A stretch of 64,000 bases of DNA from Sedimenticola sp. Its GTDB lineage: Bacteria > Pseudomonadota > Gammaproteobacteria > Chromatiales > Chromatiaceae. Shown here one piece after another: positions 1 through 64,000 of this stretch. The DNA lies in assembly GCA_026992075.1 (NCBI GenBank), contig JALXAM010000009.1, positions 119,000-182,999 on the forward strand, in the 5' to 3' direction. Position 1 is the first letter of the stretch, and each line of letters starts with the position of its first letter. Below the pieces are notes generated by a model. The model was not told the DNA's origin and did not search any database. It saw only the letters and a program-made list of their open reading frames with translations. The translations under genes were made by a program, and so were the position numbers.

Positions 1-64
1 AGCGGAATTTCCGGATGGCAGGGCTGGTAAACTGGTTTGCCAAATTCAATGGAGGAGAAGAATC

Positions 65-283
65 ATGACCGTAGAGCGCATGGTGCTGGCTTTTGCCGGC
101 TTCGCCATTTTGCTTTCCCTAGCGCTGGGCGTGCCGGAAAGCCCTTTGTTCGTATCCAAATACTGGCTCTGGTTCACCGCCTTCGTGGGCGCCAACCTGC
201 TGCAAAGCGCCTTCACCGGCTTCTGTCCCTTGGCCATCATCCTGAAGAAGCTGGGAAAGAAGCCGGGGCCGGCCTTCGAGTGA
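65..283 (+). CDS. DUF2892/YgaP-like small inner membrane protein
   Basis: 72 aa, two hydrophobic segments, motif GFCPLAIILKKLG typical of the YgaP transmembrane family. Confidence 0.75.
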   Translation: MTVERMVLAFAGFAILLSLALGVPESPLFVSKYWLWFTAFVGANLLQSAFTGFCPLAIILKKLGKKPGPAFE

Positions 284-384
284 TCCCGCTCTCGGGCTGA
301 AGCCCCACGTACGGGTGGTGGCAGCTTCTTGTCGGGCTTCAGCCCGACAAGCCCCCTTTCGCCACCCTGGAGAGCGGCAGCGCC

Positions 385-1560
385 CTATTCCACCAAGCGA
401 TAATCGATGGAGATCCGGTCCCCGGCATAGGGCCGGAACCGGTGGTCGGCGAACGCCTTGTGATCGGGATGATCACGATAGCTGTCGATCACCGCCGGGT
501 GGCAGAAGCGGATCCGCCAGCAGTAGCGGTATTTCGCCGCATCCTGCGCCGCGATGCCGGTATCCACCGCCTGCACTCCGGGAATGGATGGCAACACCCG
601 CCGTCCTTCAGCCATCATTTCCCGAACTTCCCTCTCGTCCAGTTTCTCCACGTTGTAGAGAATGATGTGTTCCACTGGCTCCCAGGGCTCGCAATGGGCC
701 AGCACCGCTTCCGCCTGGCCTGCGCCCCCCCATAAGCGGATGCAGCGCTCCACTTCCTCCGCGATGGCCTGGCGCACACCGGCCACCAGCGCCGTGTAAC
801 TTTTGGCACCGGCGGAGGCATTCCCAACGATGCGCCCACCCGCCGCATCGGCCAAGGCGGTGTAGTAGTTGATCTTGCTCACACCGTTTTCGATCAGGCT
901 GCGGAACTGTTCATCGGCCAGACCGGTGCCGCCGTGGATCACCAAGGGGATGCCAAGCGCCTGGTCGATCCCGGCCAGTCGCTGGAAATCCAGCCTCGGT
1001 TCGCCCTGCATGCGGCCGTGGACGGTGCCGACGGAGACCGCGAGGAAATCCACTCCACTCTCCGCCACGTAACGCCGGGCATCTTCCACCGAGGTGTAGG
1101 CGATTTCACCAGGATGTCGCTCCGCATCCTCGCCTTCCACGCCGGGTACGTACCCCAGCTCCCCCTCCACCGGCACGCCACAGCCCCGGGCCATCTCCAC
1201 CACCTTGCGGCTGGCGGCGATGTTCTCCTCCAACGGCAGATGGGAGGCATCCACCATCACTCCGTTGCAGCCCAGATTGATGCCCCGAACCGCCGAGGAC
1301 AGGCTTTCACCATGGTCGAGATGGATCGCCACCGGCACTGAAGCCCGCCGGGCGCCGGCCACCACCGCCGGCATCACCAGCTCGAAATCGAAATACTCGA
1401 AGTGGGACTCGGCCAGGCTCAGAATCACCGGCGCCCGGCAGTGTCCGGCAGCGTCCAGAATGGCTTCCAGAAAATCCAGACTCACCAGATCGAATGCCCC
1501 AACGGCATAGCCGTTGGTATGGGCATGCTCCAGCATCTGTTTCATGTTCACCAGCGCCAT
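385..1560 (-). CDS. Class II fructose-bisphosphate/ketose-bisphosphate aldolase with C-terminal Dabb (stress-responsive A/B barrel)-like domain
   Basis: N-term: AIHLDHGES, GVMVDASHLPLEEN, GTVHG, IHGGTGL, KINYYT aldolase motifs. C-term ~100 aa: VEHIILYNVEKLDEREV...LPSIPGVQAV...SYRDHPDHKAF resembles Dabb. Confidence 0.85.
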   Translation of the reverse strand: MALVNMKQMLEHAHTNGYAVGAFDLVSLDFLEAILDAAGHCRAPVILSLAESHFEYFDFELVMPAVVAGARRASVPVAIHLDHGESLSSAVRGINLGCNGVMVDASHLPLEENIAASRKVVEMARGCGVPVEGELGYVPGVEGEDAERHPGEIAYTSVEDARRYVAESGVDFLAVSVGTVHGRMQGEPRLDFQRLAGIDQALGIPLVIHGGTGLADEQFRSLIENGVSKINYYTALADAAGGRIVGNASAGAKSYTALVAGVRQAIAEEVERCIRLWGGAGQAEAVLAHCEPWEPVEHIILYNVEKLDEREVREMMAEGRRVLPSIPGVQAVDTGIAAQDAAKYRYCWRIRFCHPAVIDSYRDHPDHKAFADHRFRPYAGDRISIDYRLVE

Positions 1561-1658
1561 GGTCCAATCCTCACGGGAATCGACGGATGAAGCCCATTCT
1601 GGCCAAATCCAGCCTTAGAGAAAAATCGATGATTCTTATAATCGTCATTTATAAACGT

Positions 1659-2978
1659 CTATGTTACTGGCACTGCCCGGAGGTCATGCTCGTCTGCACC
1701 CGTGATCTCCACCTCCACGAAATCCCCTGGCTCCAATTCCCATTCCGGCGGAAGGATCACATGGCCGTCGATCTCCGGCGCATCCCCAGGGCCTCGTGCC
1801 AGGATCGCCTCGTCGTTCACTTCGTCCACCAGCACGATCATGCGGCTGCCCACCTTTTGCGCCAGCTTCTCCGCGCTGATGGCCGCCTGGACCTTCATGA
1901 AGCGGACCAGACGCTCCTGCTTCACCTCCTCGGGCACGGCATTGGGGAATTCATTGGCGGCGGCGCCGGCCACCGGTGAATAGGCGAAGGCCCCCACCCG
2001 GTCGAGCCGCGCCTCGCGCAGGAATTCGAGCAGGATTTCGAAATCGGCTTCGGTCTCCCCTGGAAAGCCAACGATGAAGGTGGAGCGCAGCACCAGCTCC
2101 GGGCACGCCTTGCGCCACTGGGCGATGCGGTCGAGCACCTTCTCGGTGGCCGCCGGCCGGCCCATGGCCTTGAGAATGGACTGGCTGCCGTGCTGCAGGG
2201 GCATGTCCAGGTAGGGCAGGATCTTGCCCTCGGCCATCAGCGGAATCAGCCGGTCCACCTGAGGATAGGGATAGACGTAGTGGAGCCGCACCCAGGCCGG
2301 CAGCTCGCCCAGCACCCGGGCCAATGACTCGATGCGGGTCTCCAGCGGCCGGCCCTGCCAGAAATCGGGGCGGTATTTGAGATCCAGGCCGTAGGCGCTG
2401 GTGTCCTGGGAGACCACCAGCAGCTCGCGCACCCCCGACGCCACCAGCCGTTCTGCTTCAGCCGCCACCTCCGACAGCGGCCGGCTCATCAGGTCGCCGC
2501 GCAGGCTCGGAATGATGCAGAAGGTGCAGCGGTGGTTGCACCCCTCGGAGATCTTCAGGTAGGCGTAGTGGCGCGGGGTGAGCTTCACCCCCTGGGGCGG
2601 GATCAGGCTCGACCAGGGATCGTGGGGCGGCGGCAGCCGGCGGTGCACCAGCGCCATCACCTCCTCGTAGGCGTGGGGGCCGGTGATCCCCAGCACCTGG
2701 GGATAACGCGCCCGGATCTCCTCCTCCCGCGCCCCCAGGCAGCCGGTGACGATCACCGCGCCGTTGGCGTCCAGCGCCTCGCCGATGGCCCCCAGGGACT
2801 CCTCCACCGCGGCGTCGATGAAGCCGCAGGTGTTGACGATCACCAGCGCCGCCTCCTCGTAGCTGGGCACCAGCCGGTAGCCCTCCGCCCTGAGCTGGGT
2901 GAGGATCCGCTCCGAATCCACCAGGTTCTTGGGGCAGCCGAGGCTGACGAAGCCGATGGCGGGCGGGGTCATGGTCAT
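1659..2978 (-). CDS. rimO: Ribosomal protein S12 methylthiotransferase RimO
   Basis: [15 protein letters not shown], CxxxCxxC radical SAM motif ([15 protein letters not shown]), C-terminal TRAM. Confidence 0.96.
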
Positions 2979-2979
2979 G

Positions 2980-3083
2980 GGACAGGATGCGTGTTCATGA
3001 GGTTACCAGAGGCAGGTCGGATTTCAGCCCGACACAGGAGCCACCATGGATGTCGGACTGAAGTCCGACCTACGGTTACCAGA
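2980..3083. repeat. Inverted pair of 18-bp REP-like palindromes (3016-3033, 3052-3069) flanked by 10-bp direct repeats GGTTACCAGA
   Basis: gtcggatttcagcccgac ... gtcggactgaagtccgac; ggttaccaga at 3001-3010 and 3074-3083. Confidence 0.7.
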
Positions 3084-3215
3084 AAATTCGAATGCAGGAA
3101 GCGCGTCCTCGCGCCGAACGGCAGAGGCATTTTCACCATCGCGGCTTCGCGGCGGGGACGCCGCTCCCACGGGATGTTTTTTCAGGATGCGGGGTGAATC
3201 CAAGGTTCATGAATG

Positions 3216-3596
3216 TCAGCGGATCACCTGGATATCGATGTCGAGACCAAGTGAAGCCCACGCCCGATCCGCGGTCATGACAGGCAGTCCATGCTCCATC
3301 GCCAGTGCCAGGCAAGCACGGTCTGCCAGGGAGAGACCGTGCTTGCGGGTCTGTGCATACAGTCGGGCCGCAATTTCGGCCTGCCCTGCCGTGAAAGGCT
3401 CGAATATCACGCCGATACTGGCAAACTCCTGCTGCATCCCATCTGTATTGGCAGCCCGCTGCAGGGATTTCTGAAGAACCTCGGACCAGTTGATTGCCGA
3501 GACGCGCGCTCCATCGAGAACCGGAGAGACTTGGTCACCACCTGGCTCTTCATGCAGAAACGCCAGTAGGGCCGAGGCATCCATAACGACACTCAT
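3216..3596 (-). CDS. vapC: PIN-domain VapC-family toxin
   Basis: VVMDASALLAFLHEEPG, NWSEVLQK, LSLADRACLALA, TADRAW motifs; overlaps the upstream AbrB-like antitoxin gene. Confidence 0.9.
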   Translation of the reverse strand: MSVVMDASALLAFLHEEPGGDQVSPVLDGARVSAINWSEVLQKSLQRAANTDGMQQEFASIGVIFEPFTAGQAEIAARLYAQTRKHGLSLADRACLALAMEHGLPVMTADRAWASLGLDIDIQVIR

Positions 3597-3856
3597 GACC
3601 GTTCGAGTTCGCGCTTCGCCTCCGCCCTGCGCTCGGCAATGAGTTCATCGACCAAGCTCACCTCCCGGGGGATGTGCTTGAACCGCTCCCGCAAACGGCG
3701 TTCCACCGTCTCGCGCCGCTCCAGCACCAGGCTATCCCCCACCTTGCGGGCCACCAGCCGGTCACCGGGCTTGAGCTTCAGCGCCTTGCGCAGCGCAGCG
3801 GGGATCACCACCCGGCCCTGTGCGCCAACATGGACTTCATTGTCTACAGCTGCCAT
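3593..3856 (-). CDS. vapB: AbrB/MazE-family antitoxin (VapB-like)
   Basis: VGAQGRVVIPAALRKALKLKPGDRLVARKVGDSLVL SpoVT/AbrB fold; 4-bp overlap with the PIN gene. Confidence 0.88.
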   Translation of the reverse strand: MAAVDNEVHVGAQGRVVIPAALRKALKLKPGDRLVARKVGDSLVLERRETVERRLRERFKHIPREVSLVDELIAERRAEAKRELERS

Positions 3857-3869
3857 TTAATCATCCTGC

Positions 3870-3896
3870 GTGCCACGACCTTAAAAATCGTGGCAC
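3870..3896. promoter_or_regulatory. Inverted repeat upstream of antitoxin gene, candidate operator
   Basis: gtgccacga-ccttaaaaa-tcgtggcac, perfect 9-bp arms with 9-nt spacer, 13 bp upstream of the vapB start. Confidence 0.55.
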
Positions 3897-3933
3897 ATGT
3901 TCTCACGACTGTCCACCCCAAAATCCCGCACAA

Positions 3934-4266
3934 TCAGCCGTCGAGAAAGTCGCTGATCGACACCGCCTGGGACTGGCCGATCTGCACCACGATGGGCTCT
4001 TCCAGGGCGAGCTGGCCCTCGCGGATGTAGGGAAGCAGCTCGTTCACCAGTTGCAGCACGATGGCCATGCCGTCGCGGTTGCGGTCACCCTCGGGAAGCT
4101 GCTGGATGCCTTCCACCAATTCCTGCTGGTAGCGGGCGAAGGTCTCCCCCTGCTCCTCCAGGGAGGCGGACTTGAACTCGTCGGTGAAGCTCACCAGGAG
4201 CTGCCAGCCGGCGGCCTCGGGTTCGTTCACCACCATGATCTTCAACGGGCCGTTGATCTCGGTCAT
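3934..4266 (-). CDS. Conserved hypothetical protein downstream of trmJ
   Basis: MTEINGPLKIMVVNEPEAAGWQLLV...; 4-bp overlap with the trmJ stop. Confidence 0.6.
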   Translation of the reverse strand: MTEINGPLKIMVVNEPEAAGWQLLVSFTDEFKSASLEEQGETFARYQQELVEGIQQLPEGDRNRDGMAIVLQLVNELLPYIREGQLALEEPIVVQIGQSQAVSISDFLDG

Positions 4267-5021
4267 CGGTTTCCTCGGATGCGTCGTTGCCACAGTTCGC
4301 GCCCCTGGCCGCTGCGGCGTTTGTTGCCCTGGGCGGCATTGAGGATGCCGCGCAGGATGTTGATCTCGTGCTGGTCCAGCTCGGCGCGGTGGAAGAGGCG
4401 GCGCAAGCGGCGCAGGAGCTTTTCGGGGTTGCGCTCGTCCAGGTAGCCGATGTCGTAGAGCGCCTCGGTAAGGTGCTCCATGAAGCCCTCGAAGGCCTCC
4501 ACCGGCGCCGGCTCGCGCCCGGGCTGTTGGGGCTGAACCTCAGCCATGCGCAGTTCGTAGGCGATCACCTGCACCGCCATGGCCAGGTTGAGGGAGCTGT
4601 ATTCGGGGTTGGCGGGAATGTGCACCAGGTAGTGGCACAGATCCAGCTCGGCGTTGGTGAGACCGGTGCGCTCGCGGCCGAAGAGCAGCGCCACCCGCCG
4701 CCCGGCGCCGGCCTCGGCGGCCACCTTTTGAGCGCATTGGCGGGGATCGAGCTGGGGCCAGCGCACCTTGCGCAGCCGGGCGCTGGCGCCGATCACCAGC
4801 TGGCAGCCGACCAGGGCGTCGTCCAGGGTGTCGTACACTTGCGCGGCGCGCAGCAGGTCGTCGGCCCCGGAGGCACGCGCCACCGCCTGGCCGCTGAGAT
4901 GGTCGCAGGGGCGCACCAGGGCCAGCTCGCTCAGCCCCATGTTCTTCATGGCCCGCGCCACGGCGCCGATGTTGCCGCCGTGGGAGGTCTCAATAAGGAC
5001 GATACGCACCTGGTTCAGCAT
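4263..5021 (-). CDS. trmJ: tRNA (cytidine/uridine-2'-O-)-methyltransferase TrmJ
   Basis: MLNQVRIVLIETSHGGNIGAVARAMKNMGL, LFGRERTGLTNAEL, SSLNLAMAVQ SPOUT motifs; start trimmed from the ORF track. Confidence 0.93.
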   Translation of the reverse strand: MLNQVRIVLIETSHGGNIGAVARAMKNMGLSELALVRPCDHLSGQAVARASGADDLLRAAQVYDTLDDALVGCQLVIGASARLRKVRWPQLDPRQCAQKVAAEAGAGRRVALLFGRERTGLTNAELDLCHYLVHIPANPEYSSLNLAMAVQVIAYELRMAEVQPQQPGREPAPVEAFEGFMEHLTEALYDIGYLDERNPEKLLRRLRRLFHRAELDQHEINILRGILNAAQGNKRRSGQGRELWQRRIRGNR

Positions 5022-5114
5022 GTGCGGCAGGGTACACCAGGAGGGGCTTTCGCACCATGGGGCCACCGGCTGCTCCCTTTATGAACAGGTCTCCATGGGT
5101 TATCCTCGCGCCCC

Positions 5115-5912
5115 ATGAATCCCATGACCAACATCGCCGCCCGCGCGGCACGTGAGGCGGGCAAGCTGCTGCTCCGCTACTTCAACCGGATGGAGAACAT
5201 CCCGGTGGAGGAGAAGCAGGCCAACGATTTCGTCACCGAGGTGGACCGCGCCTCGGAGCAGATCATCATCGGCGCCATCCGCAAGGCCTATCCCGATCAC
5301 GCCATCCTGGCCGAGGAGAGCGGCGACCACGCCGGCAAGGACTACCTCTGGATCATCGACCCCCTGGACGGAACCACCAACTACCTGCACGGCTTTCCCC
5401 AGTTCTCCATCTCCATCGCGGTGCAACACCGGGAGGAGCTGGTGTCGGCGGTGGTGCACGACCCGCTCCGGGAGGAGACCTTCACCGCCCACAAGGGGGG
5501 CGGCGCCTACCTCAACGAGCGGCGTATCCGGGTCTCGAAGCGGAAGGATCTCCATGGCGCCCTGCTCGGTACCGGCATCCCCTACCGCGACCAGCGGTTC
5601 GTGGACAACTATTTCGGCATGATGAAGGCGCTGATCCGGGACGCCGCCGGCGTGCGCCGCCCCGGCTCCGCCGCGCTGGACTTCGCCTGGCTGGCCGCCG
5701 GCCGCATCGACGGCTTCTGGGAGCTGGGACTGGCGCGCTGGGACTTCGCCGCCGGCGCCCTGCTGGTGCAGGAAGCCGGGGGCGTGGTCACCGACCTGGC
5801 CGGCGGCCAGCGCCACTTCGAGACCGGCAACGTGGTGGCCGGCAACGTCAAGATCCACCCGGTGATGCTGGAGACCATCCGGCCTTTCCTGTCGGACGAT
5901 CTCCAGGCCTGA
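5115..5912 (+). CDS. suhB: Inositol monophosphatase family protein SuhB
   Basis: DFVTEVDRASE, LAEESG, IDPLDGTTNYLHGFPQF, WDFAAGALLVQEAGG. Confidence 0.95.
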   Translation: MNPMTNIAARAAREAGKLLLRYFNRMENIPVEEKQANDFVTEVDRASEQIIIGAIRKAYPDHAILAEESGDHAGKDYLWIIDPLDGTTNYLHGFPQFSISIAVQHREELVSAVVHDPLREETFTAHKGGGAYLNERRIRVSKRKDLHGALLGTGIPYRDQRFVDNYFGMMKALIRDAAGVRRPGSAALDFAWLAAGRIDGFWELGLARWDFAAGALLVQEAGGVVTDLAGGQRHFETGNVVAGNVKIHPVMLETIRPFLSDDLQA

Positions 5913-5994
5913 TGAAGCCAATGATGGCTTTTGCCCGGCTTTCCTGAAGCGGGGGGCGACGCCGGACCATCAACTCGCTCGCCAGCCGTTCAGC

Positions 5995-7668
5995 TCACCA
6001 GGGCTGCCCACGCTGCCGCGAAAACTGCTCCAGGATCTCGGCCCCCTTCTCCTGCGGCGCGCTCTCCAGCGCCTTCCAGACCTTGGCGTCCCGCTGGTAG
6101 ACATCGGGCCGGAACTGCACCTCGATGCCCTGCCCATCCGTCACCGCAGTGAGGTAGAGGATGAGAATGGGCACCGGCCTGGTCAGCTGGATGCGGGTGG
6201 TCTCGCCACTGTCGATGACCTGCTGGATCCGCTGCCTGGTCCACTCGGGGCCATTGGGCTTCAGCAGCTGCTCCCCCAGTTCCAGCGGTTTGCCCACGCG
6301 AACGCAACCATGGCTGAAGGCACGCCGGGTGCGGCTGAACAGACCACGGGACGGTGTGTCATGGAGATAGACGGCATACTGGTTGGGAAACAGAAACTTG
6401 ATGCGCCCCAGGGAGTTGTCCGGGCCGGGCCGCTGACGCAACACATAGGGAAAGCGCTGCGCGGTGACATTGGACCAGTCCACCGTGGAAGGATCCACGG
6501 GCCGCCCATCCGGGGTAAGCAGTTCCATGTTCTTTTCCTTCAGGTACCCCAGCGGGTCCTCGAGCAGGCGCGGCGCCAGCTCCCGCCGGGTGATGCTCAT
6601 GGGCACCGTCCAGGTGGGGTTGATCTCCACGATGCGAATGCGGTCCTGGAAAACCGGGGTCTGATGGTAGGCCTGGCCCACCTGGATGGGGCTGGTCCAG
6701 TGGCTACCGCTGCGGTACAACTGGAAGCCCGCCAGATCGGCCAGGTAATAGTCTTCCGGAAGCCCGTGCGCCACCCAGCGCAAGCGGTCGAGGTTGATGC
6801 GAACCTGGCGGATTCGTTCCTGCACCGGCACGTTGAGCGCGGCCAGGGTACCCTTCCCCACCACGCCATCGGCGTCCAGCAGGTGATCCGCCTGAAAACG
6901 TTTCACCGCCCCCGCCAGGGCCTCGTCGAAGTACTCCGGGTCATCGCTGCTGCTCTGCAGTTCACCGGTAACCAACAAGCGTTCGCGCAGGACCTTCACC
7001 CGGGGAGAGCGATCACCTGGGTGGAGGGTGGGTCCCAGCGGGACCACCGGCCAGCCGCCGGCCGCTTGCTGTTCACGAAGCCGTGCCAGCACCGTACGCA
7101 AGCCAACGTACATCGGTAACTTGGGCAGTCTCCCTTGGAACAGGGCATCGATGTCGCCCCGCTCCAGGCTGGACAGCAGGTCCCTGGAAGTGGGTGTCTG
7201 GCTGTAATCCATCTCGTAGTTCCACTCCTTGAACAACTGCCCCGGATTCACCTTGCCGGTCCCCAGGTGGATGCCCAGGGTAAGCAGGGCATCGCTGAAC
7301 AGCAGCTCGCGTTCCACCTGCTGGTCCACCGACTCCGGCTGAGCACCAGCCCATCGCTCCAGGGCGGACCGATGATAATCGGCGGGATCCAGCCCCTCTT
7401 CGCGCGAACGATTCACCCATGCCAGCAACGCCGCGACGCTGCGCGGGTTTTGCCACACCGGCCGGTAGCCATTCTGTTCGTAGAGCCGGGCGACGATGGT
7501 GCGCTCGACGATGCGCTCCCCCGCCACCCGCAACTCCCCTGGTTGCGCCAACCGCTGTTGCAGCCGCTCGCTGAATCCCGTTTCCTGGCCACAAACCGTG
7601 ACGGAGATCAGGACCAGGACAAAAAAGGCTCCCAATCCGGTGAATTTTCTGGCTAAATGCATGTCCAT
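5995..7668 (-). CDS. L,D-transpeptidase, YcbB/LdtD-like
   Basis: Signal peptide, peptidoglycan-binding region (ADGVVGKGTLAALN), YkuD catalytic SHGCVRVG. Confidence 0.93.
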   Translation of the reverse strand: MDMHLARKFTGLGAFFVLVLISVTVCGQETGFSERLQQRLAQPGELRVAGERIVERTIVARLYEQNGYRPVWQNPRSVAALLAWVNRSREEGLDPADYHRSALERWAGAQPESVDQQVERELLFSDALLTLGIHLGTGKVNPGQLFKEWNYEMDYSQTPTSRDLLSSLERGDIDALFQGRLPKLPMYVGLRTVLARLREQQAAGGWPVVPLGPTLHPGDRSPRVKVLRERLLVTGELQSSSDDPEYFDEALAGAVKRFQADHLLDADGVVGKGTLAALNVPVQERIRQVRINLDRLRWVAHGLPEDYYLADLAGFQLYRSGSHWTSPIQVGQAYHQTPVFQDRIRIVEINPTWTVPMSITRRELAPRLLEDPLGYLKEKNMELLTPDGRPVDPSTVDWSNVTAQRFPYVLRQRPGPDNSLGRIKFLFPNQYAVYLHDTPSRGLFSRTRRAFSHGCVRVGKPLELGEQLLKPNGPEWTRQRIQQVIDSGETTRIQLTRPVPILILYLTAVTDGQGIEVQFRPDVYQRDAKVWKALESAPQEKGAEILEQFSRQRGQPW

Positions 7669-7701
7669 CCTCGTGATGTCGCCATTTCGGGCTCGTTTTC
7701 C

Positions 7702-8250
7702 ATGATCGCCACTCGCTCTTCCCGCAGAGACTTTCTCCGCACCGCGGCCGGCTTGAGCTTGTTGGGAGCCTTTCCCTTCTCCGCATTCGCGAATTCAGGC
7801 TCACGGGAGCTGGAATTCCTCCATACCCACACAGGAGAGCGGTTGCGCCTAGAGTATCACGATGGTCACCGCTACCTGGATGATGCCCTGGCCGAGGCCA
7901 ACCATTTCCTGCGCGATTTCCGTACCGGCGACCTACACTCCATGGACCCCCGCCTGTTCGATTATCTGTGGCAGGTACAACGGCAAACCGGTAAGGAAAA
8001 GATCGTGTGGCAGGTGATCTCCGGCTACCGCTCCCCCAGGACCAACACCATGTTGCGCAAGCGCAGCAAGGGGGTGGCCAAGCGCAGCCTGCACATGCAG
8101 GGACGCGCCATCGACGTGCGCATCGAGGGGCTGGACACCCGCCAGCTCTATCGCACCGCCCTGGCGTTGCGTTGTGGCGGCGTGGGGTGTTACACCAAGT
8201 CCCGTTTCGTCCACCTGGACACCGGCCGCTTCCGCACCTGGGGAAGTTGA
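7702..8250 (+). CDS. DUF882 (YcbK-like, peptidase M15-related) protein with Tat-type signal
   Basis: SRRDFLRTAAGLSLLGAFPFSAFA; SGYRSPRTNTMLRKRSKGVAKRSLHMQGRAIDVRI. Confidence 0.88.
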   Translation: MIATRSSRRDFLRTAAGLSLLGAFPFSAFANSGSRELEFLHTHTGERLRLEYHDGHRYLDDALAEANHFLRDFRTGDLHSMDPRLFDYLWQVQRQTGKEKIVWQVISGYRSPRTNTMLRKRSKGVAKRSLHMQGRAIDVRIEGLDTRQLYRTALALRCGGVGCYTKSRFVHLDTGRFRTWGS

Positions 8251-8282
8251 GGCGCCATCGACTTTGGGGCCCATGCCCGTAG

Positions 8283-8388
8283 GTCGGGCTTCAGCCCGAC
8301 AAACTCCACGATCTTTCCCGAAAGGCCGGTGGACCACTCCGCGACGATGCCGGAGTCATGCACCAGGGGTGTCGGGCTGAAGCCCGAC
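8283..8388. repeat. Inverted pair of REP-like palindromes (8283-8300, 8371-8388) at a convergent junction
   Basis: gtcgggcttcagcccgac ... gtcgggctgaagcccgac. Confidence 0.8.
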
Positions 8389-8428
8389 CTACGAGTGTCG
8401 GCTGCCGGAGAGCCCGGGTTTCTCCACG

Positions 8429-11400
8429 TCAGCCTGAAACCTTCTGTTCTCCCCCCTCCAGCCTGGCTCGCCGCTGGCGCAGCCACTCCGCCGTGCCCTC
8501 GTACCACTGCAGCAGCGCCGGCACCAAGAAGAGCACCAGCAAGGTGGTGAAGGCGATGCCGAAGGAGATGGAGACCGCCATGGGAATCAGGAACTGCGCC
8601 TGCAACGAGGTCTCGAACAGCAGCGGCGTGAGCCCGGCGATGGTGGTGAGAGAGGTGAGCAGCACCGCCCGCAACCGCTGACAGGCCGCCTCCACGATGG
8701 CATCGCTCACCGGCATGCCCTCCTCCCGCAGCTGCTTGTAGAAGACCACCAGGATGATGGAGTCGTTCACCACGATGCCCGCCAGGCCGAAGAGCCCGAA
8801 CAGCGAGAGGATGGTGAGTTCGATGTCCATCAGCCAGTGTCCCACCAGCGCGCCCACGATGCCGAAGGGAATGATGCTCATCACCACCAGCGGCCAGCCA
8901 TAGGAACCGAACACCCAGGCCAGCACCAGGTAGATGAGCACCAGGGCGTAGAGGGCCCCGGTCTTCATGTCGGCCATGGTCTCCTTCTGATCCTCGGCGC
9001 GGCCGGTGTAGCTCACCTGCACCCCCCATTTGGCCTCCAGCCCGGGCAGAACCTCCCGCTTGAGCTGATCGCGGATGCGGTTGGCGTTGTTGCGGCCGCG
9101 GTCCACGTCGGCGAACACGGTGGCGGCGAGCCGGTTGTTGTAGTGGCGCAGGATCTCGAATCCCTGATAGGGCTTCAGCCGGGCGGCGGTGGAGAGCGGC
9201 ATGTAATCGCCGCCGGGAAGCCGCAGCATGAGCTCCTCCAGGGTGGCCAGGCGGTTGCGCGAGCGCTCCGGCAGCATCACCCGCACCTCCAGTTCGTCCC
9301 GTCCCTGGACGAAGATCTGGCTCAGGTAGCCGTTGAAGGCATCACCCAGCTGACCGGCCACGGCCCGCTCCGTGAGCCCCGCCGCCCGCCCGGCCGGAGT
9401 GAGTTCCACCAGCAGCTGCTGGTAACCGTAGGGCATGTCGTCCTCCACGCCCGACACCCCCTCCAGGGTCTCCAGCACGGAAACCAGCTCCAGCGCCGCT
9501 GCCTTGATGCTGTGGGTGTCGGGCCCGGTGATCTTGATCTCCAGGTCCTTGCCCGGCGGCCCTCCGCCCTGGCGGGAACTAAGGGTGAGCCGTTCCAGGC
9601 CTGGCGCCTCCCGAATATGGCTGCGCCAGGTCTCGATGAAGGTCTCGTTGCGCACGCTGCGTTCGTCCGAAGGCACCAGCTCCACCGTCATGGAGGCGAA
9701 CTGCTCCCCTGCCCTGCCCGAGGAGGTGTTGGAGAAGATGCCCATGCCGTGGTTGACCCGGGCCACCCGGATGAGTCCGCCGCCCAGCTCCTGTTCGGCC
9801 AGATACAGTGCCTTTTCCACCTCGCCGATGAAACGCTCCACCCGGGCGGGCGGGGTGCCGGAAACGAAACTGGCACTGGCATAGATCACGTTGCCCTCCA
9901 CCCGTGGGAAGAAGGTGAAGCCCAACCGCCCCCCCGCCAGCAGACCCACGGCGATCACCAGGCTGGCCAGCGCCAGGCTGAATGTCACCGAGGGACGCCG
10001 CACCGCGGCGGTCACCAGCGGCCGGAAGCGCCGCTCGCGGAAACGGTCGAACGCCCCGTCCAGCCGCCTGCGCAGCGATGAGGTGTGCGCTCGTCCCAGG
10101 TTGCGAAAGCTGTGCCGCAGGTGTCCCGGCAACACCAGGAAACTCTCCAGCAGTGAGGCGATGATGACGCAGATCACCACGAAGGGAATGTCGAACAGAA
10201 TGTCCCCGATGATGCCGGAGACCGCCATCAGCGGGGTGAAAGCGGCCACCGTGGTGAGGGAGGAGGAGAGCACCGGAGCCAGCATGCGCCGCGCACCGCC
10301 CTCGGCCGCCTCCAGGGGGCGCTCCCCGCGCTGGAAATGGGCGAGCGCATCCTCCCCCACCACGATGGCGTCGTCCACGATGATGCCCAGGGTCATGATG
10401 AGGGCGAAGAGCGAGATCATATTGATGCTGCCGCCGGCCAGCCAGACGATGGCCAGGGCCGCCATGAAGGAGACCGGAATGCCCAGGGTCACCCACCAGG
10501 CGACCCGGCCATTGAGGAACAGGAAAAGGATGGCCACCACCAGCAGCAGACCGCCGGCGCCGTTCTTGAGCAGCAGGTTGATGCGATCACGCACCAGCAG
10601 CCAGCTCTCGTCATAGACGGTGAGCGAGATCCCGGGGGGGAGCGTGGGACGGGTCTCCTCCACCCATCGTCGCAGGATGCTGGCCGATTCCAGGGTGTCC
10701 CCGGTGGCGGCGCGCTGGGCGAACAGCTCCACCGCCGGCTCCCCCTGGAAGCTGAGCGTGACCCCACCGGGCCGCGGCCGCCGCTCCAGCCGCGCCACTT
10801 CCCCCAGCGGGAGGCGGTCGTCCCCCTGGTGCAGCAGCAGCCGTTCGAACCCCTTCTCCTCACGCTGCTGGTTGAGCACCCGCAGCTCCCGCGCCACGTC
10901 GTCCCGCCCCACCCGACCGGCGGGCAGATCCACCGAGCGCTCGGCGATGGCCTGGCCCACTCCGGACAGGGTGGTCCGCAGCGCCTGCAGCTGGCGGCTC
11001 TCCAGCTCCACCGCCAGCTCCTCTTCCGGCAGGCCGATGAGATCCACCTTGGCGATGCCACGGGCGAGCAGCTGCTCCTCCAGCCGGTAGGCGAGCCGGC
11101 GCAGCTCCTGCGGCGCCACCTTTCCGTGCAGCAGCACCCGGGCGATGGGCTCGAAACGAATGATGTGGGTCACCTGGGGAGTGCGCGCATCCCGGGGCAG
11201 GTTGCGCACCGCCTTCACCCGCTCCTCCACCCGGTTGGTGGCGTCTCCCATGTCGGTGCCGTCCGGAAACTCCAGCAGGATCAGGCTCACCCCCCGGGCC
11301 GAGGTGGAGGTGACCTTGTCCACCCCCTCCACCGAGCGCAGCTCCTGCTCCACCGGGATGGTGATGGAGCGCTCCACGTCCTCGGCGGTGGCGTTGGGCC

Positions 11401-11575
11401 AGACCACCCGCACCGACACCACCTGGACCTCGAAATCGGGAAAGAACTGGGTGTTGAGACGGGTGAGCGCCACCGCCCCCGCCGCCAGCATCATCAGCAT
11501 CACCAGGTTGGCCGCCACCGGGTGGCGGGCGAAGAGGCCGATGAGATCGTTCTTATGGACGTAGGGCCTACTCAT
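8429..11575 (-). CDS. RND-family efflux transporter permease (AcrB/CusA superfamily)
   Basis: 1048 aa, 12-TM-type RND motifs (GIIVDDAIVVGEDA, FGLAGIVVNDSIILV). Confidence 0.92.
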   Translation of the reverse strand: MSRPYVHKNDLIGLFARHPVAANLVMLMMLAAGAVALTRLNTQFFPDFEVQVVSVRVVWPNATAEDVERSITIPVEQELRSVEGVDKVTSTSARGVSLILLEFPDGTDMGDATNRVEERVKAVRNLPRDARTPQVTHIIRFEPIARVLLHGKVAPQELRRLAYRLEEQLLARGIAKVDLIGLPEEELAVELESRQLQALRTTLSGVGQAIAERSVDLPAGRVGRDDVARELRVLNQQREEKGFERLLLHQGDDRLPLGEVARLERRPRPGGVTLSFQGEPAVELFAQRAATGDTLESASILRRWVEETRPTLPPGISLTVYDESWLLVRDRINLLLKNGAGGLLLVVAILFLFLNGRVAWWVTLGIPVSFMAALAIVWLAGGSINMISLFALIMTLGIIVDDAIVVGEDALAHFQRGERPLEAAEGGARRMLAPVLSSSLTTVAAFTPLMAVSGIIGDILFDIPFVVICVIIASLLESFLVLPGHLRHSFRNLGRAHTSSLRRRLDGAFDRFRERRFRPLVTAAVRRPSVTFSLALASLVIAVGLLAGGRLGFTFFPRVEGNVIYASASFVSGTPPARVERFIGEVEKALYLAEQELGGGLIRVARVNHGMGIFSNTSSGRAGEQFASMTVELVPSDERSVRNETFIETWRSHIREAPGLERLTLSSRQGGGPPGKDLEIKITGPDTHSIKAAALELVSVLETLEGVSGVEDDMPYGYQQLLVELTPAGRAAGLTERAVAGQLGDAFNGYLSQIFVQGRDELEVRVMLPERSRNRLATLEELMLRLPGGDYMPLSTAARLKPYQGFEILRHYNNRLAATVFADVDRGRNNANRIRDQLKREVLPGLEAKWGVQVSYTGRAEDQKETMADMKTGALYALVLIYLVLAWVFGSYGWPLVVMSIIPFGIVGALVGHWLMDIELTILSLFGLFGLAGIVVNDSIILVVFYKQLREEGMPVSDAIVEAACQRLRAVLLTSLTTIAGLTPLLFETSLQAQFLIPMAVSISFGIAFTTLLVLFLVPALLQWYEGTAEWLRQRRARLEGGEQKVSG

Positions 11576-12821
11576 GCCCCACCACCTTCACCCGCAGCCC
11601 CTCGACCGCGTTGGGCAGCTGGGTGGTGAGCAGCCTCCCCCGGGCATCCGCGGGCAGGCGCACCAGCAGCAGTTCTTCGTTCCCCTGGCGGTAGGTTCCC
11701 ACCCGCTGCACCAGTACCCCGTGCAAGCGGTTCTCCCCGTTCACCAGGTAGACCCGGCTGGAACCATAGAGCGCCTCCCAGGGAATGGCCACCACGCCCT
11801 CCACCGGCGGCAGCTCCACCTGCAGGCGCAGGATCCTGCCCAGCTGCAGCCAGCGGGAGTCCGGCCGTAACCGGAACAGCGCCTCCACGCCGCTGCCGGA
11901 AGAGGCCACGGCGGCGGTGAAGCCTGCCAGGTCGGCAACCACCTCCCGGCCATCCAGGCGGCCACGGACCGATACCCCCTCCCCTTTCGACAGAAGCGCC
12001 TGCAGCACCGCCAGGTGTTTTTCCGGCACCACCGCCCGCAACACCAGGGAACCCTGGTCGAACAGCTCCAGCAGGGGACTGCCCGGGTTCACCCGTTCTC
12101 CCGCCGCCACCTTCACCTGCAATACCCGCCCGTCGGCCGGGGCGCGGATGCGGGTGCGCTCGAGCTGCAGCCGGGCCTTCTCCACCGCGGCCCGCTTCTG
12201 CGCCAGCCTGGCCTGGAGCTCCTGCAGCTTGCTGTCGTGGGTGCGGATGCTCTCCTCGATGCGAGCCACCGCGATGGACTGGCGCGCCAGCGCCTGGCGG
12301 GCGTTGTCCAGGCTGGACTGTGAGGCCAGCTTCTTGCCCATCAGCCCCCGCAGCCGCTCCACCTCGGCCTGGGCCAATTGCAGCAGCCGGCGCTCCCCGG
12401 GCAGCGCCTCCAGGTTGCCCTGGTGACGGGAGTTCTCCTCGGCGATGGCCGCCTCGGCCTGGGCCAGTTCCGCCTGCCGCTGCTCCAGGTCGAGCCGGTA
12501 GTCCCGCTCGTCCAGCACCACCAGCAGCTGACCTGCCTTCACCGGATCCCCCTCGGTGACCTTCACCTCCTTCACGTCGGCTGCCAGGGCGGCGGTGAGC
12601 GGCGATTTGAAGAGGGCATCCACCTTGCCGTAGAGGGTGAGCGTGGGCCGCCAGCGCCCGGGCTTCAGGTCCATGACGGTCACCGGCCAGGCCTTCTCCT
12701 CCACCGCCACCGGCCGGGTCTGGGGACGGGTGGCCACCAGCAGCGCGAAGAGCGCCGCGGCCGTCAGCAGGATCAGCGCCGGCAACCAGAGCCTGCGCCA
12801 GGGCTTTCGGACATTCTTCAT
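11568..12821 (-). CDS. HlyD-type periplasmic adaptor (membrane fusion) protein of RND system
   Basis: Coiled coil between lipoyl halves (VVLDERDYRLDLEQRQAELAQAEAAI; TRIRAPADGRVLQVKVAAGERV); start reassigned to MKNVRKPW. Confidence 0.87.
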   Translation of the reverse strand: MKNVRKPWRRLWLPALILLTAAALFALLVATRPQTRPVAVEEKAWPVTVMDLKPGRWRPTLTLYGKVDALFKSPLTAALAADVKEVKVTEGDPVKAGQLLVVLDERDYRLDLEQRQAELAQAEAAIAEENSRHQGNLEALPGERRLLQLAQAEVERLRGLMGKKLASQSSLDNARQALARQSIAVARIEESIRTHDSKLQELQARLAQKRAAVEKARLQLERTRIRAPADGRVLQVKVAAGERVNPGSPLLELFDQGSLVLRAVVPEKHLAVLQALLSKGEGVSVRGRLDGREVVADLAGFTAAVASSGSGVEALFRLRPDSRWLQLGRILRLQVELPPVEGVVAIPWEALYGSSRVYLVNGENRLHGVLVQRVGTYRQGNEELLLVRLPADARGRLLTTQLPNAVEGLRVKVVGHE

Positions 12822-13960
12822 CGAGGCTGCTCGTCCCGGGTGAAACGCCAGGCAATGAAGGCGCCCAGCAGTGCAATGGAGGAGGCCAGAGTATACGCCA
12901 GGGTGGCGCCCCACTGCTGCCAGAGAAAACCGCTGGCGAAGGTGCCGGCAGCGCCCCCGGCGCCGAAACTGACGCTGGCATAGAGTGCCTGTCCCCGACC
13001 CTGGTGGCTGCCGCGGAAATAACGGTGGATCATGTGTATGGCGGAAGCGTGAAAGCTGCCGAAACTGGCCGCATGCAGCAATTGGGCCACGGCCAGCACC
13101 CAAAGCTCCTCCGGAAACCAGCCGATGAGCAGCCAGCGCAGTCCCGCCAATGCCAGGCTGGCCACCAGGAGGAGACGGGTGCTGTAACGCCGCAGCAGCC
13201 GGTGCATGTAGAAAAGGAAGAGGGTCACCTCCGCCAGCACCCCCAGCCCCCAGAGAAAGCCGATCACCGTCTTGCTGTAGCCGTATTCCTGCAGATAGAT
13301 GGTGTAAAAGGCGTAATAGGGTCCGTGGCTCATCTGCATGAGAAAGACGGCGACGAAGAAGGCGATCACCGCCGGGCGCCGGAGCACCTTCAGGATGGAT
13401 CCCTGGTCCTCCTTTCCGTCACCGTCGGAACGCTCCTTCACCAGCAGACTGGCCACCAGCACCCCGGCGAAGGTGAGCAGTACCGACCAGGTCACCATCT
13501 CCGGACCGGCCCGGTCCACCCACTGCCCCACCCCCACCACGGTGACGATGAAACCGATGGAGCCCCACACCCGGATGCGGGGATAACGGTCGGCCCGTGG
13601 ACCGAGGTAGTCGAAGGTCACCGCCTCGAACTGTGGCAGCGAGGCGTTCCAGAAGAAGCTGTAGAAGGTCATCACCAGGGCGATGCCCCAGAAGCCGGAC
13701 ACTCCGTAAATGGCCAGAAAGGAGACCAGCGCCGCCAGTGAAGCCAGCCGCACCAGCCGCATGCGGTGCCCCAGGTGATCGGCGAGCCAGCCCCAGACGT
13801 TGGGCGCCACCACCTTGGTGGCCATGAGAATGGCCATGAGAGAGCCGATGGCCACGGCATCGAAACCGCGCGCCTCCAGGTAGAGCCCCCAATAGGGCAC
13901 CAGTGCCCCCAATGAGGCAAAATAGAAAAAATAGAAGGCCGAAAGCCGCCAGTAGGGCAT
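12818..13960 (-). CDS. MFS transporter, 3-phenylpropionate/nucleoside-permease-like subgroup
   Basis: YWRLSAFYFFYFASLGALVPYWGLYLEARGFDAVAIGSLMAI; 12 TM; 4-bp overlap with adaptor gene. Confidence 0.82.
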   Translation of the reverse strand: MPYWRLSAFYFFYFASLGALVPYWGLYLEARGFDAVAIGSLMAILMATKVVAPNVWGWLADHLGHRMRLVRLASLAALVSFLAIYGVSGFWGIALVMTFYSFFWNASLPQFEAVTFDYLGPRADRYPRIRVWGSIGFIVTVVGVGQWVDRAGPEMVTWSVLLTFAGVLVASLLVKERSDGDGKEDQGSILKVLRRPAVIAFFVAVFLMQMSHGPYYAFYTIYLQEYGYSKTVIGFLWGLGVLAEVTLFLFYMHRLLRRYSTRLLLVASLALAGLRWLLIGWFPEELWVLAVAQLLHAASFGSFHASAIHMIHRYFRGSHQGRGQALYASVSFGAGGAAGTFASGFLWQQWGATLAYTLASSIALLGAFIAWRFTRDEQPR

Positions 13961-14070
13961 GGAGCCACCAGGTTCCCGGAACATTGGCGGGCCATTCTAT
14001 GACTTTCCAACGTTCATGGCGCGGGGCCGAACCACCCCGGCTCATGGATGGGGCACACAGGTTCCCGATT

Positions 14071-14101
14071 TTTCACCACAGAGGGCACAGAGCACACGGA
14101 G
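14071..14101 (+). repeat. TTCACCACAGAGG-type dispersed repeat
   Basis: tttcaccacagagggcacagagcacacggag; second copy on the minus strand at 36040-36066. Confidence 0.5.
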
Positions 14102-14207
14102 ATCGATGAGGCGCGGATTTGCCGGCGTGAGATTCGGGTCAGCCTTGAAGTTTCCCGGGAAAGCCTCATCTCCCGGGGTGAACCCATAGTCAACAAGGAA
14201 AACAACC

Positions 14208-15335
14208 ATGAAAATCCGGTTCTCCTACCGCAAGATCGACAAGAACGAGAAGAAACAGCTGAAAGAGCTGGTGGCCAGGGGAGAGGAATCCCTGGAACCC
14301 CTGCTCTCCAACTACGACCCGGAAGCCGTGGTTCTCGATGGCGCCATCGAAAAACACGCCAAACGGCAGCTCTATCGTGCCCGGCTCAAGCTGCACCTGC
14401 CGCACAAGACGCTGGCGGCGGTGGAGGAATCGGACAGTGCCGCCAGCTGCCTCAATGGAGTCTTCGCCGAGCTGCGCCGCCAGCTGGAGCGCTACAAGCA
14501 CCTGTCGCGCAACGATCACCTGTGGAAACGCCCCCGCCGCCGCGCCCAGCTCCGCAGCCTGCTCAAGGAGAGCACCACAACGGACGAACAGGAGATGCGC
14601 CGCAGCTTCATGAACCTGGTACGCCCCCATCTGGAGGAGCTGTACCACTTCATTCGGCGGGAGCTGGCCTATCACCAGGCACTAGAGGACCTTTCTCCGG
14701 CCGATGCCGGTCCCGACGAGATCCTGGACAGCACCCTGGTGCGCGCCTATGAGCGTTTCCCCCAGCGCCCGGAACACCTGGAACTGTTGCCCTGGCTCAC
14801 CAGCCTGGCGCTGGAGGTGATCGGAGAGGAGATGGAGGCCCACCGGGTTCGTGAACGGCGGGTGGCCACCGAAGAGCGGGAGCCCGAGACGCCCATGGAT
14901 GTCACCGACGGCATCGACACCGAGATCTACGAGTTCTACCAGCCGGACGAAGTGATCCGCCTGGAGGACGTGATCCCCAACCCCGAGAGCCCCATCCCGG
15001 AAGAGGCCGAGGCGTTGCTGGAGCGCAACCTGCTGGTGCAGGAGGTGCTGGCGCTGCTCCCCCGCCGCTGGCGCCAGGCACTGGTACTGGTGGACGTGCA
15101 CGAGATGCAGGAAACGGAGGTGGCCGGGATCCTCGGTTGTTCCCAGGACGAACTGGCCGAGATGCGCCGCTGCGCGGAGCGTTTCATGCGCGAGTGGCTG
15201 GCCCAGCGGCTGGGTCCCGACGAGATCGAGGACACCACCACCGAGGAGCTGCTGGGATCACCCCTGCGCGAACCGCTGCCGGACGAGCTGGAGGCGGAGA
15301 TCCTGGAGAAGTTCATGCCCATGGAGGCTGAGTAG
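14208..15335 (+). CDS. Two-part protein: N-terminal HPF/RaiA (S30AE)-like domain plus C-terminal sigma-70 region 2/region 4-like segments
   Basis: MKIRFSYRKIDKNEKKQLKELV...RARLKLHLPHKTLAAVEESDSAASCLNGVFAELRRQLERYKH matches S30AE pattern; C-term RSFMNLVRPHLEELYHFIRRELAY...AYERFPQ...EVLALLPRRWRQALVLVDVHEMQETEVAGILGCSQDELAEMRRCAERFMREWL matches ECF-like sigma 2/4 layout; aaggaa ribosome-binding site upstream. Confidence 0.75.
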   Translation: MKIRFSYRKIDKNEKKQLKELVARGEESLEPLLSNYDPEAVVLDGAIEKHAKRQLYRARLKLHLPHKTLAAVEESDSAASCLNGVFAELRRQLERYKHLSRNDHLWKRPRRRAQLRSLLKESTTTDEQEMRRSFMNLVRPHLEELYHFIRRELAYHQALEDLSPADAGPDEILDSTLVRAYERFPQRPEHLELLPWLTSLALEVIGEEMEAHRVRERRVATEEREPETPMDVTDGIDTEIYEFYQPDEVIRLEDVIPNPESPIPEEAEALLERNLLVQEVLALLPRRWRQALVLVDVHEMQETEVAGILGCSQDELAEMRRCAERFMREWLAQRLGPDEIEDTTTEELLGSPLREPLPDELEAEILEKFMPMEAE

Positions 15336-15371
15336 AGCCGAAAGCCTTGACCCCACACCTGGATGAGAAGT

Positions 15372-15480
15372 TTCCCTCTCCCCCTTGGGGGAGAGGGTCA
15401 GGGTGAGGGGGTATCGGAATTTTTGTAGGTCGGCCTTCAGGCCGACAAAGCATCGGGCGGTTGCCGGGCTGAAGCCCGAC
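15372..15480. repeat. Composite repeat region: CCTCTCCC...GGGGGAGAGGGTCAGGGTGAGGG element plus REP-like pair (15429-15446, 15463-15480)
   Basis: gtcggccttcaggccgac and gccgggctgaagcccgac; similar gggggagagggccagggtgaggg at 57335-57358. Confidence 0.7.
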
Positions 15481-15490
15481 CTACGACACC

Positions 15491-16936
15491 CTAATCCCGC
15501 CAGAAGGCGGGAGAGAGCAGGATGAGGATGGTGAAGATCTCCAGCCGCCCCATGAGCATGGCCACCACCGAGATCCACTTTCCGGCGGTGCTCACCGACT
15601 GGAAATTGTAGGCCACCTCTCCCAGGCCGGGCCCCAGATTGTTCATGCTGGTTGCCACGGCGGCAAAGGCCGACACCTGGTCCAGACCGGTGTGCATCAT
15701 GGCCAGCATAAGGATCACGAACACGGCGGTGTAGGCGGCGAAGAATCCCCACACCGCATTCATCACTCGCTGGTCCACCACCTGGGTCCCCAATCGCACC
15801 GGTAACATGGCATTGGGATGGATCAGCTTCTTCACTTCCCGCATTCCCTGCTTCACCAGCAGCAATACGCGCACAACTTTCATGCCCCCCGTGGTGGACC
15901 CGCCACAGCCGCCCACGAAGCTGATGAAGATGAGCAGCACCGGCACGAAATTTGGCCAGAGTGTGAAATCCACTGTACCGTAGCCGGTGCCCGTAACCAC
16001 AGAGACCACCTGAAAAGCAGCGTCCCGCAGAGTGGATGGGGTACTCTCGTAGTTCCCTTCGAGCCGCAACACCAATACCACCAGCAGCACCATCCCCAAA
16101 ACCAACAGCATGAAAGTACGCGCTTCCGGATCCCGCCAGTAATAGAAAGGATCACGCCGGTGGATGGCAAAGAAATGGACGGCGAAATTGAAGGATGCCA
16201 GCAGCATGAAGACGATGGCCACCAGCTCCACCGCACTGCTCTGGAAATAGCCGATACTGGCGTCGTGGGTGGAGAAACCACCAGTGGCGACCGTGGTGAG
16301 ACTGTGGGCAACCGCATCGAAGGGGGACATACCCGCCAGCCAATAGGCCAGCGCACAGGCGGCGGTGAGGGAAAGGTAGATGAGCCAGAGGGCCCGCGCC
16401 GTATTGGCCAGGCGCGGGGTCATCTTCTCCTCCTTCATGGGACCCGGCGCCTCCGCCCGGTAGAGCTGCATGCCGCCGATGCCGAGCATGGGAAGCACCG
16501 CGATGCCCAGCACGATGAGCCCCATGCCTCCCATCCATTGCAGCAGCTGCCGATAGAAGAGCACCGAACGCGGCAGCTGGTCCAACCCGGTGATCACCGT
16601 GGCACCGGTAGTGGTGATGCCCGAGGTGGCTTCGAAGATGGCTTCGGTGAAGCTCATCTCCACCCCCAACCAGAGCGGCCAGGCGCCCAGCAGGCTCATG
16701 ATCACCCAGAAGAGCGCCACGATGAGAAAGCCATCCTTGCGGCTGATGCGGGTGTTCAGGGGCCGCCAGGGGTACCAGAGAAAGATGCCAGCCACGAAGG
16801 AGACCAGCATGGGCCAGAGAAAGATGTCCAGATGTCGCTCGCCATACAGGAACCCCACCAGCAGGGGCGGCAGCAGCGACAGGCTGAAGACCACGGCCAG
16901 CAGGCCGGAAGTACGCAGGACGACCGAGAGATGCAT
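15491..16936 (-). CDS. trkH: Potassium uptake protein TrkH family
   Basis: TSGITTTGATVITGLDQLPRSVLFYRQLLQWMGGMGLIVL, GGCGGSTTGGMKVVR. Confidence 0.94.
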   Translation of the reverse strand: MHLSVVLRTSGLLAVVFSLSLLPPLLVGFLYGERHLDIFLWPMLVSFVAGIFLWYPWRPLNTRISRKDGFLIVALFWVIMSLLGAWPLWLGVEMSFTEAIFEATSGITTTGATVITGLDQLPRSVLFYRQLLQWMGGMGLIVLGIAVLPMLGIGGMQLYRAEAPGPMKEEKMTPRLANTARALWLIYLSLTAACALAYWLAGMSPFDAVAHSLTTVATGGFSTHDASIGYFQSSAVELVAIVFMLLASFNFAVHFFAIHRRDPFYYWRDPEARTFMLLVLGMVLLVVLVLRLEGNYESTPSTLRDAAFQVVSVVTGTGYGTVDFTLWPNFVPVLLIFISFVGGCGGSTTGGMKVVRVLLLVKQGMREVKKLIHPNAMLPVRLGTQVVDQRVMNAVWGFFAAYTAVFVILMLAMMHTGLDQVSAFAAVATSMNNLGPGLGEVAYNFQSVSTAGKWISVVAMLMGRLEIFTILILLSPAFWRD

Positions 16937-17130
16937 GGGCCTCGTTCCGGTGTTTCGATGGCAAGCCGTGTCGGGCCGGCGCTATTCTACCACCCGGCGT
17001 CCCCCACCATCATGGACAGCAGGCGGGGAAAACTGGTGGAATACTGACCGTTGTCAATGAGCGGAGCCGGCCCTGACGCCAGACTTCGCCTTTCGTATCC
17101 GTTTCCACACGACCAGGAGGAAGAGTCATC

Positions 17131-17700
17131 ATGAAAAAAATCCTTTTCGCATCCCTGCTGCTGGCAGGCAGCTCGGCCTTTCCGGCTCTGGCCCAGCAGT
17201 TGGATCCCAACGTGGCCGAAGCGCGCCAGGTGATCAAACAGTTCTTCAGCCAGCTCAAAGGGGAACTGCAAAAGGCGATGAAGGAAGGAGGACCGGTACA
17301 TGCCATCAGCGTCTGCAACGAAAAGGCCCCCAAAATCGCCGACAAGATCAGCGCCGACACCGGCTGGTACGTTGCCCGCACCAGCCTGAAATATCGTGCC
17401 CCCACCAACAGCCCGCTCCCTTGGGAGAAGAAGGTATTGAAGGAATTCGAAGCCAGGAAAGCGGCGGGCGAAGAGGTGCAGAAGATCGATTACAAGGATG
17501 TGGTGGAGGAGGACGGCAAGAAGGTCTTCCGGTACATGAAGGCCATTCCCACCGGCAAGATCTGTCTCAAGTGCCATGGGGGCAAGGAGGTTGCGCCGGA
17601 AGTGGAGGCCAAGCTGCATGAACTCTACCCGGGCGACAAGGCGCGTGGTTTCAAGGTGGGCGATATTCGTGGCGCCTTCGTGCTGAAGAAGACGCTCTGA
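17131..17700 (+). CDS. DUF3365/Tll0287-like periplasmic heme protein
   Basis: Signal peptide MKKILFASLLLAGSSAFPALA; CLKCHGG c-type heme motif; AISVCNEKAPKIA pattern. Confidence 0.85.
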   Translation: MKKILFASLLLAGSSAFPALAQQLDPNVAEARQVIKQFFSQLKGELQKAMKEGGPVHAISVCNEKAPKIADKISADTGWYVARTSLKYRAPTNSPLPWEKKVLKEFEARKAAGEEVQKIDYKDVVEEDGKKVFRYMKAIPTGKICLKCHGGKEVAPEVEAKLHELYPGDKARGFKVGDIRGAFVLKKTL

Positions 17701-17887
17701 CGCATCTTCGGGAGCCCGGGCCACCCCAAGTCGGCCCGGGCAGCCAAAATTCTTACTTCCGAGAAGGGGAATCGCCTCCGGGGTGGACCACTTCACATTC
17801 CGGCCCATTGGCGATCACCGTGGGCTTTCCCCTCTCCGGCCCTGTGCTAGCATCGGTGGGCAAGTCTCCAGCGGATGACCAGGCCCT

Positions 17888-18553
17888 GTGAAAAAAGCGT
17901 TCGATGTCTATTTTTCCGGAGAGCTGCTGGAAGGTTACGAGCCGGACGCCGTGAAGGCCTCCGTGGGTGAGCTGTTCGGACTCTCCGGCCCCAAACTGGA
18001 AGCGCTCTTCTCGGGAGTTCCGGTGCGGATCAAGAAGAACCTGGACGTGGACCGGGCCGGTCGCTTCCGCAAGAAATTTCTGGAGCTCGGCGCCCTGGTG
18101 CAGATCGTGCCGGCAGGCCAGGAACCCCCGGATCCCGCCAGCTCTGCATCCCGCCCGGCGGCCAAAGCCCCTGCGGCTACTGCCCCCCCAGGCTCTGAAG
18201 AGCCCGCATCCACCGGCCTCTCCCTGGCTCCCCAGGCTCCCCTCGAAAGTGAACCCGCCGGGGAAAAGGCGGCCGCCATCGATACCTCCGGCCTCTCCGT
18301 GAGCCCCCCGGGCGCCGATATTCTGCCATCCGATGGAAAGCCAGAAAGGGAAACGCCCCTTCCGGACATCAGCGGCCTGAGCCTGGCACCCTTGAATGAG
18401 AAGCGGACACCGGAGGGTGAAGCCACGGATCCCCCGCCACCCGACATCGGCCACCTGGAGCTGGCCCCCATGAATGGTGGCGATCCGGTGCCGTCGGAGA
18501 AAGAGCGAACCCCGCCCCTGCCCGATATCAGCGGTCTCTCCTTGGAGGAGTGA
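17888..18553 (+). CDS. Hypothetical protein with N-terminal globular domain and repetitive Pro-rich tail
   Basis: N-term FDVYFSGELLEGYEPDAVKASVGELF...FSGVPVRIKKNLDVDRAGRFRKKFLELGA; tail repeats of PDISGLSLAP type. Confidence 0.6.
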   Translation: MKKAFDVYFSGELLEGYEPDAVKASVGELFGLSGPKLEALFSGVPVRIKKNLDVDRAGRFRKKFLELGALVQIVPAGQEPPDPASSASRPAAKAPAATAPPGSEEPASTGLSLAPQAPLESEPAGEKAAAIDTSGLSVSPPGADILPSDGKPERETPLPDISGLSLAPLNEKRTPEGEATDPPPPDIGHLELAPMNGGDPVPSEKERTPPLPDISGLSLEE

Positions 18554-19292
18554 ACACCGGTCCGACTCGGTCCTGCTCTCCAGTTCGGGTCACATCCCGC
18601 CGCAGCCGTTCCAGCTCCTCTTCCTGGCCGATGACCACGATGATGTCGTTCACGTCGATACGGTGCCGCTTCGGATTTGTGGCGAAGATGAGCTGGTCTC
18701 CGTAATCGCGATCCACCACCCCCAACACCACCAGGTTATACCTGCTGCTCAGGGAGAGTTGATCCAGGTACTGGCCATCCACGAAGCTGCCTGCGGGCAC
18801 CGGGATCTCGGCGATCTCCAGGTCCACCCCCTTGCCGAAGACCGCACGATCCATGAGTTCGGCGATCACCGGCCGGTGCACCATCTCATAGATGCGGTAG
18901 CCTGAGATCTGATAGGGATCGATCACCTTGGTGGCCCCTGCCGCCGTCAGACGTTGCACCGTATCTTCGCTCTCACTGATGGAGACGATGGGCAGATCAG
19001 GAGCCAGCGCCCGGATCGAGATCACCAGAAAGACGTTGTCGGCGTCATTCTCCAGCAACGAAAAGAAGACATCCACCTCCGTATCCAGACCCAGCGACAG
19101 CAGCTCCTCGTCATCCTGCAGGTTGACCTTTTCCACCTGGAAGCCCGACTGGCGGGCTTTGTCCAGCCGGTCCGGATCCAGATCGATCATTCGAACCAGC
19201 TCGCCACGATTCTGCAGCTGGCGCGCCACCTCCTGGGCCACGGGCCCCGCTCCGGCAACGATGGTCCTGCGTCGGTTTTCTTTCTTCATCAC
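18528..19292 (-). CDS. Stand-alone TrkA/RCK (N+C) domain protein
   Basis: TIVAGAGPVAQEVARQLQNRGELVRMIDLDPDRLD; C-terminal TrkA-C (VPAGSFVDGQYLDQL...DIIVVIGQEEEL). Confidence 0.85.
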   Translation of the reverse strand: MMKKENRRRTIVAGAGPVAQEVARQLQNRGELVRMIDLDPDRLDKARQSGFQVEKVNLQDDEELLSLGLDTEVDVFFSLLENDADNVFLVISIRALAPDLPIVSISESEDTVQRLTAAGATKVIDPYQISGYRIYEMVHRPVIAELMDRAVFGKGVDLEIAEIPVPAGSFVDGQYLDQLSLSSRYNLVVLGVVDRDYGDQLIFATNPKRHRIDVNDIIVVIGQEEELERLRRDVTRTGEQDRVGPVFTPPRRDR

Positions 19293-20872
19293 AACTTCAG
19301 TTTGTGGCGCAGGCGAAGAATGCTGTATCGATGACCGAACACCAGCAGCAGGTCGTCGCCCACCAGCACGAAATCGGGACCCGGGTTGAACTGGAAGCGG
19401 CGTGAGGTGAGATCGTAATGGTGCCGAACGTGATCACTCTCCCGTTCCGGTGGCGTGATGACGCCAAACAGGATCAGTCGCAGATCCCCCAGCCCGGCAT
19501 CCTCCACCCTTTTGCCATCCAGCCAGGAGCCGGGTGGAACGCGCACTGCTTCCAGATCGATCTCCTGATCTCCCATGAGAATGCCCTGGATCGCCTCGAA
19601 GGCCACCGGCTGCCCGATGTATTCCCCGGCGATGAGACCCACGATCTTGTAGGGCTCGATGGCGTGATTTGCCCCGGCCAGCTCCAGCTTTTTCACCGTG
19701 CGGTGATGGTTGGCCCGGGATATGATCTCGATGCCGCTGTCCAGCTGGCGGGCGGTGAGAGTGATATAGACGTTCACCACATCGTCCCCCGTGAGCGCCA
19801 GCACCCGACAAGCATTGGCCCCCACTCCCAATCGGTGCAAGGCCCCCAACCGCTGGGCCTTGCCATGCACCGCCAGGTAGTTTGCCCTGCGGGCCGCCGC
19901 CACCGCCTCTTCGTTCTCGTCGATGATCACGAACGGATGCCGGTCGCGATGGAGATAGTCGGCCACCACTGCTCCCACCCGGCCGTAACCACAGATCACG
20001 GTGTAATCCTTGAGCTTCTGCAATCGACCGCACACCTGGCGTTCGCGCACCTCGCCCAGCTTCTCCTGAAAGGCCGATACCACGATGGAGGTGAAGAAGG
20101 AGATGACACCGATGCCGCTGAGGATGAGCACCATGGTCACCAGGCGTCCTTCGAAGCTGTGGGGTGTGATGTCGCCATACCCCACGGTGGAGAGGGTGAC
20201 CAGTGCCCAGTAGATACCTTCGAAGAAGCCATCGATGTCTCCCCCGTAGTTGGAAGACTCGAACAGGTAGATGGCCGAGGAACCGACGACGAGGATGAAC
20301 AGCAAGAAGGTGAGCAGAGTGAGCAATTCCGCTTTCTTCTCCCGCAGCACGGCGCCGAATTCCTGCAGATTCTGGGTGTAACGGAACAGTTTGAAGAGCC
20401 GGAACAGCACGAACAGGCGGAGGATCCGCAAGGGGCGGTAACTGGGCATGATGGCCAACAGATCGATCACCGCCATGGGGCTGCTGACGAAGGTCCATTT
20501 GGCCTGTAGGATCTGGTAGAAGGCTCGCCGCAGGCGGAAGGGCTCGTCCACCAGTTCGCTCTCCTCGTAGGCCTCGATGACATGTTTGTGGATGTCGTCG
20601 TACACCCAGAACCGTCCCAGATACTCGAGCACCAGCACCACCAACACCAGGTTCTCGAATTTCACCGCCCAGTGCTCGGGGGTGTGGCGTACGTCATAGA
20701 GCAGGATGAAGACACTGGTGAGCACCAGCACCATCATGAAGAGATCGAAATAGGGGCGAATGCGGGAATGAGGATTTTCCAGCAGGTCGTAGGCGGCCTG
20801 CTTGAACCTGCGGTAACGGCTGGATTCCTCCAGCCAGTAGGCGAAACGGACCACCAGATCGGCAAGCTTCAT
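19289..20872 (-). CDS. Voltage-gated-like potassium channel with C-terminal RCK domain
   Basis: S4-like PLRILRLFVLFRLFKLFRYTQ, selectivity filter TVGYGD, RCK VICGYGRVGAVVADYL. Confidence 0.9.
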   Translation of the reverse strand: MKLADLVVRFAYWLEESSRYRRFKQAAYDLLENPHSRIRPYFDLFMMVLVLTSVFILLYDVRHTPEHWAVKFENLVLVVLVLEYLGRFWVYDDIHKHVIEAYEESELVDEPFRLRRAFYQILQAKWTFVSSPMAVIDLLAIMPSYRPLRILRLFVLFRLFKLFRYTQNLQEFGAVLREKKAELLTLLTFLLFILVVGSSAIYLFESSNYGGDIDGFFEGIYWALVTLSTVGYGDITPHSFEGRLVTMVLILSGIGVISFFTSIVVSAFQEKLGEVRERQVCGRLQKLKDYTVICGYGRVGAVVADYLHRDRHPFVIIDENEEAVAAARRANYLAVHGKAQRLGALHRLGVGANACRVLALTGDDVVNVYITLTARQLDSGIEIISRANHHRTVKKLELAGANHAIEPYKIVGLIAGEYIGQPVAFEAIQGILMGDQEIDLEAVRVPPGSWLDGKRVEDAGLGDLRLILFGVITPPERESDHVRHHYDLTSRRFQFNPGPDFVLVGDDLLLVFGHRYSILRLRHKLKL

Positions 20873-20880
20873 GGTTCGTT

Positions 20881-21042
20881 CACGAACCTCTGGTTCGATC
20901 CTGGACAAAGCGGACTGTATTGCCTCGGTTCGCGTACAAGGCGAAATTCCCCACCGGCAGCAAGCCCTTGAAAACAGCGTCGACGCAGTGATGGGGTCGG
21001 ACAGGTGCAGGATGCGCGTTCATGGATCAATCCGGAGGCTCC
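20881..21042. mobile_element. Degenerate copy of the MITE-like element also present at 62334-62493
   Basis: gaacctctggttcgatcctggac ... acaaggcgaaattc ... caggatgcgcgttcatggatcaatccggaggctcc aligns with the other copy. Confidence 0.6.
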
Positions 21043-21389
21043 TTCACCACCTCCAGCCGGTCCGTCTCCGCAAGCTGCACCCGGCGGCCATCCACGGTGA
21101 CGAAACTGTGTCCACCAAAGCGGTTGCGGGGCACCCGGTACAGGGTCACGCGGCCGGTGGTGCCGTCGATGACGCTCACCTGCAGGATCTGGTGGTCGTG
21201 ACGCCATCGCCAATACCCCACTACCAGGGCACCACCGACCATCACGGCCAGCACCGTGAGCGCGATCCGTTTCGCCAGCCGGCCATCTCCAGTGGAGGGC
21301 CGTGGCCGGACAACGGCGGTGCGACGATGGCGGGCCAGCCAGAAGACCAGTCCGATCACCGCCAGCGTAAACAGGATCTTGGTTACCAT
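21027..21389 (-). CDS. Small membrane-anchored hypothetical protein
   Basis: 120 aa with two N-terminal hydrophobic segments; C-terminal codons fall inside the MITE-like element. Confidence 0.5.
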   Translation of the reverse strand: MVTKILFTLAVIGLVFWLARHRRTAVVRPRPSTGDGRLAKRIALTVLAVMVGGALVVGYWRWRHDHQILQVSVIDGTTGRVTLYRVPRNRFGGHSFVTVDGRRVQLAETDRLEVVKEPPD

Positions 21390-21439
21390 GCCCCATCGCC
21401 GTTGCTATGATGACCGCAAAGTAACACCAAAACCCCTCC

Positions 21440-22072
21440 ATGAAAACTGTACTGTTTCTCGTCCCGGTACTGCTCCTGATCACGGCCTGTTCCGAGCCGG
21501 AACGACCCAGCATCACCCTCTATCTGGCGATGCAGCGGGGGGACATCGAACAGATCGAGCGGCACATACGCTGGGGCAGCGATCTCAACCGGTTGAACCG
21601 CGACGGCTACACCCCTCTCCAGGTGGCAGTGCGGAACGGCCGTACCGCCATCGTCCGCATGCTGCTGAAACACGGGGTGGAGGTGGACAAGCCAGACCGG
21701 GAGGGCCACACCGCCCTGTGGCATGCGGTGATGGGCGGTCGCACCATCATCGCGGACCTGCTGCTGGAGGCCGGCGCCCGCCTGCAGGCCACCGACTGGC
21801 TGCTGGACGCCGCCCGACTGGGGGTGCGCAAGCGGGAGACGGTGGATTACCTGGTGCGTCACGGGGCCGACCTGGAAGTACGAGACGAACGGGGCGACAC
21901 CCCGCTGCTCATTGCCATCCGCCAGGGCAACCACAAGCTGGCCAAGCACCTGGTGAATGCGGGCGCCGACGTGCGCGTGCGCGATGCCAATGGCCGCACC
22001 GCCCTGCAAATTGCAAATTCCCTGGGATTGGGCGATATTGCCGCCCTTTTGGAACGCAACGGAGCAACCTGA
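21440..22072 (+). CDS. Ankyrin-repeat lipoprotein
   Basis: Lipobox LLLITAC; repeats DGYTPLQVAVRNGRTAIVRMLLKHGVEVDKPDREGHTALWHAV. Confidence 0.85.
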   Translation: MKTVLFLVPVLLLITACSEPERPSITLYLAMQRGDIEQIERHIRWGSDLNRLNRDGYTPLQVAVRNGRTAIVRMLLKHGVEVDKPDREGHTALWHAVMGGRTIIADLLLEAGARLQATDWLLDAARLGVRKRETVDYLVRHGADLEVRDERGDTPLLIAIRQGNHKLAKHLVNAGADVRVRDANGRTALQIANSLGLGDIAALLERNGAT

Positions 22073-22357
22073 ATGGCAAGCACACCCGAGGAACTGACCA
22101 TAAGCTACCGAGAAGGAGATCTGGAGGTGGTGAAGGAGCTGGACAAGGAGGTGTTGAGCAAGGGCGCCTGGACCACCATCCTCTTCCGTTACCAGGAATG
22201 GAACAACGCCAAGCAGGAATACGGGCCGGAGAAATACAGTATCCGCCGTTACCAGAAACGGAACGGCGAATATCAGCAGAAGTCCCGTTTCAACATCTCC
22301 AGCAAGGAGCAGGCCCGCAAGATCATCGAGGCGCTGTCCCGCTGGATCGAGGAGTGA
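22073..22357 (+). CDS. Conserved small hypothetical protein
   Basis: 94 aa, starts immediately after the ankyrin gene stop, polar and well-formed. Confidence 0.55.
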   Translation: MASTPEELTISYREGDLEVVKELDKEVLSKGAWTTILFRYQEWNNAKQEYGPEKYSIRRYQKRNGEYQQKSRFNISSKEQARKIIEALSRWIEE

Positions 22358-22403
22358 GCCGGGCCACCGCTGACATTCCATCCCCCGACTCCTGACTCCA
22401 TCC

Positions 22404-24101
22404 ATGCAAGACTCGCTGCAGATCGGCGCCATTCTCATGGGCCTGGCCGGCGGCCTGGCCATCTTCCTCTATGGCATGGAGCTGATGACCGGTGCGCTCA
22501 AGGCGAGCAGCGGCAAGCGGCTCAAGCGGCTGCTGGCGCGCATGACCACCAACCGCTTCAAGGGGGTTCTGGCCGGCGCCGTCACCACCGCCATCATCCA
22601 GTCCTCCTCGGTGACCACGGTGCTGGTGGTGGGTTTCGTCGCCGCCGGGCTGATGAAGCTGGAGCAGACCATCCCCATCATCATGGGGGCCTCCATCGGC
22701 ACCACGGTCACTGCCCAGATCATCGCTTTCAAGATCACCCACTACGCCCTGCTCATCGTCACCCTTGGTTTCGCCCTGCAGTTCTTCGGCCGAAACGAGT
22801 TGGTGAAACGCACCGGCACCATGGTGTTCGGGTTCGGGCTGATCTTCTTCGGCATGAGCCTGATGGGCGACGCCACGGCGCCGCTGCGCGACTATCCGCC
22901 CTTCATCGATCTGCTGCGGGAGATGGACCACCCGCTCTACGGCATCCTGCTCAGCGCCCTCTTCACCGCGGTGGTACAGAGCTCTTCGGCCACCACCGGG
23001 GTGATCATCATGCTGGGCAGCCAGGGCCTCATCTCGCTGGAACAGGGCATCGCCCTGGTTTTCGGCGCCAACATCGGCACCTGCGTCACCGCACTGCTGG
23101 CCGCCATCGGCAACTCGCGGGATGCCCTGCGCACCGCGCTGGTTCACATCACCTTCAACACCATTGGCGTCATCGTCTGGTATCCCTTCCTCGATCAGTT
23201 CGCGGAACTGATCCGGATGCTCTCCCCCACCTACCCGGATCTTCAGGGCGTGGCCCGCCTGGCGGCGGAAACCCCGCGGCAGATCGCCAATGCCCACACC
23301 CTGTTCAACGTGGGCAACACCCTCCTCTTCATCGGCTTCACCCGCCAGTTCGCCCGTCTGGTGACCTGGATGGTACCGGTCACCGAGAAGGAGAAAGCAG
23401 AAAAGGTGGCCCCCAAGTATCTGGATCCCAACCTCATCGCCACCCCCGCCCTTGCCCTGGACCGGGTGCGCATGGAGATCGGCCGCATGGCCGAGCGGGT
23501 GCTGCCCATGGTGCGGAAGGGAACCGATGCCGCCATCCGCGGGGACGCCAGCCAGCTGGCGGAGCTTTTGCGCATGGATGCCGACGTGGACCAGCTCCAC
23601 GGCCCCATCGTGGAATACCTGCGCCAGATCGCCCGCCAGGATCTCACCTCCGAAGAAGCAGCCCTGGTGCATCACTATCTGGCCATCGCCAGCTATTACG
23701 AGAACATCGGCGACACCCTGAAGCTCAACCTGGTGCACATCGGCCAGAAACGAATCCAGGGCGAAGTGGTGATCAGCGAGGAGACCCGACTGCTATTCGA
23801 AAAGCTGGTGGACGAGCTGGTCAACCTGCTGGAACTGGCCACCCGCGCCGCCACCCGCTGGGATCGGGATGCCGCGCGGGAGGTGATCCGTGCCAAGAAC
23901 CGCGTCAACGGCCTGGCCCAGGACATCGAGCGCCACATCACCCGTCGCATGACCGCCGATGCGCCCCAACGCCGTCTCACCTACGAGATCGAAAGCGATC
24001 TGCTGGAGAACCTGAAGCGGGTCTATTACTTCACCAAGCGTATCGGCAAGGTGGTGCTGGAGAGCGATCAGGAGCCGGCCACTGCACCGGAAGCCGCTTA
24101 G
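22404..24101 (+). CDS. Na/Pi cotransporter family protein with PhoU-like C-terminus
   Basis: GGLAIFLYGMELMTGALK, TAIIQSSSVTTVLVVGFV, TAVVQSSSATTGVIIML duplicated QSSS motifs; helical C-terminus. Confidence 0.92.
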   Translation: MQDSLQIGAILMGLAGGLAIFLYGMELMTGALKASSGKRLKRLLARMTTNRFKGVLAGAVTTAIIQSSSVTTVLVVGFVAAGLMKLEQTIPIIMGASIGTTVTAQIIAFKITHYALLIVTLGFALQFFGRNELVKRTGTMVFGFGLIFFGMSLMGDATAPLRDYPPFIDLLREMDHPLYGILLSALFTAVVQSSSATTGVIIMLGSQGLISLEQGIALVFGANIGTCVTALLAAIGNSRDALRTALVHITFNTIGVIVWYPFLDQFAELIRMLSPTYPDLQGVARLAAETPRQIANAHTLFNVGNTLLFIGFTRQFARLVTWMVPVTEKEKAEKVAPKYLDPNLIATPALALDRVRMEIGRMAERVLPMVRKGTDAAIRGDASQLAELLRMDADVDQLHGPIVEYLRQIARQDLTSEEAALVHHYLAIASYYENIGDTLKLNLVHIGQKRIQGEVVISEETRLLFEKLVDELVNLLELATRAATRWDRDAAREVIRAKNRVNGLAQDIERHITRRMTADAPQRRLTYEIESDLLENLKRVYYFTKRIGKVVLESDQEPATAPEAA

Positions 24102-24120
24102 CCGCGCACAGCACATGTGG

Positions 24121-24312
24121 GTCGGGCTTCAGCCCGACGAATCCCGATCTGGAGCGCTTTCTGGACGGGCGGCCCGGAAGGCTTCGGCGGGACCGCCACG
24201 AGTACCTCCCTGTAGGCTCGCGTCGGCCATCCATGGCCTCCGACGTCCCGCCGAAGCCTTCCGGGCCACCCTTTGAAAGGGGACAGGGTATTCTGTCGGG
24301 CTGAAGCCCGAC
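24121..24312. repeat. Composite nested palindromic element, copy 1
   Basis: Outer REP-like pair 24121-24138 / 24295-24312; inner perfect 23-bp arms 24171-24193 / 24245-24267; core with CTCCCTGTAGGCTC. Confidence 0.85.
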
Positions 24313-24324
24313 CCACGGTCAGCG

Positions 24325-25764
24325 CTAAAAACCGATCTCCGCCGGCCACTCGATGAGGGCATCCACCACCGCCCGCCGTTCCGCAGAAAGAGTGGGATCC
24401 ACCGTGAGCTTCGCCAGCTCCCTGCGGTACTGGTCCAGAGTGATGCTGGAACCCCCCTCCGGGCTGGTGAGACGATGCCGCCGGTACTCGTCCCAGCGCG
24501 CCCGCTCCTCCCGGCTGAGCGTCTGCGGCCAGTTGCGCGCGCGGTAGCGGAACAGCAATTCATGCAGCTTGGGCGATTCGAAAGGCAGCTTCAGCCCGGC
24601 CAGCTTTTCCGGTGGGGTGGCCCGCACCCGCTCGCACAGGCGCCGATCGTGGTCGGAGAGAAAACCGTCGTAAAGGCTCTGGTCGGGATCGGGGGAAGGC
24701 TCGAAGCCCGACTCCGCGAAGACCGCCGCCACCTTCTTCTCGATGAGCGCCGCGTTCTCCCGGATGAGCTGCAAGTGGCGCAGCTCCCGCTCCTCGTCCA
24801 GCGCCCACTTCTCCCGCGCCTCGCCGGTGAGGGTGTTGAGTGGCACCACCACCGGCGCGTGATTGATGCTCACCATCTTCAGCGGGATGCGCGCCTCCCC
24901 CTCCGGCAGCTCTGCGGTGGGGGTGTAGAGCCGCTGGTGGATCTCCTCCACCGTCAGCTCCAGCAGCGGCGTGGGATCCACCCGCAGATCGTAGACGATC
25001 GCCCCGTTGCGGTTCACCGGGTGCCAGGCCACCGGCACCACCACGGCGATGCAGCCCAGGCGCGCCGGGTACTTGTCGGAGACATGCACCACCGGCCGCT
25101 GCTCCCGCAGGTTGAGCTGGCGCGCCAGCCACTCCTTGTCGCGGTGCTGGAAGACGAAATCGAACAGGCGCGGCTGGCGCGCCTTGAGCAGCCGCGCCAG
25201 CTCGATGGTGGCCATCACGTCCACCAGGGCGTCATGGGCACCCTGGTGCTCGATGCCGTTGGCGGCGGTGAGATGCTCCAGCCGGAAACTGGCGACCCCC
25301 TCTTCGTTCACTGGCCACTCGATCCCCTCGGGCCGCAGCGCGTGCGCCAGCCGCACCACGTCGATGAGATCCCAGCGCGAGTTGCCATTGCGCCACTCCC
25401 GGGCATAGGGATCGAAGAAGTTGCGGTAGAGCCCGTAGCGGGTGAACTCGTCGTCGAAGCGGATGCTGTTGTAGCCCAGGGCGCAGGTGCCGGGACGGGA
25501 GAGCTCGTCGTGGATGGCGGCGAAGAAGTCGGCCTCGCACATCCCCTGCTCGCGGGCCAGCTGGGGCGTGATCCCGGTGACCAGGCAGGCGCCGGGCTGG
25601 GGCAGCATGTCGTCCGCCGGGCTGGCGTAGACCACCAGCGGGCGGCCCACCGGGTTGAAGTCGAGATCGGTGCGCAGGCCGGCGAACTGCGCCGCCCGGT
25701 CCCGCCGGGGATCGGTGCCCCAGGTCTCGTAGTCGTGCCAGTAGAAGGAGGTGGTCTGACTCAT
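24325..25764 (-). CDS. sbcB: Exodeoxyribonuclease I
   Basis: FYWHDYETWGTDPRRDRAAQFAGLRTD, GYNSIRFDDEFTRYGLYRNFFDPY, HDALVDVMATI. Confidence 0.95.
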   Translation of the reverse strand: MSQTTSFYWHDYETWGTDPRRDRAAQFAGLRTDLDFNPVGRPLVVYASPADDMLPQPGACLVTGITPQLAREQGMCEADFFAAIHDELSRPGTCALGYNSIRFDDEFTRYGLYRNFFDPYAREWRNGNSRWDLIDVVRLAHALRPEGIEWPVNEEGVASFRLEHLTAANGIEHQGAHDALVDVMATIELARLLKARQPRLFDFVFQHRDKEWLARQLNLREQRPVVHVSDKYPARLGCIAVVVPVAWHPVNRNGAIVYDLRVDPTPLLELTVEEIHQRLYTPTAELPEGEARIPLKMVSINHAPVVVPLNTLTGEAREKWALDEERELRHLQLIRENAALIEKKVAAVFAESGFEPSPDPDQSLYDGFLSDHDRRLCERVRATPPEKLAGLKLPFESPKLHELLFRYRARNWPQTLSREERARWDEYRRHRLTSPEGGSSITLDQYRRELAKLTVDPTLSAERRAVVDALIEWPAEIGF

Positions 25765-25828
25765 GGAAAAAGAGCCACCACGACCCGCGCCGTGATGGCT
25801 CCTGGTGTCCCCACCGGTTCGGAAAGGA

Positions 25829-26173
25829 TCAGATCTTCTCCTTGATCCTCGCCGCCTTGCCGGTACGGCCGCGCAGGTAGTAGAGCTTGGCGCGGCGCAC
25901 GTCGCCCTTACGCTTCACCTCGATGCTGTCGATGAGCGGGCTGTAGGTCTGGAAGGTCCGCTCCACCCCTTCGCCGTGGGAGATCTTGCGCACGGTGAAG
26001 GCGGAGTTGAGGCCGCGGTTTCGTTTGGCGATCACCACGCCCTCGAAGGCCTGCAGCCGCTCGCGGTTGCCCTCCTTCACCTTCACCTTCACAACGACGG
26101 TATCACCGGGCCCGAAGTCCGGGATCTCCTTGTTCATCTGTTCAGCTTCGAGTTCCTGGATGATGTTGCTCAT
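25829..26173 (-). CDS. rplS: 50S ribosomal protein L19
   Basis: [46 protein letters not shown]. Confidence 0.97.
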
Positions 26174-26229
26174 CGTTGTCGCTCCTCAGTTTCCAGGCGC
26201 CTCACGGCGCGTCATCGTTGAATTGTAAC

Positions 26230-26991
26230 CTAGTCGTCGTCCCGGGAGCCCCCGGCTACGCCTTGATGGGTGCGGATGAAGGCTTCCAGCAACTCCCGCT
26301 CCTCGTCGCTCAACCGGCGCTGCTTCAGCAGGTCGGGACGCCGGATCCAGGTGCGTCCCAGCGCCTGCTGCAGGCGCCAGCGGCGGATCGCCTGGTGGTC
26401 GCCCGAACGCAGCACCCCGGGCACCCGCCGCCCATCCAGCTCCTCCGGCCTGGTGTACTGGGGAAAGTCCAGCAGGCCGTTCATGTAGGAGTCCTGTTCC
26501 GCCGACTGCTCGTGCCCCAGCACGCCCGGCAGCAGCCGGATCACCGTGTCCATGATCACCATGGCCGCCAGTTCGCCGCCGGAGAGCACGTAGTCGCCGA
26601 TGGACCACTCCTCGTCCACGCAGCACTCCACCAGCCGTTCGTCGATGCCCTCGTAGCGCCCGGCCAGCAGGATGAGCCCTTCCCGCTGCGCCATCTCCCT
26701 GGCCGCGCCCTGGTCGAAACGGCGCCCCTGGGGGGTGAGCAGGAGCACCGGGCTGCCCGGCGCCGCTGCCCTGGCCGCCGCGATGGCCGCGCGCAGGGGT
26801 TCGACCTTCATCACCATCCCGGGGCCGCCGCCGTAGGGCCGGTCGTCCACCGTGCGGTGAACGTCCTCAGTGTAGTCCCGCGGGTTCCACAGGTGGAGCT
26901 CCGCCGGTCCTTCCTGCAGCGCCCGTCCGGTCACCCCCGACTCCATCGCCCGGAACATTTCCGGGAACAGGGTGATGACGTCGAAGCGCAT
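26230..26991 (-). CDS. trmD: tRNA (guanine-N1)-methyltransferase TrmD
   Basis: [52 protein letters not shown]. Confidence 0.97.
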
Positions 26992-27542
26992 CAGAAGTCG
27001 GGATCCCATTCCACCAGGATCCTTCCCTCTTCCAGCGACACCTCGCGGATCACCTGATCCGGCAGCCAGGGAATGAGCCGCTCGCGCTCGCCCCTGACCA
27101 CCAGCACGTCGTTGGAGCCGGTCTCCATCAGGTGATCCACCACGCCGAGCGCCACGCCACCGGTAGTGACCACCTGCAACCCTTCCAGGTCGGTCCAGTA
27201 ATAGTCGTCGCCGTCACCATCCAGTTGCGAGCGGCGTACCGCGATGGTGGCGCCCATCAGCTCGCGCGCCTGATCGCGGTCGGTGCAGCCTTCCAGCTGC
27301 GCCACCAGGGTCTTGCCCTGGGGCCTGCCCCCCAGCACCCGGCGGGCCTCCCAGCCCCCTTTTCGCAACAGGTACCAGGGGGAATAGCCCAGTATGTTCT
27401 CCCGGGGCCGGGTGTCGGAGTGGACCTTCACCCATCCCTGCACCCCGTGCAACCCCGAAATGCGACCGAGGGCGACCAGCCGGTCCGGCCCGTCACCCTC
27501 GCTCCCGTTCTTCACCTGGCCTTGGTCCAGGTCGGCTTTCAC
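26991..27542 (-). CDS. rimM: 16S rRNA processing protein RimM
   Basis: [22 protein letters not shown] barrel [13 protein letters not shown]; operon position. Confidence 0.94.
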
Positions 27543-27547
27543 GAACC

Positions 27548-27811
27548 TCAGGCGGCTTCGCTCTGCCCCTGCTTGCGGTACTGCTTGACCAGCGCCTCCA
27601 CGCGCTCGGTCATCCTGGCGCCCTGGGAGAGCCAGTGATCGACCCGCTCCAGGTCGATGCGCAGCGGCTCCTCCTGCCCCTTGGCGATGGGGTTGAAGAA
27701 GCCCAGGCGCTCGATGTAACGGCCGTCGCGGGGGCTGCGGGAGTCCGCCGCCACGATGTGGTAGTAGGGGCGCTTCTTGGCGCCACCCCTGGCAAGACGA
27801 ATGGTAACCAT
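27548..27811 (-). CDS. rpsP: 30S ribosomal protein S16
   Basis: [41 protein letters not shown]; true start well inside the 697-aa ORF of the track. Confidence 0.97.
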
Positions 27812-28018
27812 GTCGATTTCTGTATCCTGTCTGTTACGGTATTGTTCCGCCTTTGGGACGAAACCCTTGTCCGCCCCGGGAAAACGCGGCATTTTACCCG
27901 ATTTCCCCGGAATGTGAAGCGACATTTTGGGCCAGCGCCCAACGCCGCGCACCGCACCCTCTCCCGCGGCTGGTATCATTGCGCCCTTGCGCCACCCGCC
28001 ACCACAATTCCCGGACCC

Positions 28019-29419
28019 ATGAACGAAGAGGCCCTGTTCCAGCGACTCGTCCGCCTGCTGCTCGATTACGGCCAGCAGCAAAAAGAGGGGCCCGTGGTGC
28101 GCTACCTGGAGCCGGAAGAGCTGGGGCGACTGCTGGAGCTGGACAAGCCCGCCGCCGGGGACTGGCAGCAGCTGCTGCGCTGGCTGGAGCTCTACCTGGA
28201 GCACTCGGTGAAAACCGGAAACCCCGGCTTTCTCAACCGCATGTGGTCGGGCGCCAACCTCCCTTCCATCCTGGCCGAGATGGTGGTGGCGGCGAGCAAC
28301 ACCTCGGCCTGCACCTACGAGAGCGCCCCCGTCTCCACCCTCATGGAGCACCACATGCTCGACACCATGCTCGGGCTGGTGGGCTTCCGCGATGGCGAGG
28401 GGCAGATGAACACCGGCTCCAGCAGCGCCAACCTGGTGGCCATGCTGGCGGCGCGCAACGAGGCGTTGGAACAGGCCAAGTCGGATGGACTCTGGCAACA
28501 GCAGCGGCTGTGCGCCTTCGTCTCGGCGGACGCCCACTACTCCCTGGACAAGGCGGCCAACGTATTGGGCATCGGCACCAGCCAGCTGGTGAAGGTACCG
28601 GTGGACCACCGCGGCCGGATGGACCCGGCGGCGCTGGAGGCGCGGCTGGAAGAGCGCTCCCGGGCGGGCCAGCGCCCCTTCTTCGTCTGCGCCACCCTGG
28701 GCACCACGGTGCGGGGCGCCTACGACCCGGTGGGCGCCATCGCGGCACTGCGGGAACGATACGGTTTCTGGCTCCACGGCGACGGCGCCTGGGGCGGCGC
28801 CGTGCTGCTGGACGAGGAGCTGCGCCGGCGCCACCTGCCCGACGCGGCGCTGCTCGACTCTTTCACCTGGGATTTCCACAAGATGCCGGGCAGCAACCTG
28901 GTCTGCAACATGCTGCTGATCAACGGCCGCCGCGATGCCCTTCGCTGCGCCTGCAGCGCCGGCGAACACGGTTACCTGTTCCGGGAGGAGCAGGAGACCC
29001 ACGCCCTCGACCTGGGGGTGGGCTCGCTCCAGTGCGCCCGCCGGGTGGACAGCCTCAAGTGGTTCCTGGACTGGAAATTCTTCGGCCGTGAAGGACTGGC
29101 GGCGCGGGTGCGACGCTACCTGGCGCTGGCCGAGTATGCCGAGCGCCGTGTGGCCGAGCTGCCCCAGCTTGAGCTGGTGGCGCCGCGGGAGTCCTTCAAC
29201 GTCTGCTTCCGCTACCGCGCACCCGCCGGCGAGGAGGCCAACGCCTTCAACCTGGCCCTGCGTCACCGGCTCCACCGCCGGGGGGAGGCCCTGGTGGGGG
29301 TGGGCTGGATCGGCGACACCCTCACCCTGCGGCTGCTCATCACCCACCCCGATTTCACGGAGGCGGACGTGGATCGTTTCCTGGAAAAGGTGGTGGAAAA
29401 CGGGCGGGCGTTGTCGTAG
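28019..29419 (+). CDS. Pyridoxal-dependent decarboxylase (group II family)
   Basis: [27 protein letters not shown]-like [36 protein letters not shown] (PLP lysine in DFHK). Confidence 0.88.
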
Positions 29420-29436
29420 CGGTATCTCGACGATAG

Positions 29437-29634
29437 GTCGGGCTTCAGCCCGACGAATCACTTGGCTGATTTCAGCGCATTCGCGGGGCCGGTGGCAGAT
29501 CCTTCCTGGCGGGGACGCCGTGAATACATCCCTGTAGGCTCTACGGCAGCATCCCTGCTGCCGAAGCCCCGCCAGGAAGGATCTGCCACCGGCCTTCAAA
29601 CGTTGTCGCACGGTTCGTCGGGCTGAAGCCCGAC
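29437..29634. repeat. Composite nested palindromic element, copy 2
   Basis: Outer REP-like pair 29437-29454 / 29617-29634; inner perfect 28-bp arms 29487-29514 / 29567-29594; core acgccgtgaatacatccctgtaggctctacggcagcatccctgctgccgaag. Confidence 0.88.
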
Positions 29635-29647
29635 CTGCCAATCCTAC

Positions 29648-31552
29648 TCAAGCGGGGTAGAGCGGCCGCAGGGCACCGGCCGCGCTCTCCTGTTTCTCCC
29701 CGGCTGCGGCCTTCGCCAGCTTCTTCATCTCCTCCTCGATCACCCTTCCATCCCAGCGGGCCGCCTCCCCGGCATAGAGCTGGCGGCTCAGCTGCATCAG
29801 CATCCCGTGCAAAGGCTCATCGGCACGGCGGGCCAATGCCTCCAGTGAACGAGGGGGCTGTTCCGGCCAGATCATCCCGGACACCTCGAGCAGGGCATCG
29901 CGCAAGGCTGCCGGATCTTCTCCTTCGGCGGCCTGATGCAACGCCCGCCAGGCCTTGCGTTCATCGATGCGGCGCTCACCCGCCGCCTCCTTCGTTTCTG
30001 GAACCGCATTGGCGGACCGGCGCCGCTCCCGCAGCCAGGCCGACAGGGTCGCCAGCCACAGCAGGAGCAACGCCAGATTGCCGGCCAGCAACCAGCGCAC
30101 CAGCGGCTCCCGTTGCAGGAGGAGCTCGGAGGCCGCCTGGACCGGCGGGGTAGCGGGAGCAGCCGCCCGGGAAGCGGGGGCATTCCGCACCCCGGGCTCC
30201 GCCGTCGGGGGCGCGCTGGTTGTGGCCCTCCCCGCCCCGGCCTGCACCTGCAGCTGGTGCTCCGGAAGCCGAATGGTCTCCTCACGGTCCTTCTCCAGGT
30301 TCCACCACCGGATCTCCAAAGGCGGAATGCGGTAACTGCCGGCCTTCACCGGCACGATGGCGAACTTGCGGGTCTCGACGGCCCGCACCCCCTTGGGACC
30401 CAGGCGTTCCTCCCGGGCGGCCTCGTCCGGATAGACCCGCAACCCCGGCACCTCCTCCATGACCAGGTCGGGGAGCTGCCCCTTGGTCACGCCATCCGCC
30501 ACCAGGGTGATGGTCCGGGTAACCGGCTCTCCCGCCCGCAGCTGGTCCAGCGGCGCCGACCACTCCTCCCGCAGCTCCAGATGATGCGCCGGCAGCCAGT
30601 GCCGGCCGCTGAATGCCGGCGGCACCGGCTTCACCTGCAGCGTGAGCGGCTGGCTGCGCACCACCTTGCGCACATAGTTCTGGCGGGAGAAGAAATCGTC
30701 GAAGAAGGGGTCGCCAAAGGGGGAGCGGCGGCGGGCGGGCCGTTCTCCGGAAGGGACCTGCAGGTCGAGCACCAGGGGATCCATCTCCAGCTTGCCGTGG
30801 GCCTGGGGAAAGAGGGCGTAGCGGCGCTCGATCACCTGCCAGGTCTGGCCGTTGCGCACCGCCTGGTAGCTGCGATCGTCACCCAGCCGCTCCGCCAGCA
30901 CCTCGCCTCCACGGAAGCTGGGTTCGCCCAGGGAGGCCTGGCGCCACTGGATGCGGTGGAAGATGCGCACGGTGAGGATCACCTGCTGCTGCACGTAAGG
31001 GTCCCGACGGTCCACCGACACCTCCATGAAGACGTCGGCCTTGCCGTTGGCCGGCGTGGCCGCCGGTGGCGTGACCTCGATCACCAGCGGCTTGCTGCGC
31101 ACCTTGCCGAAGGAGACCGGCGGCACCGTCAGCCGGCCGGCGCGTCTGGCCATCAGGCTCACCAGGTACTGATCCTGGCGCTCCATCTTGCCGTTGACGA
31201 AGGTGGTGCGCAGCGAGCGGCTGCTGCCCAGCACCTGGAAGTCCTTCTCCAGCACCGAGAAGTCGGGCTGACCTTGCACCTCTCCCTGGAGGCTGAAGGT
31301 GAGGGTGAAGCTTTCATCCAGCGGCACCGGGTTGCGGTCCACCGACACCCTCACCTCCGCCGCCAGCAACGGCCCGACCAACAGCATGAGCCACAGGAGC
31401 ACCAGGAAACGCCCCAATCCGCCGGCCCGTAGGATGGGCAAAGGCCGACAGGCCGTGCCCATCGCACCACGGCGGGCACGCTGCGCTTTGCCCACCCTAC
31501 GGCGATCACGGCATGGATTCTTGTTACCAGGGGTTCTGCGCTGGCGTTTCAT
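29648..31552 (-). CDS. BatD-like aerotolerance protein
   Basis: AEVRVSVDRNPVPLDESFTLTFSLQGEVQGQPDFSVLEKDFQVLGSSRS; start ambiguous (31552 or 31462). Confidence 0.85.
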   Translation of the reverse strand: MKRQRRTPGNKNPCRDRRRVGKAQRARRGAMGTACRPLPILRAGGLGRFLVLLWLMLLVGPLLAAEVRVSVDRNPVPLDESFTLTFSLQGEVQGQPDFSVLEKDFQVLGSSRSLRTTFVNGKMERQDQYLVSLMARRAGRLTVPPVSFGKVRSKPLVIEVTPPAATPANGKADVFMEVSVDRRDPYVQQQVILTVRIFHRIQWRQASLGEPSFRGGEVLAERLGDDRSYQAVRNGQTWQVIERRYALFPQAHGKLEMDPLVLDLQVPSGERPARRRSPFGDPFFDDFFSRQNYVRKVVRSQPLTLQVKPVPPAFSGRHWLPAHHLELREEWSAPLDQLRAGEPVTRTITLVADGVTKGQLPDLVMEEVPGLRVYPDEAAREERLGPKGVRAVETRKFAIVPVKAGSYRIPPLEIRWWNLEKDREETIRLPEHQLQVQAGAGRATTSAPPTAEPGVRNAPASRAAAPATPPVQAASELLLQREPLVRWLLAGNLALLLLWLATLSAWLRERRRSANAVPETKEAAGERRIDERKAWRALHQAAEGEDPAALRDALLEVSGMIWPEQPPRSLEALARRADEPLHGMLMQLSRQLYAGEAARWDGRVIEEEMKKLAKAAAGEKQESAAGALRPLYPA

Positions 31553-33512
31553 GTTTCTGTCTCTGGTAGTAGTAACGGAACTTGCGTCGCAACAGTTCGC
31601 CGGGGTCGTCAGGGATGCGCTTCAGCCACTGTTCCCGGGCCATGGCGCCCTCGTCCACCGGGACTTCCCGTCCCTGTGCCGGCCGGGCCGATTGTTCCTT
31701 GATTTCCCCCGGCTTCCTCTCTTCCCCGCCCTGCCCCTTTCGGGCCTGCTGCGGCTGCTGTTGCTGCTGCACCTGGTTCATCTGCTGACGAAAGGCTTTC
31801 TGCAGCCGTTCGGCCTCCTTTTTGTCAGCCTCCTCTTCCTTTTTCTTCCGGCCGGTTGCAGAGGAAGGCTCGCTCTCCTTCCTGCCGGCGGGGCGGTTGC
31901 CGGAATCGGTTCCCTGCTTTTCCTGTTGGTTGCCCTGCGCCGACCGGGCGTTCTGCTTTCCGGCCTTCCCCTGCTGATTCTCCGATCGTTTTCCTTCATT
32001 GTTTTTCTGCTGCTGTCCCGATTGTCCCTGCTGTTCCTGTTTTCCGGACCGCTCGCTCGGTCGGGCTTGCTGTGACCGGCTTTGCCCCTCCTGTCCCTGG
32101 TTCCGCTTTTGCTGATCCCCCTGCCCGCCCTGCTGCTTCTTCCGCTGGCGCAGCAGCTTCTCCAGCAGGGCCTTGTTGGCCCGGGCGTCCTCCAGGGCTG
32201 GATCCATACGCAAAGCCTCGTCGTAGGCCTGGATGGCCTCTTTCAGCCGGCCCTGGCGGGCCAGAGCATTGCCCAGGTTGTAGCGGTCGGTGGCCTTCTT
32301 CCCCTGGCGCCAGAGCCGGGCCGCCTCCTCGTATCTGCCCGCCTGGTAGAGCGCGCTGGCCTTCCAGCGGGGATCTCGGAAACGTTGCGCCGCCGCCTCG
32401 GCCTGCTTCCGTTGCAGCAGCTGCTGGCCCTGCTGGTCGGGCCTCCACCACAGATCCTGCCACCATCCTGCCTGAGAGGGCGTTGGCAGGGGCAGCAGAA
32501 CCGCGAACACCAGTACTCCCAGCACCCCGCGCCGGAAGGCCAGCAGCGCCAGCGGCAGCACCCCCAGCAGCAGCCAGGGTCCCCGGTCGCGCCACTGCAC
32601 CGCCTGCCGCTCCCGCTCCGTTTTCACCGGGAGGTGGCTGCCTGATTCCTGCAGCAGGCCCAGCCTGCCGAGGTCGGTGTCGTCCAGGGTAACCCGGGCA
32701 TAATCACCACCCCCCGCAGCCGCGATGACGCGCAGAGCAGCCTCATCGAGCCGGGCCACCACGATGTTGCCTCTGGAATCCTTGAGCACCCCTTGGGCGG
32801 TGGGGATGGGGGCGCCTTCCGGCGTTCCCACCCCGAGCACGTCCAGCCGGAATCCCGACCGGCCGGCCTTTTCCGCCGCGGCCCGCGCCGCCTCCGGCCT
32901 GCCGGCACCGTCGGTGACCAACAGCAGACGTCCCCGATTGCGGCCCGCCTGGCGCAGCAGCTGCACGCCGGCGTCGATGGCCGCGGCCAGGTTGCTCCCC
33001 TGTACCGGCATCAGGCTGGTGGAGAGCGCTGGCAGCTGGGCGCGGATGGTCTTCACGTCGTCGGTGAGGGGCACCACGGTGAAGGGTGCTCCGGCAAAGA
33101 CCACCAGTGCAGTCTCCCCCTCCTTGCGGCGCCGGAGCAGGTCCTCCACCTTGAAACGGGCCCGGGCCAGGCGCGAGGGCCTGAGATCCCGCGCATCCAT
33201 GGAACGGGAGAGATCGAACAGGATCACCAGGGGCTCGCCGGTGCGGAACACCGGCTGGGGCAGCTTCTCCCAGGCCGGACCCGCCAGGGCAAGAATGACC
33301 AGCAGGAAGCCCAGCCCGGTGAGCAGCAGCGGCCAACGGGCGCTTCGCCCCTCGTCCCGCAGCAGCAGGTGGGGCAGCAGTCGTGGATCCACCACCCGGC
33401 GCCAGGCGCTGTCGCTGCCGCCGAAACCGCGGGCGCGCCACAGGCAGAAGGCCAGCGGCAGCAACGCCAGCAGCCACCAGGGGCGCAGGAAATGGAACTG
33501 CTCCAGGTTCAC
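31524..33512 (-). CDS. BatB/BatC-like fusion: VWA domain plus TPR and Gln/Lys-rich tail
   Basis: VWA MIDAS region LVILFDLSRSMDARDL; TPR DRYNLGNALARQGRLKEAIQAYDEALRMDP; GTG start inferred at 33512. Confidence 0.85.
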   Translation of the reverse strand: MNLEQFHFLRPWWLLALLPLAFCLWRARGFGGSDSAWRRVVDPRLLPHLLLRDEGRSARWPLLLTGLGFLLVILALAGPAWEKLPQPVFRTGEPLVILFDLSRSMDARDLRPSRLARARFKVEDLLRRRKEGETALVVFAGAPFTVVPLTDDVKTIRAQLPALSTSLMPVQGSNLAAAIDAGVQLLRQAGRNRGRLLLVTDGAGRPEAARAAAEKAGRSGFRLDVLGVGTPEGAPIPTAQGVLKDSRGNIVVARLDEAALRVIAAAGGGDYARVTLDDTDLGRLGLLQESGSHLPVKTERERQAVQWRDRGPWLLLGVLPLALLAFRRGVLGVLVFAVLLPLPTPSQAGWWQDLWWRPDQQGQQLLQRKQAEAAAQRFRDPRWKASALYQAGRYEEAARLWRQGKKATDRYNLGNALARQGRLKEAIQAYDEALRMDPALEDARANKALLEKLLRQRKKQQGGQGDQQKRNQGQEGQSRSQQARPSERSGKQEQQGQSGQQQKNNEGKRSENQQGKAGKQNARSAQGNQQEKQGTDSGNRPAGRKESEPSSATGRKKKEEEADKKEAERLQKAFRQQMNQVQQQQQPQQARKGQGGEERKPGEIKEQSARPAQGREVPVDEGAMAREQWLKRIPDDPGELLRRKFRYYYQRQKHETPAQNPW

Positions 33513-34546
33513 GACTGCTCCTCCTCTGGCATCCTGCCTGCTGCCGCCTTCGTCGGCTGGTTCTCCCTTCGACCGGCCAGGCCGGCGCCCAGCCCGGCGA
33601 AGGTTGCCAGCAGGCCGCAGGAAAGCAGCAACGCGGCCGCCAGCGGCCAAAAGAAGAGCTCCTTCACCGGCCGGTAGACCCGCTTCTCGGCAGCCACCGG
33701 CTCCAGCTTGTCGATCTCCTGGTAGATCTGCGCCAGCTGCCGGGTGTCCCTGGCGCGGAAATAGCGCCCCCCGGTGATGCGGGCGATGGCCTTGAGGGTC
33801 TCTTCATCCAGGCCGCCGCCGGCAGCCAGCCCGAAGGGTCCCATGGCGCTCTCCGAGCCGATGCCGATGGTGTAGATTCTCAATCCCTCCTCGCGGGCGA
33901 TCTGCGCCGCCTTGATGGGATCCATCTCCCCTGCGGTGTTCTCGCCGTCGCTCACCAGGATCAGCACCTTTTCGCCCTTCTTTCCGCGCAGCCGTTTCAC
34001 CGCCAGGCCGATGGCGTCGCCGATGGCGGTCTTCTGCCCCGCCATCTTGATGAAAGCCTCCTGCAGCAGCCGCTCCACCGTCTTCCGGTCATGGGTGAGG
34101 GGCGCCTGCAGATAGGCGTGGTCGCCGAACAGGATCAGCCCGATGCGGTCTCCCTTGCGCCGTTCGATGAAATCGCTCACCACCACCTTGGTGGCGGTGA
34201 GCCGGTCCACCCACTGCCCGCCCAGGGTGAAATCGCGTTCCGCCATGGAGCCGGACAGATCCACCGCCAGCATCAGATCCCGCCCCTCCAGCGGCAGGGG
34301 CACCGGTTCCCCCTGCCACTGGGGCCGTGCGGCGGCGGTGACCAGCAGCAGCCAGGCCACCAGCGCCAGCCACCGCCGCCCCCAGCCCGGGCCGATGCCG
34401 TTTCCTTCCGCCGCCAGCTCCTCGAAATCCTCCAGGAAAGGCACCCGCAAGGCGGCCTGGCGCGCCTGGGCCGGGGGCAGCAGGCGGCGCGCCAGCCAGG
34501 GCAGCGGCAGCGCCAGGAAGAGCCAGGGCCAGGCGAACTCAGGCAT
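33509..34546 (-). CDS. BatA-like VWA membrane protein
   Basis: DLMLAVDLSGSMAERDF, LILVSDGENTAGEMDP, TRQLAQIYQEIDKLE. Confidence 0.9.
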   Translation of the reverse strand: MPEFAWPWLFLALPLPWLARRLLPPAQARQAALRVPFLEDFEELAAEGNGIGPGWGRRWLALVAWLLLVTAAARPQWQGEPVPLPLEGRDLMLAVDLSGSMAERDFTLGGQWVDRLTATKVVVSDFIERRKGDRIGLILFGDHAYLQAPLTHDRKTVERLLQEAFIKMAGQKTAIGDAIGLAVKRLRGKKGEKVLILVSDGENTAGEMDPIKAAQIAREEGLRIYTIGIGSESAMGPFGLAAGGGLDEETLKAIARITGGRYFRARDTRQLAQIYQEIDKLEPVAAEKRVYRPVKELFFWPLAAALLLSCGLLATFAGLGAGLAGRRENQPTKAAAGRMPEEEQS

Positions 34547-35033
34547 GGCAACCTCCGCGGGAGACCCGCTCGATCCAGCGCGCCGCCAGCTCCAGCAGAG
34601 GATCCACCTCCAGCTCGGTTCCCGGCCGGTAGGGGGCTTCGATCAACGCCCGGCCGGCCCCCTTTTCGAAGGGACGGCCCGTCTCGCCCAGGGTCTCGTC
34701 CAGGAAACGGAGCCAGGCCTCGCCGGTGAGGCCGGCGACCCGCTCCGCGGGAAAACAGCTCAGGGCCACGCGCCGCAGCAGGCGCGAGAGTCCCTCGGCC
34801 AATGCTTTGGCATCGCCGCTCTCCCGGTATCGCTGCTCCAGTGCGGCCAGCTCGGCCTTCGCCTCCCGGCCCAGGGCGCCATGCCGGCGGCGGCGTTTCA
34901 GCCAGCGAAACAGCCCCCAGCCAAGCAGCAGCAACAGCAGGCCCAGCAACCACCAGCCCGGCGCCGGCGGCCACCAGCCCACCGGCGGCGGCAGATGGAT
35001 CTCCTTCAGACCCGCAAGCGCCTCCGGATTCAT
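34539..35033 (-). CDS. DUF4381-type membrane protein
   Basis: LKEIHLPPPVGWWPPAPGWWLLGLLLLLLGW signature, between BatA and DUF58 genes. Confidence 0.85.
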   Translation of the reverse strand: MNPEALAGLKEIHLPPPVGWWPPAPGWWLLGLLLLLLGWGLFRWLKRRRRHGALGREAKAELAALEQRYRESGDAKALAEGLSRLLRRVALSCFPAERVAGLTGEAWLRFLDETLGETGRPFEKGAGRALIEAPYRPGTELEVDPLLELAARWIERVSRGGCHA

Positions 35034-35950
35034 CCCCGACGCCTCCCGAAGGCCCGCACCAGCACCTCCACCGGATCCTCATCGGTGGCACACTGCAGCC
35101 AGGTCATGCCGTGCTTTCGCGCCAGCGTCTCCAGCCGCAGCACCCTGTCCAGGAAGTGCTGCCGGTGCCGCTGCAGAAGCGCGCGGCGCGAGGTGTCCAG
35201 CGCCAGGCTGCGCTGGCCATCTCCCACCCGATAACGGCCAGGCGGAGGAAGTTCCCGTTCCAGGCTGTCATACAGATGCATCAGCACCAGGTCGTTGTGG
35301 CGGGCGATGCGCACCAGCTGCTGCTCGGCGGCCTCATCGAAGCCGCGAAAGTCGCTCACCAGCACCACCAGGCTGCCGGGATGCGCGGTGCGCTGCAGGC
35401 GCCGCAGGGGCTGCCGCAGGGAGGGTTCGCCGCCACCGGGGGAAGGGCCGGTCTCCACCAGGGCGCGCATGAACTGCAGCAACGCCTTCTTGCCCCGGCG
35501 CGGGCGCAGCTCCCGGTGGCTGCTCTCGGAGAAGATCTCACCGCCCACCCGGTCGCCCCCCTGGAACGCGGCCCAGGCCAGCAGGGCGGCCGCCCGCTGG
35601 GCCAGGGCCCACTTGAAGCGGCCGCGGGTGGCGAAGAACATGGAGGCCCGCGCATCCACCGAGAGCAGCACCGGCCGCTCCCGCTCCTCGCGGTAGAGCT
35701 TGCTGAAGGGCTTGCCGATGCGCGCCGTCACCCGCCAGTCCATGTTGCGCACGTCGTCCCCCGGCTGGTAGGGACGCGATTCATCGAACTCCATCCCCCG
35801 ACCGCGCAGCCGCGACAGGTACTGGCCCGCCTGGCGGGCACGCGCCACCTGTGGCGCCAGGCTGAGCTGGCGCGCGGTGCGGGCCAGCTGCAGCAGCTCC
35901 TCCAGGGAGGCGCGGGTGGGGTCGGTGGTCGGTTCCTGGTGCTCGATCAT
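35030..35950 (-). CDS. DUF58 domain protein
   Basis: GRGMEFDESRPYQPGDDVRNMDWRVTARIGKPFSKLYREERERPVLLSVD. Confidence 0.92.
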   Translation of the reverse strand: MIEHQEPTTDPTRASLEELLQLARTARQLSLAPQVARARQAGQYLSRLRGRGMEFDESRPYQPGDDVRNMDWRVTARIGKPFSKLYREERERPVLLSVDARASMFFATRGRFKWALAQRAAALLAWAAFQGGDRVGGEIFSESSHRELRPRRGKKALLQFMRALVETGPSPGGGEPSLRQPLRRLQRTAHPGSLVVLVSDFRGFDEAAEQQLVRIARHNDLVLMHLYDSLERELPPPGRYRVGDGQRSLALDTSRRALLQRHRQHFLDRVLRLETLARKHGMTWLQCATDEDPVEVLVRAFGRRRG

Positions 35951-36076
35951 GAATCTGGCTTCAGCCAATGTTGCATGAGAAAGGTTGGGTAAAGGCCTGT
36001 GGAGTCGTCGGGCACGCTTCGCTTTGCCCAACCTACGGGAGCTCTGTGACCTCTGTGGTGAATTTTCGAAAATTCA

Positions 36077-37078
36077 TCAGGGCACCGGCACCCTGGCCAG
36101 CAGTTCGCCGATGAAACGATCCGGCGTGATTCCCTCCGCCTCCGCTTCGTAGTTGAGGATGATCCGGTGGCGCAGGATGTCGAAGGCCATCTCCTGCACA
36201 TCCTCCGGCGCCACGTAATCCCTGCCCGACAGCCAGGCGTGGGCGCGGGCGCAGCGGTCCAGCCCGATGGAGGCGCGCGGGCTGGCGCCGTACTCGATCC
36301 AGCCCGCCAGCTGACTGTCGTAGGGCTCCGGGTTGCGGGTGGCCAGCACCAGCTGCAGCAGGTACTCCTCCACCGCGTCGGAGAGATGGATCTGCAGCAC
36401 CTCGCGCCGCGCCTGGAACAGCTGCGTCTGGCTCACCGGCTCGATCTCCCGCTCGCCCTGGCCGCTAAGCTCCTCCAGCGCCTCCTGCCGCGCCAGGTGC
36501 AGGATGCGACGCTCGTATTCGTAATCGGGGTAGTCGATGATCACGTGCAGCAGGAAGCGGTCCAGCTGGGCCTCGGGTAGCGGATAGGTGCCCTCCTGCT
36601 CGATGGGGTTCTGGGTGGCCATCACCAGGAACAGCTGCGGCAGCGGCCAGGAGCGCTTGCCCACCGTGATCTGGCGCTCCGCCATCGCCTCCAGCAGCGC
36701 CGACTGCACCTTCGCCGGCGCACGGTTGATCTCGTCGGCCAGCACCAGGTTGTTGAACAGCGGCCCCTGCTGGAAGACGAAGCTGCCATCCTGGGGCCGG
36801 TAGATGTCGGTACCGGTGAGATCCGCCGGCAGCAGGTCGGGGGTGAACTGAATGCGGTGAAAGCTGCCCTCCAGCCCCTCGCTCAGCGTCTTGATCGCCT
36901 TGGTCTTGGCCAGCCCCGGCGCTCCCTCCACCAGCAGGTGACCATCCGCCAGCAGCGCCACCAGCAGACGGTTCACCAGCTTTTCCTGCCCCAGGATGTG
37001 CTTCTCCATGTAACCCCGCAGTCTGGCGAAGGACTGCTGGGCGGCGGATGCCGTTTCCGTCATCTCGTTCTTCTCCAT
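36077..37078 (-). CDS. MoxR-family AAA+ ATPase
   Basis: HLLVEGAPGLAKTKAIKTL (Walker A), LADEINRAPAKVQSALLEAM, ATQNPIEQEGTYPLPEAQLDRF. Confidence 0.94.
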   Translation of the reverse strand: MEKNEMTETASAAQQSFARLRGYMEKHILGQEKLVNRLLVALLADGHLLVEGAPGLAKTKAIKTLSEGLEGSFHRIQFTPDLLPADLTGTDIYRPQDGSFVFQQGPLFNNLVLADEINRAPAKVQSALLEAMAERQITVGKRSWPLPQLFLVMATQNPIEQEGTYPLPEAQLDRFLLHVIIDYPDYEYERRILHLARQEALEELSGQGEREIEPVSQTQLFQARREVLQIHLSDAVEEYLLQLVLATRNPEPYDSQLAGWIEYGASPRASIGLDRCARAHAWLSGRDYVAPEDVQEMAFDILRHRIILNYEAEAEGITPDRFIGELLARVPVP

Positions 37079-37234
37079 AGTGAAAACTTGGTGTTAGAGC
37101 ATGGACTTGGAAATTGGTTCAGGCTCTTTCTCCGCACCATCTTCCCACGGTGTCAAGAAGAGGACACCTGGAGGATTCGGTGATGCGGCCCTGGTGTGCA
37201 CCAAAATAAATCAGGCAAAAAAGTGAAAAGGGCC

Positions 37235-37305
37235 TATAATGGCCTCATCGTCTTCGAGAGAAGCGATACGCGAGGTACCAGCCAGCTGGCTGGTTTTTGT
37301 TTTTG
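37235..37305 (+). promoter_or_regulatory. Cold-shock gene leader: TATAAT -10 followed by terminator-like hairpin and T-tract
   Basis: tataat at 37235-37240; accagccagctggctggt (37277-37294) then ttttgttttt, about 40 nt upstream of the csp start. Confidence 0.6.
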
Positions 37306-37345
37306 TCCGGGGTTGTTCCGGATTGTTTAGAAAGAGTCAAAAGTT

Positions 37346-37555
37346 ATGTCAAATCAAGTAGAAGGTACCGTCAAGTGGTTCAACGATGAGAAGGGCTTCG
37401 GCTTCATCGAGCAGGAAGGCGGCAAGGACGTCTTCGTTCATTTCAGCGCCATCAACGGTACCGGTCGCAGGACCCTGTACGAAGGTCAGAAGGTGACCAT
37501 GGACGTGACCCAGGGCCAGAAGGGTCCGCAAGCGGAGAACGTCACCCCGCTGTAA
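37346..37555 (+). CDS. CspA-family cold-shock protein
   Basis: [32 protein letters not shown]. Confidence 0.97.
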
Positions 37556-37594
37556 GGAATGAATGGAGCCGGAAGGCTTCCTGAACTTCCTGAG

Positions 37595-37634
37595 ACGCGG
37601 GCCTGGCGAACGCCAGGCCCGCGTTTTCTTTTTC
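37595..37634 (+). terminator. Rho-independent terminator of csp
   Basis: acgcgggcctggcgaacgccaggcccgcgt followed by tttctttttcc. Confidence 0.9.
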
Positions 37635-37743
37635 CACCGAATGCCGGCACAACACTGTGATCTGCCAGACATGGGAAAACCCCGGCTGTATACTCCATTT
37701 GGCACGACCCCTCGCAGCAATTCGAGCAGGAGCCAGTTTCGAA

Positions 37744-38217
37744 ATGAAGAAATTATTTTTGGCCGCCACACTGGCCGCCGGAATCGGAAGCCTGGGCATG
37801 ACCGGAGCCGCCCAGGCCGTGGACATGGGCAACATGATGAACCCCTCCAAGTGGTTCGGAGGCAAAGGTGACCGTGACAGGGAATGGGAACGCGATGACC
37901 GGCCCTATGAAAATGGGCCGCCCCCGGGATACGCTCCTCCTGGTCGCGCTTATCCACCCGTTTCCGGGCCTGGGTATCCGAACGCACCGACCCAAGGCTA
38001 CTACCCACCGCCACAACAGCGGAGTGCATCACCTCCTCCCGACCGAGGCTATTTCGGTTCTCCTGACGCAGGCCGGGTTGCGCCGCCACATGCAGCCCCC
38101 CGGAACATGCCCCGCAGTCCCGAGGAATGTGCAGAGCGCATTCGCCAGCTGGAGGCACGCATCCGGCGGCTGGAGGCACAGCAGTCCAGACCGCCGGCAG
38201 CGGCGCCCGTTCGCTGA
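37744..38217 (+). CDS. Secreted Pro/Gly/Tyr-rich hypothetical protein
   Basis: Signal MKKLFLAATLAAGIGSLGMTGAAQA, then GPPPGYAPPGRAYPPVSGPGYPNAPTQGYYPPPQQ, C-terminal ECAERIRQLEARIRRLEAQ. Confidence 0.65.
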   Translation: MKKLFLAATLAAGIGSLGMTGAAQAVDMGNMMNPSKWFGGKGDRDREWERDDRPYENGPPPGYAPPGRAYPPVSGPGYPNAPTQGYYPPPQQRSASPPPDRGYFGSPDAGRVAPPHAAPRNMPRSPEECAERIRQLEARIRRLEAQQSRPPAAAPVR

Positions 38218-38232
38218 CACCCAGCCTGCGCG

Positions 38233-38760
38233 TTGCATGAAATCAGGGGGGAGACCCGATTGAGCAGAGAAAGAGCCGTTCTGGCCGGCGGCTGCTTCTG
38301 GGGCATGCAGGAACTGTTGCGCAAGTTGCCGGGGGTATTGAAAACCCGGGTGGGCTACACCGGCGGTGAGGTTCCCAACGCCACCTATCGGCATCATCCC
38401 GGCCATGCCGAGGCGGTGGAGATCGAGTTTGACGACGAGATCCTGGACTACCGGGATCTACTCGCCTTCTTCTTCCGGATCCATGACCCCACTACGCCCG
38501 ACCGGCAGGGCAACGACATCGGCAGCTCCTATCGTTCGGAGATTTTCTACACCACCGAGGCGCAGAGGAAGACTGCACTGGAGGTGATCCGGGCGGTGAA
38601 CGATTCCGGCCGCTGGCCAGGACCAGTGGTCACCCGGGTGAGCCCGGCAGGGGAGTTCTGGGAAGCAGAGCCGGAACACCAGGACTATCTGCAACGCAAT
38701 CCCGGCGGCTATACCTGCCATTACATCCGGCCCGACTGGGTGTTGCCGGAAGAGCGATAG
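38233..38760 (+). CDS. msrA: Peptide methionine sulfoxide reductase MsrA
   Basis: [51 protein letters not shown]. Confidence 0.93.
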
Positions 38761-38769
38761 GCGGCCTGT

Positions 38770-40431
38770 TCAGCCGGGAGACTTCCCTTCCATCATGGGC
38801 CGTTCCGGGGACCGTGGGTGCAGCGCCCGGTCCACCAGCAGGTGGGCCACCTCCAGCTTGCTGTCGATGATGGAGGGAATCTCCAGGTCGGCCAACAGCT
38901 GTTTTTCCTCCAGGGTGAGGATCTTCACCACCAGGTTCACTTCTGGATTCACCGAAAGGACGGTCTCGCACACCAATCGTTTCTTCTCCGGGTTGTCCAG
39001 GGTGACGATCACTGCGGTGGCATGTTCCACCGCCAGAGCCTCGGCCACCTGGCGCCGGGAGAGATCCCCCAGGTAGATCGGCTCTCCCCGGTCCAGACCT
39101 TCACTGACATGCTTCATGGAGTTGTCCACCACCAGGTAGTCGATACCCCGGGCCCGCAGATCCCGGGCTACGATCTTGCCCACCACGCTGTAGCCGCAGA
39201 CGATGACATGGTCTCGATGCCCGGTGGGTGGCAGCAGTTCGGCATGCGGCTCCTCCGGACAACAGTACCGGCTCACCAGCCGGTGGATGTGACCCAGGTA
39301 GAAGGGAGTGATCATGAGGGAGAGCACCACCATCATGATCAGCTCCTGCTCCAGAGCGGGGTCGAGCAGCTGACCATTCTCGGCCAGCGCGAAGATGGCG
39401 AAGGAGAATTCCCCCAGCTGGGCCAGGGCCAGGGCGGTCTCCAGAGCAACGTTCTTGCTCGCCTTGATGCGCACCACCAGAAAGATGAGCAGGCTCTTGA
39501 GCAGCATCACCGCAACCAGCAAAAGCAGGATCCTGCCTGCGTGTTCAACGAAGTAGGCCAGATCGATCTTCAGCCCCACGGTGACGAAGAAGGTCCCCAG
39601 CAGCAGATCCCGAAAGGCGACGATGTCCGCCTCCACCTTGTGCAGATAGCGGGTCTCGGCCACGGCCACCCCCGCCATGAAGGCCCCCAGGGAATAGGTG
39701 AAGCCCAACTCGTGAGCCCCCACCGAAGCGCCGATGGTGATCACCAGCACCAGGCCGATGAACAGCTCCTCCTCTCCGCTCTCGGCGGCGAAACGCAACA
39801 GCCAACCCACCAGACGCCGACCGATGAGAAACAGCGCCAAGATCGCCCCGACACCGAACAGTGCGTCCATCACCAGCAGGGAAAGGCTGGCCTCCTGATG
39901 GCGGAGGAAGCCGATGAGCAGCAGCATGGGAATCACCGCCAGGTCCTGGAAGATCAGGATGCCCATGGCATGCTGCCCATAGGGCAGGTGGATCTCCTTG
40001 GACTGCTTGAGAAACCCCAATACCACCGCGGTGGAGGAGAGAGAAAGGGCCAACGAGACGATGATGGAAGAGGTGTAATCCAGTTCCAGCAGGTACCGCA
40101 GGATCACGAACAGCAGCGAGGCGGTGAGCACCACCTGCAGCGAACCATTGAAGAAGATATAGCGCTTCAGCGACCTGAGCCGTTCCAGGGAAAGCTCCAG
40201 GCCGATGGTGAACATGAGGAAGACGATGCCGAATTCGGCCACCTCGGAGAGCACCTGGGAGTCGGCCAGCTGCTTGAGTCCCAGCCCGTAGGAGACCACG
40301 GTGCCGGTGAGGATGTAGCCGATGACCTGGGAGATCCCCAGGCGCTTGAGCACGATGTTCAGCGCCACCGAGATCGCCAGCGCCAGGGTGACATAGAAGA
40401 TTACCCCATGGGTGGCCGAACTGCTCACCAA
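38770..40431 (-). CDS. CPA2/Kef-type K+/H+ antiporter with TrkA-N domain
   Basis: QVIGYILTGTVVSYGLG, FLMFTIGLELSLERL, DHVIVCGYSVVGKIVARDL. Confidence 0.92.
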   Translation of the reverse strand: MVSSSATHGVIFYVTLALAISVALNIVLKRLGISQVIGYILTGTVVSYGLGLKQLADSQVLSEVAEFGIVFLMFTIGLELSLERLRSLKRYIFFNGSLQVVLTASLLFVILRYLLELDYTSSIIVSLALSLSSTAVVLGFLKQSKEIHLPYGQHAMGILIFQDLAVIPMLLLIGFLRHQEASLSLLVMDALFGVGAILALFLIGRRLVGWLLRFAAESGEEELFIGLVLVITIGASVGAHELGFTYSLGAFMAGVAVAETRYLHKVEADIVAFRDLLLGTFFVTVGLKIDLAYFVEHAGRILLLLVAVMLLKSLLIFLVVRIKASKNVALETALALAQLGEFSFAIFALAENGQLLDPALEQELIMMVVLSLMITPFYLGHIHRLVSRYCCPEEPHAELLPPTGHRDHVIVCGYSVVGKIVARDLRARGIDYLVVDNSMKHVSEGLDRGEPIYLGDLSRRQVAEALAVEHATAVIVTLDNPEKKRLVCETVLSVNPEVNLVVKILTLEEKQLLADLEIPSIIDSKLEVAHLLVDRALHPRSPERPMMEGKSPG

Positions 40432-40465
40432 TGGTTTTCCTGCATCAGGTGGACCCCGGTTTGAT

Positions 40466-41818
40466 TCAGGCCGCCATGGCGGCCTTCACCGCCTCGGCGA
40501 TATGGTTGGCCAGTTCGGTCACCCGCGCCGCATCGGTACCCTCCACCATCACCCGGATCAGGGGTTCCGTTCCGGAAGGGCGCAACAATACCCTGCCTTC
40601 CGTACCCAGGCTCGCCTCCGCCTCGGCCACGGCACTCTTGACCCCCTCCGAAGCCATCACCTCCCCCGCCTTCCGCCCGGTGAGGGAGACATTGAGCAGC
40701 GTTTGCGGCAGCCGCGGCATGCCGGCGGCCAGATCCCGCAGGCTGGCGCCACCCAGCACCATCGCCGCCAGCACCTGCAGGGCCGCCACGATGCCATCGC
40801 CAGTGGTGGTACGATCCAGGCAGATGATGTGGCCGGAAGGTTCCCCCCCCAGGGACCAGCCGTTGCGTTTCAGCGTCTCCATGATGAAACGGTCCCCCAC
40901 CCGGGTTCGTTCCAGCTCCAGCCCCAGGTCGCGCAACGCCAGTTCCAACCCCAGGTTGGTCATCTGGGTGCCCACCACCTTGCCCTTCAACCCTTCCGGA
41001 CTCGCCAGACGGGAACGGGCGATGATGTAGAGAATGGCATCCCCATCCACGATGCCCCCCTCGTGGTCCACCATGATGAGTCGGTCGCCATCACCGTCGA
41101 AGGCCACGCCCAGATCGGCGTTGTGTTCCAGCACCATCTTCTGCAACGCCTTGGGATGGGTGGAACCCACCTCGCGGTTGATGTTGAAGCCATCGGGACG
41201 GTCACCGATCACCTCGACCTCCGCCCCCAGCTCCTCGAACACATGGGGAGCGATGTGGTAGGTGGCACCGTTGGCGCAGTCCACCACCATGCGCAATCCC
41301 TTCAACCGCATGGTGGCCGGCACCGTGCTCTTGCAGAACTCGATGTAGCGCCCGGCGGCGTCCTCCACCCGCTCCGCCTTGCCGAGCCGGTCCGAAGGAA
41401 CGGTTTCCAGCGGCTTTTCCATCTCCGCCTCGATGGCGGCCTCCAGCTCATCCGGCAGCTTGCAGCCGTCGCTGGAGAAGAACTTGATGCCGTTGTCATA
41501 GTAAGGGTTGTGGGAGGCGCTGATGACGATCCCCGCCACCGCCCTCAGGGTGCGGGTGAGATAGGCGATGCCCGGTGTGGGCATTGGGCCCAGCAGGCGT
41601 ATGTCCATTCCAGCGGCCACCAAACCCGCCTCCAGCGCCGATTCGAAGAGATAGCCGGAGATGCGGGTATCCTTGCCGATGAGCACCTTGCCGCCATGTC
41701 CGTTTCCCAACACCCGGCCGGCGGCCCAACCGAGCTTGAGCACCAGTTCCGGGTTGATCTTGTCGTCGCCCACGCGACCCCGGATGCCATCGGTTCCGAA
41801 ATACTTCCTTTCAGACAT
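40466..41818 (-). CDS. glmM: Phosphoglucosamine mutase
   Basis: [41 protein letters not shown]. Confidence 0.97.
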
Positions 41819-41821
41819 CGT

Positions 41822-42652
41822 TCACTCTCCCTTGGTAACAGCCTGGACCACTTTCACCGCGTCCACCGTGGCCGCCACGTCATGTACCCGCAGCAGGCTC
41901 GCCCCCCGCTCCACCGCCAGCACCGTAGCAGCCAGGCCGGCCGCCAGGCGCTCCTCCACTTCGCGGCCGGTGATGGCGCCGAGCATGGACTTGCGCGAAA
42001 TACCCACCAGCAACGGCCGGCCCAGGGCCGTCAGCGACCGCAGCTCCCGCAACAGCGCCAGATTGTGCTCCAGCCGCTTGCCGAAGCCGAACCCGGGGTC
42101 GAGCAGGATCCGCTCCGATGGAATGCCCGCCTTCCGGCAGGCCGCCATGCGCGCCTGGAGAAAGGCTTTCACCTCCGCCACCACGTTCCGGTAACTGGGC
42201 GCCTGCTGCATGGTGCGCGGCGTGCCCTGCATGTGCATCAGGCACACCGGAACCTGCAGCGCAGCCGCCGTCTCCAGCGCCCCATCCGCCCGCAGGGCAT
42301 TGACGTCGTTGATCAGGCCGGCCCCGGCGGCCACTGCCTCCCGCATCACCAGCGGCTTGGAGGTATCCACGGAGATCGGCACCTCCACCACATCCTTGAG
42401 CCGCTCGATCACCGGAATCACCCGCTCCAGCTCCTCCGCCTCACCTACCGGTGGCGCGCCGGGACGGGTGGACTCCCCTCCCACGTCGATGAGATCCGCC
42501 CCCTCCTGCTGCAACTCCAACGCACGGCGCAGAGCGGATTCGGGATCGCAGAAACGCCCCCCGTCCGAGAAGGAGTCGGGAGTGACGTTGAGAATGCCCA
42601 TCACCCGGGGCCGGGTGAGGTCCAGTGGTTTCCCGTTGCAGTCCAGGATCAT
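41822..42652 (-). CDS. folP: Dihydropteroate synthase
   Basis: RVMGILNVTPDSFSDGG, DVGGESTRPGAPPVGEAEE, LDPGFGFGK; start reassigned to MILDCNGK. Confidence 0.96.
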   Translation of the reverse strand: MILDCNGKPLDLTRPRVMGILNVTPDSFSDGGRFCDPESALRRALELQQEGADLIDVGGESTRPGAPPVGEAEELERVIPVIERLKDVVEVPISVDTSKPLVMREAVAAGAGLINDVNALRADGALETAAALQVPVCLMHMQGTPRTMQQAPSYRNVVAEVKAFLQARMAACRKAGIPSERILLDPGFGFGKRLEHNLALLRELRSLTALGRPLLVGISRKSMLGAITGREVEERLAAGLAATVLAVERGASLLRVHDVAATVDAVKVVQAVTKGE

Positions 42653-42699
42653 GCAAAAAGCAGGGCCGGCGAACGCCGGCCCATGTCGAGGGTCATGAG

Positions 42700-44649
<1,950 letters not shown>

Positions 44650-44732
44650 GGCTGGTTACCTCTCGAAATCACACTGTCTCGACTATATCAGACCTGCCCG
44701 AGAGCAAGCTGTTCGCAAACAGGCAGAAATTA

Positions 44733-45356
44733 TCAGGATTTGAACCCGGTGGCCACCAGGTAGACCTCCCGGCTGCGTGGCCGTGACGCCCTGGGCTTTC
44801 GTGTCACCATCCGCTGGAAACCGCTCCGGAGGTCGCGCACGAAATCGTCGAAGCCCTCTCCCTGGAACACCTTGGTAACGAAAGTACCGCCGGGACGCAA
44901 CACCTGCCGGGCGAAATCCAGTGCCAATTCACAAAGGTACATGGCCCTTGGCTGATCCACCGCCAGAACCCCGCTGGTGTTGGGCGCCATGTCGGAGATT
45001 ACGAGATCCACCGGACGCCCTGCCAGAAGATCCATCAACCGGTCCAGCACCATCTGTTCGCGGAAGTCCCCCTGCAGAAAGTTGACCCCCGGCAATGGCT
45101 CCATCTCCAGAAGGTCCAGGGCGAACACCTCGCCCCTGGACCCCACCAGCTGTTTCGCCACCTGGCTCCAGCCCCCGGGGGCAGCCCCCAGGTCCACCAC
45201 CACCTGGCCAGGCCGCAGAATATGGTCCTTTTCCTGTATCTCCAGAAGTTTGTAGGCCGCACGCGAGCGATAGCCCTCGCGCTGGGCACGCTGCACGTAC
45301 TCGTCATTGAGGTGCCGCTGCATCCAGCGGTGGCTGCTTTTGGAGCGTCGGGCCAT
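44733..45356 (-). CDS. rlmE: 23S rRNA (uridine2552-2'-O)-methyltransferase
   Basis: [37 protein letters not shown]; next to ftsH. Confidence 0.96.
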
Positions 45357-45454
45357 GGTGGGAACCGTGGTTCTGCTAGAATTGGTCTTTTACGTTGGAA
45401 CGCCGGGCACGCCGCAATGCACCTATGCACCACCTGCGAGCCTGATGGTCGCAG

Positions 45455-45505
45455 GTCGGGCTTCGGCCCGACACCAAACGTCACCCCGTCGGACTGAAGT
45501 CCGAT
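45455..45505. repeat. Inverted pair of REP-like palindromes between divergent rlmE and yhbY
   Basis: gtcgggcttcggcccgac (45455-45472) and gtcggactgaagtccgat (45488-45505). Confidence 0.75.
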
Positions 45506-45529
45506 CCACACAACCGGCTCTTAGACCCC

Positions 45530-45826
45530 ATGAAACTGGAAAAACACCAGCTCCGCCACCTGCGCGGCCTCGCTCACTCGCTCAAACCAGCCGTCATGGT
45601 GGGCCAGCACGGCCTGCGTGATGCCGTCATCGACGAGCTCGACAGCACCCTGGCGGCCCATGAGCTGGTCAAGGTGAAGGTCTCCGTGGGCGACCGGGAC
45701 CAGCGCGACGCCGTCATCGCCATCCTGGCGGAGCGCACCGGCGCCGAGCTGGTGCAGCGCATCGGCAACATGGCGGTGCTGTTCCGGCGCAACCCAAAAA
45801 AGCCGAAGATTCACCTGCCAGGTTGA
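45530..45826 (+). CDS. yhbY: YhbY-type CRM-domain RNA-binding protein
   Basis: LRGLAHSLKPAVMVGQHGLRDAVIDELDSTLAAHELVKVKV. Confidence 0.94.
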   Translation: MKLEKHQLRHLRGLAHSLKPAVMVGQHGLRDAVIDELDSTLAAHELVKVKVSVGDRDQRDAVIAILAERTGAELVQRIGNMAVLFRRNPKKPKIHLPG

Positions 45827-45861
45827 CTCGTGGGTCGGGCTTCAGCCCGACCCACGAGTCA
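45824..45861. terminator. 38-bp perfect palindrome spanning exactly the stop codons of convergent yhbY and greA
   Basis: TGACTCGTGGGTCGGGCT-TC-AGCCCGACCCACGAGTCA; 18-bp arms. Confidence 0.75.
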
Positions 45862-46331
45862 GACGTACCGGACCTCCAGGATCTCGAACTCCCGCTTGCC
45901 GCCGGGCACCTCGATCTCCACCTCGTCGCCCTCCATCTTGCCGATGAGCGCCCGGGCGATGGGCGAGGTGATGGAGATCTTGCCGTGGCGCAGGTCCGCC
46001 TCGTCCTCTCCCACGATCTTGTAGGTGTGCTCCTGGTCGCTCTCCAGGTCGAGCACCACCACGGTGGCGCCGAACACCACCTTGCCGCCGGCATCCAGGG
46101 TGGTGACATCGATGATCTGGGCGTGGGAGAGCTTGGCCTCGATCTCCTTGATACGCCCCTCGATGAAGCTCTGCTGCTCCCGTGCCGCGTGATATTCGGC
46201 ATTTTCCTTCAGATCACCGTGGGCGCGCGCCTCGGCGATGGCGGCGATCACCTTGGGGCGTGCCACCGTCTTCAGTTCGTTCAGTTCCTGGCGCAGCGCC
46301 TCTGCGCCTTCCACGGTCATTGGTGTCTTGT

Positions 46332-46335
<4 letters not shown>
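45859..46335 (-). CDS. greA: Transcription elongation factor GreA
   Basis: [50 protein letters not shown]. Confidence 0.97.
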
Positions 46336-49547
<3,212 letters not shown>

Positions 49548-49564
49548 GAATCTTCTTGTCGTAG

Positions 49565-49850
49565 GTCGGGCTTCAGCCCGAAGGTTTTCCCAATCCGCCT
49601 GCAAGCCGACGGCCCGGTTCTTGTGGCGGGACCTCCGAGGCAGGGATGCCGAGGCGGAGCCTACAGGGGTCAGGCGGAAGCCTTCACCCACCGGGTGAAG
49701 GAAGTCCGCCGAACGCCCCGCCACGGATGGCGGGGCTGGGCTTTTGCGCAAAGCAGGAAGCGTAGCGCAAAAGTATTCACGCCGTTCCCGCCCCAAAAAC
49801 CGGGGCGGCGGCGCCCCGAAATCGTTGCGGTCGTCGGGCCGAAGCCCGAC
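49565..49850. repeat. Long composite palindromic element between carB and carA (copy 3, interrupted)
   Basis: Outer REP-like ends 49565-49581 / 49833-49850; on the minus strand contains CTGTAGGCTC...GGCATCCCTGCC and CGGCGTGAATAC plus extra hairpins (ccttcaccc-acc-gggtgaagg; cttttgcgc...gcgcaaaag). Confidence 0.7.
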
Positions 49851-49876
49851 CTAGCGGGGCCGGAGTGAAATCCACA

Positions 49877-51031
49877 CTAGGAATCGCCCTGCCTCCGTTC
49901 CTGCATCAACTCGATGAAATGGTCGAACACCGGCGCCACGTCGTGGGGGCCAGGACTGGCCTCGGGGTGACCCTGGAAACCGAAGGCGGGCCGGTCAGTG
50001 CGATGGATACCCTGCAGCGAGCCGTCGAAGAGCGACTTGTGGGTCGCCTTCAGGTTCGCCGGCAGGCTCTCCTCGTCCACCGCGAAACCGTGGTTCTGGC
50101 TGGAGATCATCACGTGGCCCGTCTCCAGGTCCTGCACCGGATGGTTGGCGCCGTGGTGACCGAACTTCATCTTCACCGTGCGCGCCCCGCTGGCCAGTCC
50201 CAGCAGCTGGTGCCCCAGGCAGATGCCGAATGTGGGGATCCCCTGCTCCACCACCTCGCGGATCGCTTCGATGGCATAGTCACAGGGCTCGGGGTCGCCA
50301 GGCCCGTTGGAGAGAAAGACCCCGTCGGGCGCCATGGCCAGCACCTCGGAAGCTGGCGTGAGCGCCGGCACCACGGTTATGCGGCAGCCGCGATCACGCA
50401 GCATACGCAGGATATTGGTCTTGATACCATAGTCGTAGGCCACCACGTGAAAATCGTCGTCAGCGTCCGTGCGGACGACATAACCCTGCTCCCGGCTCCA
50501 GGTGCCTTCTTCCCAGGTATAGGGATGTTCGGTGGTCACCTCCCGGGCCAGGTCCATCCCCTTGAGGCCGGGAAAGGTCTCGGCCGCCGCCAGGGCGACC
50601 TGTTCGTCCAGGTGTTCCCCCGCCTGGATGCAGCCGGCCTGGGCTCCCTTTTCCCGCAGGATCCGGGTGAGCCGGCGGGTATCGATGTCGCTGATGGCAA
50701 TCACTCCGTGCAGTTTCAGGTAGTCTTGCAGCGACTGGCTGCTGCGCCAGTTGCTGGCCATCAACGGCAGATCGCGGATCACCAGGCCGGCGGCATGCAC
50801 GCGATGCCTGGGTCCCGATTCATAATCCTCTTCGTTGGTACCGGTATTGCCGATGTGGGGATAGGTGAGGGTCACGATCTGGCGACGGTAGGAGGGATCG
50901 GTGAGGATCTCCTGATAACCGGTCATGGCGGTGTTGAACACCACCTCCCCCACGGCCTGCCCCTCCGCACCGATTGTCCGTCCCCGGAACAGGGTGCCAT
51001 CCTCGAGAACCAGAATCGCTTTCTTACTCAT
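49877..51031 (-). CDS. carA: Carbamoyl-phosphate synthase small subunit
   Basis: [49 protein letters not shown]. Confidence 0.97.
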
Positions 51032-51234
51032 CTGCGCGCACACAAAAGGGGCTGACCCGCCGACAGGTCACCCGCAAATTGGAACAGGTCGAATGGAAAT
51101 AGGGCCAAACCCCGTTGAAGAGGAAATTCTACGGGAGGCTTGAAAAGGTGTCCACGAAAATCACACAGGCGGGCAGTTTTCCTGCGAAGGCATCGGCTCA
51201 GGGAGCCGCCCTAGCGCTTCAGCGCTGCCGGGAG

Positions 51235-51269
51235 TCTCGAAAAACCGCCATCCGGGCGGCTTTTCGAGA
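51235..51269. terminator. Terminator-like hairpin downstream of trxC
   Basis: tctcgaaaaaccgcc-atccg-ggcggcttttcgaga, one mismatch, A/T-rich lower stem. Confidence 0.7.
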
Positions 51270-51274
51270 TATCT

Positions 51275-51712
51275 TCACGACAAATGACGCTGGGTCCAGG
51301 AGACGATGCCGTTGGTGTCCAGCGCCCCCGACATCCGGTCCACCTCCCGGCCGTTGCGGAAAAGGATCATGGTGGGGATGCTCCGTATTCCGAGCTGCCC
51401 CGCCAGCATCTGATGTTGCTCGGTGTTGAGCTTGAGCAGGCGGACATGAGGTTCCAGCCGCGAAGCGGCCTGTTGGAAAGCGGGAGCCATCATGCGGCAG
51501 GGGCCACACCATGGCGCCCAGAAGTCCACCAGCACGGGAATGTCGCTGCGCTGGATCTGCTTCTGCAACATGGCATCGTCCACCTCGGCCGGATGACCGT
51601 CGAACAGCGGCTGCTTGCATTTCCCGCACTTGGGATGCTGGCCCAGGCGGTCGCGGGGAATCCGGTTCACACCACCACAGTGGGTACAGACCACGTGCAA
51701 ACTGTCGGACAT
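51275..51712 (-). CDS. trxC: Thioredoxin 2 (zinc-ribbon thioredoxin)
   Basis: VVCTHCGGVNRIP...HPKCGKCKQPLF zinc ribbon; VDFWAPWCGPCRMMAP. Confidence 0.95.
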   Translation of the reverse strand: MSDSLHVVCTHCGGVNRIPRDRLGQHPKCGKCKQPLFDGHPAEVDDAMLQKQIQRSDIPVLVDFWAPWCGPCRMMAPAFQQAASRLEPHVRLLKLNTEQHQMLAGQLGIRSIPTMILFRNGREVDRMSGALDTNGIVSWTQRHLS

Positions 51713-51850
51713 GGTTCGTTGTTCTCCTTGGGAATCCTGGTGATCGAATCCTAGGTGGGGGCGCCCCTTCCCCTTTCAAGGCCGGCTTGCAATTTGAGTA
51801 TGCGTTCCCATGATATGCGGCAGAACCGATCCGCCTACTAGAGAATCGAT

Positions 51851-52711
51851 ATGAGCAACTCTCCCTATATCATTGAAATAACGGAAGATAACTATCAAAC
51901 GGATGTGGTGGAGCAGTCCCATCGTGTACCAGTGCTGGTGGATTTCTGGGCCAGCTGGTGCCAGCCCTGCCAGATGCTGATGCCGGTGCTGGCCAAGCTG
52001 GCCGAGGAATACGGGGGCAAGTTCATCCTGGCCAAGGTGAACACCGAGGAGCAGCAGGGACTGGCCGCCCAGTTCGGCATCCGCTCCATTCCCACCGTCA
52101 AGCTGTTCAAGGATGGCCAGCCGGTGGACGAATTCGCCGGAGCCCTGCCCGAATCGGAGATCCGGCGTTTTCTCGACCGCCACATTCCTCGCGAATCGGA
52201 CGCCCTGGTGGAAAAGGCGCGCCAGCTCCTGTTGGCCGGCGATGCCGACCAGGCGTTGAAGATCCTGGAGGCCACCAAGGCCACCGACCCTGCCAATGTG
52301 AACGTGGACATCGCCCTGGCCCAGGCCCATGCGGCCAGTGGCCAGCCCGATCGGGCGCTGGAAATCCTCCAGGGGCTGCCCCTGGAAGCCCGGGAAAAAC
52401 CCGAAGTTCAGCGTCTGGAAGGACTGCTCCACTTTGAGGCGCTGGCAACGGACGCCCCCGACGAGAGCACCCTGTCACGACGACTGGAACAGAACCCGGA
52501 CGACCACGAGGCCCGACGTCTGCTGGCAGCACGCAAAGTACTGCAGGAGGATTATGCCGGGGCGCTGGACCTGCTGCTGGAGCTGATGCGCAAGGACCGC
52601 GGCTACGGCGACGACGCCGCGCGCAAGGACATGGTACGGATCTTCGACCTGCTGGGGGACGATCCTTTGGTACCGCGCTACCGCAGCCGCATGATGAACC
52701 TGCTCTATTGA
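51851..52711 (+). CDS. YbbN/CnoX-like thioredoxin-TPR protein
   Basis: VLVDFWASWCQPCQMLMPVLAKLAEEYGGKF followed by TPR-like repeats. Confidence 0.92.
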   Translation: MSNSPYIIEITEDNYQTDVVEQSHRVPVLVDFWASWCQPCQMLMPVLAKLAEEYGGKFILAKVNTEEQQGLAAQFGIRSIPTVKLFKDGQPVDEFAGALPESEIRRFLDRHIPRESDALVEKARQLLLAGDADQALKILEATKATDPANVNVDIALAQAHAASGQPDRALEILQGLPLEAREKPEVQRLEGLLHFEALATDAPDESTLSRRLEQNPDDHEARRLLAARKVLQEDYAGALDLLLELMRKDRGYGDDAARKDMVRIFDLLGDDPLVPRYRSRMMNLLY

Positions 52712-52734
52712 GGGACGTTCGGCACTCCTCCACC

Positions 52735-52822
52735 AGGTAGGAGGCGCGTCCCCGCGCCGAACCGGGAAGATGCCGCCAAAATTCCAATCTGGTTCACGGC
52801 CGGGAGGCCGCTCCTACGGGAG
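52735..52822. repeat. Second-family inverted repeat (GTAGGAGGCGCGTCCCCGCGCC ... GGCCGGGAGGCCGCTCCTAC)
   Basis: Related sequence at 3091-3175. Confidence 0.6.
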
Positions 52823-53548
52823 GTTGCCTTCTGAGACGGTCGGTGTCACAGCGGTCACCAGTGCCAGCCGCCGCCCGTCATACACCTGCCAGCGCACATT
52901 CCAGTCATAGAGGGAAAGGCCATACTCCCTTCCCTCGTCATTCCCCGCTGTATAGGCGGGCCGGGGGTCCAGAGCGATGAGCCGGGCGAGGGCCTCCACG
53001 ATCTCATCGGCCAGGCCGAGCTGGGCACGCTGGTGCTCCGCCTGCGGGGTGAAAACCACCTGCAATCGCTGCGCAGGCGCCTCACTGGCAAACCCGCCGC
53101 TTGCCTCCGGAATGGCATCGGCATAAGGGATGTACGGCTTGATGTCCACCACCGGGGTGCCATCCAGCATGTCCACCCCGGAGACATTCAGGCTCGCGCC
53201 CCCTCCTCCCTTTGCCTCGATGGATTTCAGGCGCAGCACCGAAAGGCCCAGGTGATTGGGCCGGAATGGAGAACGGGTAGCAAAGACTCCCAGACGGCGA
53301 TTGCCCCCCAGCCTGGGCGGGCGTACCCGCCCCTTCCAGCCCTTGGCCTGCACCGCGTGGAAGAGAAAGGTCACCCAGAGATGGGATACCTCTTCCAGCC
53401 CCTCGAAAAAGGCCCGCTGATCATAGGGTGGAGCCATCTCGATTCTGCCGGGCAGATCCACCAGACCAGCCTGACGGGGAATGCCGAAACGGTCGCGAAA
53501 GGGAGTACGCAGGCGGCCGATGACCGCCAGCGATGGACCCGATTGCAT
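52814..53548 (-). CDS. trmO: tRNA (N6-threonylcarbamoyladenosine(37)-N6)-methyltransferase TrmO
   Basis: AVIGRLRTPFRDRFGIPRQ, HLWVTFLFHAVQAKGWKGRVRPPRLGGNRRLGVFATRSPFRPNHLGLSV. Confidence 0.93.
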   Translation of the reverse strand: MQSGPSLAVIGRLRTPFRDRFGIPRQAGLVDLPGRIEMAPPYDQRAFFEGLEEVSHLWVTFLFHAVQAKGWKGRVRPPRLGGNRRLGVFATRSPFRPNHLGLSVLRLKSIEAKGGGGASLNVSGVDMLDGTPVVDIKPYIPYADAIPEASGGFASEAPAQRLQVVFTPQAEHQRAQLGLADEIVEALARLIALDPRPAYTAGNDEGREYGLSLYDWNVRWQVYDGRRLALVTAVTPTVSEGNLP

Positions 53549-53646
53549 GGTGCCGTCCTGCTTACTGGAGAAGGCGGCATTGTAACAGCCAGGATCCGGC
53601 ATGTTGCACTGGGGCCGCGTCTGCCCGCGGCCCCAGTGGCAGACAC

Positions 53647-53904
53647 TCAGCCCCGCTTGTCCATCGGGGCAGGGTTTTCCTTTACCAGTCTCTTGCTGCT
53701 GCCGGGAAGCTTGCGGCAATAGGCCGAAACCTTACGCCCATCCGAGCGCTTGTACCCCTTGATCCAGCGGCATTCACTGGAAGCCACACAGGATTCCTGG
53801 TCCAGCGCGCGGCAACTTCCCGTGGCCACGGCATTGCCGGAGGTGAGCGCCAGAACCAGAGTGGCGGCGGAGATCAGCGAGAGACTCATGGTACGTTCCT
53901 TCAT
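53647..53904 (-). CDS. Small secreted Cys-containing protein
   Basis: Signal-like MSLSLISAATLVLALTSGNAVA; mature part with four Cys (SCRALDQESCVASSECRWIKG...YCRK). Confidence 0.6.
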   Translation of the reverse strand: MKERTMSLSLISAATLVLALTSGNAVATGSCRALDQESCVASSECRWIKGYKRSDGRKVSAYCRKLPGSSKRLVKENPAPMDKRG

Positions 53905-54005
53905 CTTGTTTCACTCCCTTGTTTGCGATTTCCATGTTGGCCGGGCCTCCTGCCCGACAGCCGCACTATAAGTGCCCCGGCCGCTCCCTGTCTGTAGGCC
54001 GATTC

Positions 54006-55085
54006 CTACATCGCTATCGGAAGACGTCTCGCTCCCCAGTCTCCCGGCCTGGCTTCGAAGACCCCCGGGATGGGAGTACCACAGCTGGCACATCGTCCCC
54101 GGTCGTCCAACCCCCACTTGCCCAACACGTACCAATCGCGCTCGATGAGCAGCTCGCCACAGTTGGGACACCAGGTGCTGCCCCCTTCGCTGTCGTGCAC
54201 GTTGCCCGTGTAGACATAGTGCAACCCCTGCTCCATGGCCAGCTTCCGCGCCCGGGTGAGGGTCTCGGGAGGCGTGGGCGGCACGTCGCGCATCTTGTAA
54301 TCGGGATGAAACGCGGTGAAGTGGAGCGGTACGTCGGGCCCCAGGGTTTCCACGATCCACTCGGTCATGCGCTTGAGTTCCTCATCGGAATCGTTGTAAC
54401 CGGGGATCAGCAGGGTGGTGATCTCCAGCCAGACGTCGGTTTCCTTTTTTACGTACTCCAGGGTCTCCAGCACCGGCTGCAGGTGACCTCCGGTGAGCTT
54501 GTGATAGAACTCCTCGGTGAAGCCCTTGAGATCGATGTTGGCCGCGTCCATGTGGGCGAAGAACTCCTTGCGGGCCTCCGGGGAGATGTAGCCGGCGGTG
54601 ACCGCCACGCTCTTGATGTCCCGCTCGTGACACGCCTTGGCGGTGTCCACCGCGTATTCGAGGAAGATCACCGGATCGTTGTAGGTGTAGGCCACGCTGC
54701 GGCTTCCCAGCTCCTGGGCCACTTGCGCGATCCGTTCCGGGCTCGCCTGGGCGGCCAGCTTGTCCATCTCCCGGGATTTGCTCATGTCCCAGTTCTGGCA
54801 GTACTTGCAGGCGAGATTGCAGCCGGCGGTGCCGAAGGAGAGCACCGGAGTGCCCGGCAGGAAATGGTTCAGTGGCTTCTTCTCGATGGGATCGACACAG
54901 AACCCGCTGGAGCGGCCGTAGGTGGTGAGCACGATCTGATCGTCCTGCCGGGCGCGCACGAAGCAGAGCGCCTGCTGACCCTCTTTCAGCTTGCAATGTC
55001 TGGGACAGAGGTCGCACTGAATGCGGCCATCATCGAGTTTGTGCCAGTAGCGCCCCGGGAAGGGCTGGATATCGGCGGCATTCAT
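54006..55085 (-). CDS. amrS: AmmeMemoRadiSam system radical SAM enzyme
   Basis: CDLCPRHCKLKEGQ, CNLACKYCQNWDMSK; C-terminal CxxC ribbons. Confidence 0.92.
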   Translation of the reverse strand: MNAADIQPFPGRYWHKLDDGRIQCDLCPRHCKLKEGQQALCFVRARQDDQIVLTTYGRSSGFCVDPIEKKPLNHFLPGTPVLSFGTAGCNLACKYCQNWDMSKSREMDKLAAQASPERIAQVAQELGSRSVAYTYNDPVIFLEYAVDTAKACHERDIKSVAVTAGYISPEARKEFFAHMDAANIDLKGFTEEFYHKLTGGHLQPVLETLEYVKKETDVWLEITTLLIPGYNDSDEELKRMTEWIVETLGPDVPLHFTAFHPDYKMRDVPPTPPETLTRARKLAMEQGLHYVYTGNVHDSEGGSTWCPNCGELLIERDWYVLGKWGLDDRGRCASCGTPIPGVFEARPGDWGARRLPIAM

Positions 55086-55153
55086 CTTGCAATTTCTCCA
55101 TGGAAACCCAATCTGTTGTTTCAATAGATCAGGTTGGAATGCAGGAATTCAAG

Positions 55154-55942
55154 ATGAGTACAGTGAAGCTGCCCGCAGTGGCGGGCATGTTCTACCCGGC
55201 CGATCCCGCCACCCTGGCGGGGGAGATCGACGCCTTCCTGGCCCAGGCGCAACCGGCCGACGGTCCGGTACCCAAGGCGCTCATCGCGCCTCATGCCGGC
55301 TATATCTATTCCGGGCCGGTGGCGGCCAGCGCCTATGCCCGGTTGTTGCCCGCGGCCGACCGCATCCGCCGGGTGGTGATCCTGGCCCCCTCCCACCGGG
55401 TGCCCTTCCGCGGCATCGCCACCTCCAGCGCAGACTGGTTCCGCACCCCCCTGGGGGACGTGCCGGTGGACCGCCAGGCGGTGGAAGCCGCGTTGCAGCT
55501 GCCCCAGGTATCGGAATTCGACGCTGCCTTCGAGGAGGAGCACGCGCTGGAGGTGCACCTGCCCTTCCTGCAACGTGTGCTGAAGGATTTCCAGATCGTT
55601 CCCTTCGTGGTGGGTGACGCCGATCCCGCCGATGTGGCGCAGCTGCTGGACCTGCTGTGGGGTGGTGACGAGACGCTCATCGTGGTGAGCTCCGACCTCA
55701 GCCACTATCTGGACTACTACACCGCGCGCGAGCGGGACAGCCGTACCACCCAGGCCATCGAAGCTTTGCGACCGGACCTGATTGGTTTCCACGACGCCTG
55801 CGGCCGCATCCCGGTGAATGGTCTGCTGATGGCCGCGCGGGAACATGGTCTGCAGGCAAGGACGGTGGACCTGAGGAATTCCGGCGACACCGCCGGCGAC
55901 AAGAGCAGAGTAGTGGGGTATGGCGCCTATGTCTTCGGATGA
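55154..55942 (+). CDS. amrB: AmmeMemoRadiSam system protein B (MEMO1 family)
   Basis: VAGMFYPADPATLAGEIDAFL, KALIAPHAGYIYSGPVAASAY, VILAPSHRVPFRG. Confidence 0.93.
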   Translation: MSTVKLPAVAGMFYPADPATLAGEIDAFLAQAQPADGPVPKALIAPHAGYIYSGPVAASAYARLLPAADRIRRVVILAPSHRVPFRGIATSSADWFRTPLGDVPVDRQAVEAALQLPQVSEFDAAFEEEHALEVHLPFLQRVLKDFQIVPFVVGDADPADVAQLLDLLWGGDETLIVVSSDLSHYLDYYTARERDSRTTQAIEALRPDLIGFHDACGRIPVNGLLMAAREHGLQARTVDLRNSGDTAGDKSRVVGYGAYVFG

Positions 55943-56516
55943 CCACAGCCTGAATCCGCAGCACCGCCGCATCCTGCTGCGCGTGGCCCGTGAGTCCATC
56001 GCCCATGGCCTGCGCAGTGGCCGACCCCTGCTGGTGGACCCACAGGAATACGATCCCGAGTTGCGCGCCATGCGCGCCACCTTCGTCACCCTCAACGAAC
56101 GGGGCCGGCTGCGCGGCTGTATCGGTCACCTGGAGGCGATCCAGCCGCTGGTGGCCGACGTGGCGGAGAACGCCTTCAACGCCGCCTTCCGGGATCCGCG
56201 CTTTCCGCCGGTGAGCGCCGGCGAGTTCGACGCGCTGGAGATCCACATTTCGGTGCTGAGCCCGCCGGAACCCATGGAGTTCTCCTCCCAGGAAGATCTG
56301 CTGCGACAGATCCGGCCCGGCATCGACGGACTGATTCTGGAAGAGGGGGTCTACCGCGGCACCTTCCTGCCCTCGGTATGGGAGGAGCTTCCCGATCCCC
56401 GGCAGTTCCTGGCCCATCTCAAGCTGAAAGCCGGACTACCCCAGGATTACTGGTCGGATACCTTGAAGGTTTACCGCTACACTACCGAATCCTTCTCGGA
56501 AACGGAGGCCGCCTGA
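55920..56516 (+). CDS. amrA: AmmeMemoRadiSam system protein A (AMMECR1 family)
   Basis: RATFVTLNERGRLRGCIGHLEAIQPLVADVAENAFNAAFRDPRFPP. Confidence 0.94.
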   Translation: MAPMSSDDHSLNPQHRRILLRVARESIAHGLRSGRPLLVDPQEYDPELRAMRATFVTLNERGRLRGCIGHLEAIQPLVADVAENAFNAAFRDPRFPPVSAGEFDALEIHISVLSPPEPMEFSSQEDLLRQIRPGIDGLILEEGVYRGTFLPSVWEELPDPRQFLAHLKLKAGLPQDYWSDTLKVYRYTTESFSETEAA

Positions 56517-56519
56517 GCG

Positions 56520-57203
56520 ATGCAAGCCCCCATCCGCCGTGAAATGGTTTGGAGCAAGGCCTTGCGCCTGTGTCACTGGAGCCTGGCGCTCTCCACCCTG
56601 GTACTGCTCTTCACCGGCTGGCTGGTGACCTGGGCGCCGGAACGCAGTGCCCAGGTGGACGACGTCCACTACGTGGCGGCAGCAGTGTTGCTGGCGGCAT
56701 TGCTGGTTCGCCTCTGGCTCCTCTTCCTGGGCAGCGGCGTGGCCGGTTACCGGGTGCTCCTGCCCAACCGGCACCGCCTGCGCCAAGGGTGGGAGGTGCT
56801 GCGCAGCTACCTCACCCTGGGCAAGCTTCCCCTGCCCCGCTGGTATGCCCACAACCCGCTGTGGGCGCCGCTCTACCTGTTGCTCTTCGCAGTGCTGCTC
56901 CTACAGGTGGTGAGCGGCCTGGCGCTGTTGGAGCAGGTGACCCTGGTTGGCGGAATGAGCCTGCGCAACCTGCATCACTGGGGTTATCTCTTTCTGCTGG
57001 CATTCACCCTGGGCCACCTGGCCGCCGTCTTCTTCCATGACGCCAAAACCACCACCGCCGAGATCTCGGCCATGGTCAACGGCCACCGCTATCTCACCCT
57101 GGAGCCCGTTTCCTTCCGGGAAGGGCCGAACAGCAAGGTGGTGCCGCTGGATGCCCTGGCGCAGCAGTTGAAGGCGAAGGGCAACAGCGACTCTTCCCGA
57201 TAA
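56520..57203 (+). CDS. Cytochrome b561 / Ni-Fe hydrogenase b-type family membrane protein
   Basis: MVWSKALRLCHWSLALSTLVLLFTGWLV, NLHHWGYLFLLAFTLGHLAAVFF; starts 3 bp after amrA stop. Confidence 0.88.
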   Translation: MQAPIRREMVWSKALRLCHWSLALSTLVLLFTGWLVTWAPERSAQVDDVHYVAAAVLLAALLVRLWLLFLGSGVAGYRVLLPNRHRLRQGWEVLRSYLTLGKLPLPRWYAHNPLWAPLYLLLFAVLLLQVVSGLALLEQVTLVGGMSLRNLHHWGYLFLLAFTLGHLAAVFFHDAKTTTAEISAMVNGHRYLTLEPVSFREGPNSKVVPLDALAQQLKAKGNSDSSR

Positions 57204-57218
57204 CTCTCTTACAGCATG

Positions 57219-57378
57219 TAAGTTGGGCAAAGCGAAGCGTGCCCAACAATAAACGGTAGAGGAACAGGGAAACGTTGGGCACGCCGCTGCACGCCTTTGT
57301 CCGACCCACGGCTGAAAAATTCTCCGCTCCCTTTTGGGGGAGAGGGCCAGGGTGAGGGGACAAATCGGGCCGAAGCCC
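57219..57378. repeat. Repeat cluster: TTGGGCAAAGCGAAGCGTGCCCAA family plus GGGGGAGAGGGCCAGGGTGAGGGG family
   Basis: Related copies at 36004-36037 and 31435-31502 (first family), 15372-15415 (second family). Confidence 0.65.
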
Positions 57379-57381
57379 CAC

Positions 57382-58563
57382 TTACCGGAGGAAGCTTTCG
57401 ATACGTTCCACGCCTTGCTCCAGCCGCTCGAGGTCGGTGGTGTAGGCGAAACGCACATAACGTTCGGCCCGGTAATGGCCGAAATCCTTCCCTGGCGTCA
57501 CTGCCACCCCGGCCTCCTCCAGCAACCGCCGGCAGAATTCGAAACTGTCCCCGGTGAAGGCGCTGGCATCGGCATAGAGATAGAAGGCCCCTTCCGGCGG
57601 CTTGCCGATGCGGAACCCCAACCCGGAAAGAGCCTGATAGAGAAAATCACGCCGCTGCTGGAAGATTTTGCGGCGCCCCTCTAGGATCTCCAGAGTCTCG
57701 GGCGCGAAGGCCGCCAGAGCAGCGTGCTGCGAAAGCGTGGGGGGAGCGAGGAAAAGATTCTGGGCCAGCCGGTCAAGCGCCGGCACCCAGGTCCGGGGGG
57801 CCACCAGCCAACCCAGCCGCCAGCCGGTCATGCCAAAGAACTTGGAGAAGCTGTTGACCACGAACAGGTTTTCCTCGCCCAGGGCCAGGGCGGTCACCTC
57901 CGGGGTGCCGTAGACCAGTCCCTGGTAGATCTCGTCCACGATGAGCTGCCCGCCGGGGGCGCGCACCGCCTCGTGAAGAAAACGGAGCTGCTCGAGACTC
58001 AGAACCCGCCCGGTGGGGTTGGCGGGAGTGGCCACCATGAGGGCGCGGGTACGCCCGTCCCAGGCGCGGATCACCTGGTCGTTGGCCAGGGCGAAATCCT
58101 GCGAGACCTTCACCCCCAGGGAGACCGCCTCCCCTTCGAACAGGCGCACCAGGTGGCGATTACAAGGATATCCCGGGTCCGGCATCAGCACCTTCTCGCC
58201 GGGATCCACCATGGCCGCCAGCAGCAGCTGCAGGGCGCCCGAGGCACCGGGGGTGACCACCACCCGCTCCGGCGGTACCTCCACGCCAAAACGGCTGGCA
58301 TACCAGCCCGAGATCGCCTCCCGCAGCGCCGGCAGCCCCAACGCCGGCGTGTAATGGGTGTGACCCGCCTCCAGCGCCCGCTGCCCCGCCCGCACGATGG
58401 GCTCGGGGGTGGGAAAGTCGGGCTCCCCCACCTCCATGTGGATCACCTCCCTGCCCTGCGCCTCCAGCTCCCGGGCGCGGGCCAGGATGGCCATCACGTG
58501 AAAAGGCTCGATACCCGCCATACGGCGGGCCAGCCTGGGCTCATCCGCGCCAGGCATGCTCAT
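57382..58563 (-). CDS. Class I/II PLP-dependent aminotransferase
   Basis: VIHMEVGEPDFPTPEPI, VNSFSKFFGMTGWRLGW. Confidence 0.92.
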   Translation of the reverse strand: MSMPGADEPRLARRMAGIEPFHVMAILARARELEAQGREVIHMEVGEPDFPTPEPIVRAGQRALEAGHTHYTPALGLPALREAISGWYASRFGVEVPPERVVVTPGASGALQLLLAAMVDPGEKVLMPDPGYPCNRHLVRLFEGEAVSLGVKVSQDFALANDQVIRAWDGRTRALMVATPANPTGRVLSLEQLRFLHEAVRAPGGQLIVDEIYQGLVYGTPEVTALALGEENLFVVNSFSKFFGMTGWRLGWLVAPRTWVPALDRLAQNLFLAPPTLSQHAALAAFAPETLEILEGRRKIFQQRRDFLYQALSGLGFRIGKPPEGAFYLYADASAFTGDSFEFCRRLLEEAGVAVTPGKDFGHYRAERYVRFAYTTDLERLEQGVERIESFLR

Positions 58564-59317
58564 GGATCGCCTTCAACACCGGCACGTCCACCTGTCCCTT
58601 CACCAATGGCGGTCCCGCCAGCACCCGGGCCGGGCGTTCCGGGGTGCCCAGCTGGTCCAGCACGATGGTGGCACCCGTGAAATCATGATCTCTCGTGTAG
58701 TCGTTCACCGTGACCAGGATCGATTTCAGCCCCGCATCCCGGGCTGAAACCAGGCCATTGCCGGAATCCTCGAAGGCAAGGCAGCGGTTGGGGGAAATTC
58801 CCATCCTTTCCATCGCCCAGAGGTAGATGTCGGGCGCCGGCTTCTTGGCCGGGACGATGTCTCCGGCGGCGATCACCTCGAACCAGCTTTCCGCTTCCGG
58901 GCCCAGGCTGTTGCGCAACAGCGCGGTGACGTTGGCCGGAGTGGTGGTGGTGGCGATGGCCAGCCGGAGACCGGCGTCGCGCGCCTCCCGCAACAACCGC
59001 TCCACCCCCGGGCGCAAGGGCAGCCCGGGGTCCTCCAGCAGCCGCTCGTAGTGCTCGGTCTTTGCGGCATGAAGGTCGGCGATGAAGGCGTCCAGGTCGG
59101 CCGGCGGCTCGAACGGGGGATGGTATTTCTGCAGGAAATAGCGGATCCGCTCCTTGCCGCCAGTGACGCTCAGCAGGTCGCCGTAGATCTCCGGCGTCCA
59201 GTCCCAGTCGAGTCCGGCATCGGCAAAGGCGCGATTGAAGGCGACCCGATGGCCATCGCGCTCGGTATCGGCCAGAGTGCCGTCCACATCGAAGAGGAGT
59301 GCTTCCAGCTGGGGCAT
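58541..59317 (-). CDS. HAD-IA phosphatase, CbbY-like
   Basis: [53 protein letters not shown]. Confidence 0.88.
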
Positions 59318-59588
59318 GGCTCTTCCGCTTTCTCGGTTGTCGAGACGGTGCAGGATAGTTCATTTCCAGCGATGCAGCCACCAGCCACGAGTCCAATCGC
59401 CCACGACAAAGCACCCCACTTTTTTCCTCGGCCGGAGGAAAGGCGGAACAGATCATGAATCGGCCACAAAGGCATTGCTAGCGGCCACCGGGTCTGATAC
59501 TTTCCCCTACCCTGAAATGCCCCCGGCACCCAATGACGTCTCCGTCGCCGGTGGGCCGGGGACAAATTTTTCTCGGTACAGGAAGCAG

Positions 59589-60023
59589 ATGGCAAAGAAA
59601 TCAGCATTCAACGTGGACCCGCTCTCCTTCACCCCCTACAAGCCCAAGAAGGGTGAGGAGTACATGAACGAGAAGCAGGAAGCCCATTTCCGGGCCATAC
59701 TGGAGCAGTGGCGGAAAACACTCATGGAAGAGGTGGATCGCACCGTCCATCACATGAAGGACGACGCCGCCAACTTTCCCGATCCCAACGACCGCGCCAG
59801 CCAGGAGACCGAATTCAGCATCGAGTTGCGCACACGGGACCGCGAGCGCAAGCTGCTGAAGAAGATCAACGAGGCGCTGGACAAGCTGGACGCGCATGAG
59901 TATGGCTACTGCGAATCCTGTGGTGCCGAGATCGGCATCCGCCGACTGGAGGCTCGTCCTACCGCCACCCTCTGCATCGAGTGCAAGACCCTGGAGGAGA
60001 TCCGGGAGAAGACCTACGGCTGA
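59589..60023 (+). CDS. dksA: RNA polymerase-binding transcription factor DksA
   Basis: [56 protein letters not shown] zinc finger. Confidence 0.97.
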
Positions 60024-60086
60024 ATGCCGCCACTGCACCACAGCGACGACTCCAGTAAAGCCGGCCCCGCGCCGGCTTTCTGCTGC

Positions 60087-60977
60087 ATGACCATCGAACC
60101 CCGTTACCGAGGCCGTTTCGCGCCCTCCCCCACCGGCCCGCTCCACTTCGGCTCCCTGGTGGCCGCCGTGGGCAGCTACGCCGATGCCCTGGCCGCAGGC
60201 GGCGAATGGCTGGTGCGTATGGAGGATGTGGACGAGGACCGGTGCCGGCCGGGGGCCGCCGACGCCATCCTGCGCACTCTGGAGGCCCACGGTTTCCAGT
60301 GGCAGGGAGAGGTGCTCTACCAGAGCCGGCGCAAGGAGCGCTACCGGGAGGTGCTGGAGGAACTGCTCGCCCAGGGGGCAGCCTACCCCTGCGGCTGCAC
60401 GCGGCGGGAGGTGGAACGCCACGGTCACCCTGGCGTGGAGGGCATCGTCTATCCCGGCACCTGCCGCGAGGGCCTACCTTCCGGCCGAAAACCCCGCGCC
60501 ATCCGCCTGCGGGTACCGGACGAGGAACTCTGCTTCCACGACCGGCTCCACGGCACTCTCTGCCAGCAACTGAAGCAGGAGGTGGGCGACTTCGTCATCC
60601 GCCGCGCTGACGGTTTTTTCGCCTACCAGCTCGCGGTGGTGGTGGACGACCTGGACCAAGGGGTCAACCAGGTGGTGCGGGGGGCCGACCTGCTGCTCTC
60701 CACACCACGCCAGATCCACCTGCAGCGGCTCCTGGCCGCCCCCCGGCCGACCTACCTGCACCTGCCCCTGGTGCGGGATGATAAGGGGCGCAAGCTCAGC
60801 AAGCGGGACCAGGCCCACCCGGTGAACGATACCGACCCGGTGTCCGGCCTGCTGGCCGCCTGGCGCTTTCTGGGCCAACCACTGCCAGAAGAGCCTCCGG
60901 CAACCGCCGAGACCTTTTGGCGATGGGCCAGGTCCCACTGGGACCCGGCGCGCATCAACCCGGACGCCGGGTCATGA
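60087..60977 (+). CDS. gluQ: Glutamyl-Q tRNA(Asp) synthetase
   Basis: YRGRFAPSPTGPLHFGSLVAAVGSYADAL, truncated GluRS-like; downstream of dksA as in many gammaproteobacteria. Confidence 0.95.
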   Translation: MTIEPRYRGRFAPSPTGPLHFGSLVAAVGSYADALAAGGEWLVRMEDVDEDRCRPGAADAILRTLEAHGFQWQGEVLYQSRRKERYREVLEELLAQGAAYPCGCTRREVERHGHPGVEGIVYPGTCREGLPSGRKPRAIRLRVPDEELCFHDRLHGTLCQQLKQEVGDFVIRRADGFFAYQLAVVVDDLDQGVNQVVRGADLLLSTPRQIHLQRLLAAPRPTYLHLPLVRDDKGRKLSKRDQAHPVNDTDPVSGLLAAWRFLGQPLPEEPPATAETFWRWARSHWDPARINPDAGS

Positions 60978-62316
60978 AACGCAGCCAGAGATAACCGGAG
61001 CCCCCTGCCAGCACCGACACCACCAGGATTCCGGTCTTGGCCATGAGCAGCTTCTCCGCGCTTTCCACGAAGGCGAGCTCGGCGATGAAGATGGACATGG
61101 TGAAGCCGATGGCCGCCAGCAGCGCCAGGCCCAGGATGTGACGAAAATCCACGCCAGAGGGAAGCCGGCCCCACCCCAGCTTCACCGTGAGCCAGACGAA
61201 ACCGACCACACCGAGGAGTTTGCCTCCCAGCAGTCCGGCCACCACCCCCACCGCCACCGGGTGGGTGACCAGATTGGAGATGGTGGCGGCGTCCAGGGGC
61301 ACCCCGGCGTTGGCCAGTGCGAAGATCGGGATCACCAGAAAGGCGGAGGGCCGGTGCAGAGCGTGCTCCAGCACCTGGGCGGGCGCCTGGGCCAGCCGCA
61401 CCCCCTCGCCCAAGGCCGTCACCCGGCCTCGCATCTGATCGTTGACCACGATGCAACTTCCCTGATCCTGGGAATGGGAAATCTCGTCCAACAGCCCCCT
61501 GGCGCGGTCCAGAAACCGCTGGGGATCCAGCTTCGGCTTCATGGGCACGGTGAAAGCGAGGATCACCCCAGCCAAGGTGGCATGCACCCCACTCTTGAGC
61601 AGAGCGAGCCAGAGCAGGACGCCCAGTAGCATGTAGGGCAGCAGGCGGCGGATCCCTCCCATGTTCAGCGCCACCAGCAGCAGGGTGATCACCCCGGCGG
61701 CTGCCAGCGCCAGGAGATCGATGCTGGCGGTGTAGAAGAGTGCGATGACCAGAATGGCCCCCAGGTCGTCGACGATGGCCAGGGCCACCAGAAGAGTGGG
61801 CAGGGCGGGCGGAACCCGTTTGCCCAGCAACCCCAGCACTCCCATGGCAAAAGCGATATCGGTGGCCATGGGCACACCCCAGCCGCTGATCCCCGGTCCA
61901 CCGGCGTTGATGGCCACATAGATCAACGCCGGCGCCACCATTCCTCCGAGAGCGGCCATGATGGGCAACACCGCCTGGCGCAGATTGGCCAGCTCCCCCA
62001 CCAGCAGCTCGCGCTTCAGCTCCAGGCCCACCACCAGGAAGAAGATGGCCATCAGCCCGTCGTTGATCCAGTGGTGCAGACTCATGCGCAGGATCCAGTC
62101 GCCGGAACCCACCACCACCTCGGCATGCAGGATGTGCCTGTAACTCTCGGCCAACGGACTGTTGGCCACTAGCAGGGCCAAGGCGGCGCTGACCATGAGC
62201 AGCAGACCACCCGCGGTCTCCTGACGCATGAAATCTTCCACCGGCGTCAGCACCCGGTCGAAGGCCCGCTCCCAGGGCGCCACATACTCCTTGCCCCGCC
62301 TTCCGATCATCTTCAT
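60955..62316 (-). CDS. nhaA: Na+/H+ antiporter NhaA
   Basis: WINDGLMAIFFLVVGLELKRELLVGEL, ATDIAFAMGVL, ANAGVPLD. Confidence 0.95.
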   Translation of the reverse strand: MKMIGRRGKEYVAPWERAFDRVLTPVEDFMRQETAGGLLLMVSAALALLVANSPLAESYRHILHAEVVVGSGDWILRMSLHHWINDGLMAIFFLVVGLELKRELLVGELANLRQAVLPIMAALGGMVAPALIYVAINAGGPGISGWGVPMATDIAFAMGVLGLLGKRVPPALPTLLVALAIVDDLGAILVIALFYTASIDLLALAAAGVITLLLVALNMGGIRRLLPYMLLGVLLWLALLKSGVHATLAGVILAFTVPMKPKLDPQRFLDRARGLLDEISHSQDQGSCIVVNDQMRGRVTALGEGVRLAQAPAQVLEHALHRPSAFLVIPIFALANAGVPLDAATISNLVTHPVAVGVVAGLLGGKLLGVVGFVWLTVKLGWGRLPSGVDFRHILGLALLAAIGFTMSIFIAELAFVESAEKLLMAKTGILVVSVLAGGSGYLWLRFMTRRPG

Positions 62317-62333
62317 CTTTGTGCTTTCCTTTG

Positions 62334-62493
62334 GGAACCTCTGATTCAATCCTGGACGAAGCAGGTTGTTCTCCTCCGGTTCGAGTACAAGGCGAAGTTC
62401 GCAGGCAATAGCAAGCTATTGGCAAGAACTTCAACGCAGTAATCCGGCCGGAGGAGGACAAGATGCGAGTTCATGGATTAAATCAGAGGTTCC
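62334..62493. mobile_element. MITE-like element, 160 bp, GGAACCTCTGATT...AATCAGAGGTTCC termini, 4-bp TTTG duplication
   Basis: Perfect 13-bp terminal inverted repeats; TTTG at 62330-62333 and 62494-62497; second diverged copy at 20881-21042. Confidence 0.8.
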
Positions 62494-62629
62494 TTTGATT
62501 GGCGATGGCCAAATGATCGGCCAAATGGCGGCGAGTTTCAAAACCTTCCCACAGCGAATCCAGGTGCATTCCCGGCCGCCCTTGACTATGATCATGCCTA
62601 TCAGGCGCCAACACGGATAGCCTTTTGCC

Positions 62630-63625
62630 ATGACCCGTCTCATCGATCCATTTCAACGCACCATCCGCTACCTTCGGGTCTCGGTGACCGACCGCTGCAA
62701 CTATCGTTGTTTCTACTGCATGCCCACCCAGGGAGTGCAGTGGGAGGCGCGGGAAGAGTTTCTCACCTTCGAGGAGCTCACCCGGGTGATCCGCCTCTTC
62801 ACCGAGCTCGGCGTGGACAAGGTGCGACTAACCGGTGGTGAACCCCTGGTGCGGCGGGGAATCCTGCAGTTCGTGCGGCAGCTCTCTGCCCTCCCCGGCC
62901 TGGAGGACCTCTCCATGTCCACCAACGCCCACCTGCTGTCCGATCAGGCCGCAGCGTTGCGGGCGGCGGGCGTGCGCCGGGTGAACATTTCGCTGGACTC
63001 CCTGGATCCGGCCGTATTCCGCCGGATCACCCGCAATGGTGACCTGCGGTCGGTACTGGCAGGCATCGACGCCGCTCTGGCTGCCGGCATGGAGCCGGTG
63101 AAGATCAACATGGTGGTGATGCGGGGCCTCAACGACGGCGAAATCGAGGCGATGTTCGACTATGCCGTCTCCCGCGGAGCCGACCTGCGTTACATAGAGA
63201 CCATGCCGGTGGGCGAGGCCGGTATCGACGGAACCGGCCATTTCATGCCGGCGGTGGAGATCCTGGCCCGTCTGAAACGCCATGCCGGTGCAGAGCTGGT
63301 GCCCGCGAAAGGCGGCAAGGGAGCCGGTCCCGCCCGCTATTACCAGGTGGGCGAAGGGCCGGTGCGGGTCGGAGTCATCAGCGCCCTCTCCCGCCACTTC
63401 TGCGACGACTGCAACCGGGTACGGCTCACCGCCAAGGGCGACCTGGTGCTCTGTCTCGGACAGGAAGACCGGGTTTCCCTGCGGGACGGCCTGCGCCAGG
63501 GACTGGACGACGAAGCCATGAAAGAACTCATCCGCGCCGCCATCGCTCGCAAACCCCGCAGCCATGACTTCAACGAAGATCGCCAACGGGTGGCGCTGAG
63601 ACACATGTCCTCCCTCGGCGGTTGA
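62630..63625 (+). CDS. moaA: GTP 3',8-cyclase MoaA
   Basis: YLRVSVTDRCNYRCFYCMP, VRLTGGEPLVRRG, C-terminal FCDDCNRVRLTAKGDLVLCL. Confidence 0.97.
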   Translation: MTRLIDPFQRTIRYLRVSVTDRCNYRCFYCMPTQGVQWEAREEFLTFEELTRVIRLFTELGVDKVRLTGGEPLVRRGILQFVRQLSALPGLEDLSMSTNAHLLSDQAAALRAAGVRRVNISLDSLDPAVFRRITRNGDLRSVLAGIDAALAAGMEPVKINMVVMRGLNDGEIEAMFDYAVSRGADLRYIETMPVGEAGIDGTGHFMPAVEILARLKRHAGAELVPAKGGKGAGPARYYQVGEGPVRVGVISALSRHFCDDCNRVRLTAKGDLVLCLGQEDRVSLRDGLRQGLDDEAMKELIRAAIARKPRSHDFNEDRQRVALRHMSSLGG

Positions 63626-63664
63626 CCTCTCCGTTCTTCTCGAATCCCCTAGGAATCTTTCGAC

Positions 63665-63859
63665 ATGACCAGCATCCAGGAACTGGAAATCGGGCGTTAT
63701 TACGACGAACTCAAGCAGGACGTGCAGGATCTGGTAGACCGTTACCTGCGCATCGCCGATTGGGACATCCCCGACAACGACGAACGCACCACCCTTCAGG
63801 CGATCTTCACCGCCCTGCGCAAGGCGGTGGACGAAGTGGAGGCGGAGTGGGAGAAGTGA
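63665..63859 (+). CDS. Small acidic hypothetical protein
   Basis: 64 aa, own start after moaA, polar helical composition. Confidence 0.5.
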   Translation: MTSIQELEIGRYYDELKQDVQDLVDRYLRIADWDIPDNDERTTLQAIFTALRKAVDEVEAEWEK

Positions 63860-63871
63860 CCCTCCTCCACA

Positions 63872-63979
63872 AGGGAAGGCCTGAAAAATTCGGGCCTTCC
63901 TTCGGCACAAGGATGTGCCGGCAAAATCGATCGCTGTAAGCGATTGATTTTGTAGCAAGCCGCAAACCGCGTTTGCGGC
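63872..63979 (+). other. Array of four consecutive hairpins
   Basis: ggaaggcc..ggccttcc; cggcac..gtgccg; caaaatcgatcgct-gta-agcgattgattttg; gccgcaaac-cgc-gtttgcggc. Confidence 0.6.
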
Positions 63980-64000
63980 GCAGCGCGCCCTGATAAAGCC

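Follow-up and report, generated by a model that had tools for sequence, protein, structure and literature searches.

A conserved protein joining an HPF-type fold to a sigma-like module in Sedimenticola and in stress-resistance islands

An open reading frame on a Sedimenticola sp. contig raises the question of whether a single protein joins a ribosome-hibernation fold to a sigma factor-like module, and what such a protein would do. The frame lies in the 64,000-nucleotide stretch of DNA that was analysed (the window), where it runs on the forward strand from an ATG at 14208 to a stop ending at 15335 and encodes 375 amino acids. An AAGGA ribosome-binding site, read from the sequence, is located at 14195..14199 (+), 8 nt before the ATG, and the continuous 375-codon frame with a good ribosome-binding site described in the initial annotation is thus confirmed to its exact coordinates. 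Since full-length homologues that share its start occur in many other genera and, at 57-66% identity, in eight further genomes of the genus, and since dN/dS within the window's clade is 0.13-0.35, the frame is a gene under purifying selection, and a chance frame or artefact was ruled out. A merger of two genes through sequencing error was also ruled out, as distant genomes also encode the fusion in a single open frame. Among GTDB species representatives, a scan yielded 28 loci, and a long match covering the HPF part was found in 18 genomes, counting that of the window, out of 369 Gammaproteobacteria sampled; the search for homologues of the same architecture, which the initial annotation had suggested, therefore returned a conserved family. 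One genome (G398) encodes two fusion paralogues, L059 and L071. In the window, a REP-like palindrome, GTAGGTCGGCCTTCAGGCCGAC, is found in four copies with at most two mismatches (3052-3073, -; 8279-8300, +; 8371-8392, -; 15425-15446, +), where none is expected by chance, and the last of these lies just downstream of the fusion gene.

Residues 1-101 (14208..14510, +) form an S30AE/HPF-fold domain, as indicated by PF02482, the topology of an AlphaFold model, Foldseek, and a family profile searched against PDB sequences. PF02482 gave 25.1 bits on the fusion frame in a scan of the window's own genome (cut-off 23.7); by hmmscan, the S30AE match over residues 17-98 (E 3e-4) scored 21.9 bits, just below the cut-off, and homologues of the protein reach 36-45 bits. 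The predicted strands and helices (E2-8, H12-29, E42-49, E56-64, E67-75, H78-101) follow the beta-alpha-beta-beta-beta-alpha order, so that the S30AE superfamily is represented by both its profile and its fold. Foldseek aligned this half with V. cholerae HPF (4hei; TMt 0.88, 1.9 A), and the family profile matched the HPF of 4v8h (E 9e-8). The HPF/RaiA-like segment with a basic end that had been read at about residues 1-110 is upheld by these results. Basic positions of helix alpha2 are retained, with R or K at column 91 in 38 of 38 aligned family members and at column 95 in 37 of 38. The alpha2 helix of HPF faces 16S rRNA, a role that columns 91 and 95 would share. A conserved basic linker, LWKRPRRRAQL, follows at residues 102-121 (14511..14570, +), where charge counts in the family give a net +4 to +8 over residues 101-121 in all 38 members counted, and where R108, R111, and R112 are near invariant. 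HPF and RaiA proteins bind in the decoding channel of the 30S subunit and silence ribosomes, and ribosome binding by the HPF half is a plausible prediction from sequence. In Nitrospirota, one bin contains a full-length copy, and the remaining matches in that phylum sample are stand-alone HPF-like proteins; several host genomes are metagenome bins, for which phylum labels are provisional. The fusion profile gives 74-87 bits for these stand-alone proteins (L073-L082), which are 116-123 aa long, have a basic tail, and are possibly close kin of the HPF half.

The PF02482 scan found two S30AE genes in the window's genome, a canonical short HPF (104.6 bits) and the fusion frame, and a canonical HPF is also encoded in nearly all fusion-carrying genomes checked. 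The fusion is therefore not the housekeeping hibernation factor. Over residues 1-101 it has its fold, topology, and basic alpha2 in common with short and long HPF/RaiA proteins. The C-terminal domain of long HPF dimerises or tethers ribosomes in 100S, whereas the C-terminal extension of the fusion is sigma-like rather than a dimerisation domain, and canonical HPF is encoded separately. The AlphaFold model of the window protein (26 aligned sequences; mean pLDDT 82) places a basic helix behind the HPF fold and then sigma2-like and sigma4-like helices (125-335) separated by a poorly ordered acidic linker, with a pTM of 0.59 that leaves the relative placement of the domains uncertain. The same two folds are predicted (pLDDT 83) for L035, which belongs to the second branch of the family and is 42% identical to the E. 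coli member discussed below. The protein has a two-domain architecture of HPF and sigma-like parts, and fold prediction, named as a check by the initial annotation, agrees with it. The C-terminal tail (residues 337-375; 15216..15332, +), with a helix at 359-369 in the model, is conserved mainly within the window's half of the family.

Sigma region 2-like helices occupy residues 125-219 (14580..14864, +), as identified by TIGR02937, alignment with ECF sigmas, and Foldseek; a short insertion distinguishes them from ordinary ECF sigmas. Sigma region 4-like helices with a helix-turn-helix occupy residues 263-335 (14994..15212, +), as identified by Sigma70_r4_2, PhyR_sigma-like, and the AlphaFold model. 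NCBIfam TIGR02937 (sigma70-ECF) matches residues 136-315 (E 1.9e-8; 34.1 bits, under the cut-off of 42.9), and the Pfam models PhyR_sigma-like (residues 286-323, E 2.9e-5) and Sigma70_r4_2 (residues 276-312, E 8e-5) give significant matches under their cut-offs; the window protein reaches no curated sigma cut-off in Pfam or NCBIfam. Against PDB sequences, the family profile matched the ECF sigma 7qh5 (2e-12) and PhyR 9by5 (7e-9), and Foldseek retrieved the ECF sigmas SigH, RpoE with NepR, SigW with RsiW, and sigmaE. The region 2-type bundle and the region 4 helix-turn-helix that had been proposed at about residues 125-210 and 277-333 both hold.

The family was then compared with nine ordinary ECF sigmas by alignment. 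Mean net charge is -0.8 in the family versus +2.9 in the ECF sigmas for the region 2.4 helix and -1.4 versus +2.8 for the -35 recognition helix (312-327), and does not differ between the two for the first helix-turn-helix stretch; the p-values of these charge comparisons are only indicative, as related sequences were treated as independent. Within the recognition helix, residues 313-326 (15144..15185, +) lack the basic residues of ECF sigmas by charge and residue comparison, and the arginine at 322, present in 9/9 ECF sigmas, is lost in the family. The region 2.4 asparagine of six of the nine is mostly E or D, and the region 2.2 glutamine that corresponds to sigma70 Q406, Q in all nine, is D in 41 of 42 family members (D174 in the window protein). 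These equivalences of family columns to sigma70 and sigmaE positions are assumed from background on sigma factors together with the alignment. The sigma half seems to be a degenerate, PhyR-like sigma mimic in which promoter reading has seemingly been lost, and replacement of the region 2.2 glutamine by aspartate may make it a poorer binder of RNA polymerase as well. Of the two functions offered by the initial annotation, a degenerate sigma fold is better supported than a sigma that changes transcription directly, because the promoter-reading surfaces lack conserved basic and polar residues.

An ordinary ECF sigma is weakened as a candidate by this charge and residue analysis. The fusion has in common with ECF sigma factors the sigma2-linker-sigma4 layout with both sigma domains, the TIGR02937 match, and Foldseek similarity to SigH, SigW, and RpoE, but differs from them in the fused HPF domain and in the loss of the basic 2.4 and 4.2 helices and the region 2.2 glutamine. 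A true ECF-like sigma of unusual promoter specificity, controlled by a ribosome-binding domain, would agree with the significant match over residues 136-315, with the similarity to ECF sigmas of known structure, and with database annotation of family members, which are called hypothetical, sigma-28, FliA, or sigma-70 family; the net negative promoter-contact helices, the absence of ECF signature residues, and the scores under every curated cut-off make it very unlikely. PhyR, the sigma-mimic anti-anti-sigma of the alphaproteobacterial general stress response, binds the anti-sigma NepR. Like the fusion, it joins a degenerate sigma2/sigma4 module to another domain, and the two are similar by profile. 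The sigma-like module with lost DNA contacts is thus present in the fusion, whereas the receiver domain is replaced by an HPF-fold domain at the opposite end of the protein, a long acidic linker with a YEFYQPDE motif is found, and no NepR-like gene was noted nearby in gene maps of the family loci.

The acidic, poorly ordered sigma2-sigma4 linker spans residues 220-262 (14865..14993, +), as defined by low pLDDT at 220-239 and by charge. Its acidity, already remarked upon in the initial annotation, is a property of the family, with a mean net charge of -12.4 over residues 217-262. Here the family alignment contains the near-invariant motif YEFYQPDE (residues 241-248; 14928..14951, +), part of YEFYQPDExxxLEDLI, the most conserved segment of the family; a sequence search of the PDB found no counterpart of the motif. 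Such conservation, together with a sigma2-linker-sigma4 layout that is kept across the family, speaks against a hibernation factor only, in which the sigma fold would be reused for ribosome dimerisation or tethering without a link to transcription. That explanation would account for the basic residues kept in the HPF half, for the degeneration of both promoter-contact helices, and for the lost region 2.2 glutamine, but the sigma part and the motif also occur in three relatives that lack an HPF domain, and this explanation is regarded as unlikely.

The three HPF-less relatives are L031, L034, and L041, of which L031 and L034 are found in Herminiimonas and Calditrichota bins, and two of the three sit on long branches of the tree. 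No split-off HPF gene was seen beside them in the available flanks, and contig numbering places the HPF genes of their genomes on different contigs. The L031 genome encodes a stand-alone HPF at C53:17798, a few kb past an Hsp20/DnaK-like stretch (L141; G410:C53:1-15000). The existence of these relatives and the PhyR-type profile matches would suit a partner switch acting without the ribosome, in which the HPF fold has been taken over as an input domain and the sigma mimic, in the manner of PhyR, titrates an anti-sigma. The E. coli protein introduced below, which has no Pfam S30AE match, would also fit, but a member of the same branch, L091, scores 29.4 bits as S30AE. With the alpha2 basic positions and the basic linker conserved, and with no cognate anti-sigma or sigma gene consistently adjacent to the fusion in gene maps of the family loci, a ribosome-free switch is considered quite unlikely.

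Judged by homology and gene position, one branch of the family is orf11 of the transmissible heat/stress-resistance island (tLST) of E. coli, Klebsiella, and relatives. The island is also called LHR or TLPQC, and orf11 is equated with ORF10 by position only. In tblastn searches of plasmids, the window protein as query found 286 records and the L094 protein 310, mostly in Klebsiella, Enterobacter, Acinetobacter, and Escherichia. The match in E. coli NZ_CP061755.1 is the hypothetical protein WP_191111784.1, encoded between hdeD-GI and trx-GI of a complete tLST, and the fusion homologue of Pseudomonas fragi is likewise located between hdeD-GI and trx-GI. In a single comparison, the window protein and the E. 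coli tLST copy are 27% identical over 327 aa from the first methionine (E 4e-25), with homology that extends through the HPF part, the sigma part, and the linker motif. Of the 5,426 complete E. coli genomes, 152 carry orf11. Despite this full-length homology and a common family tree, the window gene is unlike tLST orf11 in that it is chromosomal and solitary, falls in the other of the two branches, and lies outside any Hsp20-ClpK-YfdX-HdeD-Trx-KefB cluster of the tLST kind. Phage records held no match to the fusion and viral contigs none to the tLST protein, and a phage origin was dropped on these grounds.

Published work on the island bears on whether orf11 matters. It is not among the seven of 13 tLST genes whose deletion lowered heat or chlorine resistance (PMC8407380), its deletion left membrane-lipid oxidation unchanged in published work, and it is interrupted in LHR2 (PMC5383660). 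Proteomics detected one unnamed hypothetical LHR protein (PMC7010813), which is possibly Orf11. The annotated orf11 is frameshifted in E. coli KL53 (L151:9001-10147) and intact in E. coli EcPF16. The lack of an acute-survival phenotype is compatible with a role in recovery or dormancy and equally with a dispensable gene. A decaying, dispensable passenger of stress islands would explain the deletion result, the interruption in LHR2, the KL53 frameshift, and dN/dS values of up to 0.63 between very close island copies; more distant tLST copies, however, give 0.23-0.26, which with the values of the window's clade indicates purifying selection, and the linker motif is invariant across distant branches, so that a passenger is highly improbable.

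Linkage to proteostasis genes is observed in many lineages. The second branch lies in proteostasis islands with Hsp20, ClpK/ClpG, FtsH, HtpX, DnaJ/DnaK/GroEL, YfdX, and HdeD. Gene orders at family loci, drawn from gene maps and Pfam checks, include YfdX-Hsp20-fusion-CbpA(DnaJ)-HtpX-FtsH (L091), Hsp20-fusion-CbpA-HtpX-Trx-FtsH (L086), YfdX-HdeD-Hsp20-fusion-DegP (L094), and Hsp20-YfdX-fusion-CbpA-HtpX (L089). FtsH adjoins the fusion gene in L018, from the window's genus, and in L033 and L101, and is about 2 kb away in L090. On plasmids, the order is ClpK-like ATPase-fusion-HdeD in Brucella and Caulobacter, ClpK-like ATPase-fusion one gene before HdeD in Roseomonas, and Hsp20 genes-fusion-GroES-GroEL-DnaK in Burkholderia and Paraburkholderia. 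A proteostasis neighbour, with Trx and KefB not counted, was found at 13 of the 32 genome loci that span 6 kb or more (mean 11.8 kb), one of the 13 being the HPF-less L034, versus 5 of 40 random 15-kb stretches (Fisher p 0.012, for loci that are not independent). In the window's lineage the fusion gene is usually alone and chromosomal, and in the window itself it is solitary as well, with MFS and RND-efflux genes to one side and a TrkH-type gene to the other (named by reading), and has no proteostasis neighbour in the gene map. A DsrC/TusE-like gene is found near the fusion at L023:950-1600, L027:5429-5959, L097:4371-4901, and L095:354-935, 9-30 bp from the fusion open frame in three of these loci and further upstream in the fourth; its product is a possible functional partner in sulfur-oxidising lineages.

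The explanation tentatively preferred, at somewhat less than an even chance, is that the fusion is a stress-associated hibernation-type factor with a degenerate ECF sigma mimic of the PhyR sort, which would link ribosome state to a sigma partner. During proteotoxic stress, its HPF domain would dock in the decoding channel of the 30S subunit, or would signal that this site is unoccupied, and the sigma-like module with its YEFYQPDE linker would bind a partner on the sigma side, which would be RNA polymerase core or an anti-sigma. In this way, the idling of ribosomes would be tied to transcription, or to the freeing of a stress sigma, while the cell is damaged and recovers. In this scheme we infer the ribosome binding, the identity of the sigma-side partner, and the direction of signalling. 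The explanation is favoured because both folds are found by profile and structure in both family branches, because the alpha2 basic positions and basic linker are kept, promoter contacts are degenerate, and PhyR is among the profile matches, and because proteostasis genes are neighbours in tLST, beside alphaproteobacterial ClpK-like and HdeD genes, and in Burkholderiales Hsp20/GroESL/DnaK islands. It is weakened by the lack of a consistently adjacent anti-sigma or sigma gene and of a proteostasis neighbour for the window gene, and by the orf11 deletion without a heat or chlorine defect, the interruption in LHR2, and the three HPF-less relatives.

By its sequence, the HPF-sigma fusion appears to be a variant that combines hibernation factors and sigma mimics. 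The literature searched, from which subscription journals were mostly absent so that an earlier mention is possible, holds no description of such a fusion or of the linker motif; the one paper found with both ribosome hibernation and the locus of heat resistance apparently concerns another subject. The initial view that no system of this architecture had been described stands for the searchable literature, but needs amending in that the family includes orf11, an uncharacterised gene of a stress island that is itself well studied. The fusion may couple ribosome hibernation with the transcription machinery, a combination that we know from no other single protein. It is possible, if doubtful, that the family forms a regulator class joining the two, in which HPF on an idle 30S and a sigma mimic capturing RNA polymerase core or an anti-sigma would let ribosome idling set stress transcription. 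For annotation, the family identity would imply new names in about 300 plasmid records and in the 152 complete E. coli genomes, where the proteins currently go by hypothetical, FliA, or sigma-28. It also provides orf11 with an identity that can be tested. The literature searched reports no function for this gene, which belongs to a much-studied transmissible island of heat and chlorine resistance. If true, the coupling of ribosome state to transcription would be categorically new, and would reveal a hidden regulatory part of tLST and of other proteostasis islands.
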